DNA of 64,000 nt from Spirochaetes bacterium ADurb.BinA120 (GTDB lineage Bacteria > Spirochaetota > UBA4802 > UBA5368). The DNA lies in contig MVZN01000007.1 of assembly GCA_002069125.1 (NCBI GenBank), positions 1 through 64,000 on the forward strand, given 5' to 3'. The notes below the pieces were generated by a model, which ran no database searches, was not told the origin of the DNA, and was given only the letters and a program-made list of their open reading frames with translations. The position numbers and the translations under genes are program-made. Numbering within the stretch: position 1 is the first letter of the stretch; each line of letters starts with the position of its first letter. Of the stretch, positions 1 through 64,000 are shown piece by piece.

Positions 1-98
1 TTCGGTAGAACAACAAGAAGAACGCGCCACCCGTTGTAAGTTGATATAAAATTGATATTGACTTTTCTTGATTTTCATGATACTTATGGAGGCAGATA

Positions 99-2309
99 AT
101 GAAAAAACTGGCTCTTATATGCCTTGCATTGTTGCTTCCGCTTCTGTCGCCCCTCGCTGAGCTTCGGGCGGGTGCGCCACTCGCGATCGATTCGACGCTG
201 AATGGCCCCCGGCTCGGCCTTCATCTCGATGTGCTGGAAGACCCTTCCGGAACGCTCGATATCAATGCGATAAACATGGGCGGGCCAGGCGTCCGCTTTG
301 TCCCGGCTGGAAGGGACTATCCCTCCTACGGCTATTCGAGCTCCATATACTGGGCGCGGCTCAAAACCAGGAACGGCGAGAAGAGTCCGGTATGGTGGCT
401 GCTTCAGCTCGATACGCCGCATATGGACCTCATAGAGCTGTATGCTCCGGACCCCTCAGGCGGGTATTCCGTCCGGCGCTTCGGCGATACTCTTCCATTT
501 AGCCAGAGGGGGATAGAATACAGGACCTTTGTCCTCCCGATATTGGAGCCCCCGGGGGAAAACACCTATTATATGCGCTTCAAGACCGAGGGGTCCATGG
601 ACCTCCATCTGAGGGCATGGTCTCCAATGGCCTTTGTCGCGATGGTGAACAGGGAGCTGCCGGTATTGTGGGTGTTCTATTCCTTTCTCTTTATAATGGT
701 CTGCTACAATCTATACCTGTTATTCTCGATTAGAAGGACGAGTTACCTGTATTTTTCGTTGTTCATTGGCTCGTACCTGTTTCTTCAGATGGTTCTCGAC
801 GGCAGTTCGTATCAGTATCTCTGGCCCGGGTTTCCATGGTGGGCCAATCACAGCCTGCCGGCGGCCATGTTCTGCTGCCTCCTGTTTGCGACGCTGCATG
901 CCATAAGCTTTCTCGGCACTCGCCGTATAACCCCGCGGCTCCACCGCTTGATGACGGCCCTCGCGGCGATGAATAGCGCGGGCATAGCACTCTCCCTGTT
1001 GCTTCCCATGCATCTCATCCTTCTAATCGCTATCTACGCCACTTTCATAAATATAATCATCCATTTTTTAACCGCGGTTTTTTGCGCATACAGGGGATAC
1101 TCGCCGGCCAGGTACTATTATGCCGGCTGGTGCCTGTTCTTCGCCGGCGGGCTGGCGCATATTATCTGGACCTTCGGTATGCTGCCGAGCATGCTTATCA
1201 CGGTACGGGGGATAATGGTCGGGGCGACACTGATGATCGTATCGTTCTCTCTGGGACTGGGGGAGAGCCTTAGGATGGTGAAGGCGGAAAAAGAAAGGCT
1301 TGTAAAAGAGCTCAAGAATTCCGAGGAGAAGTATCGGGGCCTGGTCGAGAACCTCAACGACGTCATATTCTCCCTCGACAACGAGGGGCGCTTTACCTAT
1401 ATAAGCTCCGCCATCAGGAATATCTCATCCGACTACGGCCCCGAAGATATAGTCGGAAAGAGCTTTGTCGATTTTATCCACCCGGACGATCTTCAATCGG
1501 TAATGGAGAGCAGGGCGCGCACGCTGAACGGCGCATATGAACCGCTCGAATACAGGCTCCAGGACCGTGACGGCAGGGCCGTTCATATACGCACCTCGAG
1601 CAGACCAGTCTACGACGGAGGAGAGCTGGTCGGAATAACCGGGATCATCACCGACATAACGGAGCAGAAAAGGGCGAGGGACGAGTTAAAGGCCTCGCTC
1701 GCCGAAAAGGACGTGCTGCTGAAAGAGATACACCACCGCGTGAAAAACAACATGCAGATCATCTACAGCCTTCTTAATCTGCAAATGGACGGAATGGAAG
1801 ACGAACGTCAGAAGGCGGCGCTTCTCGATTGCCAGGGCCGCATATACTCGATGGCGCTGGTTCACGAGCGTATCTACAAATCAGAGAGTTTCGAACGGGT
1901 GGACTTCGCGGGCTATGTCGAGGCCCTTGCAAACGTGCTGCTGCGTTCACAAATTGGTGTTCATATCAACATACGCCTCGAAATGCGTCTGGACTCCATC
2001 CATATCCCTCTTGCCAAGGCCGTTCCGTGCGGACTAATCCTCAACGAATTGATAACGAACGGAATTCGCCACGCCTTTCACGATAAAGAAGACGGGATCC
2101 TCCGCATTTCTCTGCAACGTGATGAAGGCAATATAATCCTTAAGGTCGAGGACAACGGAATTGGGCTTCCTGATGGGATCAGCCCGGGATCGCAGGGCAC
2201 TCTCGGCCTCCGCCTCGTACAGTTGCTTGCGGAGCAGATCAATGGCAGGCTCGAGATATCCTCGAACAATGGGGCCTGTTTAAAGGTGATCTTTCCCGCG
2301 GATTTTTGA
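99..2309 (+). CDS. 7TMR-DISM sensor histidine kinase (PAS, HisKA_2)
   Basis: A 736-aa membrane sensor kinase. After a signal peptide (residues 1-24) comes an extracytoplasmic 7TMR-DISMED2-like sensor domain (about 35-175), seven membrane segments (about 185-395), a PAS domain (about 405-525), a HisKA_2 dimerisation domain with the motif EIHHRVKNN near residue 542, and an ATPase domain with the N-box ILNELITNGIRHAF near 647. HisKA_2 kinases normally pass phosphate to a separate receiver, and none is encoded next door. The start follows a GGAGG at 90-94. The DISMED2 domain is thought in this family to bind carbohydrate-like ligands, but the ligand here is unknown. No convincing promoter was found in the 98 bases upstream. 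The family call is firm; the signal sensed is not known. Confidence 0.9.
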   Translation: MKKLALICLALLLPLLSPLAELRAGAPLAIDSTLNGPRLGLHLDVLEDPSGTLDINAINMGGPGVRFVPAGRDYPSYGYSSSIYWARLKTRNGEKSPVWWLLQLDTPHMDLIELYAPDPSGGYSVRRFGDTLPFSQRGIEYRTFVLPILEPPGENTYYMRFKTEGSMDLHLRAWSPMAFVAMVNRELPVLWVFYSFLFIMVCYNLYLLFSIRRTSYLYFSLFIGSYLFLQMVLDGSSYQYLWPGFPWWANHSLPAAMFCCLLFATLHAISFLGTRRITPRLHRLMTALAAMNSAGIALSLLLPMHLILLIAIYATFINIIIHFLTAVFCAYRGYSPARYYYAGWCLFFAGGLAHIIWTFGMLPSMLITVRGIMVGATLMIVSFSLGLGESLRMVKAEKERLVKELKNSEEKYRGLVENLNDVIFSLDNEGRFTYISSAIRNISSDYGPEDIVGKSFVDFIHPDDLQSVMESRARTLNGAYEPLEYRLQDRDGRAVHIRTSSRPVYDGGELVGITGIITDITEQKRARDELKASLAEKDVLLKEIHHRVKNNMQIIYSLLNLQMDGMEDERQKAALLDCQGRIYSMALVHERIYKSESFERVDFAGYVEALANVLLRSQIGVHINIRLEMRLDSIHIPLAKAVPCGLILNELITNGIRHAFHDKEDGILRISLQRDEGNIILKVEDNGIGLPDGISPGSQGTLGLRLVQLLAEQINGRLEISSNNGACLKVIFPADF

Positions 2310-2407
2310 TTCTCCCTCCGGAGCGGGTTCTCGGGCGGACCATGGGAGATGGACCGCGCGGCCATTATCTTCTTGACGATACACCGCGAAACGTATAGAT
2401 CGGTTCG

Positions 2408-4321
2408 ATGCGTCAGTCCGTGCGAAACACCCCCCATATCCCGGCCGAAACGACTCTTCCCGAAATTACGGTCAAGGGCGTGCTTCTTGGCATAGTACTC
2501 GCGGTGGTGCTCGCCGGGGCGAACTCCTATCTCGGCCTTTTTGCCGGGCTTACCGTGTCCGCCGCGATACCGGCCGCGGTCGTGTCGATGGCCGTGCTCG
2601 GGCTGTTCCGACGCTCCAATATCCTCGAAAACAACGCGGTCCAAACGGCCGCCTCGGCCGGGGAGGCCCTGGCCTGCGGGGCCATCTTCACCATGCCTGC
2701 GCTGGTGCTCATGGGATACTGGGAGAATTTTGATTACTGGGAAACGACCCTGATAGCGGCCGCCGGCGGGGTGCTCGGAGTGCTTTTTACGATACCGCTT
2801 CGGCGCACTCTCATCGTGGAACAGAAGCTGTCGTTTCCCGAGGGCCTCGCGACTGCCGAGGTGCTTAAGACCGGAGAGAAGGGGGGAGCTTCGGTAAGAC
2901 CTCTCGCCCTTGCATCCATCGCGGGCGGCATATTCAAGCTGTCGGGGTCCGGCCTGAATCTCTGGAGGGAAAGCGCGAGTATAGCGACGGTTTTCGGCGG
3001 TAAGGCATTCGCGTATTTCGGCGCAAGCCTGTCCCCGGCCCTCCTTTCGGTGGGGTATATCGTCGGGATGAACATAGCGGTGCTCATCTTTATAGGCGGG
3101 GCCATAAGCTGGTGGATCGGAATACCCGTTTATATAGCCCTTAATGGGACGCCCGAAGGCATGACGGCCTATGACCTGGGACACCTCGTATGGAGCACTA
3201 AGATCCGCTTTCTCGGCGTGGGCGCGATGGTGGTCGGCGGCATATGGGCGCTTATCAGCCTTCGTGGCTCCATCGTCTCGGCCCTGTCGGATAGCTGGAA
3301 GGCGTTTCGCGGAGGCGACATCCCCTCACGGGGCCTTCGCACCGAGCGCGATATGCCGCTGCAGTGGGTTATGCTCGGTGTCGCTGTGATGATAGCGCCC
3401 GTTTTCATCATCTACCTGAGGGAGATACATTCCGTATCGCTTACGGCGTTCATGTCGGTGCTCATGGTGTTCGCGGGGTTTCTCTTCTCCGCGGTCGGCG
3501 GATACATGGCCGGACTGGTGGGCAGTTCCAACAATCCCATCTCCGGTGTGACCGTGGCCACGGTTCTGTGCTCCGCCCTTCTGCTCGCGGCGCTGGCTGG
3601 TACCGGTGCCCAAGCCGGGCCCGCCAGCGCTGTGTTGATCGGAGCGGTTGTAGCATGCGCAGCGGCGATTGCCGGGGACAATATGCAGGACCTCAAGGCC
3701 GGGTGGGTGCTCGGCTCCACGCCGTGGAAACTGCAGGTGATGCAGATAACCGGTGTGCTCGCCTCCGCGCTCGTGATAGGGCCGGTGCTTAACCTGCTCA
3801 ACACCGCCTATGGTTTCGGGGCCCGCACCGCGGGAAGCCCCCAGGCGCTTCCCGCGCCACAGGCCACCCTCATGCAGAGCGTCGCCACCGGGGTGTTCGG
3901 CGGGAACCTGCCCTGGGACATCATCGCCGAAGGGGCCGGTATCGGAATCGCGTGCATCGTTGCCGACCTTTTACTGAAAAGATCCGGCTCGGCCTTTCGC
4001 GCGCCGGTTCTCGCCGTGGCTGTGGGGCTATACCTGCCTTTTGAACTCGATGCGGTCATCATGCTCGGCGGCCTCGTGGCGCTGCTGGCCAGCAGGCGCA
4101 GCAGCCCGGGGAATTCCGGCGATAAAACCGGGATTCTCGCGGCATCGGGTTTCATTACGGGCGAAGCCATTATGGGAATTTTGCTCGCCATGCCGGTTGC
4201 GCTGACTGGAAATCCGGGGGCGCTATATATAATAGAAGGCCAGGCTGCCGCCTGGCCTGGATTGGTTTTTTTCGGACTTATAGCCCTGTGGTTGTACACG
4301 AGGGAAGTTAGCAAGGTGTAG
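2408..4321 (+). CDS. OPT-family transporter
   Basis: A 637-aa polytopic membrane protein of the oligopeptide transporter (OPT) superfamily. It opens with a short cytoplasmic tail and then the family-typical segment rich in small residues (GANSYLGLFAGLTVSAAIPA), followed by the conserved QTAASAGEALACGAIF stretch near residues 79-95. About 14-16 hydrophobic segments are visible. Bacterial OPT proteins import oligopeptides or metal complexes, probably by proton symport. The substrate cannot be read from the sequence. It lies between two sensor kinases on the same strand, 98 nt after the first, so regulation by one of them is possible but only inferred. Start at ATG 2408; no strong ribosome binding site is visible. 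Confidence 0.88.
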   Translation: MRQSVRNTPHIPAETTLPEITVKGVLLGIVLAVVLAGANSYLGLFAGLTVSAAIPAAVVSMAVLGLFRRSNILENNAVQTAASAGEALACGAIFTMPALVLMGYWENFDYWETTLIAAAGGVLGVLFTIPLRRTLIVEQKLSFPEGLATAEVLKTGEKGGASVRPLALASIAGGIFKLSGSGLNLWRESASIATVFGGKAFAYFGASLSPALLSVGYIVGMNIAVLIFIGGAISWWIGIPVYIALNGTPEGMTAYDLGHLVWSTKIRFLGVGAMVVGGIWALISLRGSIVSALSDSWKAFRGGDIPSRGLRTERDMPLQWVMLGVAVMIAPVFIIYLREIHSVSLTAFMSVLMVFAGFLFSAVGGYMAGLVGSSNNPISGVTVATVLCSALLLAALAGTGAQAGPASAVLIGAVVACAAAIAGDNMQDLKAGWVLGSTPWKLQVMQITGVLASALVIGPVLNLLNTAYGFGARTAGSPQALPAPQATLMQSVATGVFGGNLPWDIIAEGAGIGIACIVADLLLKRSGSAFRAPVLAVAVGLYLPFELDAVIMLGGLVALLASRRSSPGNSGDKTGILAASGFITGEAIMGILLAMPVALTGNPGALYIIEGQAAAWPGLVFFGLIALWLYTREVSKV

Positions 4322-4383
4322 CGCGGCAAAAATGCGCTTTCATTAATCTTGACTTGTAGGCCTTTGTCATACATCATAAAAGT

Positions 4384-7209
4384 ATGACTGCCTTTTTAAA
4401 ATCTGGAACAACTACCTCTGTAAAAAGAACGGCCAAATGCGCGCATTGCGCCTTTATATTTCTAATGGCCTTTCCGCTGTGCGCCGCCGCCAGGGTTGAC
4501 GGTCCCGGCCCGCCCCCAATCGTTCTGGATGAGCATTTTAAAGTAAAACCGATATTCCCGGTGATGGAGGTGATAGAGGACCGTTCAGGCAATCTCACCC
4601 TCGATGAGGTCACAACCGGCGCTATGTCCTCACGGTTCGTTAAGCTGCCGGGGAACCCTCCCAATCCAGGATTCAGCACTTCGGTCTTCTGGCTGAGGTT
4701 CGCTGTAAAGAATGAGGCGGGCCGTCAGTTGGAATGGATGCTGCAGATTGCGCAAACATGGACGAAACGAGTGGAGCTCTTTATTCCGGAGGGAACGGGT
4801 TTCCGATCGGAGCTGACAGGCAAGGAATTTTCGTTCAATCAACGCCTATTCAGTTATCATGATTATATATTTCCTATAACACAAGGGCCCGGCGTAGCGC
4901 TTTATTATATACGGATTGATCCGGGCTTTGACTCCCTGAGTCTTGCGCTGTACTCATGGGAACCCGCCGCGCTTAAGCGTTTCATTGCGAAAGATGAAGC
5001 CTTACATTGGATAATAATAGGCCTGCTTACGGCAATGTTTATTTACGGCCTTCTGCTCTGGTTTTCAGTTCGAGACCGCACATACCTGTTCTTTGCCGCA
5101 TTTGCCGGAGCGCTTGGATTTTATATGCTCGATTATTTCGGTCTCGCTTTTCAACACCTTTGGCCGGAAAGCATCTGGTGGAAGGCAGTGTCTCTGCAGG
5201 TGCTGGCTTCCATGACCTACCTTACCGGAATAATCCTTTTCAACCATTATCTCAGATTGCCGGAGTTCCTTCCGAGGATTTCGAAGGCTCTGATGGTTCT
5301 TGCCGGACTCCATGTAACGAGAATAATTTTCAGGCTTACCGGCCTGCCGATGCTCGATATAATCTGGTTTATATACATCAATTCAATCGTTCTGCTTTTG
5401 CTGATATTCAGCGCGATATACACTACAAAGAAAGGCTTGAGGCAGGCCCGTTTTTTCCTTGCCGGTGCCGGCGTACTTATCATAGCCGCATTGACTCTAA
5501 ACCTCAGGGCATTCGCTATTATAAGCGATAATTTTATCACGCTCTGGGGAGTGCAATTCGCCATGGCGATGTTAGTAATCCTCGTTGCGCTTGGGCTTGC
5601 CGACAGCCTAAATGCCATCAAGAACGAACTGATGCTCAGCCAGAACGATCTTCTCCTTCTCAACAGGCAGCTCGACGAAGAACGCGAACGCCTCTCCGTG
5701 ACGCTGCGCTCGATAGGTGACGGTGTAATCACAACCGACCTCGAAGGACGGATTGTCCTCATGAACAGGGCTGCGGAGAAAATGACGGGCATGCCCCAAT
5801 CGGAGGCCCGTGGAATGCCCGTGGGCCGGGTTTTAAGCTTATCCGGCCCCGACAGGGCGCCGGTGGATCTCCTCGCCAAGTTCGGGGATGGGTCTGGGCA
5901 AACCTGTGAATCCGCCTGCATGGGGATGGCCCCCTCGGTAGACGGCGGAGAGCGTATCATTGAATACGGTACCTCGCCGGTTTCGGACAGGCAGAGCAGG
6001 GTGGTTGGCATGGTGCTGGCATTCAGGGATATCACCGAGCGGCGGATGCTCGAGGAGGAGATGCTGCGCTCCAGCAGGATCGAATCGCTTGGCGTACTTG
6101 CGGGCGGAATTGCCCACGATTTTAATAACGTGCTTACGATAATCCTGGGAAATATTACGCTCGCCAAGATGATTACACCCGAAAGAGAGCGTGTATACCG
6201 GATCCTTTCAGAGGCCGAGGCCGCCTCTTACCGCGCCAGGAAGCTTACGCGACAGCTCCTCACGTTTTCGCGTGGAGGCGAGCCAATCCGTTCTACAGTC
6301 GATCCCGGGAAGCTCCTGGTGGAGACCGTCAATTTTGTGCTGACGGGCTCCCATGTGCGCGCGGAATTCGATTTTGGGGAGGATCTTGCGCTGATAGAGG
6401 CGGACGAGGGACAGATAATCCAGGTCATCAACAATGTTACGATCAATGCGATGCAGGCCATGCCCGACGGAGGCGTCATACGCGTGCGTGCGGAAAATCG
6501 GGAAGTGAAGGCGGGGGATGGGCTTCCCCTTGAGTCTGGCCCGTATCTTATGATTTCCATTTCCGATAAGGGAGGCGGTATCCCCGAGGAATACCAGAAA
6601 AAGATATTCGATCCATATTTTACCACCAAGTCGAACGGAACCGGACTCGGGCTTGCCAGCAGTTACAGTATTGTCCGAAAACACGGCGGATATATTTCCG
6701 CCAGCTCCTCTCCGGGAGACGGGACCGAGATGATAATCTATCTGCCCGCCCTGGCAGGGGAACAGGCGCGTCCGGAACCGTACTCCCAACGAATCGTACG
6801 GGGCGGGGGGAAAATCCTCATTATGGATGACGACGAAAACATCCTCGATATCGCCGGAAGACTGCTGCACGAGCTTGGATACGACGCCGATTACGCCCTC
6901 AACGGGGAGGTAGCGGTGGAGATGTATCGGAAGGCGATGGAATCGAGGGACGCCTTCGACGCCGTTATAATGGACCTTACCATACAGGGCGGCTCCGGAG
7001 GAAGGCTGACGATTAAAAGGCTCCTGGAAATCGATCCAGGGGTTAGAGCGATCGTTTCAAGCGGCTACTCGAACGACCCGATAATGGCGAATTACCGCGA
7101 GTATGGTTTCCGGGGCGTAGTGGTCAAACCCTACAGGGTAGAGGAGCTGAGCATGGCGCTCCATGAGGTTTTATCAGACGGAGGAAAATATGAAACGGAA
7201 GCCTCATAG
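4384..7209 (+). CDS. 7TMR-DISM hybrid histidine kinase with receiver domain
   Basis: A 941-aa hybrid kinase. A signal peptide (about 1-36) leads into a 7TMR-DISMED2-like sensor domain, seven membrane segments (about 205-410), a short coiled coil and a PAS domain (about 430-560). The HisKA motif GGIAHDFNNVL has its histidine near 576, the ATPase N-box INNVTINAMQAM lies near 680, and a C-terminal receiver begins ILIMDDDEN near 810, with the phospho-acceptor Asp in VIMDLTI near 862. The order suggests phosphorelay within one chain, with an output still to be found. Its sensor half has the same architecture as the kinase at 99-2309, but the kinase half is of a different class. The start is the first ATG, placed directly before the signal peptide without a clear ribosome binding site. 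Confidence 0.9.
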   Translation: MTAFLKSGTTTSVKRTAKCAHCAFIFLMAFPLCAAARVDGPGPPPIVLDEHFKVKPIFPVMEVIEDRSGNLTLDEVTTGAMSSRFVKLPGNPPNPGFSTSVFWLRFAVKNEAGRQLEWMLQIAQTWTKRVELFIPEGTGFRSELTGKEFSFNQRLFSYHDYIFPITQGPGVALYYIRIDPGFDSLSLALYSWEPAALKRFIAKDEALHWIIIGLLTAMFIYGLLLWFSVRDRTYLFFAAFAGALGFYMLDYFGLAFQHLWPESIWWKAVSLQVLASMTYLTGIILFNHYLRLPEFLPRISKALMVLAGLHVTRIIFRLTGLPMLDIIWFIYINSIVLLLLIFSAIYTTKKGLRQARFFLAGAGVLIIAALTLNLRAFAIISDNFITLWGVQFAMAMLVILVALGLADSLNAIKNELMLSQNDLLLLNRQLDEERERLSVTLRSIGDGVITTDLEGRIVLMNRAAEKMTGMPQSEARGMPVGRVLSLSGPDRAPVDLLAKFGDGSGQTCESACMGMAPSVDGGERIIEYGTSPVSDRQSRVVGMVLAFRDITERRMLEEEMLRSSRIESLGVLAGGIAHDFNNVLTIILGNITLAKMITPERERVYRILSEAEAASYRARKLTRQLLTFSRGGEPIRSTVDPGKLLVETVNFVLTGSHVRAEFDFGEDLALIEADEGQIIQVINNVTINAMQAMPDGGVIRVRAENREVKAGDGLPLESGPYLMISISDKGGGIPEEYQKKIFDPYFTTKSNGTGLGLASSYSIVRKHGGYISASSSPGDGTEMIIYLPALAGEQARPEPYSQRIVRGGGKILIMDDDENILDIAGRLLHELGYDADYALNGEVAVEMYRKAMESRDAFDAVIMDLTIQGGSGGRLTIKRLLEIDPGVRAIVSSGYSNDPIMANYREYGFRGVVVKPYRVEELSMALHEVLSDGGKYETEAS

Positions 7210-7237
7210 TGGAAACCCGGCCCGCATAAAAAAATAC

Positions 7238-7267
7238 TTGCTTCAAGCGCGATGGATTGCCTATTCT
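7238..7267 (+). promoter_or_regulatory. Possible sigma-70 promoter of the lemA cluster
   Basis: TTGCTT at 7238-7243 and TATTCT at 7262-7267 are separated by 18 nt and lie 57 nt before the lemA start. Both boxes match the consensus only in part. Confidence 0.3.
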
Positions 7268-7323
7268 ACGGATGGACTGCGGGAGCGCTTTTAGCTGAAA
7301 AATTTCTACTGTTCGGAGGCGGC

Positions 7324-7911
7324 ATGAAGAGGACTCTGTTGTGTATGTTGATTGGATTCGTATTGGTATCGACGGTCGGGTGTGGCTATAACACTATGCA
7401 GGCAAACGAAGAGGCCGTATTCGCCGCCTGGGGGGATGTGGAGGCCGCCTACCAGCGAAGAATGGATCTAATACCCAATCTGGTTGAAACCGTAAAGGCA
7501 TACGCGAAACACGAAAGGGAAACGCTCTCCGCAGTCACCGAGGCAAGGGCAAAGGTTGGTTCGATCCAGATGTCGAAGGAAATGCTGAACAATCCGCAGA
7601 ACTTCGCGAAATTCCAGCAGGCCCAGGGCGAGCTCTCCAGCGCTCTCTCACGGCTCATGGTTGTGATGGAGCGATATCCCGAACTGAAGGCAAACCAGAA
7701 TTTTTCTGACCTGCAAAACCAGCTCGAAGGGACCGAGAACCGCATCAATGTGGCCAGGGTGCGTTACAACCAGGCGGTCCAGGAGTTCAATACAAGCATA
7801 CGGATTTTCCCGAACTCGATAACAAACAGCTTCCTCCTGCATCTTGAGCGGAAGGAGCCTTTCAAAGCGGACGAGGCGGCAAAGACCGCGCCAAAGGTGC
7901 AGTTTCAATAA
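7324..7911 (+). CDS. lemA: LemA-family lipoprotein
   Basis: A 195-aa LemA-family protein. The ATG at 7324 is preferred over the upstream ATG at 7252. It follows GGAGG at 7316-7320 and gives a proper lipoprotein signal ending STVGC, with the lipid-bearing Cys near residue 20. The rest is the helical LemA core, with the characteristic [20 protein letters not shown] and later IRIFPNS motifs. LemA proteins sit at the membrane with a long helical domain outside. Their exact role is unresolved, although they commonly accompany TPM-domain proteins, as here. The stop is 6 nt before the next gene, so the three-gene cluster is probably one transcript. Confidence 0.9.
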
Positions 7912-7917
7912 GGCGTC

Positions 7918-8790
7918 ATGAAAAATAAAAACCTGTTTCTCGCGGCAGCTTTCGCTCTGGCCCTGTTGGGGATGGCGATTCGGCTTTACGCCATGGAGAT
8001 TCCCGCGCTAGCCGGCAGGGTGAACGATCTTGCGGATGTGCTTACAACCGATACCAGGGCTGGACTCGAATCGGCCCTTGCGGACCTGGAGCGTACGGAT
8101 TCGACGCAGGTTGTCGTACTCACGATGAAATCCATCGAAGAGGAGCCGATCGAGGAATTTGGGATCAGACTGGCCGAACAATGGAAGATAGGTCAAAAGG
8201 GCCTGGATAATGGAGCGATCCTCATTCTCGCCCTGGCCGAGCGAAAGGTGCGGATCGAGGTTGGTCGAGGGCTCGAGGGAAAGCTGACCGATCTAATGGC
8301 CGGAAGAATAATCAGAAACGAGATCATCCCACGGTTCAGGGAAGGCGATTTCGACGGCGGCGTAAGGGCCGGCGTCAACGCGATAATCGCGACGGTCAAA
8401 GGGGAGTACACGGCTACTGGAGAGGAACGGACCGATGACTCGAATGTCGGGGAGTTTCCGAGTTTCCTGATTATGGCGGCGCTCATTATCGTTACCTCGG
8501 CCCTTGGAGGTGTCTCCAAGATTCTCGGCGGAGTGTCAGGCGCAATTGGCCTTCCGATCGCTGTTATGGTGCTGGTCGGAGGTATAACTCTTGCGGTAGG
8601 AATCTTTTTCGCCGTGCTGGGTTTCTTCTTGGGCCTTCTTATCAGCGTCATGGCCAAAGGTACCGGCGGGGGCATTTCGGGCGGAGGATTCGGCGGTTCG
8701 GGAAGTTACGGCGGAGGGTTCTCCAGCGGCGGAGGGTTCTCCGGCGGCGGAGGCGGATTCGGCGGAGGCGGGGCCTCCGGCAGCTGGTGA
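7918..8790 (+). CDS. TPM-domain membrane protein (YgcG-like) with Gly-rich tail
   Basis: A 290-aa protein with an N-terminal signal peptide (about 1-25), a TPM domain (about 28-165), two hydrophobic segments (about 180-245) and a C-terminal tail made almost only of Gly, Ser and Phe (about 245-290). TPM motifs include VNDLADVL, LDNGAILILAL and VRIEVGRGLEGKLTD. TPM proteins of this type (YgcG, and Psb32 in plants) are anchored in the membrane. Phosphatase activity has been reported for a plant member, but the bacterial role is open. The LemA-TPM pair is widely conserved, suggesting a joint envelope function. Confidence 0.88.
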   Translation: MKNKNLFLAAAFALALLGMAIRLYAMEIPALAGRVNDLADVLTTDTRAGLESALADLERTDSTQVVVLTMKSIEEEPIEEFGIRLAEQWKIGQKGLDNGAILILALAERKVRIEVGRGLEGKLTDLMAGRIIRNEIIPRFREGDFDGGVRAGVNAIIATVKGEYTATGEERTDDSNVGEFPSFLIMAALIIVTSALGGVSKILGGVSGAIGLPIAVMVLVGGITLAVGIFFAVLGFFLGLLISVMAKGTGGGISGGGFGGSGSYGGGFSSGGGFSGGGGGFGGGGASGSW

Positions 8791-8800
8791 GGGAATAATC

Positions 8801-9511
8801 ATGAAAAGAAACGCAAAGACTTTTTTCAGCGAAACGGAAGGCAGGGCCATAGAGGAGGCGGTGCGTTCGGCTGAAGCTAAGACGGCCGGTGAGATCGTTG
8901 TTATGGTCGCCGATACGAGCGCGCTCTATCGCGAGGCGGCGGTTCTCGGGGCGGTGGTGCTCGGCGTATTCAGCGCGCTTGCCGCCGAGATACTTGTACG
9001 GGTATTTCTCATGCACGGGAGCTTCTGGGCCGAGGGAGGTTCTTCTTTCATCTATCAACTGCTAACGGCCACCGCGACCCGGATATCGGTTTGGACGTTT
9101 ATCCCCCTGATGATCGTGTCGTTCTATATATGGAAGTTCGTCATAACTAAACTGCCGCGCCTCAAACTGCTCTTCGTCTCGAAGACTCGGCTTGAGGAGG
9201 CCGTAAGGGAGGGAGCCGTAAGGGCCTTTTACGAGAAGGGGCTTTATCGCACGCGTGACGAGACCGGGATTTTGATATATATATCCCTCCACGAACGCAG
9301 GGTATGGATTCTCGGCGATCGTGGAATCAACGGGAAGATTCAACCGGATTTCTGGGGCAGCCTCTCCTCCGTGCTCGCCCAAAGCATTCGCGATGGCCGT
9401 GCCGGGGCCGTCATCACTTCGGTTATTGAAAAATGCGGAGACGAACTCGCCCGTCATTTCCCAAGAAAACCGGACGACACCGATGAGCTCGATAATCGGC
9501 CCATCTACTGA
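8801..9511 (+). CDS. TPM-domain membrane protein
   Basis: A 236-aa second TPM protein that starts 10 nt after the first. It has no signal peptide. A TPM-like domain is split around two hydrophobic segments (about 45-72 and 88-110), with family motifs such as AEAKTAGEIVVMV near residue 27 and RRVWILGDRGINGKI near 168. This matches the shorter TPM type that commonly follows lemA and ygcG. Its function is unknown; co-occurrence suggests the three proteins act together in the envelope. No terminator is clear in the 176 nt before the next gene. Confidence 0.82.
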   Translation: MKRNAKTFFSETEGRAIEEAVRSAEAKTAGEIVVMVADTSALYREAAVLGAVVLGVFSALAAEILVRVFLMHGSFWAEGGSSFIYQLLTATATRISVWTFIPLMIVSFYIWKFVITKLPRLKLLFVSKTRLEEAVREGAVRAFYEKGLYRTRDETGILIYISLHERRVWILGDRGINGKIQPDFWGSLSSVLAQSIRDGRAGAVITSVIEKCGDELARHFPRKPDDTDELDNRPIY

Positions 9512-9687
9512 GCCTGACTTAAAGAGGCCCGGGGCTCGAAGTTAAGGATGGCGCTGAATTTTACAAGGCAAGACCCGGTTTATCCTGAATTCACCATCCA
9601 AAGGCGCTGCAGGCGGCATAACTCCGGAATCCGGCGAATTCCAAGCTACTGGAGCCGGCAGAAACTCGCTTGACCGGGGAGGAAGCG

Positions 9688-11298
9688 TTGAAGGCAAATC
9701 CTTCGTATATCCTTACACATGATCTCGGCACCACCGGGAACAAATCGTGCATTTACCGGATAGGGGAACGCATCGAACTCATCGACTCGAGCCTCGTAGA
9801 ATATCCGCTCATCACGACTCCCGATGGCGGGGCCGAAGAGCGGGCCGACGACTGGTGGAACGCGGTTTGTACGGCTACCAGGACCATCATGGAGCGCACC
9901 GGCATTAATCCCGGAAGCATAGGCGGCATGGCTTTCTGCTGCCAGCTTCAGGGTTCCGTTATGGTGGACAGGGATGGGACCGCGCTTCGAAATCCTATGA
10001 CCTATCTCGACGGGCGCGCCACGGCCCAGATGGAACGTTTTTTGTACAACGGTCTTTTAAAAATAGACAAATGGAACGCGTTTAAAACCCTGCGCTCACT
10101 CCTTATTACCGGAGGGCTGGCGGGCACCGCCAAGGACCCTCTTTGGAAATATCACTGGGTGCGGGAAAACGAGCCGGATATCTTTGGTAAAGTTCATCGC
10201 TGGCTGGACGTAAAGGACTACATGGTCCACCGTGCGACCGGCAATTTCGCCATGACATTCGACTCGGCGCATCTCACCTGGGTGTATGACACAAGGCCCG
10301 GAAGGCTCCAATGGTCGCGGGCCATGTGCTCGATGTTCGACGTAGACATGAACCACCTGCCGCCGGTCATTAAATCCACGGATGTGGCGGGCAATCTAAC
10401 GGCGCGCGCGGCAGATGAAATGGGCCTTGCGCCCGGCATTCCGGTGTTCGGCGGAGGAGGAGACACCTCCCTTATATCAATAGGTTCAGGCTGCCTTGAT
10501 CTTTACGACACTCACATCTATGTGGGCACCTCCGGATGGGTGGCCTCGAACGTCGACAGGCGGATGGTCGACGTGGGCAATTTTATCGCCTCCATACTCG
10601 GCGCGATCCCCGGCGGCTATCTATACGTGGCGGAGCAGGAGACCTCCGGCATCTGCCTTCAGTGGTTTCGCGACCACCTCGCGCTGGACGAAATAGGCGT
10701 CTATCTGAATGCACGTGAAGTTTGCAGCGACCCCGAGAGCGTCTACAACAGCCTGTACGAGCTCCTTAACGAAGTCGTTTCGCAAACCGAGCCGGGGTCC
10801 GGCAACCTCATATTCACACCCTGGCTCCATGGCAACAGGTCTCCGCGCGAGGATGCCTACGCTCGCGGCATATTTTTTAACATTGGCCTGTCGACTGGAA
10901 AGCGTCACCTCCTGCGTTCCGTGCTGGAGGGAGGGGCATTCCATGCCAGATGGATGCTCGAGGCCGTGGAGCGAAAGATTCCACGGCGCGAATCCCTGCG
11001 CTTTGTTGGCGGAGGGGCCAAGTCAGACGAATGGTGTCAGATTATGGCGGACATAACCGGAAGAAGCATAGAGACCATAGAGAATACGCAGAACGCCGGG
11101 ACGATCGGCGCGGCGGTGGTATGCGCCGTGGGGCTGGGTATCATCGATTCATTCGATATGGCCAAGCCGCTCATTCCGGTCAAAGGGGTCTTTATGCCAC
11201 GCATGGAATATCGCGGCATGTATGATGAAAATTTTCAGGTTTTCAAGGAGCTCTATCAGAAGAACAAAAAGCTTTTTCGGCGATTGAACGCAAGGTAG
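9688..11298 (+). CDS. FGGY-family carbohydrate kinase
   Basis: A 536-aa sugar or polyol kinase of the FGGY family. The phosphate-binding motif LTHDLGTTGNKSC lies at the N-terminus and the C-terminal nucleotide-binding part contains FVGGGAKSDEWCQIMADITG. The TTG at 9688 is chosen because GGGGAGGA lies 5 nt upstream; the TTG at 9670 would have no such site. It most resembles xylulokinase-like members, but the FGGY family covers many pentuloses, hexuloses and polyols. It heads a five-gene set with an aminotransferase, a class II aldolase, an MFS transporter and a HAD phosphatase. That set suggests phosphorylation of an imported polyhydroxy compound before aldol cleavage. The substrate is unknown. 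Confidence 0.88.
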   Translation: MKANPSYILTHDLGTTGNKSCIYRIGERIELIDSSLVEYPLITTPDGGAEERADDWWNAVCTATRTIMERTGINPGSIGGMAFCCQLQGSVMVDRDGTALRNPMTYLDGRATAQMERFLYNGLLKIDKWNAFKTLRSLLITGGLAGTAKDPLWKYHWVRENEPDIFGKVHRWLDVKDYMVHRATGNFAMTFDSAHLTWVYDTRPGRLQWSRAMCSMFDVDMNHLPPVIKSTDVAGNLTARAADEMGLAPGIPVFGGGGDTSLISIGSGCLDLYDTHIYVGTSGWVASNVDRRMVDVGNFIASILGAIPGGYLYVAEQETSGICLQWFRDHLALDEIGVYLNAREVCSDPESVYNSLYELLNEVVSQTEPGSGNLIFTPWLHGNRSPREDAYARGIFFNIGLSTGKRHLLRSVLEGGAFHARWMLEAVERKIPRRESLRFVGGGAKSDEWCQIMADITGRSIETIENTQNAGTIGAAVVCAVGLGIIDSFDMAKPLIPVKGVFMPRMEYRGMYDENFQVFKELYQKNKKLFRRLNAR

Positions 11299-11403
11299 TG
11301 CTGCTTCTACATTCGGCAATGCTAAAACGATTGAGAGGAGGGCAGGGCCGGCCGTAATGACCGGTTTGATGTCACTGATAAGGCAGTACGAAGGAGGAAC
11401 ACC

Positions 11404-12882
11404 ATGGCAGATAAAGCTAAAATAATCATTCCCGAAGGGTACGCGATTTCATACTGGCCCGACTCCGAGAGCATACTCGAGCGCCTTCACGACCTGGCCA
11501 ACAACCGGCCCATGTATCCGATACGGCGTGAGAGCATGGAGGAGTATCTTAAATACTTCGAAACGAAGTGCGCCGGTTCCAAGAAATTGACGGACGATGC
11601 AAAGCGCTTCATTCCAGGCGGGGTTCAGCACAATCTGGCGTTCAATTACCCCTTTCCTCTCGCTATCACGCGCGCGGAGGGCGCCTATCTGTGGGACGTT
11701 GACGGAAACCGTTACATCGACTTTCTCCAGGCCGGAGGACCGACACTTTTAGGAAGCAACTACAAACCGGTACAGGAAAAGATTATGGATCTCATCCGCG
11801 AAAGCGGCCCTGTTACCGGGCTTTTCCACGAATACGAGCTGAAGCTCGCGGAGCTTATTGTCAGGCTCATGCCTTCGGTGGAGATGTTCAGGATGCTGGC
11901 GAGCGGCAGCGAGGGCGTAATGGCGGCAATCCGCGCGGCTAGGACCTTTACCGGAAAGAGCAAAGTGATAAAGGTCGGAGGGGCGTATCACGGCTGGAGC
12001 GACCAGATGGTCTTCGGTATGCGCATTCCGGGCATCGGGCCCCTCGAGGCGCACGGCATCCCGGCGGGGTGTTATGCAGATACGCAGGAGGTGTTCCCAA
12101 ACGATATCGAAGGACCTAACGGGCTGGCCGCCATGTTCGAGCGAAACGAAAAGGAGGGAGGCACCGCGGCGGTCATCCTCGAACCGCTTGGCCCGGAGAG
12201 CGGCACAAGGCCCGTGGTTTACGATTACAATAAGCGCGTGCGCGAGCTTTGCGACGGCTTCGGCTCTCTACTCATCTTTGACGAAGTCGTAACGGCCTTT
12301 AGAGTGGGCTTAGGCGGCGCCCAGGGCTTCTTCGGTGTGAAGCCCGACTTAACAGTGTTCGGAAAATGCGTAGCGGGCGGTTACCCGGCGGCGGGGGGAG
12401 TCGGCGGCAGACGGGATGTAATGGAATGCTTTGCAGCCGGCATACAGGGCATGAAAAAGCGCGCGATGGTGGGAGGCACCCTCTCAGCCAATCCGCTTTC
12501 CTGCGCGGCCGGCTATTACGCGATTAAAGCGATGGAGGATACGAACGCGCCGGTAGTCGCGGGCCGGGCCGGCGACCGCCTGACCAGAGGGCTTCAGGAG
12601 ATCATAGAGAGGCGTGGGCTCCCCTTCGTGGCCTTCAACCACGGCTCCATCTGCCATCTGGAGACGGCCGCCGCGATGCTAATGGATATAAATAATCCGA
12701 AGATATTCACCGAGGTTACCGAGCGAAAGCATATCATGGAGGAAATGGGGGCCGCTATGATGGCCGAAGGCATAATATCGCTCGCCGGCTCCAGGCTGTA
12801 TACATCCATGGCCGATACTGACGAGGTTATAGACGACGCGCTCGAACGCTTCGACCGTGTACTCTCCTGCGTAGAAATATAA
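11404..12882 (+). CDS. Class III PLP aminotransferase (glutamate-1-semialdehyde aminotransferase-like)
   Basis: A 492-aa PLP enzyme of the class III aminotransferase family, close in pattern to glutamate-1-semialdehyde aminomutases. Visible motifs are the phosphate-binding region ASGSEGVMAAIRAAR (about 160-175), LIFDEVVTAFRVG with the cofactor Asp (about 291-303), and the Schiff-base Lys in FGKCVAGGYP near 322. It has about 60 extra N-terminal residues compared with HemL. AAGGAGG lies 7-13 nt before the ATG. Placed between a sugar kinase and an aldolase, it is unlikely to serve haem synthesis. A role in deaminating or aminating an intermediate of the same pathway is inferred. Confidence 0.87.
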   Translation: MADKAKIIIPEGYAISYWPDSESILERLHDLANNRPMYPIRRESMEEYLKYFETKCAGSKKLTDDAKRFIPGGVQHNLAFNYPFPLAITRAEGAYLWDVDGNRYIDFLQAGGPTLLGSNYKPVQEKIMDLIRESGPVTGLFHEYELKLAELIVRLMPSVEMFRMLASGSEGVMAAIRAARTFTGKSKVIKVGGAYHGWSDQMVFGMRIPGIGPLEAHGIPAGCYADTQEVFPNDIEGPNGLAAMFERNEKEGGTAAVILEPLGPESGTRPVVYDYNKRVRELCDGFGSLLIFDEVVTAFRVGLGGAQGFFGVKPDLTVFGKCVAGGYPAAGGVGGRRDVMECFAAGIQGMKKRAMVGGTLSANPLSCAAGYYAIKAMEDTNAPVVAGRAGDRLTRGLQEIIERRGLPFVAFNHGSICHLETAAAMLMDINNPKIFTEVTERKHIMEEMGAAMMAEGIISLAGSRLYTSMADTDEVIDDALERFDRVLSCVEI

Positions 12883-12892
12883 GGAGGCGGAA

Positions 12893-13570
12893 ATGGGAAA
12901 ATACGACGAATACCGCGAAAAAGTCGTCGAATACAGTAAAATGGTCTTTTCGAAGGGGTATACCGCCGGCTCGGGCGGCAATGTCTCAATGCTCATCGAA
13001 GGAGAGAACGCTCTCGCAATCACGCCGTCGGGTAAGGATTATTCGAGATTTACACCTGCCGAAATCTGTATAGTAGACCTTGATCTTCAACCTATCGAGG
13101 GGACCATGCGTCCCTCGATCGAAACCGGCATGCACGCCGCGGTGTATAAAAACCGCCGCGACGTAAACGCGATAATCCACGCGCATCAGACCTTTGCGAG
13201 CGTGTTTGCTCTTATAAACGAGCCGATACCCCCAATCTTCGACGAGGTGCTTTTCAACATCGGTCCAGTGGTTGATGTGATTCCCTATGCTCTTTCCGGG
13301 AGCCCGGAGCTCGTCGAGAACGTGGTGTCGAAGCTCGGAAACCGATGCAACTGTTACATACTCCAGAACCACGGGGCGCTCAGCCTGGGACAGACCATGG
13401 AAAAGGCCTTCGCCAACATGGAGCTTTTCGAGAAGGCGGCCACCGTATACCATCACGCCCTGTGCACGGGACGCGCCGTGTCCACGTTGCCCGAGTCGGT
13501 GGTCACTCCCATATTTCAGCTTCTACAGATGGGACAGGACGCCGAAATAAAAAGAAAATCGGAAATATAA
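12893..13570 (+). CDS. Class II aldolase/adducin-family protein
   Basis: A 225-aa class II aldolase-like enzyme, comparable in length to L-fuculose-1-phosphate aldolase (about 215). Signature elements are GGNVSM near residue 26, ITPSGKDYS near 43, the catalytic Glu in RPSIETGMHAAVY near 75, zinc ligands in IIHAHQTF near 95, and a third His in QNHGAL near 160. All residues expected for zinc-dependent retro-aldol cleavage of a ketose or aldose 1-phosphate are present. AAGGAGG precedes the start and the gene begins 10 nt after the aminotransferase, so the two are cotranscribed. The natural substrate is unknown. Confidence 0.86.
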   Translation: MGKYDEYREKVVEYSKMVFSKGYTAGSGGNVSMLIEGENALAITPSGKDYSRFTPAEICIVDLDLQPIEGTMRPSIETGMHAAVYKNRRDVNAIIHAHQTFASVFALINEPIPPIFDEVLFNIGPVVDVIPYALSGSPELVENVVSKLGNRCNCYILQNHGALSLGQTMEKAFANMELFEKAATVYHHALCTGRAVSTLPESVVTPIFQLLQMGQDAEIKRKSEI

Positions 13571-13576
13571 ACAATC

Positions 13577-13592
13577 GTCCTCTGTAGAGGAC
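13577..13592 (+). other. Intercistronic hairpin
   Basis: GTCCTC and GAGGAC form a perfect 6-bp stem with a TGTA loop just before the ribosome binding site (CAGGAGG) of the transporter gene. There is no U-run, so it is not a typical terminator. It may tune message stability or translation within the operon. Confidence 0.4.
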
Positions 13593-13606
13593 CAGGAGGT
13601 TGGCGC

Positions 13607-14827
13607 ATGAAATCACAGCCATACCAGGTTTATAGATACAGGTGGCTGATTCTTGCCGCCTTTATGTTGCTGAATGTCATTATCCAGATTCACTGGGTCG
13701 CCCTGGCTTCCATTACCACCGAGTCGGCCGAGTATTATGCGGTATCACCACTTTCCATTGGATTCCTGTCCATGATCTACATGCTCGTCTATATCGTGAT
13801 GTGCATACCGGCATCGTACGTAATCGACACCTACGGGCTCCGTATCGGGATAGGCGCCGGGGCCCTGCTTGCGGGATGCTTCGGTTTCCTGAAGGGAATT
13901 TACGCGGCCGATTACACCATGGTGACGGTCTCCCAGCTCGGGCTTGCCGTAGCACAGCCCTTTATCCTCAACGCGTATACCAAGCTCGCCGCCAGGTGGT
14001 TTCCCCTCGGCGAGCGCGCTACCGTTTCGGGCCTGGCCTCACTCGCGCAGTATGTAGGCATTATTGTGGCCCTCGGAGCAAGCCCGTTCCTGTTTACGTC
14101 AAAGGGGATGGAGGGGATGCTCATGGTATATGGCCTGGTCTCGCTTGCCGGCTCCGCGCTTTTCCTTGTAGTGATTAGGGAGCGGCCTCCGACACCTCCG
14201 GAAGCGGATGAGAGCGAAGAGAGATATCCATTCTTCATGGGGCTAGGTCATATTCTGCGGCTTCGCGACATGCGCCTGACCATAGTGCTTTTCTTCATCG
14301 GGCTGGGAATATTCAACGCGGTGACCACATGGATAGAGCAAATTCTCGCGCCGCGCGGCATCACCGCGGAACAGGCGGGCATAATAGGCGCGCTCATGAT
14401 GGTTGGCGGCATAATAGGCGCCTCGATCCTGCCGGTGCTCTCCGACCGTATGAGGAAACGCCGTCCGTTCCTTGTCGGAGCGATGATCGCCATGGTCCCA
14501 GGCCTTTTCGGGCTTGCATTCGGAACTCGGTTCTGGCTGATTTTATTGTCGTCGTTCGTGCTCGGGTTTTTCATAATGAGCGCCGGACCCATAGGTTTTC
14601 AATACAGCGCCGAGGTGAGCCATCCGGCCCCCGAGTCGATTTCACAGGGCGTACTTCTGCTTGCGGGGCAGATTTCGGGCGTAATTTTTATATTGGGCAT
14701 GGACGCGTTCCGGTCGGCTGACACAGGCTCGATGACGCCGTTCCTGGTGCTTTTTATGGTACTCGTCGTGCTGAACGCCTTCCTGGGACTCAGGCTCCGC
14801 GAATCGAAAATAGGCGGCAGGGCATGA
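13607..14827 (+). CDS. MFS transporter, FLVCR-like
   Basis: A 406-aa major facilitator protein with about 12 membrane segments and a short central cytoplasmic loop (about 190-210, RERPPTPPEADESEE). The first helices (YRYRWLILAAFMLLN, then FLSMIYMLVYIVMCIPAS and VIDTYGLR) resemble the FLVCR subgroup. In animals this subgroup includes choline and ethanolamine transporters; that resemblance is from memory and needs a search. An AGGAGG precedes the ATG. The transporter ends in an ATGA overlap with the HAD gene, tying it to the operon. It probably imports the substrate of the kinase/aldolase pathway. Confidence 0.85.
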   Translation: MKSQPYQVYRYRWLILAAFMLLNVIIQIHWVALASITTESAEYYAVSPLSIGFLSMIYMLVYIVMCIPASYVIDTYGLRIGIGAGALLAGCFGFLKGIYAADYTMVTVSQLGLAVAQPFILNAYTKLAARWFPLGERATVSGLASLAQYVGIIVALGASPFLFTSKGMEGMLMVYGLVSLAGSALFLVVIRERPPTPPEADESEERYPFFMGLGHILRLRDMRLTIVLFFIGLGIFNAVTTWIEQILAPRGITAEQAGIIGALMMVGGIIGASILPVLSDRMRKRRPFLVGAMIAMVPGLFGLAFGTRFWLILLSSFVLGFFIMSAGPIGFQYSAEVSHPAPESISQGVLLLAGQISGVIFILGMDAFRSADTGSMTPFLVLFMVLVVLNAFLGLRLRESKIGGRA

Positions 14828-15471
14828 TCGTCCGTTTCTGGGACATGGACCACACGCTTCTCGACAACGACTGCGACGTTTCTTGGAAGCTCTTTCTGAT
14901 AGAAAAGGGCATCGCCCCACGGGAGGACCTCGATCGCATCGTCCTGTTCTGGGAACAGTACGAGGAGGGAAGACTGGACCCTGTCTCATTCAACGAGTTC
15001 CAGCTCCGCGAATTCGCCGGAAGGACCGAAGAGGAAATCGCGGAATTGTCGAGGGAGCATTTTGAGACAATCGCAGGTCCGAAAGCGTACGCGCGGGCCG
15101 TTGAGCTGGTACGAAGGCAGCGGGCCTCGGGAGATCATACCTGCATGATTACGGCAACCAACATAGCTATCGCGACGCCCGTGGCCGAGTATTTCGGTTT
15201 CGACACGCTAATCGCGACCATGCTCGAGACGCGAGGTGCCACCTATACAGGAAGGATCATCGGCGACTATTGTGTGGGAGAGGGCAAGCTTCCGTTTATG
15301 AGATCCCTCTGTCTGGAGCACGGAACCGACCTCTCCGAATCCTATTATTACGGAGATAGCATTGCAGACCTGCCGGTACTCGAGGCGGTTGGGCATCCCG
15401 TGGCGGTAAATCCTAGGGAGCGGCTAAGGGCCATCGCGCTCGAACGAGGATGGCCTGTTCTCGATTTTTGA
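14824..15471 (+). CDS. HAD-superfamily phosphatase (subfamily IB)
   Basis: A 215-aa HAD hydrolase of the phosphoserine-phosphatase-like IB group. Motif I is FWDMDHTLLDND at residues 4-15 with the nucleophile Asp, motif II is MITATN near 105, the conserved Lys lies in EGKLPF near 158, and motif III is YYGDSIADLPVL near 177. The start overlaps the transporter stop in ATGA, so translation is likely coupled. It probably removes phosphate from an end product of the upstream kinase/aldolase steps, but HAD specificity cannot be predicted from motifs. Its stop codon lies inside a hairpin that may end the operon transcript. Confidence 0.86.
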   Translation: MIVRFWDMDHTLLDNDCDVSWKLFLIEKGIAPREDLDRIVLFWEQYEEGRLDPVSFNEFQLREFAGRTEEEIAELSREHFETIAGPKAYARAVELVRRQRASGDHTCMITATNIAIATPVAEYFGFDTLIATMLETRGATYTGRIIGDYCVGEGKLPFMRSLCLEHGTDLSESYYYGDSIADLPVLEAVGHPVAVNPRERLRAIALERGWPVLDF

Positions 15472-15484
15472 TCGAGACCGTTTT
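15459..15484 (+). terminator. Probable terminator overlapping the HAD stop codon
   Basis: TCTCGAT (15459-15465) and ATCGAGA (15471-15477) form a perfect 7-bp stem with a TTTTG loop, followed by CCGTTTT. The loop holds part of the stop codon. The U-run is short, so termination may be partial. Confidence 0.5.
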
Positions 15485-15632
15485 GTAAATCCTGTTCCCC
15501 GTGGGAAATATCTCCATTAAAATCCTCGGGCGGATGTCGGGCTTCTACGACATTAATATCGATCGGGCTTGAAGGCCGACAGGGTGAAGACACGGACATT
15601 GCCCGATGACCCGATTTCAGGGCACAGGTATT

Positions 15633-15661
15633 TTGATTGATTTTAATAAGCCGATTGAATA
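15633..15661 (+). promoter_or_regulatory. Possible promoter of the aminopeptidase gene
   Basis: TTGATT at 15633-15638 and TGAATA at 15656-15661 are 17 nt apart and 52 nt before the ATG. The match to the sigma-70 consensus is moderate. Confidence 0.35.
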
Positions 15662-15713
15662 GTTTACCCGCATGCTACGGGAAAGCGACAAACAAAATTC
15701 CGGACGGTGATGG

Positions 15714-16888
15714 ATGGCCCTTTCAAACGCCCAGCTTCAGCGATATGCGGAGGTTCTGATATGGGGACTCTCGGTCGGCAGACCCAGGCCTATTCCCAGG
15801 TATGGAGAGGTCCTTGTCAATTATGATATCGAAGCGCTCCCGCTGGCCGAGGTGCTGCACGAATCGCTTATACGGCGCGGACTGAATGTCGTTCTGAGGG
15901 CAATGTCCACGCCGATTGTGGAGAGGAACTTTTTCAGGCATTCCGATCGCAGGCAGCGAAAACACATAGCTTCAGGCGAGAGGGAGCTGTACGCCAACCT
16001 GGCGGGCAGCGTCTTTCTTCACGCTCCATCATCCCTTACGCATCTTCAGGGGATAGATCCCAAATCCATCAACGACGCCGCCGTAACCAGAAAAACGATG
16101 AGGGAGATACTCAACCGGAGGGAGGAGGCCGGAAAATTCGGATGGACGCTATGCACCTATCCCACCATGGCGCTGGCCTCGCAGGCAGGCCTGAGCATGC
16201 GCCAGTATACGGACCAGGTCGTAAAGGCGTGCATGCTTAACGAAAGGGAGCCGGTAAAACGGTGGGAGGAGGTTTTCCGCTCGGCTATCGAGGTAAAGAA
16301 ATGGCTTAATTCCCTTAAAATAGCGACGATTCGCGTCGAGAGCGATTCGATGGATCTCTCCATCAATCTAGGGGAAAAAAGGCTGTTTATTGGGGTAAGC
16401 GGCAGGAATATCCCCTCGTTCGAGATTTTCACCTCGCCGGACTGGAGGGGCGCCAGAGGGGAGTATTATGCCGACCAGCCGTCTTTTCGAAACGGCAATC
16501 TCGTGGAACGCGTGAGGCTGCGTTTCGAGGCGGGGCGGGTCGTCAGGGCCGATGCCGCCAGGGGGCAGAGATTTTTGCGCGAAACCCTTTCCATGGACGC
16601 CGGGGCATCCAGGATAGGCGAATTTTCGCTTACGGATAAAAGGTTTTCGAGGATTGACCGTTTCATGGCGGATACCCCGGCAACTGCCATATCGCCCTGG
16701 GCAGCTCTTACACCAACGCCTATGCCGGCGACCCGGCCGGGCTCGACGCGGCGGCGCGAAAAGGCCTCGGGTTCAACGATTCGGCGCTTCACTGGGACCT
16801 GGTCAACACCGAGAATAAAAGGGTGAGCGCGGCCCTTCGAAACGGCAAATCCGTATGCGTATACGAAAAGGGCATGTTTCGAATTTGA
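15714..16888. pseudogene. M29-family aminopeptidase broken by an internal deletion (plus strand)
   Basis: The gene is on the plus strand. Frame 1 (15714 to about 16669) encodes an M29 metallo-aminopeptidase up to FSLTDKRFSRIDRFM, including the metal-binding Glu of PSFEIFTSPD and that of IGEFSLTD. The family then expects about ten residues plus a GG-x-x-GN-x-HIALGSSY block. Here that block (GGYPGNCHIALGSSY) and the terminal HWDLV metal motif appear only in another frame, from 16667 to the TGA at 16886-16888. The original frame instead runs into 50 unrelated residues and stops at 16826. About ten codons and one frame step are missing at a GGCGG repeat. The predicted protein would lack the catalytic His/Tyr and later metal ligands. 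Either a true pseudogene or an assembly error. Confidence 0.8.
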
Positions 16889-16909
16889 TAAGCGGACGGC
16901 GGACAGGCG

Positions 16910-17893
16910 ATGGATGAGCGAATTGATATTTTGAAAAACGCCGGCCTATTCGCGAAATTGAAGGAGAGCGAACTGGCCGTAATATCCCGTAACAGCGAAT
17001 TGATGCGCGTTCCCTCGGGTTATGTGATATTCCGCGAATCGGAGACGGCCGACGCGCTGTATATCGTTCGTTCCGGCGAGATTTCCATCAACCGAAAGGC
17101 CAACGGCGAGACGACGACCATCGCGACCTTCATCGAGGGCGAGACTTTCGGAGAATTCGACCTTTTCGAAAACAGTCCGCGGACCGCTACGGCCGTTGCG
17201 GAAATGGATTCGGAAGTCATAAGATTTCCGGCGGAGGGTTCGAGCTTCAGGGACCTGCTCGAGCGGCACGGAGGCCTCGCGGCCCGCATACTCCACCGCT
17301 TCCTCGCCACCGTTGCCGCGAGGATACGATACACAAACAGCCTTATTTCGGAAAAGACCCAGTGGGTCGAGGAGCTCCGAAGGCAGATCCATTACGACAA
17401 GCTTACAGGGCTGTACAACAGGTCGTATCTGGACGAGGAGGCCCTTCCCGCGCTGAAAAGGGGCGAGGGGGAGTTTGCCCTCGTCGTCATAAAGCCGGAC
17501 AATTTCAAGGATATCAACGACAACTACGGCCACGAAGCGGGCGATAAAATGCTTAGGATTCTGGCCCGGGTCTTTGGGGCGGCCATAGGGCCTAAAAATA
17601 CCGGAATACGTTTCAGGGGGGATGAATTCCTGGCGATCCTGCCGGGGGCGGGCGAGGAGGACGCCCTCCTCATAGCCCGAAAGCTGATGGCGGAATTCCG
17701 CGCCGCCGACGCCGCCGGTGTGACGGGGAACGCGGATTTCAGGCTTACGGCGAGCGCCGGAATAGCGATGTGCCCCCGGCACTGCTCGTGCGCCGACGCT
17801 GTCGGCGTTGCGTTCGAAAAGATGCTCGAGGCGAGAAATTCCGGCGGCGACAGGCTTGTGGCCACCTTGGACACCAATGGGTCAGGCGGATAA
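16910..17893 (+). CDS. cNMP-binding domain / GGDEF diguanylate cyclase-like protein
   Basis: A 327-aa soluble protein. An N-terminal cyclic-nucleotide-binding fold (about 8-125) contains [20 protein letters not shown], the phosphate-binding cassette pattern of the Crp family. A GGDEF domain (about 160-320) starts at [16 protein letters not shown]. The active-site loop reads FRGDEF near 236, with Arg in place of the first Gly; some RGDEF proteins are active cyclases. The RxxD inhibitory site expected just before the loop is not present. The gene ends 3 nt before a paralogue with the same architecture, so they form a tandem pair. It probably makes c-di-GMP under control of a bound nucleotide; both ligand and activity are unproven. 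Confidence 0.87.
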
Positions 17894-17896
17894 ACG

Positions 17897-18865
17897 ATGA
17901 ACTCGCTTTATAGCTTTCTCAAATCGATCGAAATATTTTCACTGCTCTCTGAGAACGAGATCGACGAGATCAGCCCATATCTGGAGGATGTAAGAGTGGC
18001 CTCGGGCAGCGTGCTCTTTCGCCAGGGGGACGAAGGGAATGAACTTTTCATAGTACGGCTTGGCGCTGTGGCGACCTCAATAGCGCTGCCCGAAGGCGGA
18101 AGCAGGGAGATCGCCGTTTTCCGAAGCGGGGATTTTTTCGGCGAGATGTCGATTTTCGAAAACGCGCCGCGCTCCGCCACCTGCGCCGCGAGGGAAGACA
18201 GCGAGCTATTGGTGCTGCACCAGCGTTCCATTTTCAGGATTATCGAGGACCATCCCGAAACCGCCCAGAAGATAATGTACCGAATGCTCAACATTACCAC
18301 ACAGAGGCTACGGAACACGGGTGATTTTCTGTTCGACATGGTGCAATGGGGAGACAAAGCCCGTAAGCGCGCGATAACCGACGAGATGACCGGCGTATAT
18401 AATCGGCGCTTCCTCGATGATTCATTGCCCCAGTACGTCGATGAGGCCAGGAACAGCGGTGCGCCGCTTGTGCTCGTTATGGTCGATCTGGATTATTTCA
18501 GGCAGATCAACGAGCTCTATGGCCATGAAACCGGAGACGGCGTCATAAAAGACGTAGTGAAGGTTTTTAAAAGCCACTTGAAAGACCGCAATATAATCGC
18601 GCGATACGGCGGCGACGAATTCACGTTTCTTCTTCCCGGCACCGCTCCCGAGGACGCCCTGGATGTCTGCAACTCGATTAGATCCGACGTGGAAAAACTC
18701 GAAACGCTCTCCCGCTTCGACGGCGCGATAAAAAGGGTGACGACGAGCCAGGGCCTTGCCTGTTACCCGGAAAGCGCTGGAGATGTGGATACCCTGAAGA
18801 AAAAGGCCGATAGCGCCCTGTACCGCGCCAAGGAGGAGGGCCGAAACCGCGTCACCTGCGCGTGA
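17897..18865 (+). CDS. cNMP-binding domain / GGDEF diguanylate cyclase
   Basis: A 322-aa paralogue of the preceding protein. The cNMP-binding fold (about 8-125) carries SGDFFGEMSIFENAPRSATC. A GGDEF domain (about 160-320) begins TDEMTGVYNRRFLDDS and keeps the canonical ARYGGDEF loop near 237. The position of the RxxD inhibitory site reads KDRN, so product inhibition is probably absent. Active diguanylate cyclase function is likely. The 3-nt gap to the upstream gene implies cotranscription and perhaps hetero-oligomers, in which the canonical and RGDEF partners could differ in activity. The cyclic nucleotide bound is unknown. Confidence 0.89.
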   Translation: MNSLYSFLKSIEIFSLLSENEIDEISPYLEDVRVASGSVLFRQGDEGNELFIVRLGAVATSIALPEGGSREIAVFRSGDFFGEMSIFENAPRSATCAAREDSELLVLHQRSIFRIIEDHPETAQKIMYRMLNITTQRLRNTGDFLFDMVQWGDKARKRAITDEMTGVYNRRFLDDSLPQYVDEARNSGAPLVLVMVDLDYFRQINELYGHETGDGVIKDVVKVFKSHLKDRNIIARYGGDEFTFLLPGTAPEDALDVCNSIRSDVEKLETLSRFDGAIKRVTTSQGLACYPESAGDVDTLKKKADSALYRAKEEGRNRVTCA

Positions 18866-18952
18866 TTTCGTGTATTGATATCGCTTTTCTTGGAAACCAT
18901 TCTGTTACACCATTGTGTTTTTTCCCGATTCGATTTCTTCTCGAAAACACCG

Positions 18953-18981
18953 TTGACAATGAATGTCGTTAATATTATGAA
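18953..18981 (+). promoter_or_regulatory. Predicted sigma-70 promoter upstream of the SDR gene
   Basis: TTGACA at 18953-18958 and TATGAA at 18976-18981 are exactly 17 nt apart. Transcription would start near 18988, inside the repeat element at 18985-19075, and run into the SDR gene at 19189. This promoter and the repeat are the main contents of the 323-nt gap between genes. Confidence 0.5.
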
Positions 18982-18984
18982 TAC

Positions 18985-19075
18985 TAGACTTGTTGCATAA
19001 CAGGCCGGGAGAGCCCATTCCCCCCCGCCTGCGGCGGAGGAAATGTCGATCATTCCGAGTTTGGCAACAACTCTA
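18985..19075. repeat. MITE-like repeat, short copy (91 bp)
   Basis: TAGACTTGTTGC at 18985-18996 and GCAACAACTCTA at 19064-19075 are imperfect terminal inverted repeats (11 of 12 bases pair). The same two ends bound the element at 50171-50339. The interior is GC-rich with short inverted stretches and has no reading frame. This and the promoter at 18953-18981 are all that was recognised between 18866 and 19188. Confidence 0.65.
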
Positions 19076-19188
19076 ATATTTATAAACCTCCGCATGATTA
19101 TTATGAAATCTTTTAACACATTAGAGGCAATCTCTGAAAACGTAAATACTGATTTTTCCGGTAGTTTACTCTTATGGAGGTTCTACCC

Positions 19189-20022
19189 ATGTATGAGGAT
19201 CTGAAAGGGAAAACCGCGCTTATCACCGGAGCGGGAAAACGAACCGGTATGGGATACGCCATCGCATCGAAGATTGCGTGTTGTGGGGCAAACGTCATTA
19301 TCGCCGACCTTGGCGTTCAGGATGCCGACAGCGCCATCAAAACGGCGCCGGCGCATGAGATGATGGAGATCAGCGCTGAGATCGCCGAAAAATTCAAAGT
19401 GAGAACCCTGCCCGTTACGGTCGATGTGTGCGATACGCTATCGGTAAATGAAATGGTGGAGGCAGTCAAAGAGGTCTTCGATCATGTGGATATAGTGTGC
19501 AACAATGCGGGGGCGGCCTTCGGCGTTCCAAACACTCTGTCCAATTATGACGAAACACTCTGGCTGAAAACCATCGATGTGAATCTAAACGGCACCTACA
19601 GGGTATCAAAGGCCGTGCTTCCCCTGATGATGGGGAAACCGGGCGCCATAGTCAACACCGCCTCACGCGCCGGAAAGTTTCCGCCGCTATTTAACGGAGC
19701 CTATGCTTGCGCCAAGGCCGGGGTTATAATGTTCACCAAAGTGATGGCCAAAGAGATGGGAGGACTGGGGATTCGGGTCAATGCCATCTGTCCGGGGCAG
19801 GTGTACACCGATCTCCTTAAATGGCAACTTGAGCTCGAAGCAGGATTTTATGGAAATACCTTCGAGGAGCGAAAGGCTGAGATGGCGAAGGAGATTCCGC
19901 TGGGATTCATCGGCGAGATAGAGGACGCCGCCAATCTGGCCGCTTTTCTGGCCTCCGACGAGTCGCGTTACATTACCGGGCAGGCGATTAATCTTTGCGG
20001 AGGACAGCTTATGGAGCTGTGA
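19189..20022 (+). CDS. Short-chain dehydrogenase/reductase (SDR)
   Basis: A 277-aa classical SDR oxidoreductase. The ATG at 19189 is preferred to 19174 because the ribosome binding site GGAGG at 19176-19180 would otherwise lie inside the gene. Visible motifs are the cofactor-binding TALITGAGKRTGMGYAIA at residues 8-25, the NNAG stabilising motif near 107, the catalytic Ser in NTASRAG near 155, and YACAK near 170. The PGQVYTDLL region near 204 closes the active site. The substrate is unknown. A VOC protein follows after 69 nt with its own GGGAGG, and the pair may share a transcript. Both could act on acyl-CoA intermediates, but that is a guess from the neighbour. Confidence 0.88.
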   Translation: MYEDLKGKTALITGAGKRTGMGYAIASKIACCGANVIIADLGVQDADSAIKTAPAHEMMEISAEIAEKFKVRTLPVTVDVCDTLSVNEMVEAVKEVFDHVDIVCNNAGAAFGVPNTLSNYDETLWLKTIDVNLNGTYRVSKAVLPLMMGKPGAIVNTASRAGKFPPLFNGAYACAKAGVIMFTKVMAKEMGGLGIRVNAICPGQVYTDLLKWQLELEAGFYGNTFEERKAEMAKEIPLGFIGEIEDAANLAAFLASDESRYITGQAINLCGGQLMEL

Positions 20023-20091
20023 AACGGGTTTTCTTGATGGTAAGAACAATCCTGTTTTTGGAAATCAATAACGGTCTATCGGGAGGTTTTT

Positions 20092-20538
20092 ATGCCAAAA
20101 AATATTATCGACGCCATTCCCCAGGTCGACCAGGTCGGGGTCGCGGTGCACGACGTTGAAAAAGCCGCCAGGTTTATGGAGGAGAACTTCGGGATCAAAT
20201 TCATCACCTTTGAGATGCCGGAGGCCAAAGCCCGTCTCAGAGGGAAGGAAGTGAGCTTTATCACCAAAATCGGGCTTGCGCGTGTCGGCAATATCGACCT
20301 GGAGCTTATGCAGATTGTAAAAGGGGAGCATATCGTAAAGGAATTTCTCGACAGGCGAGGGCCGGGAATTCATCATCTCGGTATATATGTAGATGACCTC
20401 AACAAAGAAGTGAGGGAGTGGACCGGGAAGGGAGGCCGGGTGGTGCAAATGACCGCCCATCCCGATGGAATAGGTACAGCCTATCTGGATACGGAGAAAG
20501 AGCTCGGGGCCATGTATATCGAGCTTATTAAATTATAG
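20092..20538 (+). CDS. VOC-family protein, methylmalonyl-CoA epimerase-like
   Basis: A 148-aa vicinal-oxygen-chelate protein with two betaalphabetabetabeta modules. Motifs resemble methylmalonyl-CoA epimerase and glyoxalase relatives: VDQVGVAVHDVEKAA near residue 8, IDLELMQ near 66, GPGIHHLGIYVDDL near 85, and a terminal MYIELIKL. Three of the four usual metal ligands (Glu, His, Glu) are present. The first is expected as His in a D-H-I-G-type motif but is Gln here (DQVG). Gln can serve as a ligand in some VOC enzymes, so activity is not excluded. GGGAGG lies 6-7 nt before the ATG. The function beyond the family is not assigned. Confidence 0.8.
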   Translation: MPKNIIDAIPQVDQVGVAVHDVEKAARFMEENFGIKFITFEMPEAKARLRGKEVSFITKIGLARVGNIDLELMQIVKGEHIVKEFLDRRGPGIHHLGIYVDDLNKEVREWTGKGGRVVQMTAHPDGIGTAYLDTEKELGAMYIELIKL

Positions 20539-20551
20539 CGCCCGGACGGCT

Positions 20552-20565
20552 TTGTACCGGTACAA
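20552..20565. promoter_or_regulatory. Perfect 14-bp palindrome, possible operator
   Basis: TTGTACCGGTACAA is self-complementary over all 14 bases and lies 14 nt after the VOC stop, at the start of a 326-nt gap. It has no U-run suitable for a terminator. A dimeric regulator site is possible but no partner is known. Confidence 0.4.
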
Positions 20566-20678
20566 TATTTGCCTTAATAAGACCCGGCCAATTCTCGGTA
20601 GCCCCGGCGGATTCCCTGATTGCAAATATGTTCATCGAAAGAGAAACGAGTGTTCGCTCTCCATCGAGAGAAAACTGT

Positions 20679-20706
20679 TTGACTTCGAGATTGAAAAGTG
20701 TATTCT
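20679..20706 (+). promoter_or_regulatory. Predicted promoter of the third 7TMR-DISM gene
   Basis: TTGACT at 20679-20684 and TATTCT at 20701-20706 are 16 nt apart, giving a leader of about 150 nt before the gene at 20865. Apart from this and the palindrome at 20552, nothing was recognised in the 20539-20864 gap. Confidence 0.48.
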
Positions 20707-20864
20707 CTATTTAAGATCGTCCTTATACCATGTTTTACCCTTAACATATACAAAATGCCAATTGGCCCGAATTTACCGAACTTAACACTGTCCGTTACGA
20801 AAAAACGGCCGCGACGGCGAAGTGTAAAATCTGCTGTTAATATCAAACCCTGGAATAAACCGAT

Positions 20865-23111
20865 ATGAAATCAGTTTCGACATGTGTAGCGCTAACGGGA
20901 ACAATCCTGTTGTCAATCTGGACGAATGCCGCGGCCAAGCGGGTCGACCTGACGGCCGAGGCGATGTATGTTCGGGAGGGTTTTTCAAAGGAGTGGGTGC
21001 AATCCATTCCGGAGAAGGGAGCTCCCGGCTGGATCGAGATCGCTCCGGGCAAAGGCGGCAAACGCGCCATTGCCGTAAAAGAGCTTAAATTTGACGGCGT
21101 TACAACACGTCAATTTATGTCATTGAAGCATTATCCCGACAAGACTTACACTTTCATTACAAGATTTGAAATGGACAAGAGCGATATCGATGAGGGCCGG
21201 ATCCCGGGCCTAAGCCTTAAAAGTATAGGAATGAATTGGGAGATTTTCATTAACGGGCGCATGGTTCGCGAGGAGATGCACCTCGAGCCGGACGGTTCGA
21301 TCCGCATTTCGCGTGGAATGAGGGACGTATTTTTTCCGATCGACCCAAAGACACTAAGAGAGGGGGAAAACATATTAGGCTTTAGGATAATTGGAAACCC
21401 GTCCTTTTCCGATACCGGTCTGTATCAGAGCACTCCTTATTTTATCGACGATTATGAAAAAACAGTTCAGTTCAACTCGGAATTATTATCGATATCTTTT
21501 ATCTTTCTATACCTGTTTTTCGGCATCTACCATGTGTTTCTGTATCTGAACAGGAGAAGCGAACGATACAATCTGTTTTTTGGCCTTTTTACAATACTAT
21601 TGTCCGTTTATCTATTCATGCGCACACACACGGTATATTCATTTATTTTCGATACGAACATCGTATACAAACTGGAGCTAATAAGCCTTTTTACGCTCAT
21701 TCCGCTTCTTGGAAGTTTTTTCGAGACGATTATCGAGCAATCATTGAGCATGGTCACCAAGGTATACGGCGCTCTTTGCGCTCTCCTTATTATACTCGTA
21801 CCCTTTTCCCCGTTGCCGTTTTCCCATGATGTGCTCCGAATATGGCAGGCTACCGTGCTTGCGCCGCTTCTGTACTATTTTATAATTACAATCGGCAAAA
21901 GCTTTATCCTCGAGGTCCGTAAAACTCGGAATAAATCACAGGACGGTCCACGGCCGTATTCGGAATCGATCCGGAAGGCCCTTATCGGAACGGTGCCGGG
22001 GAATATATTGCTGGGAGTGATAGTGCTCTTTGCAACTACCTTGTTCGATATCATCGACGCGGTTTTCCTCTCATTGGATCTGGTGCTGACACGTTATGGT
22101 TTCTTCTTTTTCGTAGTCGGCAACGCCCTGATCCTCGCCAATCGCTTCATTTTCCTGCACGGCAAGGTCGAAAAACTTAATACCGATCTCGAAAGAAAGC
22201 TGTACGAGCTCGACGCGGCCAACCGGACGATAGGCCTGTCCGAGGAGAAATACCGCCTGCTGGTTGAGGGCACCAAGGAGGGCATCTTTTCGCTCGCCGA
22301 GGACTGGTCATTCCTCACCGCCAACAGGGCGTTTATGAAACTGTTGGGAATCCAGGCCGCCGATCTGGGGTCCATAAAATTCCAGGATTTGATTTTTGAG
22401 GACCCCGAGGAAAAGAGCGTCATGATCCGCCTTGTCGAGAGGAGGCTGGATGAATTCATGGAAAACCGGGTTCCTTTGGAAATAAAGCTAAAGCTGAAAT
22501 CCGCGTTTGCGGCCGAACCCATGGAATTCAATGTGAAGCTTGAGTTCATTACAATGGAAGGGAGGAACGAGGTGCTTGGCAGGGCGGCTACCGCTGCCGA
22601 GGATTCCCTTCTGCAGTATTTCATTTCCGAGCGTCAGAGTTTCGAGATAGGGAATTACCTTAGGACCGCCGACGATCTCAGCTACAGACTGGTCCGCAAT
22701 GTCGCTCGGTACATGGACACCCCAAAGGTCAACCTGCTTCGAATAGGCCTGCGGGAGATGATCATAAACGCGATCGAACACGGAAATCTCGAAATAAGCT
22801 TCGAGGAAAAATCGATAGAGGTGATGAGCGACAACTACATGGAGTTTGTCGCGGCCAGGCAGCATGTCCCCAAATACCAGGGGAGGAAGGTCGGTATAGA
22901 ATTATCGCTTACCCCGGAGAGGGTGGCCTATAAAATAACCGATATGGGCGAGGGGTTCGACCATTCCACAATGCTCGACAGAATTAGAAACAAGGTCAAT
23001 TCGGAGATGCTGGCGCACGGACGCGGCATAACCATGGCCATGAACGTGTTCGACGAAATAACCTACAACAGGCGGGGAAACCAGGTGCTGCTCGTCAAGA
23101 GGTTCGCTTGA
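20865..23111 (+). CDS. 7TMR-DISM sensor with PAS domain and RsbW-like ATPase domain
   Basis: A 748-aa protein with a signal peptide (about 1-24), an extracytoplasmic beta-rich domain (about 30-195), seven membrane segments (about 200-440), a PAS-like segment beginning SEEKYRLLVEGTKEGIF near 460, and a C-terminal ATPase domain (about 610-748). The last contains LREMIINAIEHGNLEISF near 630 and ITDMGEGFD near 690. No HisKA phospho-acceptor domain is visible before the ATPase. The end therefore resembles the anti-sigma/phosphatase-regulator type (HATPase_c_2, as in RsbW) rather than a classical kinase. A promoter-like site lies 158 nt upstream. It probably links an envelope signal to a partner-switching pathway; no partner gene is nearby. 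Confidence 0.83.
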   Translation: MKSVSTCVALTGTILLSIWTNAAAKRVDLTAEAMYVREGFSKEWVQSIPEKGAPGWIEIAPGKGGKRAIAVKELKFDGVTTRQFMSLKHYPDKTYTFITRFEMDKSDIDEGRIPGLSLKSIGMNWEIFINGRMVREEMHLEPDGSIRISRGMRDVFFPIDPKTLREGENILGFRIIGNPSFSDTGLYQSTPYFIDDYEKTVQFNSELLSISFIFLYLFFGIYHVFLYLNRRSERYNLFFGLFTILLSVYLFMRTHTVYSFIFDTNIVYKLELISLFTLIPLLGSFFETIIEQSLSMVTKVYGALCALLIILVPFSPLPFSHDVLRIWQATVLAPLLYYFIITIGKSFILEVRKTRNKSQDGPRPYSESIRKALIGTVPGNILLGVIVLFATTLFDIIDAVFLSLDLVLTRYGFFFFVVGNALILANRFIFLHGKVEKLNTDLERKLYELDAANRTIGLSEEKYRLLVEGTKEGIFSLAEDWSFLTANRAFMKLLGIQAADLGSIKFQDLIFEDPEEKSVMIRLVERRLDEFMENRVPLEIKLKLKSAFAAEPMEFNVKLEFITMEGRNEVLGRAATAAEDSLLQYFISERQSFEIGNYLRTADDLSYRLVRNVARYMDTPKVNLLRIGLREMIINAIEHGNLEISFEEKSIEVMSDNYMEFVAARQHVPKYQGRKVGIELSLTPERVAYKITDMGEGFDHSTMLDRIRNKVNSEMLAHGRGITMAMNVFDEITYNRRGNQVLLVKRFA

Positions 23112-23147
23112 CCTGTGGGGGGGGCGGCGTCCGGTGACAGCGGGTGT

Positions 23148-24110
23148 TTACGGCGCGGGCCTGCGGACGCGTTTTCTGGTAAACTCGAAAACCGCTCCGT
23201 TATACGGCGGTTCTCTGAGGCTGGATATGGCCGTAATATAAGCTACATTGTCGAGACGCCCGAAGGCAATTCCGTTCACATAGGGAAGCGAGGTTTTTAT
23301 CACCTGGAGCAGGGTCCCGGTTTCCGAAAGCAGCAGTATCCGCGAAGCCCCCGAATGGCATATAAAGACGGTACCGCCGGAATCAACGGCAAGAGCGTCC
23401 GGACCGGCATCGCGACCCGTATCACTGGGGGGGGCTGTAACATCTGACAGGCGAACGAAGAGCCGCCTGCCGGACAGCCTTCCCGGGGCCTCCACGTCAT
23501 AGCGCAGTACGATGTTCGCGTCCCTTTCACTCACGAGAAGGCTTCGGCCGTCACCTGTTAGGGCAATGCCGCCGGCCGATCTTATGGAGACGCCAGTTTT
23601 ACGGGCGGCTCCCTTTCGATCGAGATAATATATCGATCCGCCCGTCCTTTTGGTTTTTTTTACCGGATCTTCCGTAATAAAATACAGGCCGCCTGCGGTG
23701 TCCGGAGCCATATCGATCGGCCTCTCCAGCGGCGCGCCGTCCCGATCGGCTGGGATTCTCGAAATAGCCTCACCAGATAAATTCAAATGAACCAGAGAGG
23801 CGGAATCGCGGCAGGCGACCAAAAGCGTGCCATTGAAGCGCGCCAGCGCCCTCGGGCCACATCCCGATTCCTTCCAGAATACAGTATTTCCGCGGCCGTC
23901 GCGGCAAACGATACGGTCGGCGCTATATTCGGCATAATATAGGGCTTTGTTCATCCAAACCGGTCCGTCTGGATAGCTGGAGTTGGTATTGACAATGGCC
24001 GTCTGGATGAACGGATTGTTGGCTGAATTCATGAAAAAATCGTATTGGATGGCAATGGCGCCAAGAATTGCCAATACGAACAATAGGGCGAGTATCGTTT
24101 TAAGGTTCAT
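23148..24110 (-). CDS. Membrane-anchored SMP-30/NHL-like beta-propeller protein
   Basis: A 320-aa protein with one N-terminal membrane anchor (about 1-22) and an extracytoplasmic beta-propeller. Repeated motifs such as YPDGPVWMNKALYYAEYSAD, GPRALARFNGTLLVACRD, GIALTGDGRSLLVSERD and NGIAFGRLDNVAYITAI are typical of the SMP-30/gluconolactonase and strictosidine-synthase-like superfamily. The start at 24110 is preferred because the 22 residues upstream of it lack signal-anchor character. The family includes lactonases and esterases, but the metal-binding residues cannot be mapped with certainty here. It is convergent with the 7TMR-DISM gene (36-nt gap). Confidence 0.72.
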   Translation of the reverse strand: MNLKTILALLFVLAILGAIAIQYDFFMNSANNPFIQTAIVNTNSSYPDGPVWMNKALYYAEYSADRIVCRDGRGNTVFWKESGCGPRALARFNGTLLVACRDSASLVHLNLSGEAISRIPADRDGAPLERPIDMAPDTAGGLYFITEDPVKKTKRTGGSIYYLDRKGAARKTGVSIRSAGGIALTGDGRSLLVSERDANIVLRYDVEAPGRLSGRRLFVRLSDVTAPPSDTGRDAGPDALAVDSGGTVFICHSGASRILLLSETGTLLQVIKTSLPYVNGIAFGRLDNVAYITAISSLREPPYNGAVFEFTRKRVRRPAP

Positions 24111-24210
24111 CGCGATCTCTTTATTCGATGTCCAGGGCTCCGGGCAAACACGGTCGCTTCGGGGGCATTTTTGCATTTTCAGAACAGCTCGTCAACAGCA
24201 AATAAAATCC

Positions 24211-24239
24211 TTGAACTTTCGCGAGTATTTGTATAGTAT
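24211..24239 (+). promoter_or_regulatory. Predicted sigma-70 promoter of the small membrane protein
   Basis: TTGAAC at 24211-24216 and TAGTAT at 24234-24239 with a 17-nt spacer, 66 nt before the ATG at 24305. It lies in the divergent gap after the propeller gene. Confidence 0.52.
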
Positions 24240-24304
24240 ATGCCACGATAAGGGAGTGGACCCGGCGGCTCTCGCCCGGGGCGCGAAACAGGGAGGTCTC
24301 GACA

Positions 24305-24622
24305 ATGAACATAGAGGTGCTTGTTCAGAACATCATCAATCTTTTTGTCGTTTCGATCATAATAGAGGCGGCGGTCATGGCGCTCTTCTCGATGTCATCG
24401 CTTCGGGATGTGGGCTCCAGAAGGCCCGTTGTCGCCACCAGGGACGGAATAATCATTATCGTGAGCTTCCTGCTGTGTTATAAGGTGGAAGTCCTCAGCG
24501 TATTCAGAAAAACGGGTATGGCGCTGCCGGTATTGATCGACGTGATTATAAGCGCCCTTGTGCTCGCGCGCATGACGAACTTCGTGAACAGCTTCATGTC
24601 GAGGATGAGAAGGGAGGATTGA
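24305..24622 (+). CDS. Small membrane protein of unknown function
   Basis: A 105-aa protein with three hydrophobic segments (about 8-30, 45-62 and 72-90) joined by short basic loops. GGGAGG at 24291-24296 and the promoter-like site upstream support a real gene. I do not recognise a family. Its size and layout recall small inner-membrane proteins, and no motif points to a function. It is convergent with spoVG. Confidence 0.68.
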   Translation: MNIEVLVQNIINLFVVSIIIEAAVMALFSMSSLRDVGSRRPVVATRDGIIIIVSFLLCYKVEVLSVFRKTGMALPVLIDVIISALVLARMTNFVNSFMSRMRRED

Positions 24623-24639
24623 CGGTCCTTCCACCCCGT

Positions 24640-24659
24640 GCCGGCGGTTGCCCGCCGGC
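24640..24659. terminator. Hairpin between convergent genes
   Basis: GCCGGCGG (24640-24647) and CCGCCGGC (24652-24659) form a perfect 8-bp GC stem with a TTGC loop. It lies in the 45-nt gap between the membrane-protein and spoVG stops and could serve both strands. No U-run is present on either side, so intrinsic termination is uncertain. Confidence 0.42.
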
Positions 24660-24667
24660 CGGATGCC

Positions 24668-24958
24668 TCAGGAGACCTTTCCGGCCTGTGGTTGTTCCGC
24701 CGCGACCTCCTGGTATTTCGCGAGGATCGCGTTTGTGATTAAATCGCGCGCGTCCTGGGTGATCGGAAAGAACAGGTCTATAAACTCCCCGTTTTTCCGC
24801 TTGTTCGAAGGCATGCCGATAAAAATGCCCTTATCCCCCTGTACTATCCTGAGGTTCTTTACTACGAACCTGTCCAGTATGGTGATATTGGCGAATCCGA
24901 GCGTTTTGCCAAGGTTCTCTTTGGGAAACACCCTAACTTCGGTTATTATCTCTTCCAT
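24668..24958 (-). CDS. spoVG: SpoVG-family regulatory protein
   Basis: A 96-aa SpoVG homologue. It begins MEEIITEVRVFPKEN and continues with GFANITILDRFVVKNLRIVQ, the conserved GIFIGMPSNKRKNGEFIDLFF core and PITQDARDLITNAIL. SpoVG proteins are small site-specific nucleic-acid-binding regulators, studied in Bacillus, Staphylococcus and Borrelia. Only the last dozen residues are variable. Single gene with its own predicted promoter at 24995-25023. Length matches the family. Confidence 0.95.
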   Translation of the reverse strand: MEEIITEVRVFPKENLGKTLGFANITILDRFVVKNLRIVQGDKGIFIGMPSNKRKNGEFIDLFFPITQDARDLITNAILAKYQEVAAEQPQAGKVS

Positions 24959-24994
24959 CTCGGCACCACCGTTGATTAAAGTTTGAGAGTTATA

Positions 24995-25023
24995 TGAGTA
25001 TCAAATGTAAGTGAACATGTCAA
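24995..25023 (-). promoter_or_regulatory. Predicted sigma-70 promoter of spoVG
   Basis: Read on the minus strand, TTGACA (25023-25018) and TACTCA (25000-24995) have a 17-nt spacer, and the -10 is preceded by TGA as in extended -10 promoters. The spoVG start is 37 nt downstream. Confidence 0.58.
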
Positions 25024-25565
25024 GATAAATATCCATGTGACTCTTATGCCGGTTTCGAAGTCATACCACACAAAATTTATTAATATCTACTCGTATGGAA
25101 GCAGGCGAATTACTCGCATGGGATAGTCACGACGGCATATCGAGGCCAATTCTTACAGTATGGAAAAAGGTTCATTTTATTTTGAGTGACAAGACCCGGC
25201 CGAAATGGGCTTCGCTTCCAAGGGTCGATCGCCGGAGGCGCCAAAGGGCGTCCGGGCTCATCGGGGGGCGGAATAGGGACGGTTAAAGTCCCCGCGAGTT
25301 TTTATGGGGGGTTGTCGCAAGAGGCAATAATTACATTGACATTTTAAAAATATTCAAGCACATTTAATCATTGGCCGGCGACCGGCCCCGTTCCCATTAA
25401 CGGCGGGGCCGGGGTGTTCCATGGGTGAGTGTATTGGGGATAAAATCAAACCGCCGGTTACGCTTCATGATATAACGCGGATCATCATTCGATCCCGGCC
25501 GGCTCGAGCGCCGGTTCCCGACGCCGGGACGGCATAGTAAAATTTCAGATTTAAGGATGAGAATC
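25024..25565. other. Long intergenic region with strong inverted repeats
   Basis: No convincing reading frame. At least three foldable elements are visible. GGGAC/GTCCC at about 25276-25290 is followed by CGCGAGTTTTT. CCGGCCCC/GGGGCCGG at 25382-25412 has a bulged inner stem. A nested stem TCCCGGC/GCCGGGA at 25493-25529 has an inner CCGGC/GCCGG. A TTGACA at 25336-25341 has only a weak -10. The region could encode an unrecognised structured RNA or a long leader for the lipoprotein gene. Confidence 0.35.
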
Positions 25566-26258
25566 ATGAAAAAGCTGATCGTTCCTGTCGTATGCGCGAT
25601 AATCGGGCTTTCCGGGTGTTTCGCCTCGATGCCGGCGCCTGTCAAGGACACCCTTCTGGTTGAAAAGACAGCGACGGATGAAAAGAAACTCGCCAAAATC
25701 GAAGACGATATCGTACTCATCAATCAGGAGAACAATAAAATCAAGGAATCCCTAAAGATAACCTCTCAGAGGGAGATAGTGAGCGGCAAGGAGATATCGA
25801 GCCTCGAAAAGGAGAAAGCCCTGCTTGAGGAGAAGAAAAAACTGTATGCCATATCCAACGATACAAAGGCCCTGGCGGAAGTCGAGAAGGCTATGGTGGA
25901 TAACCAGCGGAAGATAAATCTTGAAAAAATAAACCAGGAGTACCTTCAGGCCCGCCAGGATTACGAGAAGTCCGGTATAGAACTCAAGGAGGCGGAGCTT
26001 GCGGCGCAAATTGCGGAATTGAATTTCGAGAAGGCTAAAATCGCCCGTGCGTACCAGGACAGGACAATGGGAGAGGCGCCGGTGGACCCCAAGACCGGCC
26101 AAAAAGACGACAAGGCGCGAATCGACGTCTCAGAATATGAAAAGTACCTCGAGTCGAGAAGGGAAAAAGCGACGCAGGCCAGGCAGTACCATTTAAAGAA
26201 AACCGATGCCTTCAAGGCGGTCGAAACGAAGCTCAATGAGTCGGGATACGGCAATTGA
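25566..26258 (+). CDS. Coiled-coil lipoprotein
   Basis: A 230-aa predicted lipoprotein. The ATG at 25566 is chosen because AAGGA at 25551-25555 is too close to the ATG at 25557. A signal peptide ends at the lipobox LSGC with Cys near residue 18. The mature part is almost entirely charged helix (about 35-230) with heptad-like Lys/Glu patterning, such as EKEKALLEEKKKLYA and AALAEVEKA-like stretches. No enzymatic motif is seen. It sits 26 nt before an OmpA-like coiled-coil protein. The pair probably forms an envelope scaffold linking outer membrane and peptidoglycan; this is inferred from architecture only. Confidence 0.8.
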   Translation: MKKLIVPVVCAIIGLSGCFASMPAPVKDTLLVEKTATDEKKLAKIEDDIVLINQENNKIKESLKITSQREIVSGKEISSLEKEKALLEEKKKLYAISNDTKALAEVEKAMVDNQRKINLEKINQEYLQARQDYEKSGIELKEAELAAQIAELNFEKAKIARAYQDRTMGEAPVDPKTGQKDDKARIDVSEYEKYLESRREKATQARQYHLKKTDAFKAVETKLNESGYGN

Positions 26259-26284
26259 ACGCGTCACATCACGGAGCCAATACT

Positions 26285-27325
26285 ATGAAAAGAAAGACTC
26301 TTACAGGGGCCGGCGCGCTCCTGTTCACTTCAATCCTTATGGCGGGGACCGCGCATGCCCAGCTGTTCAAGTGGACAAGCGACTACAAGAACCTTTACAA
26401 CGAAAAGATCGCTGTGGAGCTGGAGCTTAAAAGCGTCCAGCGGCAGTTCGCCAACGAAAAGGCGAATATGGAGACTGCCATAAAAGACCTCGAGCGTCGA
26501 ATCGAGAAGCTCAACGGAGAAATCGAGGCATGCAACAAGCAGCGGGAAAAGGACAACAGCCTCTGCGAGTCGAGGGTGAAAGAGCTCCAGGCTACAATAG
26601 ATGCCCTGCAGAGGAAGGGGAGCGACCGCGAAAAGGACCTCGTCGAGGAAAGCAAAAAGATGCAGGCGCGCTATGAGTCCGAACTCGCCAAACTGCGACA
26701 GGAGCTCCAGGAGGAAAGGGAAAGGCGAATAAAGGAGTTGGACGAGCTTAGAAAGTCGTATGAGGCCCGAATTGCGGACATGAGGGCGTCAATAGCGAAC
26801 CTGAGCGACGAGATGGCCGGCCTGAAGAAACTTACAAAGGCCCAGCAGGACGAACTCGACAGGATGAAGATGCAGGCCGACGAGCTTGAAAAACAACTGG
26901 CCGATGAAATACGCAAAGGGGAGATACGCCTCAAGCGCTTCCATGACAAGCTTATTATCAACATCGACGACCGCATATCATTCGATTCGGGTTCCGCGGA
27001 ACTTAAAAAGGATATCCTCCCGGCGCTCCAGAAAATAACCAAGATCCTGGGGGATTTTCCGGAATACAACATCGTCGTGGAGGGGCACACTGACAACGTG
27101 CCCATCAAGACCCGTCAGTTCAGGGACAACTGGCAGTTGTCCGTCGAGAGGGCCCTTGCCGTGCTGAATTTCGTGCTCAATCAGGACCGCAAACTGAATC
27201 AGGCGCGGTTCTCCGCGGCCGGATACGGAGAGTACAATCCGATAGTGTCCAACGATACAGCCGCAAACCGGGCCCTCAACCGGCGGGTCGACATCGTAGT
27301 CATCCCCAGGGTAGGAAAGAAGTAG
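26285..27325 (+). CDS. OmpA-family protein with long coiled coil
   Basis: A 346-aa exported protein. The ATG at 26285 follows GGAG at 26273-26276 and yields a signal peptide cleaved after GTAHA (about residue 23). A long coiled coil (about 35-225) is followed by a C-terminal OmpA-like domain (about 230-346). This has the peptidoglycan-binding pattern IVVEGHTDNVPIK near 264 and NRALNRRVDIVV near 330. Such domains bind diaminopimelate in peptidoglycan. There is no beta-barrel, so the protein is probably periplasmic, spanning a gap by its coiled coil. The upstream lipoprotein may be its membrane partner. A terminator follows. Confidence 0.88.
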   Translation: MKRKTLTGAGALLFTSILMAGTAHAQLFKWTSDYKNLYNEKIAVELELKSVQRQFANEKANMETAIKDLERRIEKLNGEIEACNKQREKDNSLCESRVKELQATIDALQRKGSDREKDLVEESKKMQARYESELAKLRQELQEERERRIKELDELRKSYEARIADMRASIANLSDEMAGLKKLTKAQQDELDRMKMQADELEKQLADEIRKGEIRLKRFHDKLIINIDDRISFDSGSAELKKDILPALQKITKILGDFPEYNIVVEGHTDNVPIKTRQFRDNWQLSVERALAVLNFVLNQDRKLNQARFSAAGYGEYNPIVSNDTAANRALNRRVDIVVIPRVGKK

Positions 27326-27357
27326 GGCGGCCTGTTTCCAAACCGTTCGCCCAATGA

Positions 27358-27390
27358 CCTCTCCCCCGGAGCGGGGAGGGGTCTCGTTTT
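27358..27390 (+). terminator. Rho-independent terminator after the OmpA-like gene
   Basis: CCTCTCCCC and GGGGAGGGG form a 9-bp stem with one G-U pair and a 6-nt loop, followed by TCTCGTTTT. It begins 33 nt after the stop codon. Confidence 0.65.
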
Positions 27391-27438
27391 ATCGAAGAAA
27401 CTTCACGGGCGGGATATACTGAAACTGGTAAATTTAAG

Positions 27439-28599
27439 ATGCGAACCATAAATTTTTATATATTTTTTTCGATTTTTCTACTGCTGTACGGCGCCATCAA
27501 CTATTATATTTTTTTCAAGGGCTGGCAGCTTCTACCGCGCGGGTCCGCCAGCCGGCCGGTTTATGCCGTTCTGTTTGTGCTGGTGGCCTTTGCGTATATT
27601 GGCGGAAGGGTATTGGAGCGGTATACGGTCTGCGCGGCAAGCGACGCCGCGATATTCATAGGCTCCTTCTGGTTCGCCATCATGACCTATCTTTTTATCG
27701 GATTTCTCGCCGTTGACGCTCTCATGGCGGCCGGAAGCTATATCCCTGCGGTTTCTGATTACATGCTTCACGGGCGGATGAACGTAAAAATCATCGCGGC
27801 CTGCGCCGTCGCGTTATCGACCGCCGGGATTGTCGCCGCCGGATATCTCAATGCGGCCGCGCCGAGGCTGAAAAAGCTCGAAATAAGGCTGGATGATAAA
27901 AAACTTCCGCCGGAAGGCATCCGCCTCGCCGTGGCCTCTGATATTCACCTTGGAGTCCTTATCGGCAACTCCAGGCTCGAACGCCTGGTGGATGAGATCA
28001 ACCGCATGTCGCCTGACGCAATACTCCTTGCGGGTGATATTCTCGACGAGGACCTCGCCCCTGTAATAGAGCAGAATCTTGGGGAAACACTCAAGGGACT
28101 AAGCGCCAGATACGGGGTTTATGCCGTAACGGGCAATCATGAGTATATCGGAGGAGTCGACGAGGCGGTGGGATACCTTGAAGACCACGGCATACATATG
28201 CTTCGCGACAGCCTGGCGCTAGTAGGGGGACTGTTTTACGTGGCGGGGCGCGAGGACAGAAGCATCGCGGCTTTTAAGGGCGAGCGCAGAAAAGACCTTG
28301 GCGAGATTCTGGCGCACGTCGACAGAAAGAGGCCGATTGTACTGTTGGACCATCAGCCCTTTCATCTCGAGGAGGCTGAGAGGAACGGGGTGGACCTTCA
28401 GATCTCGGGCCATACGCATCACGGACAACTATGGCCCTTCAATCTGATAACCGGCGCGATTTACGAACTAAGCTACGGATATAAAAAGAAGGGAAATACC
28501 CATATACTGGTTTCGAGCGGCTTCGGAACCTGGGGGCCGCCGGTCAGGGTGGGGACCATCCCGGAAATTATCGAGATCCTTATCCGCCCAGGCGGATAG
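27439..28599 (+). CDS. Membrane-anchored metallophosphoesterase (YaeI-like)
   Basis: A 386-aa protein with four or five N-terminal membrane segments (about 5-145) followed by a calcineurin-like phosphoesterase domain (about 155-385). Metal-binding motifs are all visible: SDIHLG near 169, GDILDED near 200, GNHEY near 234 and GHTHHGQLWP near 324. Relatives such as YaeI and YkuE act on lipid-linked or cell-wall phosphate esters, but the substrate here is unknown. The next gene begins directly after the stop, so the two are probably cotranscribed. Confidence 0.88.
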   Translation: MRTINFYIFFSIFLLLYGAINYYIFFKGWQLLPRGSASRPVYAVLFVLVAFAYIGGRVLERYTVCAASDAAIFIGSFWFAIMTYLFIGFLAVDALMAAGSYIPAVSDYMLHGRMNVKIIAACAVALSTAGIVAAGYLNAAAPRLKKLEIRLDDKKLPPEGIRLAVASDIHLGVLIGNSRLERLVDEINRMSPDAILLAGDILDEDLAPVIEQNLGETLKGLSARYGVYAVTGNHEYIGGVDEAVGYLEDHGIHMLRDSLALVGGLFYVAGREDRSIAAFKGERRKDLGEILAHVDRKRPIVLLDHQPFHLEEAERNGVDLQISGHTHHGQLWPFNLITGAIYELSYGYKKKGNTHILVSSGFGTWGPPVRVGTIPEIIEILIRPGG

Positions 28600-29220
28600 A
28601 TGCGGGCCATGACGAACGGCAGCAAAGAAAACAGCGATTCCGGCGGGATCTCCTTCCTGTGGGAGGGGCAGGAGCCGTCGCAAGCGGAAATAGACCGAGT
28701 AAACGCCGACAACCTCAGGCGCAGGCAGAATTTTTCCATCGCCGCGGAATACGTCGTTAGGGCATATTCATCCATTCCCGCTGTCCACAGGATCGTATTG
28801 TTCGGGTCGGTTGCGGCCCCCCCATTCAAGGAGAGATATCTGCGTGGACGAAATGACCTCACCTGCGTTGAGGTCTATCACGCCTGCGCGGATATCGACC
28901 TTGCCGTGTGGATCGACGATGTTCGCTCGATAGACGATCTGCGCAGTGCGAGACTCGCCGCGCTTTCGGAACTGCTGGTCGAAAAGGGTATCGGGGTGGC
29001 TCACCATCAGGTGGACGTCTTCATCCTCAATTACCCGGATGGAGCCTATCTGGGGCGGCTATGCGTCTTCGGGAAGTGCCCCGCGCGAAAGTATGTTTGT
29101 AAAGCCGAGGGATGCGGACGCATTAAGTTCCTGCGATTGCACCAGGGTTTTGCTTTCATGATGGCGAAGCTCGAGGCATCGCACCCGTTATGCCTTTTTC
29201 CGGGGAGGGGAATCGCCTGA
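28600..29220 (+). CDS. Nucleotidyltransferase-domain protein
   Basis: A 206-aa protein with a polymerase-beta-like nucleotidyltransferase core. The glycine motif is VLFGSVA near residue 66, the paired Asp motif is ADIDLAVW near 100, and the third carboxylate is in HQVDVFIL near 143. About 30 residues lie between the GS and DxD motifs, longer than in the minimal MNT group. A C-terminal cysteine cluster (FGKCPARKYVCKAEGCG, about 158-174) could bind metal. The start abuts the previous stop. The target that is nucleotidylated is unknown. The next gene is a RelA/SpoT-domain protein, 13 nt on. Confidence 0.7.
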   Translation: MRAMTNGSKENSDSGGISFLWEGQEPSQAEIDRVNADNLRRRQNFSIAAEYVVRAYSSIPAVHRIVLFGSVAAPPFKERYLRGRNDLTCVEVYHACADIDLAVWIDDVRSIDDLRSARLAALSELLVEKGIGVAHHQVDVFILNYPDGAYLGRLCVFGKCPARKYVCKAEGCGRIKFLRLHQGFAFMMAKLEASHPLCLFPGRGIA

Positions 29221-29233
29221 AGGGTTTGCGGAC

Positions 29234-30466
29234 ATGAACAGGAAAAAAGGAATTCCGGACAGGGCCAAGATCAGTGAGTGGTATTCGAGGCTTGCGCCTT
29301 CGTACGAGGCCGTGCTCTCACGAATCGCCCTCGATATCAAAAACACCCTCCTTGGGAAGGGCCTCAATCCGACGATCAAATACAGGGTAAAATCCTTCGA
29401 TAGCTATTTTAACAAGATGCTTCGCAAGATGCGACAGAACCACGGCGGTTGGGATGTGGAGGCCATTACCGATATCCTTGGAGTGAGGGTGATTTTCCCG
29501 TTTCTTGAAGACATCGAGGCCGCAGAGAGGGTGCTGAGGGAGTCGTTTCCGATATCCGCGGCCGAGAAGAAGGGGATAAAGCACTCATTCCGCGAATTTG
29601 GATACGAGGCCACCCACCTGATGCTGAAAATGGATGGATACTCGGACGAAACCGGTGACGATAAGCTGTCCTTCTGTGAAATACAGCTTTCCACAATACT
29701 TCAGGATGCCTGGTCCGAGGTGGAACATGAACTCGTGTACAAGGCCGAATTCACTCCGTTCGATCTTCCTTTAAAACGCAAGCTCGCGGCGCTTAACGCC
29801 AATTTGACGCTAGCGGACATCATATTTCAGGAGATACGAGATTATCAGCGCTCCCTGCAGATGGAATTGAGGAAGAGAAGGAACGCCATTTATGAAAAGA
29901 CTGGCGTTACATCGCCATCGGCTGTCCTCACGGAAGGTCCGCTTTCCCCAGGTGAAATCGCCCCCGCGCCTCAATCGGACTCCATGCCGGAGGACACTAT
30001 AGATAATATACTCCTCAAGGCGATAACGGCCCACAACGAAGGTGGATACGCAAGGGCGATATCCCTGTACTCCCGCCTTCTGGAGTCGGAGAGCACGGAC
30101 AGCGTACGGTCGATCATTCATAATCACCGCGGCATGGCATATCTGTCCCAGGCGGGCTATGAGGAGGCCATTGAGGATTTTACCCGGGCCGTCGAGCTGG
30201 ACGCCACTAATTTCAGGGCCTTCAATTACAGGGGGCTGTGCAGAAGAATGACGGGGGATTACGGGATGGCAATCGACGATTTTACCATGTCGATATCGAT
30301 CAACCCCTACCAGTCGGAATCCTATTACAGCAGGGCGCTATCGTGGTACGAACTGGGCGATTTCGCCAGGGCGCTCGATGATGCCGTCTCCGCATTGAAT
30401 TTCAAACCCGACTCGGCGTCCATGCGAGGTTTTTGCGACATGGTAAGAAAAAAAATGTTCGAATGA
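29234..30466 (+). CDS. RelA/SpoT-domain protein fused to TPR repeats
   Basis: A 410-aa protein. The N-terminal 215 residues form a small alarmone synthetase-like RelA/SpoT domain with YRVKSFDSYFNKM (near 55), the metal-binding EAITDILGVRVIFPF (near 76), and FCEIQLSTILQDAWSEVEHE (about 146-165). There is no HD hydrolase domain. After a linker, three or four TPR units (about 255-400) follow, for example GMAYLSQAGYEEAIEDFTRA and the repeated NYRGLCRRMTGDYGMAIDDF. It probably makes (p)ppGpp, or modifies another target as toxic SAS relatives do, with the TPR part docking a partner. The upstream nucleotidyltransferase lies 13 nt away. Confidence 0.85.
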   Translation: MNRKKGIPDRAKISEWYSRLAPSYEAVLSRIALDIKNTLLGKGLNPTIKYRVKSFDSYFNKMLRKMRQNHGGWDVEAITDILGVRVIFPFLEDIEAAERVLRESFPISAAEKKGIKHSFREFGYEATHLMLKMDGYSDETGDDKLSFCEIQLSTILQDAWSEVEHELVYKAEFTPFDLPLKRKLAALNANLTLADIIFQEIRDYQRSLQMELRKRRNAIYEKTGVTSPSAVLTEGPLSPGEIAPAPQSDSMPEDTIDNILLKAITAHNEGGYARAISLYSRLLESESTDSVRSIIHNHRGMAYLSQAGYEEAIEDFTRAVELDATNFRAFNYRGLCRRMTGDYGMAIDDFTMSISINPYQSESYYSRALSWYELGDFARALDDAVSALNFKPDSASMRGFCDMVRKKMFE

Positions 30467-30494
30467 CCGGTTTCGGTGTGCTTTCTTTTTCAGC

Positions 30495-30500
30495 TTGACA
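30495..30500 (+). promoter_or_regulatory. Likely -35 box of the aspS promoter
   Basis: A perfect TTGACA lies 69 nt before the aspS ATG. The matching -10 is ambiguous: GTATGT at 18-nt or TATGTA at 19-nt spacing, both inside the palindrome at 30514-30535. Confidence 0.42.
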
Positions 30501-30513
30501 AATGACTTGCTGG

Positions 30514-30535
30514 AAAACGTATGTAGATACGTTTT
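30514..30535. promoter_or_regulatory. 22-bp palindrome at the aspS promoter
   Basis: AAAACGTAT (30514-30522) and ATACGTTTT (30527-30535) are perfectly complementary with a GTAG centre. The palindrome overlaps the expected -10 of aspS and could be a repressor operator. Alternatively, it is an AT-rich terminator of the upstream gene. Confidence 0.45.
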
Positions 30536-30568
30536 ATTTCGTTCATCATGCCTTTGTAAGGATACGAG

Positions 30569-32344
30569 ATGTTCACCCAAAGAACCTATTGCGGCGAAGT
30601 GTCCGATTCGCAGAGCGGCGAACGCATCCAGCTTGGAGGCTGGGTGGATAAGAAAAGAGATCTGGGCGGGATAATATTCCTGGAACTGCGCGACGTTTCC
30701 GGGATTGTCCAGATCGTCATAGACTCGTCAAGGTCGCCGGACATTGCGGCCATTGCGGAAACGGTCCGAAATGAGTTCTGTCTGAGAGTTGAGGGTACCG
30801 TGCGGCGCCGCTCTGCCGAAACGGTGAATCCATCCCTTGCCACAGGCGCGCTCGAGGTGGAGGCCGATTACATCGAGGTGCTCAACTCCTCGCTGACCCC
30901 ACCGTTCCCGCTGGATACGCGCAATTCGATAAACGAGGAGCTGAGGCTGCAGTACCGATACCTGGATCTAAGGCGCGAGGAGATGCGTGAGACGATACTG
31001 GCCCGGCACCGGGCCACCCAGGTGATACGGCGATACCTTTCGGCCAACAGATTCATCGAGATAGAAACGCCCATACTAAACAAATCGACGCCCGAGGGCG
31101 CGCGGGACTTCCTGGTTCCAAGCCGCATCAGCAGGGGCATGTTCTACGCGCTTCCGCAGTCGCCGCAGCTCTTTAAGCAGATCCTTATGGTTTCGGGTTT
31201 CGACAGGTACTTCCAGGTCGTGAAATGCTTCCGGGACGAGGACCTGAGAAACGACCGCCAGCCCGAATTCACCCAGGTCGATCTCGAGCTGTCATTCGTT
31301 ACCCGCGAAACGGTAATTGGGGTAATAGAGGGTCTTATAGCGGAAATGCTAAGGGCTACGATCGGCCTCGAGGTGGAGTTGCCATTCCCGCGCATTAGCT
31401 ACGACGAGGCGATGACACGGTACGGAAAGGACGCCCCGGACACCCGATTCGGCCTTGAACTTGTCGATTGCGGCGATATCTTCAAGGGCGCCTCTTTCAA
31501 TGTATTCAGCGCGGCCCTTGCCTCAGGCGGTATTATCAAATGCCTGCCGGTACCGGACGACGGCGCCATATCGCGTAAAATGGCGGACGATTATACCGAA
31601 TACGTTAAAACATTCCGCGCCAAGGGACTGCCGTATGTCAGGTATCGCGAAGGTGACTTCGAAGGGGGAATATCGAAATTCTTGAGCGAATCGGAACGCA
31701 TGGCGCTTTCGAAAAAGCTCGACTTAAAGGGCGTAATGATCGTCTTCTTCGGCTCCGACAGGGAGGGTATCGTCAACGACACCCTGGCGAATCTGAGATT
31801 GAAGATCGGAAGGGACCTCAACCTGATCGACGAAAGCAGGTTTAATTTCCTCTGGGTGCTCGATTTTCCCCTCCTCGAGTACGATGAGGAGGAGCGGAGG
31901 TATTACGCGAAACATCACATGTTCACCGCGCCAAGAGAGGAACATGTCGCTCTGCTCGATACCCTGACCCCGGAGAATATAAATACGATCAAAGCGCAGG
32001 CTTATGATATCGTTTTAAACGGCGTCGAGATAGGGGGCGGCTCCATTAGAATCCACAATACCGACGTTCAGAAGAAGATGTTCGAAGTGCTCGGCATATC
32101 AGAGGAGGACGCAAAAATAAAATTTTCCTTCCTTCTCGAGGCCCTTAAATATGGGGCGCCGCCCCATGGCGGAATCGCGCTCGGCCTTGACCGGATAATA
32201 ATGCTGCTCCTCAGGCGAAATTCCATACGGGACGTCATCCCATTTCCGAAAACCCAGAAGGGACAGTGCATGATGAGCGACGCGCCATCTCCCGTATCGC
32301 CTGCCCAGTTAAGGGAACTCTACATAAAGGTGGTCGACAAGTAG
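30569..32344 (+). CDS. aspS: Aspartyl-tRNA synthetase
   Basis: A 591-aa bacterial-type class II aspartyl-tRNA synthetase. An N-terminal OB anticodon-binding domain (about 1-105) is followed by the catalytic core with motif 1-2 elements (IETPILNKSTPEGARDFLVP near 168-187, FRDEDLRNDRQPEFTQVDLE near 215-235), the bacterial GAD insertion (about 295-420), and motif 3 GIALGLDRIIMLL near 532. Full length and intact. Whether it also charges tRNA-Asn cannot be told from this window. It starts its own transcription unit 102 nt after the RelA-TPR gene; phoH follows after 3 nt. Confidence 0.97.
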   Translation: MFTQRTYCGEVSDSQSGERIQLGGWVDKKRDLGGIIFLELRDVSGIVQIVIDSSRSPDIAAIAETVRNEFCLRVEGTVRRRSAETVNPSLATGALEVEADYIEVLNSSLTPPFPLDTRNSINEELRLQYRYLDLRREEMRETILARHRATQVIRRYLSANRFIEIETPILNKSTPEGARDFLVPSRISRGMFYALPQSPQLFKQILMVSGFDRYFQVVKCFRDEDLRNDRQPEFTQVDLELSFVTRETVIGVIEGLIAEMLRATIGLEVELPFPRISYDEAMTRYGKDAPDTRFGLELVDCGDIFKGASFNVFSAALASGGIIKCLPVPDDGAISRKMADDYTEYVKTFRAKGLPYVRYREGDFEGGISKFLSESERMALSKKLDLKGVMIVFFGSDREGIVNDTLANLRLKIGRDLNLIDESRFNFLWVLDFPLLEYDEEERRYYAKHHMFTAPREEHVALLDTLTPENINTIKAQAYDIVLNGVEIGGGSIRIHNTDVQKKMFEVLGISEEDAKIKFSFLLEALKYGAPPHGGIALGLDRIIMLLLRRNSIRDVIPFPKTQKGQCMMSDAPSPVSPAQLRELYIKVVDK

Positions 32345-32347
32345 CAT

Positions 32348-33334
32348 ATGGTCGAAAACGCCGTAGAGAGCCGTTTCGAAATTGACGATTCCTCGCTTTA
32401 CCGGAGGATTTGCGGTCTGAGGGACAAAAACCTCGTTGCCATCGAGAAAATACTCGATGTGCGTATAATCCCGAGGGGTAATACCCTGATTATAAGCTCG
32501 ACGGGACCCGGGACAGAGAAGGCCAATAGGCTCTTGCATCTGATGGGGGACTACCTCCAGATGAAGGACAAGGCCTACGAGTTCGACGATTTCGACATTC
32601 GCTATCTCGCAACGACGATAGCGGCAGGTGGAAATATCGATACCGACGAGCTAAGCAGGCTGAAAATATCGATTCCGGAAACCGGAAAGACCATTTCGCC
32701 AAGGACCCTTAATCAGGCCAGATATGTTTCGGCGATCAATAAAAACCCCATCACCTTCGCGGTCGGCCCCGCGGGAACGGGGAAAACATACCTGGCGGTT
32801 GCCGTGGCGCTGGGGCATCTTCTTGCCGGAAGGGTCGAGCGCATCATCCTGACAAGGCCCGCGGTGGAAGCCGGGGAGAGCCTCGGCTTTCTGCCGGGCG
32901 ACCTGATTCAAAAAATAAATCCATACCTTCGGCCGTTGTACGACGCGCTGTTTGACCTTCTTTCGTTCGAAAAGGTTTCAAAATTAATCGAGAAGGGCAC
33001 CATAGAGATAGCCCCTCTCGCGTACATGCGGGGGAGGACCCTTAACAGGGCTTTTATCATTCTCGACGAGGGACAAAATACCACGGTCTCGCAGATGAAG
33101 ATGTTCCTTACCAGGCTTGGCAACAATTCGAGGATTGTTGTTTCCGGTGATGTTACGCAGATAGATATCGAAAAGCCGCGGAATTCGGGCCTTGTAAACG
33201 CGATGAAAATTTTAGGAAGACTTGAGGAGATCGCGTTTGTCGAGTTCGGACGGGAGGATATTTGCAGGCATCCCGTCGTCGAGAAAATAGTGGCCGCGTA
33301 CGATCATGCCGAAAAGAAAGGACAGAAAGGCTGA
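32348..33334 (+). CDS. phoH: PhoH-family ATPase
   Basis: A 328-aa PhoH-type ATPase. A small N-terminal KH-like nucleic-acid-binding region (about 15-70) precedes the ATPase domain with Walker A GPAGTGKTYLA near 140 and Walker B FIILDEGQNTT near 236. The sequence TRPAVEAGESLGFLPGD near 176-192 is the family signature. PhoH/YbeZ works with YbeY in ribosome and RNA metabolism, and ybeY lies two genes on. The gene begins 3 nt after aspS. Confidence 0.94.
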   Translation: MVENAVESRFEIDDSSLYRRICGLRDKNLVAIEKILDVRIIPRGNTLIISSTGPGTEKANRLLHLMGDYLQMKDKAYEFDDFDIRYLATTIAAGGNIDTDELSRLKISIPETGKTISPRTLNQARYVSAINKNPITFAVGPAGTGKTYLAVAVALGHLLAGRVERIILTRPAVEAGESLGFLPGDLIQKINPYLRPLYDALFDLLSFEKVSKLIEKGTIEIAPLAYMRGRTLNRAFIILDEGQNTTVSQMKMFLTRLGNNSRIVVSGDVTQIDIEKPRNSGLVNAMKILGRLEEIAFVEFGREDICRHPVVEKIVAAYDHAEKKGQKG

Positions 33335-33368
33335 GTTGGTACTCACGACCTGTGTCCCTGAATAAATT

Positions 33369-35642
33369 ATGTTTACCACGGTTAAAATCTTCAGCCGTAC
33401 CATCAATGCCGCGATGGGAAACCGCAATGTGCGGCTGTCATTGTTTCTCATCCTCGGGATAATAGTGATCTCGACGGCGCTTCTCTCAATAAATGTTGTT
33501 GGTAAAACCCATAATTACGGCATAGGCGACATAGCCCGCGAGGACGTACGCGTTCCAAGCGACATCATATTCGAGATAGAATCCGAAACACGGGCGGAAA
33601 AAGGCAGGGTCGCGGAATCGGTTCCGCTCGTTTTCGATAGGGACCACTCCGTCCTGATAGAAAGTCTGCGGTACGTGGATGTTCTTTTCGATTGCATCGA
33701 TATTACTCTGCATGAAATACCGCCTACCGGCTCCGAGGACAGGACTTTCCAATTGATAACCCTCAAGGCGAAGCTTCCCAAATTCCCCCAGTATGACGAC
33801 AGGGCCCTTTACGAGCTGCTGCGAAGCCAGCATACCCCTGAAAAACGCCAGGATATAAAAAAGACAATCATTCATATTCTCGATAACGGAGTGATGCCCG
33901 CGCCCTACTCGAACCCCCTGTCGATAGCGAACAGAAACGCGATTGTCAGGGTTATAAACAGCCCCCAGCCCGCTGACGAGACATCCAGGGGCCTGGAGGA
34001 TCTCAAGACCCTCGCGGAGGTATACTCGGAAATACCGGCTGTTTCCGGAGCGCTGGCGCAACGGCGCAACAGGGAAGACCTGGCGATGGTCGTTTCAATT
34101 GTGAGAACACTTTTAAAACCCAACCTTTTTTTTAATGGAGAAGAGACCAAGCGTAGAATCGAGGAAGCGGTCAGAAACGCTAAGCCCGTTACGGGGGTGC
34201 TTAAAAAAGGGCAGACCATAGTGCGGGAAGGGGACACCATAACGACGGAGACCCTGAACAAGATCAATATACTCAATACGTACGCGTCCTCAACGCGGAT
34301 AAACTACATACTTGGCGTACTCCTACTTCAGGCCTCCTTTCTTTTTGTGTTCGGTTATTTTCTTCTCGAATACCATTCCAGGCTTCTACCGGACCGCAAG
34401 GCGCCGATGATCATATTCTCCATCGTCGTGGTGTTCATCATATATACTTTTTTCCTTTCGCGAACCGACAATATTCTCAATTCCAGCATTATCTTCGCCC
34501 TCTATCTGCCGATTTCCGCGGTAACCATGATAGTCGCGACGCTGTTTAACATATTTATCGCGATCATCATAGGGCTTTATCTCATTTTTTTCTCATTTGT
34601 CGTGAGCAACGGCTCTCTGGTGGTTATCGTTACCGCGTTCAGCTCTGCCATACTGGGCGTTTTCGTCCTCTCGAATGTAGAACGAAGGACCGATTTCCTG
34701 CGCGGCGGGCTGATCCTCGGCCTTATCAATTCCGTGGTGGTTATCGGCGTATGCCTTATGGAAGACTATTCGATTTACGATACGCTGAGAAACATCGAGC
34801 TTTCGCTTGCGAACGGCATAATCAACTCGATCCTGGTGCTCGGGGTCTTCCCGCTGTTCGAGAACCTTTTCGGCATAACGACAAAGTTCAATCTGCTCGA
34901 GCTTTCCGACCTCAACGCTCCTATTTTCAGGCGCATGCTAATAAAGGCGCCGGGCACGTACAACCATTCGCTTATGGTGGCGAACATGGCCGAAGCCGCA
35001 TGCAAGGATATTGGAGCCAATTATCTGCTCGCGCGGGTCGGAGGGTACTATCACGATATAGGCAAGATTGAGGACGCCGGCGTTTACATAGAAAACAAGA
35101 TCACCGATAAAAGGGCCAGATCCCTCGCGCCGGCGGAGTATTCTCGATTGATTATCTCGCATGTCGAAAAGGGGCTGGCGCTCGCCCGAAAAAACCGACT
35201 GCCGGAGCAGGTGGAAGGCTTCATACGCGAACATCATGGAACGACAATGATGACCTATTTCTATCATCAGGCCCTCGAGGAGGCCGATACGTCCGGGGAT
35301 GCCGGCGTCATAAGCAGGGCGGACTTCCAGTATCCGGGCCCGAAACCACAGTCGAGGGAGACAGCGGTTGTCATGCTGGCCGACGCGGTGGAGGCCGCTT
35401 CGAGATCACTCCAGGACCCTACGACCGTAAAGCTCGAGTCATTGGTCAAGAAAATAATATATAACAAGCTGAACGACGATGAGTTCGAATACTCCGATCT
35501 GACGATGTCGGACCTCAACAAGATACAGAGGGCCTTCATGCGGATACTAAACGGCATTTTCCATACAAGGATCGAATACCCGGATAACGAGGAGGTCCAA
35601 AAGCTTGAGGAAAAGGTCCAGAACCGAGAAGACGAGCGTTAG
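33369..35642 (+). CDS. pgpH: 7TM-HD phosphohydrolase (PgpH-like)
   Basis: A 757-aa membrane protein of the 7TMR-HD family. An N-terminal anchor (about 20-40) is followed by a large extracytoplasmic 7TMR-HDED domain (about 45-305), seven membrane segments (about 310-500) and a cytoplasmic HD domain (about 525-700). Metal ligands show in APGTYNHSLMVANMAE near 531, YYHDIGKIED near 561 and EHHGTTMMTYF near 621. Characterised members hydrolyse c-di-AMP, so the cell probably uses this nucleotide. The phoH-pgpH-ybeY order is widely conserved. No strong ribosome binding site is seen at the chosen ATG. Confidence 0.93.
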   Translation: MFTTVKIFSRTINAAMGNRNVRLSLFLILGIIVISTALLSINVVGKTHNYGIGDIAREDVRVPSDIIFEIESETRAEKGRVAESVPLVFDRDHSVLIESLRYVDVLFDCIDITLHEIPPTGSEDRTFQLITLKAKLPKFPQYDDRALYELLRSQHTPEKRQDIKKTIIHILDNGVMPAPYSNPLSIANRNAIVRVINSPQPADETSRGLEDLKTLAEVYSEIPAVSGALAQRRNREDLAMVVSIVRTLLKPNLFFNGEETKRRIEEAVRNAKPVTGVLKKGQTIVREGDTITTETLNKINILNTYASSTRINYILGVLLLQASFLFVFGYFLLEYHSRLLPDRKAPMIIFSIVVVFIIYTFFLSRTDNILNSSIIFALYLPISAVTMIVATLFNIFIAIIIGLYLIFFSFVVSNGSLVVIVTAFSSAILGVFVLSNVERRTDFLRGGLILGLINSVVVIGVCLMEDYSIYDTLRNIELSLANGIINSILVLGVFPLFENLFGITTKFNLLELSDLNAPIFRRMLIKAPGTYNHSLMVANMAEAACKDIGANYLLARVGGYYHDIGKIEDAGVYIENKITDKRARSLAPAEYSRLIISHVEKGLALARKNRLPEQVEGFIREHHGTTMMTYFYHQALEEADTSGDAGVISRADFQYPGPKPQSRETAVVMLADAVEAASRSLQDPTTVKLESLVKKIIYNKLNDDEFEYSDLTMSDLNKIQRAFMRILNGIFHTRIEYPDNEEVQKLEEKVQNREDER

Positions 35643-36114
35643 CCTTTTCCTCGAGGGAAGGGCTAAGCTTCCCTTCGACGGCATAAGCGGCCGCCGCGTT
35701 AAAAGCTCCGCCGGGCTTATATGCCTGATGGCCGGCATAACGGATGCCGCGATATCCATCATCCTTACCGACGACGAGGGGATCCGAAGAATAAACAGCG
35801 AATATAGAAAGAAGAACAGGCCGACGGACGTCATCTCTTTCGCGTACAGGGAGAATCCTTTTCCGGCCGCAAGGGGCGCGCCTGAGGAAGTCGGCGATGT
35901 CTATATCTCGCTCGAACGCGCCGCCGAACAGGCTGTTCGATTCGGGGCGACTCCGGCCGGGGAGCTCATGAGGCTGCTGGTCCACGGCATTCTGCACCTG
36001 GCCGGCTACGATCACGAACGAACGAAGGAAGAAGCGGAAGCCATGCGCGCCAGGGAGTCTGAGATACTTTCAGCCGTTACACGGCGTTTACCTTCGAGGC
36101 GAGATCGGTTTTGA
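35605..36114 (+). CDS. ybeY: Endoribonuclease YbeY
   Basis: A 169-aa rRNA maturation factor. The metal-binding signature HGILHLAGYDHE near residues 131-142 is intact, and NRPTDVISFAY near 70 is the usual central motif. The start is TTG 35605, inside pgpH, supported by GGAGG at 35591-35595; the two genes overlap by 38 nt. YbeY acts in 16S rRNA 3'-end processing and ribosome quality control, commonly together with PhoH. The 3' end overlaps the convergent phosphohexomutase gene by 38 nt. Confidence 0.93.
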   Translation: MRKRSRTEKTSVSLFLEGRAKLPFDGISGRRVKSSAGLICLMAGITDAAISIILTDDEGIRRINSEYRKKNRPTDVISFAYRENPFPAARGAPEEVGDVYISLERAAEQAVRFGATPAGELMRLLVHGILHLAGYDHERTKEEAEAMRARESEILSAVTRRLPSRRDRF

Positions 36115-37828
36115 AAGCCTCGATGCGCTTTCGAAGCGCCGCCTTGGCGACCTCCAGCTCGTCCATGCCCACCCGTGCGTTAACGCTGAAATAAAACTTG
36201 ATCTTGGGCTCGGTGCCGGAGGGCCTCATGGTGATTTTAGACCCGTCCTCCAGAAAAAACTGCAGCACATCCGAGGACGGTATCCCCTGTATGGGGGAGG
36301 CAATTCCGTCAGATACTCCGGTTTCCAGAAGCGTAAGATAATCCGATATGCGGGACACACTAACGCCGCCGAACTCGGCGGGCGCCTTGCCGCGGAATGA
36401 TTCCATGATCGAGCGGATCCTCTCCATCCCGTCGATGCCTTTCATGGTCATGGAGTGAAGGTCCTCCAGATAAAGACCATACTTGAGATATATCGAGTTG
36501 AGGTATTCGTACAGAGTGCTTCCGCGCCCGGAGAGCCAATCGGCCATTTCGGCGAAATAGTAGCAGGAGCTTATAGCGTCCTTGTCGCGGACGAAATCGA
36601 GGGGGAGATATCCGTAGCTTTCCTCACCTCCGAAAACGAACGACCTCTCGCCCGAGGCCTCGTATTCCCTCATTTTCATGGCGATCCATTTAAAACCGGT
36701 CAGTACGTTATCGATCGCGCAATTATAGCTCCGGGCGATGACATCCTGGAGATCGGTAGTGACAATGGTTTTAACCACGGCCGCGTTGGCCGGAAGGGCG
36801 CCCTTTTGGGTCAGGCGGTCCAGCAGATAGTATTCGAGCATTGTGCCGATCTGGTTGCCGTTGATGAGGTCGTAATCCCCGTATGGGTTCCTAATCCCGA
36901 CCCCCATGCGGTCGGCATCGGGGTCGGTGGCGAGAATTATGTCGGCGTCCACCTTGCGCGCCAGATCGAGGGCGAGTGCAAGAGCGTCGCGTTCCTCGGG
37001 ATTGGGGGAGCGGACCGTGGGGAAATTGCCGTCGGGTCTCGATTGCGATTCGACAGGGAAAAGATTGGTAAACCCGAAATGCCGCAAGACCGCCGGAATG
37101 ATCCTGTATCCGGTACCGTGGAGCGGGGTGTAGACGATGGCCGTTTCCGACGGCTTAACCGCGCGGAGGGCCTTCCTCTCGAGGCGGGAGAGGTAATTCT
37201 GAATGATATCATCCCCTATGATCGTGATCAGCCCGGCGCGTACCCCCTCATCGAAATCAACTCGTTTTATCGCGTCGATTGAATGAATCATCCTTACCTC
37301 ATCGATGATTTCCCCGTCGACCGGGGGGACGACCTGCCCTCCGTCCTCCCAGTAGACCTTGTATCCGTTGTATTCCGGGGGATTGTGGCTTGCGGTGATT
37401 ACTATGCCCGAGACGGCCTTTAGGTCTCGAATGGCGAACGAACAGAGAGGAGTGGGAGTGATTTCGTTGAAAAAATAGGCGCGGATGCCGTTACCGGCAA
37501 GAATGCAGGCGACCTCCCTTGAAAAGGTATCGGACATCCTGCGTGAATCACGGGCTATGACCACGCCGTTTTCCCGCTTTCCACGGGCCAGGATATAGTT
37601 GGCGAGCCCCTGGGTCGCCATACCGACGGTATACACGTTCATTCGGTTAGTGCCCGCGCCGATAACGCCCCTGAGGCCACCGGTCCCGAATTCGAGCATG
37701 GCGTGGAAGCGGTCTTCCAGCTCCCTGTGGTCCTTGGCGTCGACGAGGCGCTTTATCTCTTTTCTTGTCTCTTCATCGAATGGAGGCCTTGTCCATTCGT
37801 CAATTCGGTCCTTTATTATGGAATCCAT
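36077..37828 (-). CDS. Phosphoglucomutase/phosphomannomutase
   Basis: A 583-aa alpha-D-phosphohexomutase. The ATG at 37828 is preferred because GGAGAGA precedes it; an upstream in-frame start would add 12 unlikely residues. Motifs: GTGGLRGVIGAGTNRMN near 48-64, the catalytic phosphoserine loop ITASHNPPEYNGYK near 134-147, metal-binding DPDADRMG near 292, sugar-binding FGGEESYGY near 390, and RPSGTEPKIKFYF near 545. It interconverts hexose 1- and 6-phosphates for polysaccharide or glycogen metabolism; the sugar preference is not certain. It is divergent from tilS and convergent with ybeY. Confidence 0.93.
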   Translation of the reverse strand: MDSIIKDRIDEWTRPPFDEETRKEIKRLVDAKDHRELEDRFHAMLEFGTGGLRGVIGAGTNRMNVYTVGMATQGLANYILARGKRENGVVIARDSRRMSDTFSREVACILAGNGIRAYFFNEITPTPLCSFAIRDLKAVSGIVITASHNPPEYNGYKVYWEDGGQVVPPVDGEIIDEVRMIHSIDAIKRVDFDEGVRAGLITIIGDDIIQNYLSRLERKALRAVKPSETAIVYTPLHGTGYRIIPAVLRHFGFTNLFPVESQSRPDGNFPTVRSPNPEERDALALALDLARKVDADIILATDPDADRMGVGIRNPYGDYDLINGNQIGTMLEYYLLDRLTQKGALPANAAVVKTIVTTDLQDVIARSYNCAIDNVLTGFKWIAMKMREYEASGERSFVFGGEESYGYLPLDFVRDKDAISSCYYFAEMADWLSGRGSTLYEYLNSIYLKYGLYLEDLHSMTMKGIDGMERIRSIMESFRGKAPAEFGGVSVSRISDYLTLLETGVSDGIASPIQGIPSSDVLQFFLEDGSKITMRPSGTEPKIKFYFSVNARVGMDELEVAKAALRKRIEAFKTDLASKVNAV

Positions 37829-38010
37829 GCGCTCTCTCCGATAAATCGTTCGGTGCAACTTCATCGTATGGGCCTACCATTCCCCGGTTTTCGGGCAAAA
37901 GCAATCATTTTTCGCTACCCTGGGCGAGCTCTTCTCGGTGTTATAATAAATTGCTGGAAATATACGCGACGTCATGGGGAAGATTAAATCAAATTACCAG
38001 GATGATGAAA

Positions 38011-39513
38011 ATGAGCGACGCCATCGTACAGCGGGTGGGAGAGTTTATCCTCGAGCATGGAATGCTCGAAAAGAGGGACCGCCTGCTTCTTTCTCTCTCC
38101 GCGGGCAAGGATTCCATGGCGCTGCTGGACATAATGTGCAAACTTGCCGGACAGATGTCGCTTACACTCGGTGTTTTTCATCTAAATCATCTTGCACGGG
38201 GCGCGGATTCCGACGGAGATGAGGCCTTCGTGACGGACCTCGCCGGGTTGAAGGGGATTCGGCTATATGCCGAAAGGCTCGATTGCACCATGAGGCCCCG
38301 AGGCAAATCCTTCGAGGAATACTCGCGGGAACGGAGATATGAGATGCTTGCGAGGATCGCACGCTCCGATTCCTGGACACGAATAGCGACAGCCCACACC
38401 CTGAGCGACAATTCCGAGACCGTACTGATGCGAATTCTTCGCGGAACCGGTATCCACGGACTGCGGGGCATCGATCCGATTAGAGGCATTTTTATTCGCC
38501 CGCTTCTCGGCCTTAACAGTGAAGAGATATACGCGTACCTTCGTGAAAACGAGCTGGAATGGCGGGAGGATGGAAGTAACGCGGATTCCCGATTTCTGCG
38601 AAATTTTATCAGGAACGAACTACTTCCTTTTACCGCGCGCAGGTTCGGGGCCGCAGAGGAGGCGCTCAATCGGCTCTCGGTTCTTGCAACTGAAAACCAG
38701 TTGCTAATCGGGCGGCTTCTCGCAAAAGCATACGGAAAAGCGTTTACGGTTGAGGACGGAAGAGTGGTCATCCGTCCGGAGGAGCTCGACAATGACGAGA
38801 GCATCATCCGACATGCCCTGATAACCGCCATACGCGACCATTTTGGAATGTATATTTCCCGCGCTATAATTGAAGAGGCGCTCCGGGCATATCGTTCGTG
38901 TAAATCTACGTTAACCGTGAAGGCGGGCTCAGATCTTTATATCCATTATGAACGTGTTGGCCGAGGCTCGACCATCTGCATAGGCCACGCCATTGGAGGC
39001 CGATCGAAGAGCCCTGCGTGGAAATATTGTGTGGACATCATAGGCGTAAGCGCATGGCCCCTTCGCCTCGACATCGCGGAATGTGGAATTTCAATGGACA
39101 TCAGTGTGGTCGAATATTCCCGCTTCCTCGAAGAAGGGCGAAACGGCCCGGGGCTTTTTTTGGCTTTACCGGAGAATGTGGATTATATTATACTGAGAAA
39201 CAGGGTGAAGGGAGATCGTATAAAGTTAGGATTCGGCACCAGAAAGATAAAAGATCTTATGATCGATTTGAAAATCCCAGCGAGGCTCCGCGATTCTATA
39301 CCGATCGTGGAGGCAAACGGCAAAACGGCTGGAGTGATGACAGGATTTATGCCTGGTGCGACAAATAGGGTAGGGGTCGATTTCATGATTACGGAGAAGT
39401 CCCAAAAAATACTTGCCATATACCGGGCTGGGGGGATAAACGGCTTCAATGATCCGCCGGGGATTACAGCGGGTAACGCCTCAAATACGGCCCGTTCCAA
39501 TAATTACAGATAG
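38011..39513 (+). CDS. tilS: tRNA(Ile)-lysidine synthase TilS
   Basis: A 500-aa TilS. The PP-loop reads LSLSAGKDSMALL near residues 27-39, with SAGKDS in place of the usual SGGxDS. Further motifs are FHLNHLARGADSDGDE near 58, ATAHTLSDNSETVLMRILRGTG near 127, and a C-terminal domain ending in VKGDRIKLGFGTRKIKDLM. The enzyme adds lysine to C34 of the AUA-reading tRNA-Ile. ATG 38011 is chosen among three nearby ATGs because AGGA at 37999-38002 is best spaced. It precedes ftsH, as in many bacteria, but without the hpt gene often found between them. Confidence 0.92.
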   Translation: MSDAIVQRVGEFILEHGMLEKRDRLLLSLSAGKDSMALLDIMCKLAGQMSLTLGVFHLNHLARGADSDGDEAFVTDLAGLKGIRLYAERLDCTMRPRGKSFEEYSRERRYEMLARIARSDSWTRIATAHTLSDNSETVLMRILRGTGIHGLRGIDPIRGIFIRPLLGLNSEEIYAYLRENELEWREDGSNADSRFLRNFIRNELLPFTARRFGAAEEALNRLSVLATENQLLIGRLLAKAYGKAFTVEDGRVVIRPEELDNDESIIRHALITAIRDHFGMYISRAIIEEALRAYRSCKSTLTVKAGSDLYIHYERVGRGSTICIGHAIGGRSKSPAWKYCVDIIGVSAWPLRLDIAECGISMDISVVEYSRFLEEGRNGPGLFLALPENVDYIILRNRVKGDRIKLGFGTRKIKDLMIDLKIPARLRDSIPIVEANGKTAGVMTGFMPGATNRVGVDFMITEKSQKILAIYRAGGINGFNDPPGITAGNASNTARSNNYR

Positions 39514-39625
39514 TCTTTAGACCGGAAGACGAAGGCAGTTTGTCCGCCGGCAGCCCGGCCATAGGGGCATACCGGAGAATAAAACAGAGTCGCGCTCTAC
39601 GGCCGCGCGCTATGAGGAGTGCCAA

Positions 39626-41539
39626 ATGAACAAGACAGGAAAACAGATCGCGCTTTTATTGCTGATAGTTGTCCTGGCGATCGCAATCTTTAAAATGAAC
39701 GACACAACAAAACCCCGGGTGGAAGCCCTTCAATACAGCGACTTCCTGCGCAAGGTTTCCGAGCAGAAGGTAAAGGCGGTTTCCATTGTAAATGGGAAAA
39801 AGATATCCGGAGTATACACGAAGGGCGACAAGTCCTTTCATTTCGAAACGATCATTCCTTATGACGACCCCGAGTTGATGAAAAACCTTCTCGCCTCGAA
39901 GGTCGAGGTAAAGGGGGAGGAGGCCGATGACAACCTTTTTCTCAAGGGGTTGTTGAATTTCCTCCCGTGGCTGTTCTTCTTCGGGCTTATTTGGTTTTTC
40001 ATGATACGACAGATTCAGTCGACCGGCAACAAGGCCATGTCCTTCGGCAAGAGCCGGGCGCGTCTAAACCCCGAAACGCGCAACAAGGTCACCTTCGCCG
40101 ATGTAGCCGGGGTCGACGAGGCCCAAGAGGAGTTGGGGGAGGTCATTGATTTTCTTAAAGATCCCAAGAAATTCGCGAACATCGGCGCGAAAATACCCAA
40201 AGGCGTCCTGCTGATGGGGCCTCCCGGGACGGGTAAGACCCTTCTCGCAAGAGCGATCGCCGGAGAAGCGGGTGTCCCGTTCTTTTCTATAAGCGGCTCC
40301 GATTTTGTTGAGATGTTCGTGGGGGTGGGGGCCTCGAGGGTGCGCGACCTTTTCGAACAGGGCAAAAAGAACGCTCCCTGCATCATTTTTATCGATGAAA
40401 TCGACGCGGTCGGAAGGCTGAGAGGCGCGGGGCTCGGAGGGGGACACGACGAGCGCGAACAGACCCTCAATCAGCTATTGGTCGAAATGGACGGATTCGA
40501 AACAAACGAAGGGGTCATTATAGTCGCGGCGACGAACAGGCCCGACGTGCTCGATCCCGCGCTGCTCCGTCCCGGTCGTTTCGACCGGCAGGTCGTGGTC
40601 GATACGCCGGATATCAAAGGACGCGAGAAGATACTTGCGGTCCATTCCAGAAAGATTCCGCTTTCGCGGGAAGTGGACCTAAAGGTGATCGCCAGGGGAA
40701 CACCGGGTTTCACCGGGGCGGATCTTGCAAACCTGGTCAACGAGGGCGCCCTTCTTGCCGCGCGACGAGGCAAAAAGCGCGTTTCGATGATCGATCTCGA
40801 GGACGCAAAGGACAAGGTGCTCATGGGGCCCGAACGCCGCTCCATGCTCATCTCCAACGAGGAAAAGGAAATTATCGCCTATCACGAGTCGGGCCATGCG
40901 CTTTTGGGTCTTCTTACTGGTTCGGACCCCATACATAAGGTGACGGTTATTCCGCGCGGCAGGGCCCTCGGCCTCACGATGCAGCTTCCAAAGGAGGAGA
41001 AACACCTTCATTCCAGAAATTATTGGCTGAACCAGATCACCGTGCTTTTTGGCGGGCATGTGGCGGAATCGCTTAAGTTCAAGGATGTGACCACAGGGTC
41101 CAGTAACGATCTCGAGCGCGCCACGGACATAGCCAGAAGGATGGTATGCGAATGGGGGATGAGTAAAAAGATTGGCATGGTAACGTTCGGCAAAAAGAAC
41201 GAACAGATATTCCTGGGCAGGGAGATAGCCCAGCACCGCGACTACAGCGAAACGACCGCCGAGATGATAGATGACGAGGTAAAGGCGATACTGGCGGAAT
41301 GCGAGAAGAGGGCGCGCAAACTTATAACGCAAAACAAGTCCAGGTTCGAAAAAATCGCCCAGTATCTTGTGGAACGCGAAACCCTCAACGCCGAGGAGAT
41401 ACAGTTGATCATGCGGGGCGAGGAGCTTCCGCCGATGGTGAACACAGCGTCGCAAAAAAACGGCGATCACCCGGAAAGAGAAAAAGTGGCTGGAGTAGTA
41501 AAGACTGACAGCGGAATACTGGAACCGGTAAAACCATAG
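39626..41539 (+). CDS. ftsH: ATP-dependent zinc metalloprotease FtsH
   Basis: A 637-aa FtsH. Two N-terminal membrane segments (about 8-25 and 112-132) flank a periplasmic domain. The AAA+ module has Walker A GPPGTGKT near 198, Walker [12 protein letters not shown] near 253 and the second region of homology [20 protein letters not shown] near 304. The protease domain has zinc motif HESGH near 419 and the third ligand Asp in [10 protein letters not shown] near 493. It degrades unstable membrane and cytosolic proteins. GAGGAG precedes the ATG. It is probably cotranscribed with tilS and with the unknown gene 19 nt downstream. Confidence 0.97.
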
Positions 41540-41558
41540 AAGTCAACGGGGACTTCCG

Positions 41559-43244
41559 ATGATCGATGACGATCTCGACAGACTGCTGTCCGATGTGGAA
41601 AGCGGCTCCGATTACGGCGGCGCGAAGGAAGACAGCCTTCGTTTTAAACAAAGGATGGCGAGGAAGTCGGACATCAACATCGAGGCTTCTGGCAAGGACG
41701 AATATTCGGAAAAGGCGTTCGTCGACCGCATAAAAGGTCTCGAGGTCGATAACGATATAATGGGCTTCTCCAGGGGGGCCCCCCATGCCGTAAGCTTCCA
41801 TATCGAAAAGACGGCCCTCTTCCGCAGACTACTGTCGGAATACGGCGCGCCGGAAAACGTGCAATCGCTAATCAATAAATACAAGTACACGTTTATCCGG
41901 TTCATCGAGAACATCGAGAGGCTTAACGACGAATTTACCAACCCACTCTCACTCGATTCTCTTCTTAAAAACGCCCGAAAGGATTATCCACTCCATTTCG
42001 AAGGATTCGAGGAGGAAAACAAACTGAACTTTCTTATCCTCACCGGACTTTTTCTCAGGCTGAGGGAATTCAACAGCAGGGTGAGGAAGGAATGGAGCGA
42101 TCTATCAAAAAGCATCGGGGTGATAAACCTGGCGGTCGAGGGTAAGGGCCTCTATTCCGAACTTAACGCGCATGTCGAGTCATCTCTGCGGTTTTGCGAG
42201 GGGACCGACCGCTTCTTATATCGAATAGCCGATTTTCTGGCCATCCCGCGCGAGGACTATGATGTCATCGAACGGGATATTTCAAATAAAACTATATACT
42301 ACCCATCCATGCCCTATAAATATGAGGCGATATTCAATTTCAGCGCTTTTGTCGATGACGTCGGACCCGGACGTAAGGGGGCCGATGTACCGCTCGATCT
42401 TGAAACCGAAGTTGAAACCGGAGGACAACCACTGGGAAGCTCCGTTCGCCAGACTGAAGGCGAACCCCGCAGGAAGATCGAGGTACCGGTTAAATCCATT
42501 CAGGAGCCTGCGGAGATCGAGGTGGATACCGGTTTTAGGCTTAGGGGAACAAGCTCGTGGAATACCAGGGAGCCGTATATCCTGAAGCTTTACCGGGAAA
42601 AACTGGACAAGGATTATGAGGATATTTCCAATTCCTTTTATTATACCACAGAGCCTGAAACCGCTGCGACACAGGAGGGCGCCGTCAAACGGGCCATGAT
42701 TCGCTTTTTAAGCGATACATCCAGGAACATAGGGGCCGAGTACGAGGAATATATCATCAAGACCATTATCACCCAGACGCAGGAGTTATGCGACTTTTTC
42801 AAATTCCAGGACGAAATGCGGAACCTGTTTATTTACCATATCGGCCCCGCGGCGATTCACAGGATCATCATATCGCTTTTCCAGATAGAACGCATCGGGC
42901 TGTGTTTCAAATATCTGCCCGGGAACAGGGTGGTGCGTTACATACCGTCGGAATTTATAAAAGAGAAGGTGCTTAAATGGTACGAAGTAAACATCAATAC
43001 TTCGAATATGGAGTTCGACAAGATCCAGCATTTCGAGGAGGTTCGCCGCACGGTATTGATGAAATACAACTCCGAGCTTGCCGCCAATGGCCGGCAACTG
43101 GAGGAAATGATAGCGAAACTCAAGCTTGACGAAAACCCGCAATTCAACAGGCAGGAATTCTTTAAAAGCAAATGGAACCAGTGGTTCGGTACGGCGCGTA
43201 TACCGGTATACAACCGTTTTATCGAAAAGAGCATATTCAGATAA
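41559..43244 (+). CDS. Conserved-looking protein of unknown function
   Basis: A 561-aa soluble, mostly helical protein that I do not recognise. The N-terminus is acidic (MIDDDLDRLLSDVESGSDYG). A charged, Pro/Glu-rich linker (about 270-330) divides an N-terminal helical region from a C-terminal one (about 340-561). There are no membrane segments, nucleotide-binding motifs or cysteine clusters. It starts 19 nt after ftsH with its own GGGGA site. It is followed by an also unrecognised SEC-C protein, so an adaptor or regulator role with FtsH is possible, but this is only from position. Confidence 0.75.
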   Translation: MIDDDLDRLLSDVESGSDYGGAKEDSLRFKQRMARKSDINIEASGKDEYSEKAFVDRIKGLEVDNDIMGFSRGAPHAVSFHIEKTALFRRLLSEYGAPENVQSLINKYKYTFIRFIENIERLNDEFTNPLSLDSLLKNARKDYPLHFEGFEEENKLNFLILTGLFLRLREFNSRVRKEWSDLSKSIGVINLAVEGKGLYSELNAHVESSLRFCEGTDRFLYRIADFLAIPREDYDVIERDISNKTIYYPSMPYKYEAIFNFSAFVDDVGPGRKGADVPLDLETEVETGGQPLGSSVRQTEGEPRRKIEVPVKSIQEPAEIEVDTGFRLRGTSSWNTREPYILKLYREKLDKDYEDISNSFYYTTEPETAATQEGAVKRAMIRFLSDTSRNIGAEYEEYIIKTIITQTQELCDFFKFQDEMRNLFIYHIGPAAIHRIIISLFQIERIGLCFKYLPGNRVVRYIPSEFIKEKVLKWYEVNINTSNMEFDKIQHFEEVRRTVLMKYNSELAANGRQLEEMIAKLKLDENPQFNRQEFFKSKWNQWFGTARIPVYNRFIEKSIFR

Positions 43245-43289
43245 ATTCAATCGAACCCCGTAAACATATTGATACCGAAGTCATCTCGA

Positions 43290-44003
43290 ATGAAAAACCT
43301 CAGAGTGAAAAAATACATCGGTGATAAAGAGCTCGCGTTTCTTCTCGATGGAGTGTCGTACGAGGTTTCGGTCGAGCTGATCAAGGCTTGTATCCTCGGA
43401 ATTCAGAGCTCATTGAGTAAATCCGGCCTGTCCTCCGTACTGGACCTGATTTCTGGAGGGAATAAACGGGCCCTGAGTCCCGAAATAGTAATGGCCGTGG
43501 AAGGCCTGTGGTACCATCTCCATGCAGCGTCCGATTTTAATGAATCGGAACACGCCGGCTTCGATGGGAACCGTGGAGAGAGGGGGGCCTATGTCGCTTA
43601 CATCGGAAGGCAGATACAGGCGGGTGAGGAATTCCTGAAAAGGCTGCATCTGGGAGGATATGGCCGGGAGGGGGCAAGGAACGAGGCCGCGCAAAGACTC
43701 TATGGGGTTTTTAAAAATAATATGGAGTTGTTAAGGGCCCTTGAAACAAGCATGAAGGAGAAATGGTCCGACGAGGATTTTGCCGATATGGATGGTTTTA
43801 CGCAAAAGCTCGAAAGGTTCACTCTCGTCATGTGGAGAACGATGGTGTCCATTAAGAACGCCTCGAAGCGGGAGATGCTCGAGCGCCTTAAGAACAAGGC
43901 GATCATTGAAAAAATCGAGGAACAGCTTGGCGCGCCCATACGCCGTAACGACTCATGTCCGTGCGGAAGCGGCAAAAAATACAAATACTGCTGCGGTTCA
44001 TGA
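43290..44003 (+). CDS. SEC-C motif protein of unknown function
   Basis: A 237-aa protein with an unrecognised helical body and a C-terminal SEC-C zinc motif, RRNDSCPCGSGKKYKYCCG, at about residues 217-235 with all four Cys ligands. SEC-C motifs bind zinc and sometimes SecB or the ribosome; in SecA they end the chain in the same way. The ATG at 43290 is preferred over TTG 43269, although the ribosome binding site is weak. It follows the 561-aa gene by 45 nt and is convergent with recG, sharing the palindrome TCATGA as stop codons. Confidence 0.78.
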   Translation: MKNLRVKKYIGDKELAFLLDGVSYEVSVELIKACILGIQSSLSKSGLSSVLDLISGGNKRALSPEIVMAVEGLWYHLHAASDFNESEHAGFDGNRGERGAYVAYIGRQIQAGEEFLKRLHLGGYGREGARNEAAQRLYGVFKNNMELLRALETSMKEKWSDEDFADMDGFTQKLERFTLVMWRTMVSIKNASKREMLERLKNKAIIEKIEEQLGAPIRRNDSCPCGSGKKYKYCCGS

Positions 44004-46100
44004 AAGAAGCGAAAGTATTTTTCTTTTACGAAGGCTGTTGAGAAGCCCGGGCATCCCGGCGGGGACGGCTCCCTCGATAAGTGATTTCAGTACTTTCCCG
44101 GCGTCGGGGATGTGCTGGGCGATTGAGGCGGCCTCCTCTCTGGCCAGCCCGATGATGTCGATATCGGAGGCGAGGTCTGCAAACTCGAAACCGGCGCCGT
44201 GGCCGTGCTGCTGAAAACCGACAAATTCCCCGGAACCGCGCATTCGTAAATCCTCCTCGGCAATCCTGAAACCGTCATCTGACTCCACAAGCACGTCTAT
44301 TCGCCTTTTGGCTTCGGCGCTGATCTCATCCGGATAAACAAGGACGCAGAAAGATTGCTTTTCACCCCTCCCGACCCTGCCGCGAAGCTGGTGAAGCTGT
44401 GAGAGGCCAAAACGCTCCGGGTGCTGGATGACGATAATCGTTGCGTTTGGAACATCGATTCCGACCTCTATAACGGTGGTGGATACGAGTATATCTATCT
44501 CTCCGGCTATGAAGCGGCGCATGATGTCATCCTTGTCCTTCGAAGGGAGCCTCCCGTGGAGAAGATCGATTCTTCGGTCCGGGAAAACGTCGTTTTTAAG
44601 GATTTCAAAGGCATTTATAGCGGATTTAAGTTCTATACTGCTTGATTCCTCGATAATAGGGTATACGAAATAGGCCTGCCTCCCTTCGGAAATGTATTTC
44701 TCGACGGATCTGTAGACACCGGAAAGGCGGGATTCCGGCAGGGCGAGCGTCCTTACCGGCAAACGGTTTCGCGGCTTTGCGCGAATGGAGGTGATGTCAA
44801 GGTCGCCATAGAGGGTCAGGGCGAGGGAACGGGGTATGGGCGTAGCGGTCATGACAAGAAGGTCGGGATGTTCCCCCTTCTCATGGAGCAGCGCCCTCTG
44901 CCTGACGCCGAACCTGTGTTGTTCGTCTATTATGATAAAACCAAGCCTGTCGAAAACGACATCGCTTTCCAGAAGTGCGTGGGTTCCTATGAGTATTGAA
45001 CATTCCCCGGTCTTTACCCTTTCGAGGACCTCGGCCTTTCTATTTTTCTGCATGTTGCCGGTTAAAAGCTCGATAACGCGTGCTCCGGGTATGAGGGCCT
45101 GGAAATTACGGTAATGCTGGGCCGCGAGGATCTCGGTGGGGGCCATTACGGCCGTCTGCTCGCCTCTACCGGCGGCCACGAGCGCGGCCGCCATTGAGAC
45201 AACCGTCTTGCCGGAGCCCACGTCCCCCTGAAGCAGTCTGTTCATGGGGAATGGCCGTTCCATATCGCCGACAATCTGGGCGATCGCGCCGAGCTGATCT
45301 TCTGTAAGTTCGAAGGGAAGCGAGCCACTGAAGGAATCGAGAATTCCCGGGTCGATTGCGGGTTTTTTCTTCGATAGCTCCTGTTGAAGACGCATGCGGG
45401 AGATTCGCAGGTAAACCTGTAAAAACAAAAGCTCGTTGAACGCGAGTCTTTGGCGGGCCTTTCCGACGTCTTCAATGCTGTCGGGGAAATGAATGGCCAT
45501 AAGCGCATCGCGTAATGGGAGAAGCCCGAGCCTTCCAAGCATGTCGGAATCGAATGGCTCGGGAATTTCGTCAAGATATTCGTCGATTGCGGACCGTATC
45601 GCCCTGCGGAAACCACGGGAATCGAAGCCGAGAGTTTTAAGCTTTTCGGTTGAGCGATAAAGGGGGATTAGCCTGCCGGCATGAATGGATTTGACCCTTG
45701 AATCCTCATCGATAAAATCGTACTCCGGGTGGACAATCCGCTTGCCCCTGTAAACATCGATCTTGCCGGAAAAGATTACGGTGGAGCCCTCAAGAAATAT
45801 CTTCTGAAAATACTGTATCCCGGCGAAAAAGATCCCGGAGAGCCTGTCCGTGCCGTCGTCTATGACAACCTCCAGAAATCGTCCGCGTTTGCCCGCAACA
45901 GAAAGACCTCGGATTGTCCCTGTCACAGTCACCGTTTCACCCGCGAAACAGTCGACAATGGACTTGAAGGATGAGCGGTCGAGATAGCGCCGTGGGGCAT
46001 AGTACAGCAGGTCCTCCACCGTCTCGATGCCTGCCTCGGATTTAAGCGCGTCGGCCTTTCTGGGGCCTATCCCCTTGATATACTGTATATCAGTCCGCAA
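43998..46100 (-). CDS. recG: ATP-dependent DNA helicase RecG
   Basis: A 700-aa RecG. An N-terminal helix-hairpin-helix-like segment (IQYIKGIGPRKADAL) and OB wedge domain (about 50-150) precede helicase motor motifs: GDVGSGKTVVSMAA near 289, the DEQH-type Walker B FIIIDEQHRFGVRQR near 387, TATPIPRSLA near 417, and QLHQLRGRVGRGEKQ near 585. It remodels stalled replication forks and branched DNA. The start is TTG 46100, preceded by AGAGGAATAGG, which overlaps the stop of the upstream small gene, so the two are translationally close. Confidence 0.95.
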   Translation of the reverse strand: MRTDIQYIKGIGPRKADALKSEAGIETVEDLLYYAPRRYLDRSSFKSIVDCFAGETVTVTGTIRGLSVAGKRGRFLEVVIDDGTDRLSGIFFAGIQYFQKIFLEGSTVIFSGKIDVYRGKRIVHPEYDFIDEDSRVKSIHAGRLIPLYRSTEKLKTLGFDSRGFRRAIRSAIDEYLDEIPEPFDSDMLGRLGLLPLRDALMAIHFPDSIEDVGKARQRLAFNELLFLQVYLRISRMRLQQELSKKKPAIDPGILDSFSGSLPFELTEDQLGAIAQIVGDMERPFPMNRLLQGDVGSGKTVVSMAAALVAAGRGEQTAVMAPTEILAAQHYRNFQALIPGARVIELLTGNMQKNRKAEVLERVKTGECSILIGTHALLESDVVFDRLGFIIIDEQHRFGVRQRALLHEKGEHPDLLVMTATPIPRSLALTLYGDLDITSIRAKPRNRLPVRTLALPESRLSGVYRSVEKYISEGRQAYFVYPIIEESSSIELKSAINAFEILKNDVFPDRRIDLLHGRLPSKDKDDIMRRFIAGEIDILVSTTVIEVGIDVPNATIIVIQHPERFGLSQLHQLRGRVGRGEKQSFCVLVYPDEISAEAKRRIDVLVESDDGFRIAEEDLRMRGSGEFVGFQQHGHGAGFEFADLASDIDIIGLAREEAASIAQHIPDAGKVLKSLIEGAVPAGMPGLLNSLRKRKILSLLS

Positions 46101-46104
46101 AGAC

Positions 46105-46425
46105 CTATTCCTCTTCGGCTATGTACCACACCGAATTTGGCAATTGCACGTATCGATCATCCGAGGTATAAAAATAGATATAGGTAAGGTTCCTTTGGCC
46201 GCTGCCCGATGTGATCTTTTTGACGCCGGTCCAGCGTTTGATTATGCGGCCGTCATACCCGAATACCGTAACGGTAAGGTTCTGGCCGGTAATCGTTTCC
46301 AGCTTCCTCTGAACGATGTTCTTCTGGGTGTATGTAAAATAGTAGCGGAAATAAAAATATCCCCCCAAAGCCGCAAGGAGAACGAGAATAACCCCGCCGA
46401 GTTTTAGTTTGGTCATTAGCTTCAT
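46105..46425 (-). CDS. Small membrane-anchored protein upstream of recG
   Basis: A 106-aa protein with one N-terminal membrane anchor (about 8-28) and an extracytoplasmic domain rich in beta-prone residues. The ATG at 46425 follows AAGGGGG; the longer frame upstream (to 46515) is rich in Pro, Arg and Gly and looks non-coding. No family is recognised. It ends 4 nt before the recG start, implying cotranscription, although no functional link is apparent. Confidence 0.62.
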   Translation of the reverse strand: MKLMTKLKLGGVILVLLAALGGYFYFRYYFTYTQKNIVQRKLETITGQNLTVTVFGYDGRIIKRWTGVKKITSGSGQRNLTYIYFYTSDDRYVQLPNSVWYIAEEE

Positions 46426-46764
46426 CGAAGGCCCCCTTCTGCAATTGTGTATTGAAAGACACCGGCCGCCCCGTCCGCAAGGGGAAGGCTTCGGTTGGAC
46501 CGGTTCCGGCCGCATTCATATTCTATTCGAATGGATGTGATCCGGCGCGGAACGGACGATCATGTTATGCATGGCGTACGGTTAAATTTTCAATCAGATT
46601 TTTGCTAATAACTTGACTGACAATAATGGACCGGATATAGAATACAGGGCCGAGCTCGGGGCGCCAATCCGACGGAATCGCTTTTAACGGCGGCCCCGAC
46701 GGTTTAGAGGTAAATCTCGTATATCATTTCAGATATCACAGGGCTTACAAGGGTGGTCCAACGC
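46426..46764. other. Divergent intergenic region
   Basis: A 339-nt gap between divergent genes. It holds the promoter at 46613-46641 for the rightward lipoprotein operon. A weaker minus-strand candidate, TTGAAA followed after 18 nt by CATAAC, overlaps about 46563-46592. A GC-rich part at about 46460-46510 has several short complementary blocks. No reading frame was accepted. Confidence 0.4.
46613..46641 (+). promoter_or_regulatory. Predicted sigma-70 promoter of the lipoprotein pair
   Basis: TTGACT at 46613-46618 and TATAGA at 46636-46641 are 17 nt apart, one of the best promoter matches in the window. It would give a leader of about 115 nt. Confidence 0.62.
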
Positions 46765-48357
46765 ATGGGCATGCACGATAAATATCGAATGATCCGGATG
46801 ATGCCGCGGGCGGTATTCGTCGTGTCGATGTCATTCGCTATGGCGGCATGGCTCGCGTGTAAAAAGGACCTCCCCTTCGAGCGGGAGCCGAACGATTCCT
46901 TCGCAAACGCCAATCCCATTATGGTAGATTCGATTATGCGTGGCGTTCTTTCCACGCGTGATGATGTCGATGTATACCGCATAGAGATAAGCTCCCCCAT
47001 GGTGTTAAATATAACGCTTGGCCCGGTCAGGGGTGTAAATCACTCATTCAAGATCTGGAGGGGGATCGAGACGCCGGTTCTCATAAAACATGTGGACGAC
47101 ATGAGGAAATCCTCTCCTGAAAGCTTGAGCAATCTCTTCGTCGAGGCCGGCGTATATTTTATTTCAGTCGGTTTCGGTGAAAGAGATATTCCGGTGGCCG
47201 TTTCGGAGGGCGTATACGAACTGGAAATAAGAGGCCGCCCATACTCCAATGAGGAAAGGGAGCCTAATGACAGTCCCGCCAACGCTACAGAAGTATTTCC
47301 GGACAGTGAGTTGCGGGGATTTTTCAGCCCTGCATATAACAGGCTGAACCAGCAGGGCGAAAGCCCGCTCCGTGAGGAGGACTGGTACCGTATCGACATC
47401 GATCTTCCTATGAAAAAACCCGTCCTGCTCGATATCGAGCTGACCGGAGTGGAGCGCGTTAACTCCATCATTGAATTATACAACCCGGCTCTTGAAAAAA
47501 TGGAATTTTCGGATGCCGGCGGGACCCACGAAGGTGAGTCCATGCGCGAGATTGGCATAACCACACCTGGCACATACTATATCATGGTGGCCTCAAAAAA
47601 CTACGAGTCCAACCACGAACGGGAATACCGCCTGAAGATAAATTCGAGAAGTTTCGACGCCGGGATGGAGATGGAGCCGAACGACGACAACTCACGCGCA
47701 AACACAATCATCGGCGGAGAAATCTCCGGAAGAATATTCCCTCCTGGCGATCGTGATGTTTTTATGCACCCAAACCGGGGCCTCGGACTGTACAGGATGG
47801 AGTTGACACCTCCGCAAACGCTCGATCTCATCATGGAAATTTTCAATTCAGACGGCATGAAGTTATTCGAAGCCGATAACGGTGGGCCCGGTTTTCGGGA
47901 GGTGCTTCCCGCGGTACAATTGAAAAACGACTTTTACATCACTGTTCGTTCGCGAAAAACATACTCCGACTCCGACAGGGCATATTCGCTCCAGGTCAGG
48001 CAACTGGCCGCACCGGAAGACTACGAGGTGGAGCCGAATGACGAGAAGGGGCTGGCTACACCCTTGAAACGGCAATCGATCAAGGGATTTACGTCAAAGC
48101 ACAAGGACAGGGATTTCTACCTGCTCGATTACGGCAAAAGAGTAAAAATATTATTCACCCTGGCATGCCCACCGGAAGCCGAGCTCGGAATTTCCATAAC
48201 GGACCCGCTCGGTTATATCATCAGGACCGGAGATCTTAAGGGCCCCGGGAGCGTTAAATTTACCGAGATGATAGACCAGAAAGGATTTGTCATAATTGAC
48301 GCCTTGAAGGAAAACTATGACGAACCGTACATTCTTCATTTGACGGAGGCCAAATGA
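46765..48357 (+). CDS. Lipoprotein with four EPND-type (PPC-like) repeats
   Basis: A 530-aa predicted lipoprotein. Of several possible starts, ATG 46765 has AGGGTGG at a good distance. The signal ends at AAWLAC. The mature protein has four similar units, each opening with an EPND motif: EREPNDSFANANP, EREPNDSPANATE, MEPNDDNSRANT and VEPNDEKGLATP. Each is followed by a beta-rich stretch with a D-x-D-x-Y/F element (DDVDVYRIEI, EEDWYRIDI, DRDVFM, DRDFYLLD). This is the pattern of the bacterial pre-peptidase C-terminal (PPC) fold. It is probably exposed on the cell surface or in the periplasm. No catalytic domain is attached. It overlaps the next gene by ATGA. Confidence 0.8.
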   Translation: MGMHDKYRMIRMMPRAVFVVSMSFAMAAWLACKKDLPFEREPNDSFANANPIMVDSIMRGVLSTRDDVDVYRIEISSPMVLNITLGPVRGVNHSFKIWRGIETPVLIKHVDDMRKSSPESLSNLFVEAGVYFISVGFGERDIPVAVSEGVYELEIRGRPYSNEEREPNDSPANATEVFPDSELRGFFSPAYNRLNQQGESPLREEDWYRIDIDLPMKKPVLLDIELTGVERVNSIIELYNPALEKMEFSDAGGTHEGESMREIGITTPGTYYIMVASKNYESNHEREYRLKINSRSFDAGMEMEPNDDNSRANTIIGGEISGRIFPPGDRDVFMHPNRGLGLYRMELTPPQTLDLIMEIFNSDGMKLFEADNGGPGFREVLPAVQLKNDFYITVRSRKTYSDSDRAYSLQVRQLAAPEDYEVEPNDEKGLATPLKRQSIKGFTSKHKDRDFYLLDYGKRVKILFTLACPPEAELGISITDPLGYIIRTGDLKGPGSVKFTEMIDQKGFVIIDALKENYDEPYILHLTEAK

Positions 48358-48827
48358 GCTATCGGATGATTATCGGCAAAGCCGTGCTGGCGGCGCTTTT
48401 GACAGGCGCGTTTGTATCGTGCGGTTCTAGGCCGCTTTTGCCGGAGGAGGGCCGCTACAGACAACCGGATGCCTATAATTTCAAGTTCGTCGGATACGAT
48501 GCCGACATCACAAATCCGGAAAACGACCGGCGCTCGTATTACAGAATATTCATCGACAAGATCGAGGTCGGCAGGACAACCATTGGCCTCGAGTCGCAGG
48601 ACAAATATTTCGAGGCCAAGATACAACCGAACCGGCACCTACTGGTGGTCGAGAAATGGGTGCTCGACGAGAAAAGCGGAAAGTACCTAAAATTGAACAA
48701 CATCCACCAGCCCAGGCCTAATTACGTTTATTTCGGGCTCCCGGAAAAAAGAATCGTCGTAGTTACATTAAAAAACGACGCCCCGCGTAACATGGCGTCG
48801 TTCGAGATCGATTACGAACACGAATGA
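48354..48827 (+). CDS. Small lipoprotein coupled to the EPND-repeat protein
   Basis: A 157-aa predicted lipoprotein with signal peptide and lipobox FVSC (Cys near residue 24). The mature part is beta-rich, with no recognised domain. Its start overlaps the upstream stop in ATGA, so the two lipoproteins are probably made in a fixed ratio and may form one complex. The stop is 12 nt before the convergent DUF4015 gene. Confidence 0.75.
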   Translation: MSYRMIIGKAVLAALLTGAFVSCGSRPLLPEEGRYRQPDAYNFKFVGYDADITNPENDRRSYYRIFIDKIEVGRTTIGLESQDKYFEAKIQPNRHLLVVEKWVLDEKSGKYLKLNNIHQPRPNYVYFGLPEKRIVVVTLKNDAPRNMASFEIDYEHE

Positions 48828-48839
48828 TAATCGCCCGGG

Positions 48840-49865
48840 TCAATCGACCTGGCGTTCCCTGTCCCCGGACTTGCGGCCGGCCGCGTTTATCATTTCCGGT
48901 GATGCCAGATAATAATTCTTGACGACCTGCAGGGGGACCGCGTAATCCTGCCTGGCGTTCCACATCAGATAGCCCCTGACGCCGGCATCGTGCACAGCGC
49001 GTATCTGTTCTTCTATGTATTTATTGTATGTAAGACCAGATGGGCCGAGTTTCATTTTGAATGCCTGGATATAGGTCACTATTTCGGCGCTTTTAACGCG
49101 ATCCTTGCCCTTTTTAGATGTCAGGTACACAGTCTGGTATGGATCCGCCATGAGCTTTTGGCTCCATGTGTAATGTGACGGATATGCCATGGGGCAGATG
49201 ATATCCACCACTTTGTCCAGGCCCTCCATTCTCTGGCCTATGGAATCTTTGCTGTTCAACGGGATCCTGCCGAATACGTCAGCGGCAATTCTGGCGTTGT
49301 ATTTTTTAAGCTGCTCCTTCGCACGGGCCAGAAAGCCCTCTATGAAGTCATATTTCTGCTGAAGGGTCAGGTTTCGCAGTATTCCGTAGTCGTTGAAACG
49401 GATATAGTCGAACTGGATTTCTCGGAAACCGTACTGGCAGGCTTTTTCGGCCAGGTCCAGCCTGGCCTTGATCTCGGCTTCCGGGACTGGAAAGCGTTTC
49501 AATCCATCGGGGAAGACCACGATTCTGGCTATCGGATGAATACCGTTGCTCAGACATAATTCGACATTTTCCCGCGGGACCTGACATATGTCGTAGCGCG
49601 ACGTATGAATGTCCAGCACCATGGCATTTATTCGGGCTTCTTTCGACATGGCGACAAATCGGGAGAGTTTTTCCATATTCCGGGCCGAGTCGACTGTCAG
49701 ATAGATGCCTCTATAAAAATCCGGAAATTTATAGGCCGCTCCTATGTTCGCGGGGCCGGAAAATCCAATACTTTCCTTGTTTTGGCTCCAGATATTATCG
49801 ATACTTTCGAAACATAAAAAAATCGCGATCGATGCGGGTAACAGTAGATAGGCTAACTTTTTCAT
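48840..49865 (-). CDS. Putative glycoside hydrolase, DUF4015-type
   Basis: A 341-aa exported protein. The N-terminal hydrophobic stretch (about 4-20) is a signal peptide or anchor. The rest is a (beta/alpha)8-like domain: RGIYLTVDSARN near 52, INAMVLDIHTSRYDIC near 79, HPIARIVVFPD near 109, FREIQFDYIRF near 146, ARIAADVFGR near 186, and DIICPMAYPSHY near 211. These strand-end motifs match the DUF4015 group of predicted glycosidases. Candidate acidic residues are the Asp of FDYIRF and of AADVFG. Substrate unknown. CAGGAG precedes the ATG. It is convergent with the lipoprotein pair. Confidence 0.8.
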   Translation of the reverse strand: MKKLAYLLLPASIAIFLCFESIDNIWSQNKESIGFSGPANIGAAYKFPDFYRGIYLTVDSARNMEKLSRFVAMSKEARINAMVLDIHTSRYDICQVPRENVELCLSNGIHPIARIVVFPDGLKRFPVPEAEIKARLDLAEKACQYGFREIQFDYIRFNDYGILRNLTLQQKYDFIEGFLARAKEQLKKYNARIAADVFGRIPLNSKDSIGQRMEGLDKVVDIICPMAYPSHYTWSQKLMADPYQTVYLTSKKGKDRVKSAEIVTYIQAFKMKLGPSGLTYNKYIEEQIRAVHDAGVRGYLMWNARQDYAVPLQVVKNYYLASPEMINAAGRKSGDRERQVD

Positions 49866-50561
49866 GAGCGCTCCTGAATTAGTATTTACAAAGGGTAAAT
49901 TATCTCATACTTGGGAACTCTAAAGAAGAAACCGATCAATATGACATCCTCTATGACGGATATTTCAGGAAAACCGACTTCTATTTACTGATCGTCAGGC
50001 GGATGCCGGGTGCTCAATAAAAATTACCGTCGGCCCGGGCATGTGGCGGGACGCGTTGCCTGAACGATCCGCGTCGAATCACTTAAATGACGGGAATACT
50101 CATGGTCAATCATATTTTTTAGCAATTATAAGTCCGGTGGACTTGCTGGCGGGATGTTTTTTATATACATTAGACTTGTTGCTTTACTGAGTGTCATTAC
50201 GAGCCCCGGTCGTATCGGGGCGTGGCAATCTCATACAATATCCGGTTTTTTAAAAAGTAATTTGTTGACTTTTTAAGATCGCCACGCCGGCCTGCGGCCT
50301 TCCCGCGATGACATTTTTGTCGGATACGCAACAACTCTATTATTTTCAGTGCTTTCTAATCTTCGATACTGGATTTCCCGCCGGGGGATAATCAAGTATC
50401 GATCGATATCCCATAATTTAAGAAAACCGATGATATTTCCATCTGAATCCCGGCAGCCGGGCCTCTTCCAAATTGAGCACCGATGGGTGGAGACTGAGCG
50501 TTCCGATTTCAGTGGCAATTTAGCCTTAGATGTGCCTAAATTTATCATGTAGGAGGTGGAT
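49866..50561. other. Long intergenic region containing a MITE-like repeat
   Basis: A 696-nt gap without an acceptable reading frame. Its main content is the repeat at 50171-50339. To the left, AAGTCC/GGACTT at 50130-50144 forms a 6-bp hairpin followed after 15 nt by a T-run. To the right, AATTTAG/CTAAATT at 50517-50542 flanks the region just before yqeY. The strand to the left of the repeat looks degraded and shows no recognised homology. Confidence 0.4.
50171..50339. repeat. MITE-like repeat, long copy (169 bp)
   Basis: TAGACTTGTTGC (50171-50182) and GCAACAACTCTA (50328-50339) bound the element. Inside is a second inverted repeat: TGTCAT plus CGTGGCAATCT on the left pairs with AGATCGCCACG plus ATGACA on the right, with one mismatch in the longer block. 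The whole can fold into a cruciform or long hairpin. There is no transposase gene. The inner part resembles the common bacterial palindromic repeats of the GTCATTGCGAG...GGCAATCTC type. Confidence 0.7.
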
Positions 50562-51011
50562 ATGGGCCTGGTTGACCGCATCGAGGAAGACCTTCGATTC
50601 TCGATCAAAAACAGGGATGAAGAGAGGACTCGCACCCTGCGAATGCTTAAAACCGATCTATTATACGAAAAAACCAGGGGGACGGAGGACCTTACAGAGG
50701 ATAAGATTCTAGAAATCGTTCTCAGGGGGGCCAAAAAGCGAAAAGAGTCAATCGCCGAGTTCGATAAAGCTGGGCGCACGGATCTGGCTGACCGGGAACG
50801 GGCGGAGCTCCGAATAATAGAGGAATATATTCCCAAACAGATGGACAAGGAAGAAATAGCCCGGGTGGTGGACAACCGGATCAGGGAGATGGGCGGAGCG
50901 TCCCAGAAGGATATGGGCAGGGTGATGGGGCTGGTGATGAAGGAACTGAAGGGGCAGGCTGATGGTGCGCTCGTCAAGGAGATAGTGACCCGAAAACTCC
51001 AAAACGCTTGA
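50562..51011 (+). CDS. yqeY: GatB/YqeY-domain protein
   Basis: A 149-aa GatB/YqeY-like protein. The first half carries the typical RIEEDLRFSIKNRDEERTRTLRMLKTDL, and the second half has EEYIPKQMDKEEI and MGGASQKDMGRVMGLVMKELKGQADG, the family tRNA-binding tail motif. The ATG at 50562 lies just after AGGAGGTG. Stand-alone YqeY proteins have no firmly proved function. The gene commonly precedes dnaG and rpoD, as it does here. Confidence 0.92.
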   Translation: MGLVDRIEEDLRFSIKNRDEERTRTLRMLKTDLLYEKTRGTEDLTEDKILEIVLRGAKKRKESIAEFDKAGRTDLADRERAELRIIEEYIPKQMDKEEIARVVDNRIREMGGASQKDMGRVMGLVMKELKGQADGALVKEIVTRKLQNA

Positions 51012-51067
51012 CCCTCCGCGTTTTCGTGTCACGAAATACATTAGAAGCGGTAATAAATGAGGGATAG

Positions 51068-52879
51068 TTGGCCATACCAAAGGAAACCATAGATATCGTG
51101 CGCGACAGGGCGCAGATACAGGAAATAATAAAGAAGTATGTTCCGACCCTGCAGAAGAAGGGCCGTAACTATATCGGCCTGTGTCCTTTCCATAAGGAAA
51201 AAACCCCCTCGTTCAATGTTTCCGCCGAAAAGCAGACTTTTTACTGTTTCGGATGCCATACCGGAGGCAATGTTTTTACGTTTATATCGAAGATCGAGCG
51301 GCTAAGTTTTCCGGAAAGCGTTGTATTCCTGGGGAACATGCTCGGCATCGAGGTTCGGGACGAGAAAGGAGGGATCCACGACGATAAACTCGATATCCGG
51401 AAGAAGGTGAATCTGGCGGCGATGTCCTTTTACAGAAATATGATAAACTCGCCTCGCGGGGCTGGAGCGAGCTCATATCTGCGCGAACGCGGGATAGAGG
51501 ACGCCAGTATCAAGGATTTTATGATCGGTTACGCCCCGGATGAGTGGGGAGCCCTTACCGGGTATTTCCGTAAAACCGGCATGAATTTCGATATTGCGCT
51601 CGAACTTGGCCTTTTGAGCTCTTCCGCAAAATCTGGTTCCACGCATTATTACGATCGTTTCAGAGACAGGGTGATCTTTCCGATTTTCAATAGAAACAAC
51701 GAGGTCATCGCCTTCGGCGGACGCGTTATGGGTGGTGGCGAACCGAAATATTTAAATTCTCCGGAATCCGAGCTCTTCCGAAAACGGAACGTACTATACG
51801 GCCTGAATAAAGCACGCGAGCACATCGTATCCCTCGGAAGGGCGATAGTGGTGGAAGGCTATCTCGATGTAATTGGATGCCATCAGGCTGGCATAAAAAA
51901 TGTGGTTGCGCCGCTTGGGACCGCTCTTACCGAGGTGCAGGTCCGCCTCCTGGCGCGGTTCTGCCGGGAGATAATTTTGCTTTTCGACGCGGATTCCGCC
52001 GGAATCAACGCCTCCCTGCGGTCCCTGGATGTGGTGAAAGATGTCAGCGTCGACGCCCGTGTAGCCGTACTTCCCGAGGACGATCCATTCGATTTTATCA
52101 GAAAACGCGGAGTACGTGAATTCATGGCTATTGTCGACAGCGCCTTGAAACCGGTGGATTTCAGGCTGGAAAGGGTTCTCGCGGAATCGGTGGGAAGGGA
52201 CAGGCTCGAGGTCCTACGCGGGCTGTTTGCCATAGTGGCCGAGATCGAATACGAATCTGAAAAGAGCCATTATCTAAAAAAAATCAGCACTTTATTGAAA
52301 ATCGGCGAAAATGAGATACGTTCAGACTTTAAGCGTTTTATCGGCAAGGATGGTTTACGGTTTAATACCCCGGCGACCACGAGCGATCCCGGCGGAAATC
52401 AAGGTAAAATCCAATTTCTTGTACGGGCCCACCGGGAGATGGTGGAGTTGCTGTGCCGGTATCCGGAACTTATCGAGAAGGCGATTATCGATTTTGCCGA
52501 AAATGCGATTGAGGACCCCGACGCGGCGGCCGTGTTCGGTAAGATGGCGGAACTATTTTCAGCGGGCGAAAGGATTTCGGTTGACAGGCTGTTCGATTTT
52601 TTCCCTGATGGTAGCGGAAAAATCTTCCTTGAGAATTGCCTTGCCAGGGATTATCGGATAGAAAATCCGGCTGCGGCGTACACCGAAATCTATATCAACA
52701 TCAGATTGTACATGATCGAACGCGGTATCGAACGGTACAAGGAAAAAATTCGGAAGGCACAGGCCGGCGGAAATGCCGATACTAATGCAAATCTGACCGA
52801 ACTGGAAATCGAAATCGAAATTCTCACCAGAGAATGGGAGAAACTTTCTTCGTACAAATACAACATACAGACAGTGTGA
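51068..52879 (+). CDS. dnaG: DNA primase DnaG
   Basis: A 603-aa primase. The CHC2 zinc finger is CPFHKEK plus [11 protein letters not shown] (about 39-65). The TOPRIM core has [11 protein letters not shown] near 261 and FDADSAG near 307. A helical C-terminal domain (about 460-603) would bind the DnaB helicase. The start is TTG 51068 after a GAGGG; the first residues, [17 protein letters not shown], match primase N-termini, so this start is reliable. It lies in the conserved yqeY-dnaG-rpoD macromolecular-synthesis order. Confidence 0.95.
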
Positions 52880-52901
52880 AGAATTAGCATACAGGAGCGT
52901 C

Positions 52902-54674
52902 ATGAGCAAAACCGAAATAGTGCTGGAGAACATACTCGAAGTCAAAAAACTCATTCAGCTTGGAAAATCCAATGGCGAGATTACGTACGATGAAATAAAC
53001 GAAGTTCTCCCCGACAAACTCCTTAATTCGGACAAAATCGACGATGTGTTCATTCTCCTGAACCAGCTCGGCATAGAGGTCGTAGAGGAGTCGACCCGGA
53101 AGGCCGCTCCCCCGACGGCGACAAAGAAAAAAGCATCCGGATCATCCAAAAAAACATCGTCATCCTCCTCGGAAGACTCATCGTATATTGATGATCCAAT
53201 CAGACTGTATCTGAGGGAGATAGGCAGGGTCTCCCTTCTCTCCGGCGACCAGGAAGTGGACCTGGCGAAGAGGATCGAAGAGGGGGAACTTCTTATTGAG
53301 GACGCCGTTATCCATTCGAGCCTGCTTATAAACGACCTTATAAAGAACCACCCCAGGGTCAAAACCGGTAAAATCAAGCTGAATGACGTTCTGAGGATAA
53401 ACAGGCTTTATTATTTCTCGTCGGTGGACATGAAGCAGCTCGAAAAGAAATATAACGAAAAAATGTCCATTATCATAGCCGAGGACAAAAAGATACTTCA
53501 GACACAGAACAGGCTAAAAAAACTGGACGCGGAATCCAAAAAGGCTGAGGAGGCTCGATCGAAGATCGAAGCATCCATGAACCTCGTAGTGGATTCCATC
53601 CGCGAAATGGAAATAAACGAGGCGGAGATCTCTAAACTGGCCCACAAGATTCTGTCCATGGTCGCCAGAATCAAGGATACCATTGAATTCTTTTGTCAGA
53701 TCGAGAGAAAATACGGAAAGGAAATAAAGGAGCTTAAACACTACGCGCGAAAAGTAGAGAAAGGCGAAGAGGTGCGAAGCATCATCCGCGAGCTTTCCAT
53801 AAAAAAGAAGGAAGAACTGCTCGAGATGGTGAAGGATATACGCAATAACGAGCGAAAGATCCGGCGCATTGAGCAGGAGGCCGGTGCTTCGGCCGAAGAT
53901 ATCATGAAATGGGGAAAGCAGATAGAGCTGGGCCTTCGTAAAATCTCAATCGCCAAAAAAGAGCTAATCAACGCAAACCTGCGCCTTGTGGTTTCCATCG
54001 CCAAAAAATACGCGAACAGGGGAATGCATTTTTTCGACCTCATCCAGGAGGGAAATATCGGACTTATAAAGGCCGTAGACAAGTTCGAATACCGCAAAGG
54101 GTACAAGTTTTCCACCTATGCGACCTGGTGGATACGCCAGGCGATCACGCGCGCCATCTCCGATCAGGCTCGCACCATCCGAGTCCCGGTGCACATGATA
54201 GAACAGATCAACAAGGTGATGCGGGAAACCAGGCTGTTCCAGCAGGAGTTCGGCCGGGAGCCAACCGCCGAGGAACTGGGCGACAGGCTCGGCTGGCCGG
54301 TCGCGAAGGTCAAGGGAGTAAAGAACGTGGCCAGAGAACCCATTTCGCTCGAAACCCCCGTGGGCGAGGAGGAGGACTCTCTACTAGGGGATTTTATCGA
54401 GGACAAGGACGTGGATTCGCCTGCAAATACCGCCGCATACAGGCTTCTCTCGGAACAGATACACACCGTTCTAAATACGCTTCCAGCGCGGGAGCAGAAG
54501 GTTATTCGGATGCGGTTCGGTCTCGATGACGGCTATTCGCATACCCTTGAAGAGGTTGGGTATGTCTTCAAGGTTACTCGCGAACGAATTCGCCAGATAG
54601 AGGCAAAGGCGCTTCGCCGTCTCCGCCATCCCACCAGGGCGCGAAAACTCAAGGATTATCTCGATTATATGTAA
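52902..54674 (+). CDS. rpoD: Primary sigma factor RpoD (sigma-70)
   Basis: A 590-aa group 1 sigma factor. Region 1.1 (about 1-65) is followed by a Lys/Ser-rich linker (about 66-92), region 1.2 with [18 protein letters not shown], a long non-conserved insertion (about 150-330), and region 2 with [20 protein letters not shown] near 357. Its -10-reading helix contains [19 protein letters not shown] near 401. Region 3 and region 4 ([20 protein letters not shown] near 558) complete the protein. All parts of a housekeeping sigma are intact, in agreement with the TTGACA/TATAAT-like promoters proposed in this window. GGAG lies before the ATG. Confidence 0.97.
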
Positions 54675-54675
54675 A

Positions 54676-55188
54676 TCAACTCCGCGCTGTTTCGCCGCCA
54701 AGCAGCGCGTCGAGTGTATCCATGGCTTCGATCGGTGTGGCCGCCATGTGAATCAGGGAGCGATCGTCTTCCCGAAGGGCAAGGTCCGCGAAACCGGCGC
54801 TCCATCCGTCCGCAAAAGAGCAGATGATCATCGGCCTGCCGTACTGAAACGCGTATGAAAGCTCACTCATGGTCCCGGTCCTTCCGCCAATCGCGACTAC
54901 GACATCCCCGGAGAGCACGTTCATGCTGTTGCGGGCGAATCCGATTCCGGAGGCTATAGCGGCGGTAAGGTATGGATTGGCGTCGTTAAAATCGACCCCC
55001 GGGAGTATCCCGACCACAATGCCCCCCTCGTCCGAGGCCCCCCTGGAGGCTGCCTCCATGATGCCGCCGCGTCCTCCGCAGACAAGAATCCAGTTCCTTC
55101 GCGCTATGTGACGTCCGATCTCGTATGCTTCGACCATAAACCGGCTTTCTTCGTGGGAGCCGATTACGGTAACCTGGGGGCGCTTCAT
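54676..55188 (-). CDS. LOG-family Rossmann protein (TIGR00725-like)
   Basis: A 170-aa protein of the lysine-decarboxylase-like (LOG) superfamily. Motifs are VTVIGSHEE at the N-terminus, LVCGGRGGIMEAASRGASDEGGIVVGILPG (family PGGxGxxxE-type region, about 36-66), and VVAIGGRTGTMSELSYAFQYGRP near 97-119. Relatives are cytokinin-activating phosphoribohydrolases, but the TIGR00725 subgroup has no proven role. The start overlaps the upstream gene by 4 nt, placing it at the end of a minus-strand operon with folC and aroE. Confidence 0.85.
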   Translation of the reverse strand: MKRPQVTVIGSHEESRFMVEAYEIGRHIARRNWILVCGGRGGIMEAASRGASDEGGIVVGILPGVDFNDANPYLTAAIASGIGFARNSMNVLSGDVVVAIGGRTGTMSELSYAFQYGRPMIICSFADGWSAGFADLALREDDRSLIHMAATPIEAMDTLDALLGGETARS

Positions 55189-56219
55189 CGAATCCTTTCC
55201 CCGGACGCGATCCTTCTTTCGAAATCCAGTATCTCGTCCCAGAAGCCTGTTATATTCCCTTCTTCGCGGATAATGGAAACAAGCGACTGGGACGGTATGG
55301 AGCTACCCCGGTATTCGAAGGAGGCCTTCTTTTTTTCGCGGGAGGCATCACTCGCATCCGGAATCAAGATCAGATATTCCCGCATGGAAAGTGTAAAAAC
55401 CGGTGTATCGGGAGCGCCGAAACGCTCCAGCAGGGTATTTTTGATATATGAAGAAATATTAAGCATCTCCGGCAGTCCCATATGATTGAATATGCGTTCG
55501 ACCATGTTAAAAAGAAAATAATGAGCGGAGATAGCGGCGCCTTCGGATAATTTGCGCTTTATAAATTCATCTATCGTCGCACGCCTTTCCCGGAAAAATG
55601 AAAAATACCGGGGGCGCATTTCACGCTCCGCGGCGTCTCTCAGTATGCCTATCAATCCGGCGATGCCGAGAAACTCATTCTTCGAAAAAAAATGGGATGA
55701 TGACACGGCGGCGAAAAGCAGGGGTATGCCGGAGTCCCCTGGTATGGCGCAGGCATGGATCGTATGGGGAAGCTCATGCCCGTCTCCGGGAGGGAGGGAA
55801 ATGGGTACGGCCCCGGCAAGTCTCGATGTAATTATGCCCGTCATGTTGAGGAGGGTTAGATTGAAACCATCGTCTCCGCATGTCCCAAGGGGCGTAAAGG
55901 CGTCGATGCCGATTCGATACAGCCCGGTAAAAAGCGAAAAATTTTCAGTGGAATGCAGATAGCACAGTGAAGCCGCGAGGTCCGTATGGTGAAGCCTGCC
56001 CGCTTCGAGGGTGTCACAGTCAGAAGAAAAGCGCCGGTATCTCCGGCGGCATTCGTCCACGGACAAACGCCCGGCCGTAAAATCCTTTAGCGTTTCCTTG
56101 ATGGCAAGAACCAGAGATTTTATAGCCTCGTCCATGTATCGGTCCGGTGAAATGTTTCGTATAAATATTCGGTTTGAAATTTCAGATAAAATACCATCAT
56201 CGACCGGCCAATAAAGCAA
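55185..56219 (-). CDS. Unknown protein in the folC operon
   Basis: A 344-aa soluble protein of unknown family. The frame opens at TTG 56219, overlapping the end of folC by 23 nt. An ATG at 56135 would give 316 residues, and neither start has a strong ribosome binding site. The middle (about 95-200) could be a GAF-like sensory fold. The C-terminal third (FLFNMVERIFNHMGLPEML and later TLSMREYLILIPDAS) has the spacing of a degenerate GGDEF domain in which the catalytic loop is lost. Both readings are weak and need structure prediction. Cotranscription with folC and the LOG-like gene (4-nt overlap) is likely. Confidence 0.6.
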   Translation of the reverse strand: MLYWPVDDGILSEISNRIFIRNISPDRYMDEAIKSLVLAIKETLKDFTAGRLSVDECRRRYRRFSSDCDTLEAGRLHHTDLAASLCYLHSTENFSLFTGLYRIGIDAFTPLGTCGDDGFNLTLLNMTGIITSRLAGAVPISLPPGDGHELPHTIHACAIPGDSGIPLLFAAVSSSHFFSKNEFLGIAGLIGILRDAAEREMRPRYFSFFRERRATIDEFIKRKLSEGAAISAHYFLFNMVERIFNHMGLPEMLNISSYIKNTLLERFGAPDTPVFTLSMREYLILIPDASDASREKKKASFEYRGSSIPSQSLVSIIREEGNITGFWDEILDFERRIASGERIR

Positions 56220-57501
56220 GCCTTTTTACCGCGGGATAAATTCTGAAACTGCCGGTAGCCACGATGATTCGCGAGTGGCCCTCCATAAGCCCGAGGATGG
56301 CCCGAAGCCGGGAGTCGGCGTCTTCCCCTCCAAGGATATAAAGTGGCACCCCATGAACGCTTTTCATTGAAGGGTCGGGGATGTATGCGCGCTCATCGTT
56401 CAACGGGTAATATATTATTGCGTCCGGGGACGCGGCGGCAAGGGCCAGAAACAAGCCTTCTATATCCTTGTCCTTCATAAAGCAGACCACAAATACTGGT
56501 TTTTCCCCTGGATACTCCATGGAAATATGCCCCACGATGCCGCGGAGCGCATCGGGATTGTGCGCCGGGTCGAAGATGATATGCGGCTTTTCGGACATTA
56601 TTTGAAGACGGCCTGGAATTACAAGACCCCCGAGACTCCGGCGAACAACGTCCGGACTGAGGGGAAAGCCCCTCCGTCCAAGCAGGAGGGCCGCGGTGAT
56701 GGCAAGCGCGGCGTTTACGGTCTGGAAACTCCCCCGTGGGCCCAGACGGATATTCTCTATCCGGCGTCTTCCGAACGAATAAGAGAGGGATTCCCCCCCT
56801 CCATGGGGGGATGTGCCGATTTGGAAATCCCTGTCGATTATATACAGGGCGGACTTTTTTTCGCGGGCCATAGCGGCGATCGAGGAAAACGCGTCCCCTG
56901 AAGAGTTACATGTTACGACAGGAACGCGGGGCTTGATGATGCCGGCTTTTTCGGTCGCTATATCGCGAAGTTCCGGGCCTAACAGTTTCGTGTGGTCGAG
57001 AGAAATCGCGGTTATAATGGAGATCATGGGGCTAAGCACGTTCGTTGAATCCAGCCTTCCACCAAGGCCGGTCTCCACCACGGCGATATCGACCGACTCG
57101 TCGTGAAAATATTTAAAGGCTGCCGCGGTAAGGGCGTCGAAGTAGGTGGGATCGAGAAGGCCGTCCCGTGATTGATCGAGGACGACGCGGAGTATGGCGG
57201 TAAGGCGTCTCTCTGAAATCATGCGGCCGTTAATGGATATTCGCTCGGTCACCCTCTCCAGATGTGGTGAAATATATAATCCGGTCTTATATCCGGCGCC
57301 CGACAGTATCCCGCTTAACATATGGGCCGTAGAGCCCTTTCCATTGGTGCCCGCAATGTGTACCGATTTGAAGCCTCGATGAGGACCGTCGAGCCTGCGG
57401 AGCAATTCGCGCATGGTCGCTGTGGTGTAGTTGAGAAGACCGGCGTGGCCGCTCTTTTCATTGTTGATTAGGGTGTCGAGGATACGCTGAAGTTCGCTCA
57501 T
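56197..57501 (-). CDS. folC: Folylpolyglutamate/dihydrofolate synthase
   Basis: A 434-aa Mur-ligase-type enzyme. ATP loop VHIAGTNGKGSTAHMLSGIL near 46-65, substrate motif YISPHLERVTERI near 77, VVETGLGGRLDSTNV near 140, metal/phosphate motif SLDHTKLLG near 170, and the C-terminal domain with IIFDPAHNPDALRGI near 310. It adds glutamates to folates and may also make dihydrofolate from dihydropteroate. It is downstream of aroE by 23 nt in the same operon, a pairing that links chorismate and folate supply. Confidence 0.94.
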   Translation of the reverse strand: MSELQRILDTLINNEKSGHAGLLNYTTATMRELLRRLDGPHRGFKSVHIAGTNGKGSTAHMLSGILSGAGYKTGLYISPHLERVTERISINGRMISERRLTAILRVVLDQSRDGLLDPTYFDALTAAAFKYFHDESVDIAVVETGLGGRLDSTNVLSPMISIITAISLDHTKLLGPELRDIATEKAGIIKPRVPVVTCNSSGDAFSSIAAMAREKKSALYIIDRDFQIGTSPHGGGESLSYSFGRRRIENIRLGPRGSFQTVNAALAITAALLLGRRGFPLSPDVVRRSLGGLVIPGRLQIMSEKPHIIFDPAHNPDALRGIVGHISMEYPGEKPVFVVCFMKDKDIEGLFLALAAASPDAIIYYPLNDERAYIPDPSMKSVHGVPLYILGGEDADSRLRAILGLMEGHSRIIVATGSFRIYPAVKRLALLAGR

Positions 57502-57524
57502 CGAGGAGGTGGCCTTCGCGCTAA

Positions 57525-58379
57525 TCAGCGGATTTCCCTATTGGCCAGAGCGGAGGCAAGAGCCGCGCGCATGGTCGCGATCGGGGCCTGCGATGAGGTC
57601 CACAGTTCAAACTGTCGCGCTCCCTGGTAAAGGAGCATCTCGCTCCCGAGCACGGTTTTGCATCCCGCGGCGCCGGCCGATTCTATAAGGCGGGTGCGCA
57701 CCGGAGAGTAGACGATGTCGAAAACGGTATGTCCGGCCGACAGCGGGGATGGATCGATTGGGCACGAGCCGATATCCGGGAACATGCCTACCGGAGTGGT
57801 ATTGATGATGATTGCGTCATCCTCCGGTATCTTCTCCGCTATCGAGGATATATGGCCGCTTTCGACCCCGGGGAAGTGGCGCGACAGATCGTGAGCGAGG
57901 CGAGCCGACTTTCTCTCGTCGCGGCCAAGTATTGCCACCAGGGACTTTTCTTCCAGGAGAGAAAAGGCTATGGCGCGAGCGGAGCCGCCGTTGCCGATGA
58001 CATAGGCCTTGCGGCCGGGGAACGTAACGCCCTCCGCCTGTAATGCCCGAATGGCTCCGAACCCGTCGGTGTTGTAACCGGTTATATTCCCGGAACGGTT
58101 TACCAGCGTGTTGACAGAACCTATTTTTTCGGCTATCGGATCGATCTCGTCGATGGCATCGATGATTTCGGTTTTAAACGGAATGGTTACGCTGGCGCCG
58201 TTTATTCCCAGGGATCTAACGGCACGTACGGCGTCGATGGCGCGTTCGGGTTCGAAGGCCAGATACACCGCATTGATTCCGTTTTTCTCGAAGGCGGCGT
58301 TGTGAATTGCCGGTGAAAGGGAATGACGGGCGGGTCTTCCAAAAACGCAGTACAGCGCTGTATGAGAATCGATAGTCAT
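57525..58379 (-). CDS. aroE: Shikimate dehydrogenase
   Basis: A 284-aa AroE. Substrate-binding YCVFGRPARHSLSPAIHNAAF near 10-30, the catalytic Lys in SVTIPFKTEIIDAID near 66, the NADP-binding GNGGSARAIAFSLLEE near 126, the INTTPVGMFP motif near 192 and the terminal YQGARQFELWTSS near 254. It reduces 3-dehydroshikimate to shikimate in the chorismate pathway. The aroF gene about 1.4 kb away on the same strand is in a separate unit. The start overlaps the upstream cupin-like gene by 4 nt (ATGA). Confidence 0.95.
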   Translation of the reverse strand: MTIDSHTALYCVFGRPARHSLSPAIHNAAFEKNGINAVYLAFEPERAIDAVRAVRSLGINGASVTIPFKTEIIDAIDEIDPIAEKIGSVNTLVNRSGNITGYNTDGFGAIRALQAEGVTFPGRKAYVIGNGGSARAIAFSLLEEKSLVAILGRDERKSARLAHDLSRHFPGVESGHISSIAEKIPEDDAIIINTTPVGMFPDIGSCPIDPSPLSAGHTVFDIVYSPVRTRLIESAGAAGCKTVLGSEMLLYQGARQFELWTSSQAPIATMRAALASALANREIR

Positions 58380-58762
58380 CCAGTAGTAACCTTCCTGATC
58401 GACAGGCGTGTTTTTCGGTCTATGTATTCTGTGGTAAAGGATGTCCGTTCCACTACGAGAAAAAAGGCCCCCCGGTCGATAATAAAGCCGTTATGGTATC
58501 CGCTTACCAAAAGCTCTTCTCCCGATTCGAACTCGACGACCGTTTCCGCAAAACCATCATACAGGACAAGGCCGGCCCTTCCTCCAAGACAGACGAACAG
58601 CTCCGGGCAGGAGTGACTTTCGAGCTCTAAGACGCCTTCCGGGCCGATGTTTTCGGGTCGGTAGAGTCCCACTCGCCAGAAATCCGGATCCGAAGAGAAG
58701 ACCTCCCATCGGCGTTCCGGGTGGAGGGGTCGAGGTGTGATTGATTGGTGTCTTTCGATCAT
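58376..58762 (-). CDS. Small cupin-like protein
   Basis: A 128-aa protein that heads the minus-strand operon. The pattern ELESHSCPELFVCLGGRAGLVLYDG followed by FESGEELLVSGYHNGFII fits the two conserved motifs of a small cupin beta-barrel, with possible metal ligands His, Glu and a later His. I cannot identify a specific family. Its stop overlaps the aroE start, so translation is coupled. Confidence 0.6.
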   Translation of the reverse strand: MIERHQSITPRPLHPERRWEVFSSDPDFWRVGLYRPENIGPEGVLELESHSCPELFVCLGGRAGLVLYDGFAETVVEFESGEELLVSGYHNGFIIDRGAFFLVVERTSFTTEYIDRKTRLSIRKVTTG

Positions 58763-58931
58763 AATGGCTGTCTGTCCAGGGTGCCCGGTGATGGAGAATC
58801 AAGCCCGTGCATGGGATGTCAATTGAAATAATCCATGTTTGACAGGTCCGACGCAATCATTTTTCCGTTGACAGCTCGCCATTTAATGCTTGTCTCACGA
58901 ATGCGATCAGGCAGGCGGGAGGTCCAAACCG

Positions 58932-59861
58932 ATGGAAAAGATTCCGATTATCGTGAATCCGTTTTCCCGGAAGAACATTAAAAAAAAGGGGGCCTCCATC
59001 GATATTTTTAAAAGAATCGGTGGAGAAATGGTTGATGTAAGATCCACCGAAACGATTGAAGAACTTGCAGCGGTGGCCGAAGACTGTAAGGAGAGGACCG
59101 TGCCCTATCTGGCAATCTCCGGCGGAGATGGGACCTTGCACCAGGTGATTTCGTGTTTTATCGACGCCTATGGGCCCGCTCCGATACCTCCGGTTGTCAT
59201 CCTAAAGGACGGCACCATGAACAACGTCTCCGGCACTGTAAAGCTGAAGGGCGGCGGATATTCAATTCTTAAAAGGCTGCTTGGCGCCATCGAAACAGGC
59301 CGGGGGGTGGACACCTTAACGCGCTATACCATGAAGATCGAAGGGCGCTACTGTTTTCTGTTCGGGACGGGGCTTACGACCAATGTTCTGAACGCGGTGT
59401 ATGAAGGCGGCAAGAAGGGAATCCCTAAAGTGCTCAAAGTAATAATAAAGGCATTCGGTGACGGGATCTTCCGGCCCGAGAGCTCAAGCTTATACAGGCG
59501 GATGAAAGCGAAGGTATGCCTTAACGGCGAGGATCTCCCCTCGGACGACCTGCTTGGAATTCTTGCGGGTACAGTCCAGGATGTAGGGATGGGGTTCAGG
59601 CCCCTGAACAGGGTAATGCCGGACGAACCCGGATTCCATGTCATAGCTACCGGCGTAAAGCCCGTGGTGCTGGCCCGTCATATTCTTACGCTCGCCAGGG
59701 GCGGAAGCTTCAAGCATCCGCTGCATTATGACAGGCACGTGCGGAATCTTCACATCATTAGCGACAGGCCATTTGAATACACCATGGATGGCGACCTCTA
59801 TTCAGCCGACCGCGAGCTTTATGTGGAAACCGGTCCCGCCGTCAAACTCGTCTCAGTATAG
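58932..59861 (+). CDS. Diacylglycerol kinase-family lipid kinase
   Basis: A 309-aa DAGK-domain protein. The ATG at 58932 follows GGGAGG at 58917-58922 and gives the family N-terminus MEKIPIIVNPFSRKN; the longer frame from 58890 is rejected. The nucleotide-binding motif ISGGDGTLHQVI lies near residue 65, with LKDGTMNNVSG near 94. The C-terminal beta-sandwich ends in FEYTMDGDLYSADRELYVETG. It phosphorylates a lipid such as diacylglycerol or a related alcohol; the substrate is not certain. Its 3' end overlaps the convergent aroF by 43 nt. Confidence 0.87.
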   Translation: MEKIPIIVNPFSRKNIKKKGASIDIFKRIGGEMVDVRSTETIEELAAVAEDCKERTVPYLAISGGDGTLHQVISCFIDAYGPAPIPPVVILKDGTMNNVSGTVKLKGGGYSILKRLLGAIETGRGVDTLTRYTMKIEGRYCFLFGTGLTTNVLNAVYEGGKKGIPKVLKVIIKAFGDGIFRPESSSLYRRMKAKVCLNGEDLPSDDLLGILAGTVQDVGMGFRPLNRVMPDEPGFHVIATGVKPVVLARHILTLARGGSFKHPLHYDRHVRNLHIISDRPFEYTMDGDLYSADRELYVETGPAVKLVSV

Positions 59862-60880
59862 GACGGCCCCCGTACCTCCTTCCCGACCAGCCTGGCCATC
59901 GGCCCGATACTGCCCATAAGGGCCATGAACCGGTCGGGCCGCAGCGACTGCTTGCCGTCACACAGGGCGCTTTCGGGATGCGGGTGCATCTCGACCATTA
60001 GGCCATCGGCGCCGGCCGCGACAGCCGCAAGGGAGAGGGGATGAATCAGTTTCCATGTTCCCGCCGCGTGCGATGGGTCGACGATCACCGGCAGGTGTGT
60101 ACGTTGTTTGAGCAGAGGCACCGCGGATATATCGAGGGTGTTACGGGTTTCCGTCTCGAAGGTCCGTATTCCCCGCTCGCAAAGGATGACATTTAGGTTC
60201 CCTTCCGCGAGAAGGTATTCGGCGGCGAGAAGAAACTCCTCGATGGTCACCATCATCCCCCTTTTCAAGAGAACCGGCTTTCGGGTTCGTCCGACTTTTT
60301 TCAGCAGTGAGAAGTTCTGGCAGTTGCGGGCCCCGATCTGGATGATGTCGGAATATTCTTCCACAACCGGTATATCGTCCTGATCGAGCACCTCGGTTAT
60401 TATGGGCAGCCCGAAGCGGTCGCCGGCCTTTCGAAGCAGGCGAAGCCCGTCGAGCCCCATCCCCTGGAAGGCGTAAGGGGAGCTTCGAGGTTTGTAGGCC
60501 CCGCCACGCAGGATGGAGGCGCCCGATTCCCTGACGGTTTCGGCCGCCTCCATAATCTGTGTCTCGGATTCTATAGAACAGGGACCCGCTATGACGCACA
60601 GGCTGTCTCCGCCCATTGTGACGCCCCGGCCCATGTCTATTTGAGTGCCGGTATCCTTGATGCTCCTGCTGGCCAGAACGTAGGGGACGTCCTGGGGGGC
60701 GGGGGAGGCATACAGGTCGAGAAGCCGGAGGCGCTCCATGCCCGTAGCGTCGGCGTTCAATATGGTGCAAACCCTGCCTTTGCTCGTGTTGAAAAGACAG
60801 GTGCGGTAGCCTTCCGACTGCAGGCGCGGAACGAATCGCGATATCCCTGGATTGTGGTTTTCCGGCAGAATGAGTATCAT
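59819..60880 (-). CDS. aroF: DAHP synthase (type I-beta)
   Basis: A 353-aa 3-deoxy-D-arabino-heptulosonate 7-phosphate synthase, the first step of aromatic biosynthesis. An N-terminal ferredoxin-like regulatory domain (about 1-72) precedes the catalytic barrel: VIAGPCSIESETQIMEAA near 96, RGGAYKPRSSPYAFQG near 125-140, QIGARNCQNFSLLKKVG near 181, LKRGM near 203, CERGIRTFETETRNTLDISA near 233, and VDPSHAAG near 262. The start at 60880 has TGGAGG 7 nt away. The N-terminal domain suggests feedback inhibition by Phe or Tyr. The long leader upstream carries a Tyr/Phe-rich peptide and attenuator, so control appears to be double. Confidence 0.96.
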   Translation of the reverse strand: MILILPENHNPGISRFVPRLQSEGYRTCLFNTSKGRVCTILNADATGMERLRLLDLYASPAPQDVPYVLASRSIKDTGTQIDMGRGVTMGGDSLCVIAGPCSIESETQIMEAAETVRESGASILRGGAYKPRSSPYAFQGMGLDGLRLLRKAGDRFGLPIITEVLDQDDIPVVEEYSDIIQIGARNCQNFSLLKKVGRTRKPVLLKRGMMVTIEEFLLAAEYLLAEGNLNVILCERGIRTFETETRNTLDISAVPLLKQRTHLPVIVDPSHAAGTWKLIHPLSLAAVAAGADGLMVEMHPHPESALCDGKQSLRPDRFMALMGSIGPMARLVGKEVRGPSYTETSLTAGPVST

Positions 60881-60908
60881 CTGATGCCTCCACTGTCTTA
60901 AAAGTAAC

Positions 60909-60934
60909 AAGACCACCGGATTGCCGGAGGTCTT
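60909..60934 (-). other. Second hairpin in the aroF leader
   Basis: AAGACCTCCGG and CCGGTGGTCTT (minus strand) form an 11-bp stem with one mismatch and a CAAT loop, 28 nt before the aroF ATG. The stretch after it, GTTACTTTT, is only weakly U-rich. It could protect the 5' end of the processed message or act as a back-up terminator. Confidence 0.5.
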
Positions 60935-60951
60935 TAGCTTTAAGAGGCACC

Positions 60952-60981
60952 AAAAAGGCCACCGGCATCCCGCCCGTGGCC
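60952..60981 (-). terminator. Attenuator terminator of aroF
   Basis: On the minus strand GGCCACGGG (60981-60973) and CCGGTGGCC (60965-60957) form a 9-bp stem with one mismatch and a 7-nt loop, directly followed by TTTTT (60956-60952). It lies between the leader peptide and aroF, a classic attenuator position. Confidence 0.8.
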
Positions 60982-61014
60982 CTCATGCGCAACATCACCC
61001 ACAAAGGCTACGGG
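60973..61014 (-). promoter_or_regulatory. Predicted antiterminator helix of the aroF leader
   Basis: Minus-strand CCCGTAGCCTT (61014-61004), which contains the leader stop codon, can pair with AGGGCCACGGG (60983-60973), the 5' arm of the terminator. Nine Watson-Crick pairs and one G-U pair form over 11 positions, with one mismatch. A ribosome at the stop codon would cover the first strand and free the terminator. Confidence 0.7.
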
Positions 61015-61079
61015 TTGATTTTATAATAAAAATAAAACCGGTAGTAGTTATTGGGGCTGATGTTGTTTTGCGTTGTCAT
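61008..61079 (-). CDS. aroF leader peptide (23 aa, Tyr/Phe-rich)
   Basis: A 23-codon frame from ATG 61079 to TAG 61008-61010 with GAGAG 2-6 nt upstream. Residues 12-19 read YYRFYFYY, that is five Tyr and two Phe in eight codons. The frame begins MTTQNNISPNN and ends KINP. The longer in-frame upstream extension is not needed. Its position between a promoter and a terminator before DAHP synthase, and its stop codon inside the proposed antiterminator strand, indicate a leader peptide that senses charged tRNA-Tyr and/or tRNA-Phe. It resembles in design the pheA and trp leaders of enterobacteria but is not homologous by sequence. Confidence 0.8.
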   Translation of the reverse strand: MTTQNNISPNNYYRFYFYYKINP

Positions 61080-61120
61080 ATCTCTCACTCTTCGAACGGA
61101 GTTCCCCCCGCGAGAGGATG

Positions 61121-61148
61121 TATATAGGTATATACTTATATCTGTCAA
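61121..61148 (-). promoter_or_regulatory. Predicted sigma-70 promoter of the aroF leader
   Basis: On the minus strand TTGACA (61148-61143) and TATATA (61126-61121) are 16 nt apart. Transcription would start about 35 nt before the leader ATG. Confidence 0.65.
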
Positions 61149-61300
61149 CATATTAATCCATTTTTTTAAAAAACCGTCTTTATGATTCAGCTTGTCAATG
61201 CCCAATAATTTAGACAGAATTTGTATTATTCCAGGCCTTTACGCCGAGTATCGGTGGTTGTGAATAGGTAATGATAAAGCCTTAAGCTTCATCAAATATA

Positions 61301-61329
61301 TTGACGTTCGGGTAAGATTGCTATACATT
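61301..61329 (+). promoter_or_regulatory. Predicted promoter of the 120-aa gene and queH
   Basis: TTGACG at 61301-61306 and TACATT at 61324-61329 with 17-nt spacing, 59 nt before the next ATG. An alternative TATACA lies 2 nt closer. Confidence 0.42.
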
Positions 61330-61388
61330 AGAATAATTAAAGGCCGTTTTCCGCGGCCGACAACAGGGTTAACCGGCGAGGAGATCTG

Positions 61389-61751
61389 ATGAACCATAAG
61401 GACAAAACCTTCGAAGACGGGCGAGAATACGCGGTTGCCGCCCCTTATCTGGACAATGTCAGCCTGTGTACAGGGATTTTTACGGAATCGTGCAGGGCCG
61501 AATTAAGGGAAATCAACAAGCACGAGATAATCATAAAGATATGTGAGGTGCTCGGGCCCTACGCCGAGAACCTGAACCTTGCGGAACAGATTTTCGAGAA
61601 AGTTAAATATGACATGGCTAACTATATTGTCCACCACGAGTACAACTCGCTGAACGGCGTGAGCACCGATCTTGTTTTATGGCTGGACAGTCGTGTAAAT
61701 CCGCAGAATGTGCGAAAGCTAAACAGGTTCATAAAAAAATACCTAAAGTAA
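61389..61751 (+). CDS. Small protein of unknown function
   Basis: A 120-aa soluble protein, mainly helical by eye, with no recognised motif. GAGGAG at 61378-61383 and a promoter-like site upstream support expression. Its C-terminus is basic (NRFIKKYLK). It lies 20 nt before queH and probably shares its transcript; no function can be inferred. Confidence 0.65.
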   Translation: MNHKDKTFEDGREYAVAAPYLDNVSLCTGIFTESCRAELREINKHEIIIKICEVLGPYAENLNLAEQIFEKVKYDMANYIVHHEYNSLNGVSTDLVLWLDSRVNPQNVRKLNRFIKKYLK

Positions 61752-61771
61752 GCCAGTCTCTCGGCGGAGTC

Positions 61772-62368
61772 GTGAAAAAGGACAAGCTGCTTCTACATAC
61801 CTGCTGTGCCCCATGCGCGGCGCACGTTTATGAGGTGCTTGACCGGGATTTTAACGTAAGCGCATATTTCTACAATCCCAATATCGCCCCGTTCGGGGAA
61901 TACGAGCGCCGTCTCGGCGAGCTCGTCAGCTATTCCGAAAGAAGGAAATTTCCTCTTTTTGTCGGCCTATATGACGCCAGGGACTGGACCATGTTCGTCA
62001 AGCCATATCGTTTTGAAGGAGAGCGCTCAGAGCGATGCATGCGCTGTTTTCTGTACAGGCTCGATCGGACCTTTCGCTACGCGCGGGACAACTCCTTTGA
62101 CGCCGTGGCCTCGGTAATGTCCATCAGCCCTCATAAAAACGCCGAAATGATAAACGATGCCGGCAGAAGACTCAAAAAACAATATGGTCTGGGCTTTATA
62201 GAGGCGGATTTCAAGAAAAACGACGGGTTTCGCCAATCGGTTGAAATTTCGCGAAGGCAGGGCTTTTATCGCCAGACCTATTGCGGCTGCGTCTATTCGA
62301 ACCAGGAACGAAAAAAATCCCAAAATTCGAAGATATCCCAAAAAAAATCTTACGATTTCCCCGCCTGA
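61772..62368 (+). CDS. queH: Epoxyqueuosine reductase QueH
   Basis: A 198-aa QueH (formerly DUF208). It carries the N-terminal motif LLHTCCAPCAAHV near residue 6, YNPNIAPFGEYERR near 32, the middle cysteine pair ERCMRCFLYRLDRT near 87, and the C-terminal YCGCVYSNQER near 176. These cysteines are the family's proposed iron-sulphur and zinc ligands. QueH reduces epoxyqueuosine in tRNA to queuosine, replacing QueG. The GTG at 61772 gives the family-typical start (MKKDKLLLHTCC); GGAG upstream is unusually close. The last 15 residues are a variable tail. Confidence 0.9.
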   Translation: MKKDKLLLHTCCAPCAAHVYEVLDRDFNVSAYFYNPNIAPFGEYERRLGELVSYSERRKFPLFVGLYDARDWTMFVKPYRFEGERSERCMRCFLYRLDRTFRYARDNSFDAVASVMSISPHKNAEMINDAGRRLKKQYGLGFIEADFKKNDGFRQSVEISRRQGFYRQTYCGCVYSNQERKKSQNSKISQKKSYDFPA

Positions 62369-62503
62369 TTTCGTTTTAATATTGAACAGGTCCGTCACCC
62401 CGTTTCAAGCGTTATCGGCCGTTTAATTCGCTCCATGGTGTTTCATCATGCGCTTTTGGAGACGGGTGAACTGTGGGCATGCAGAAGGGAGAGAGGCGTT
62501 TTC

Positions 62504-63847
62504 ATGGAAAAGCTGAGCCGTGAGCAGAGCAGGGCATCCCGGCCGGGGGGAGGGGTGACTCTCGTGATAGCAGGAGCGGGCACCGGAAAGACCAAGACGC
62601 TCATAAGCAAGATCACAGCCATTATCGGGGATTCCGGCATTTCTCCGAAAAATATTCTCGTGCTTACCTTCAGCAGAAAGGCGGCCGAGGAGATCCGATC
62701 CCGAGTCCGGGAAGAAATCGGGGAGATGGCTCTTGGGCTTGTAGCCGGCACCTTCCATTCTTTCTGTCTGTCCCTCCTGATGGAATATTCAGGCGAGTTT
62801 AAATCCCGTTATGGTTATTCCGATTTTCCGACGGTGCTCGAGGAGGATGAAAGGAAAAGGATAATAAAGGGGATATTGATGGGAAGGTTGGATGATTTTA
62901 TCGGTATTCCATTGGACATCATTGAATCCTTTGTCGACGATCCTCACAAATGCGAAGGGGGCTTGAAAAAACGGCTGGACCTCTTCGGGCTTACCGAAAA
63001 GATTCTTGACGCCCGGAAGGCATTTCAGGCGGAAAAGGCGAGACGTGCGGTCGTTGATTTTCAGGACCTTATGACCTACACCCTGAATATGCTGGAAAAT
63101 AACGGGGAGATCAGAATGGCCGTGCGGGAAAGGTGTCGTTATGTTCTTGTGGACGAGTTTCAGGATACATCACCCGAAAACTTCCGGCTTCTTCGGCTCA
63201 TACTTGATGAAAAATCCCCCAATCTTTTTGTGGTCGGTGATGACTGGCAATCGATATACGGGTTTAGGTACAGCAATATCGATTATATAGTTCGAATGAG
63301 ACACTTTTTCCCCGACGCGGACATCCATCGTCTTACTGCCAATTATCGCTCCCTGCACGAAATAGTGAGGCTCTCGAACAGGTTAATCCGTAACAACAGG
63401 TATCGGACAAGAAAACGGCTTAAATCGTACAGGGGCAGGGGCGGGTTGGTGAGAAGGCATATAGTTCAGGGCCGGGAGCAGGAAAACGAGGCTATAGCCG
63501 GGATTCTAAACGGTATGGCCGGTCGTGCCGGCAGCCTGGCGATCTTATATCGCAACAACTGGCAGGGCAGGATCATCTCGAGATTTTTGGAAAACCGGAT
63601 GCCCGGAGAGCCGCCCGTCGATCTTCAGATGATGACCATTCACGCCTCCAAGGGCCTGGAATTTAATACGGTTATCGTTGCCGGTATTACGGACGCAATA
63701 CTGCCCGACCCCTCCTCCGATATCGAGGAGGAGCGCCGGCTCATGTATGTGGCCCTTACGCGGGCGCGCGACGAGCTTCACCTGATTTGCCATAAGGGAA
63801 GAGGCGAAAAGCTTTCGATTTTCGGACAGGAATTGGGAGAAAAATAG
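62504..63847 (+). CDS. Short UvrD/Rep-like helicase
   Basis: A 447-aa superfamily 1A helicase. The ATG at 62504 follows AGAGG. Motif I is IAGAGTGKTKTL near 22, motif Ia LTFSRKAAEEIR near 54, motif II VLVDEFQDTSPEN near 213, motif III VGDDWQSIYGF near 243, motif IV LTANYRS near 274, motif V MTIHASKGLEF near 377, and motif VI RRLMYVALTRARDEL near 415. It is far shorter than UvrD or PcrA (about 700 aa). The region between motifs IV and V is only about 100 residues, so the 2B subdomain is reduced or missing. All ATPase motifs are intact, so it is not a pseudogene. Role in DNA repair or replication is likely but unspecified. Confidence 0.87.
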   Translation: MEKLSREQSRASRPGGGVTLVIAGAGTGKTKTLISKITAIIGDSGISPKNILVLTFSRKAAEEIRSRVREEIGEMALGLVAGTFHSFCLSLLMEYSGEFKSRYGYSDFPTVLEEDERKRIIKGILMGRLDDFIGIPLDIIESFVDDPHKCEGGLKKRLDLFGLTEKILDARKAFQAEKARRAVVDFQDLMTYTLNMLENNGEIRMAVRERCRYVLVDEFQDTSPENFRLLRLILDEKSPNLFVVGDDWQSIYGFRYSNIDYIVRMRHFFPDADIHRLTANYRSLHEIVRLSNRLIRNNRYRTRKRLKSYRGRGGLVRRHIVQGREQENEAIAGILNGMAGRAGSLAILYRNNWQGRIISRFLENRMPGEPPVDLQMMTIHASKGLEFNTVIVAGITDAILPDPSSDIEEERRLMYVALTRARDELHLICHKGRGEKLSIFGQELGEK

Positions 63848-63878
63848 TATAAGAACCGTACTACGGATTACTTTATTG

Positions 63879-63920
63879 CCTTTTAAAGTCGCCGCGTCGC
63901 TGCGCTCTCCCCGACGACAG
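63879..63920. repeat. Possible half copy of the palindromic repeat
   Basis: This stretch (TTTTAAAGTCGCCGCG..., ending CCGACGACAG) resembles the right arm of the long repeat at about 50271-50312. The left arm and terminal TAGACTTGTTGC are absent. The only other item between 63848 and 64000 is a TTGACA near 63984 at the window edge. Confidence 0.35.
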
Positions 63921-64000
63921 TATGTTCGCCCAGATTTTAATTACACCGCAAAATGGCATGAATAAAAAGGGTATTTTACGGTTGACAGAAATCAAGGGCT

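Follow-up and report, generated by a model that had tools for sequence, protein, structure and literature searches.

An intergenic region of a spirochaete MAG, a 3.5-Mb draft genome in 216 contigs, carries one inverted repeat nested inside another, and the question is which part of this structure moves, if any: the outer repeat with the palindrome as its content, or the palindrome alone. The site lies on contig 7, within a stretch of 64,000 nucleotides that was analysed as a whole and is referred to here as the window, between a minus-strand reading frame (48840-49865) and a plus-strand frame starting at 50556. The latter we take, from recognition by eye, to be a YqeY-like gene. A preliminary description made from the letters of the window had proposed a non-autonomous, MITE-like element.

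The inverted terminal repeats named in that description are present, with TAGACTTGTTGC (50171-50182) and GCAACAACTCTA (50328-50339) complementary at 11 of 12 positions (92%). The borders given with them, 50171-50339, need correcting, as the outermost T and A are part of the duplicated target ATT (Table 1). The nested palindrome is also there, as two REP-like units in inverted orientation: GTCATTACGAG (50193-50203) and CGTGGCAATCTC (50221-50232) on the left, CGTGGCGATCTT (50275-50286) and GTCATCGCGGG (50302-50312) on the opposite strand, which together make up two GTCATTGCGAG-hairpin-GTGGCAATCTC units placed tail to tail. It had been assigned to a common palindromic type; the palindrome stands, but its window copy reads GTCATTACGAG, one base away from the common form. 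Taken alone, the two inner motifs are not enriched in the window over shuffled sequence, and therefore their arrangement and the copies elsewhere carry the weight. With up to two mismatches allowed, the window contains the end motif seven times where 2.2 would be expected, and 0 of 100 shuffles reach seven.

Table 1. Parts of the form-B element, with its target duplication, and the second element of the window
Feature	Position	Strand	Remarks
Mobile unit, form B, 167 bp	50172-50338	+	First ends with REP-like dimer inside
Left copy of 3-bp target duplication, ATT	50169-50171		Direct reading; ANT duplication over 74 distinct elements
Right copy of target duplication, ATT	50339-50341		Direct reading
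Left terminal inverted repeat	50172-50182	+	AGACTTGTTGC
Right terminal inverted repeat	50328-50338	-	GCAACAACTCT
First REP-like unit, head outward	50193-50232	+	GTCATTACGAG-CCCCGGTCGTATCGGGG-CGTGGCAATCTC
Spacer separating both REP-like units	50233-50274		
Second REP-like unit, inverted	50275-50312	-	GTCATCGCGGG-hairpin-CGTGGCGATCTT
Second window element, first ends, form A	18986-19074	+	~91 bp including outer T/A; GC-rich hairpin inside

The ends AGA[CG]TTGTTGC...GCAACAA[CG]TCT define a first family, which exists in two main forms. The genome of the window holds about 17 copies of the ~166-bp form B, with the REP-like dimer inside (14 near full-length, one split on C32 and two degenerate on C66 and C61), and 11 of the ~91-bp form A, which encloses a GC-rich hairpin (10 near full-length and one split). 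Across all loci examined, 81 entries have paired first ends, 74 being distinct elements and seven the inner halves of others. The same motif reversed without complementing gives a single entry against these 81, in loci enriched for matches, which makes it a control of the motif and not of its genome-wide rate. The interior of the 74 distinct elements is a REP-like unit in 27, a GC-rich hairpin in 36 and neither in 11; the shortest, at 48 bp, is nearly empty (L144).

Insertion of these elements is accompanied by a target duplication of fixed length. An exact 3-bp duplication flanks 44 of the 74 distinct elements, whereas 2000 shuffles give 17.6 on average and 28 at most; exact matches at 4 bp and at 5 bp are each found in 0 of 74. 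The duplicated triplets are ATT (21), AAT (18), AGT (2), ACT, TTT and CAT (one each), so that ANT makes up 42 of the 44. By origin, the duplication is exact in 18 of 24 elements of the window's own genome and in 26 of 50 from other genomes. The second window copy, flanked by ACT (18983-18985) and AAT (19075-19077), is among the 30 elements without an exact duplication. With its 167 bp, too few to encode a transposase, its inverted and conserved ends, dispersed multi-copy occurrence and fixed 3-bp duplication, the window element has the properties of a MITE. MITEs usually have an autonomous partner with the same ends, which is not required of them. The ANT target is presumably a feature of the ISL2 group of the IS5 family, and a 3-bp ANT duplication is what the exact cases display.

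Both forms extend beyond the host genome. Used as a query, the window copy matches 9 of 148 genomes: its own, four congeners, G010 and G023, which belong to another family of the same order, and G016 and G078, where the matches are short pieces. The best form-B identity to the window copy is 89% in G010 and 79% in G023, and the neighbouring YqeY-like protein is 61% and 60% identical, respectively; the nearest copy in the own genome, at 90%, is about equal to the one in G010. On this sequence comparison, form-B identity far above that of the neighbouring gene is consistent with movement between lineages. A form-A query matches 11 of 148 genomes including its own, several of them through the GC-rich hairpin alone. 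A search of 392 relatives finds the exact longer end pattern GASTTGTTGCRTAACTGH in 8, which include the own genome and all belong to this order, and its reverse in 0 of 392.

A wider search with an exact 19-base end pattern gives 30 stretches in genome_contigs, whose neighbouring frames were judged by eye. Twenty come from Spirochaetes MAGs. In 17 of these the ends pair at a distance of up to 260 bp; the partner end is weaker in L171 and L153 and absent in L179. The other 10 (four Pectobacterium, two Barnesiella, and Legionellaceae, Jidaibacter, Bacillus and Chroococcidiopsidaceae) have a partner end within 260 bp in no case and look like chance matches; six of the 10 were read further. The end pattern has one unpaired match in viral_contigs, and the window element has no match at E 1e-5 in phage and plasmid records. 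In the congener G003 gene order is kept and the same two genes flank the intergenic stretch. The whole stretch examined at this orthologous locus has no first ends, its right flank having diverged too far for a clean junction of an empty site to be read.

Several individual copies are of interest in their own right. A form-B element lies in matching flanks (CAAATCGCGCCGCACTATAY) in genomes from two different families, at L223 (G000 C74) and L315 (G023 C253), and is either an old shared insertion or part of a transferred locus. L136 (G002) has a TCATTCCGG...CGGGAATGAC palindrome, which we take to resemble dRS3-type repeats, between a pair of first ends of which one is degenerate. First ends also enclose a CCGCCGCCTTCGGCGGCGG-type hairpin in elements of about 100 bp (L139, L141, L165, L168 and L174), found in G033, G029 and Spirochaetes MAG records.

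Whether the dimer travels with the ends can be judged from their joint divergence. Distances between arms and between interiors correlate across 21 form-B rows (Mantel r 0.84, 0 of 5000 permutations as high), and do so at r 0.81 when the joining spacer is included. Within the own genome r is 0.956 (n=10, 0/5000), 0.92 after removal of the most degenerate row, L306 (n=9, 1/5000), and 0.958 after removal of L306 and L067 (n=8, 8/5000); the second-end (C) set alone, taken up below, gives 0.60 (8/5000). Rows entered these sets if they satisfied the boundary rules, which gave 21 for B and 8 for C, including 10 of the ~17 own form-B copies, and with arms of about 45 bases the arm-distance estimates are coarse. 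Because the distances of arms and interior correlate, separate entry of the dimer into each palindrome is disfavoured; this co-variation shows that the REP-like dimer spreads together with the ends as one unit.

The proposed non-autonomous element with a palindrome inside is therefore borne out by its dispersed copies, its 3-bp target duplication and the joint spread of ends and interior, and also by one congener's orthologous intergenic region, which is without such ends. Copies, ends, duplication and that end-free site are direct observations. The preliminary description had asked for further checks. It would have been given up if this pair of copies were the only one in the genome and had no link to any transposase ends, and there are many copies; a count in relatives finds form B in four congeners and also outside their family, in two genomes; and target-site duplications are present, as ATT on both sides of the window copy and in exact form in most of the distinct elements.

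The REP-like dimer also occurs in a second MITE family, with the ends GGGTGTGAATTAAA and 8-bp duplications. Seven further matches to the window element were read, and five of them (L071-L074 and L076) are dimers with GGGTGTGAATTAAAWTYCGGG-like ends and their inverse, L070 and L075 being degenerate form-B copies. A search of 11 genomes from the order finds second ends in 9 of them and, for the reversed pattern, a total of two matches. An exact 8-bp duplication flanks 9 of 20 second-end elements (0.44 expected by shuffling, shuffled maximum 3-4), and exact matches at 7 bp and at 9 bp are found in 2 of 20 each. A REP-like unit lies inside 15 of the 20 and is absent from five. Exact GTCATYGCGAG occurs 16 times in the own genome. 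Thirteen of these matches fall in 12 element loci (seven first-end, five second-end) and the remaining three in open frames of 432, 608 and 134 codons without the rest of the repeat; among exact matches in this genome, no free unit outside both backbones and long open frames was seen.

The interiors of the two families are more alike than their arms: B and C interiors differ by a mean distance of 0.287 (minimum 0.184), their arms by 0.568. In a tree of 30 interiors, from which 5 of 35 rows (L140, L146, L060, L062 and L232) were left out as enlarged, truncated or mis-bounded, 21 B and 9 C interiors lie on opposite sides of one weakly supported branch (87/40). As they separate in this way, one acquisition each, or one transfer, suffices. 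Two MITE backbones carry one REP-like cargo, an interior that the comparison shows them to have in common by a route that we infer. An enlarged hairpin with a GGCCGCTC...GGCACTCGGCC insert is seen in the first-end elements L009 (G000 C32:18222-18438) and L140 (G025) and in the second-end element L224 (G000 C90). Its occurrence in both end families suggests exchange of interior modules.

A transposase with the same ends, which the preliminary description had thought worth looking for, was not found in the families and collections searched, namely PF01609, PF13358, PF13586 and one end pattern, in draft genomes and in genome_contigs contigs of at least 3 kb. Movement in trans, which that description had deduced from the lack of a transposase in the window, is accordingly an inference. 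PF01609 has matches in 4 of 7 genomes and PF13358 in 2 of 11, none with first ends in the flanks examined, and PF13586 matches 0 of 11. The 19-base pattern in genome_contigs returned MITE copies, the unpaired end L179 and chance-like matches, and no transposase. Several candidate partners were rejected on inspection. An IS5-like gene in L130 is flanked by other inverted repeats, with GGGAACCTCTAAAAATT, and the IS630-type genes in L148 and L149 have no first ends. End-like motifs 300-2500 bp apart enclose genes in L024, belong to two separate MITEs in L090 and are a chance motif beside a MITE in L099; the wider end pairs of L173 (484 bp) and L174 (1251 bp) are read as chance ends.

A longer element with second ends is found in G005, a member of the window genome's family, where GGGTGTGAATTAA ends flank 612 bp (L263:1298-1909) with a 155-amino acid reading frame of no known family (L263:1413-1877). 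Pieces of it occur in L257-L266 and stop at contig ends, as expected of repeated sequence; the complete copy, in L263, has no target duplication. In G023 a relative of the protein, 33% identical (L130:2326-2817), lies beside the IS5-like gene. Its best Pfam match is at E 0.21, there is no NCBIfam match and no PDB match at E 1, and no relative was found in the plasmids or viral contigs searched. The AlphaFold model is poor (mean pLDDT 42.6) and has strand-helix-helix twice. At 155 residues the protein is short for a DDE transposase.

We favour, with a probability of roughly 0.8, a MITE moved by a DDE transposase, probably IS5-type (ISL2-like), and carrying a REP-like dimer as cargo. The inverted ends AGA[CG]TTGTTGC of this gene-less element, together with some bases inward of them, would be what the enzyme recognises in trans. 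Insertion would be into ANT, mostly AAT or ATT, with duplication of 3 bp. The CGTC-REP-like tail-to-tail dimer would have been captured before the families of the order diverged, or passed among them later, and from then on copied along with the ends. The second MITE family, with its other ends and 8-bp duplications, may have acquired the same dimer separately or received it by exchange. The hairpin could be of use in joining the ends through a cruciform, or in terminating transcription.

Other readings assign mobility differently. The dimer might itself be the mobile entity and the outer palindromes only its targets, entered independently; REP dimers within palindromes of Halothiobacillus and Anabaena are a precedent in the available text of PMC3733652, and such entry would fit both a dimer enclosed by the arms of two unlike outer repeats and the 36 GC-rich hairpins and 11 other interiors among the 74 first-end elements. 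We consider it improbable in view of the strong co-variation of arms and interior within one genome, of B and C interiors that lie apart rather than mixed on their weakly supported tree, and of the exact GTCATYGCGAG matches, 0 of 13 of which, outside long open frames, lie outside both backbones. Even less probable is an IS630/Tc1-like MITE of the form GACTTGTTGC...GCAACAAGTC with TA duplicated. TA does stand at both ends in 41 of 74 entries, but in 58 of 74 the bases adjoining it on the outside agree (29 T/T, 24 A/A, 3 G/G and 2 C/C). Duplication of ANT over 3 bp predicts such agreement and duplication of TA does not; the two IS630-type genes (L148 and L149) are without such ends. A occupies position -2 in 87% of flanks. 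These flank bases come from a 74-entry list that still holds a few double entries and differs from the cleaned set of 74 distinct elements.

That the hairpins are retained for a host function, to terminate transcription or stabilise mRNA, and that recombination, not transposition, has spread them is the reading we hold to be least probable. It would accommodate the strong folding of the window copy, whose 167 bases as single-stranded DNA reach -30.1 kcal/mol against a shuffle mean of -18.3 (z -3.9); the form-A copy of the window folds slightly better than its shuffles (z -1.6). It would also accommodate the 65 of 75 entries whose removal leaves no long open frame across the site. Precise ends and a target duplication speak against it, as do the absence of any Rfam match at E up to 1 and the mixed gene contexts (33 codirectional, 22 divergent and 11 convergent among 66 classed of the 75 entries, counts that include a few inner halves of elements).

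A more speculative and rather doubtful idea is that the dimer is a selfish module without a transposase of its own, moving between MITE backbones and using two unrelated transposases (3 bp and 8 bp). Transfer of the dimer could then occur by template switching, or by insertion at the hairpin tip. If true, this would explain the wide persistence of CGTC-type REPs without a dedicated enzyme. How they move is left undecided in the available part of PMC3733652, no transposase being tied to them, and mobilisation by a wide range of transposases is among the possibilities named there; the dimer would then ride as cargo on any inverted-repeat system that happens to be active. A dimer in two MITE families of one genome, with none free in the search made, renders that proposal testable. 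The two MITE families are themselves an addition for a group of uncultured Spirochaetes.

Compared with MITEs of the ISL2 group of the IS5 family, the window element is likewise gene-less, with short inverted ends, many copies and a 3-bp target duplication; it differs in having a REP-like dimer or a GC-rich hairpin as its interior and no autonomous partner in what was searched. The element is of a familiar type, and its interior, shared with a second family, is the unusual part. The 612-bp element of G005 can be compared to mobile insertion cassettes, in which a passenger gene lies between IS-like ends without a transposase. Its passenger, unlike theirs, is a protein of no known family, and its complete copy (L263) is without a target duplication.

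The interior is best compared with CGTC-tagged REPs (families 1-4; dRS3, RPE-4 and RPE-6), which have 8-9 bp stems, 4-5 base loops and a CCA tail (PMC3733652, available text). The units here read TGTC-ATTGC...GCAAT-tail, in which TGTC may correspond to the variant tag of that sequence given there. In common with those REPs they have AT at the stem foot, a short tail, a dimeric arrangement and no dedicated transposase known, such an enzyme being apparently absent for CGTC-tagged REPs according to the same part of that source. The window units and most listed rows read TGTC at the tag position, and several form-B rows read TACATTGCG. The units differ in their length of about 38-40 bp with an inner hairpin, and in a CTC rather than CCA-like tail. 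They resemble CGTC-tagged REPs, as far as sequence likeness goes, and are not filed as members, since the sizes of stem, loop and tail fail. The tail-to-tail order found here is called rare for CGTC-tagged REPs in the text available (PMC3733652), and the dimer lies inside a MITE in all 13 exact own-genome matches outside long open frames.

Closest in arrangement are the dimers of Halothiobacillus neapolitanus (CGTC-1, in a 41-bp palindrome) and Anabaena variabilis (GTAG-15, in a long palindrome), where a REP dimer likewise lies repeatedly inside a longer inverted repeat and where, in the portion of PMC3733652 at hand, target palindromes without REP are said not to have been found. The outer repeat here, by contrast, duplicates its target and also occurs with other interiors or nearly empty (48 bp), and two distinct outer repeats enclose the same dimer. 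A literature text search for GTCATTGCGAG, GACTTGTTGC and CTTGTTGCA gave no insertion-sequence paper among the matches listed, and an open-licence literature search for REP dimers in MITEs gave none beyond PMC3733652. The text available there already describes dimers of REPs enclosed by longer palindromes; to these, the present locus adds target duplications and one dimer common to two MITE families.
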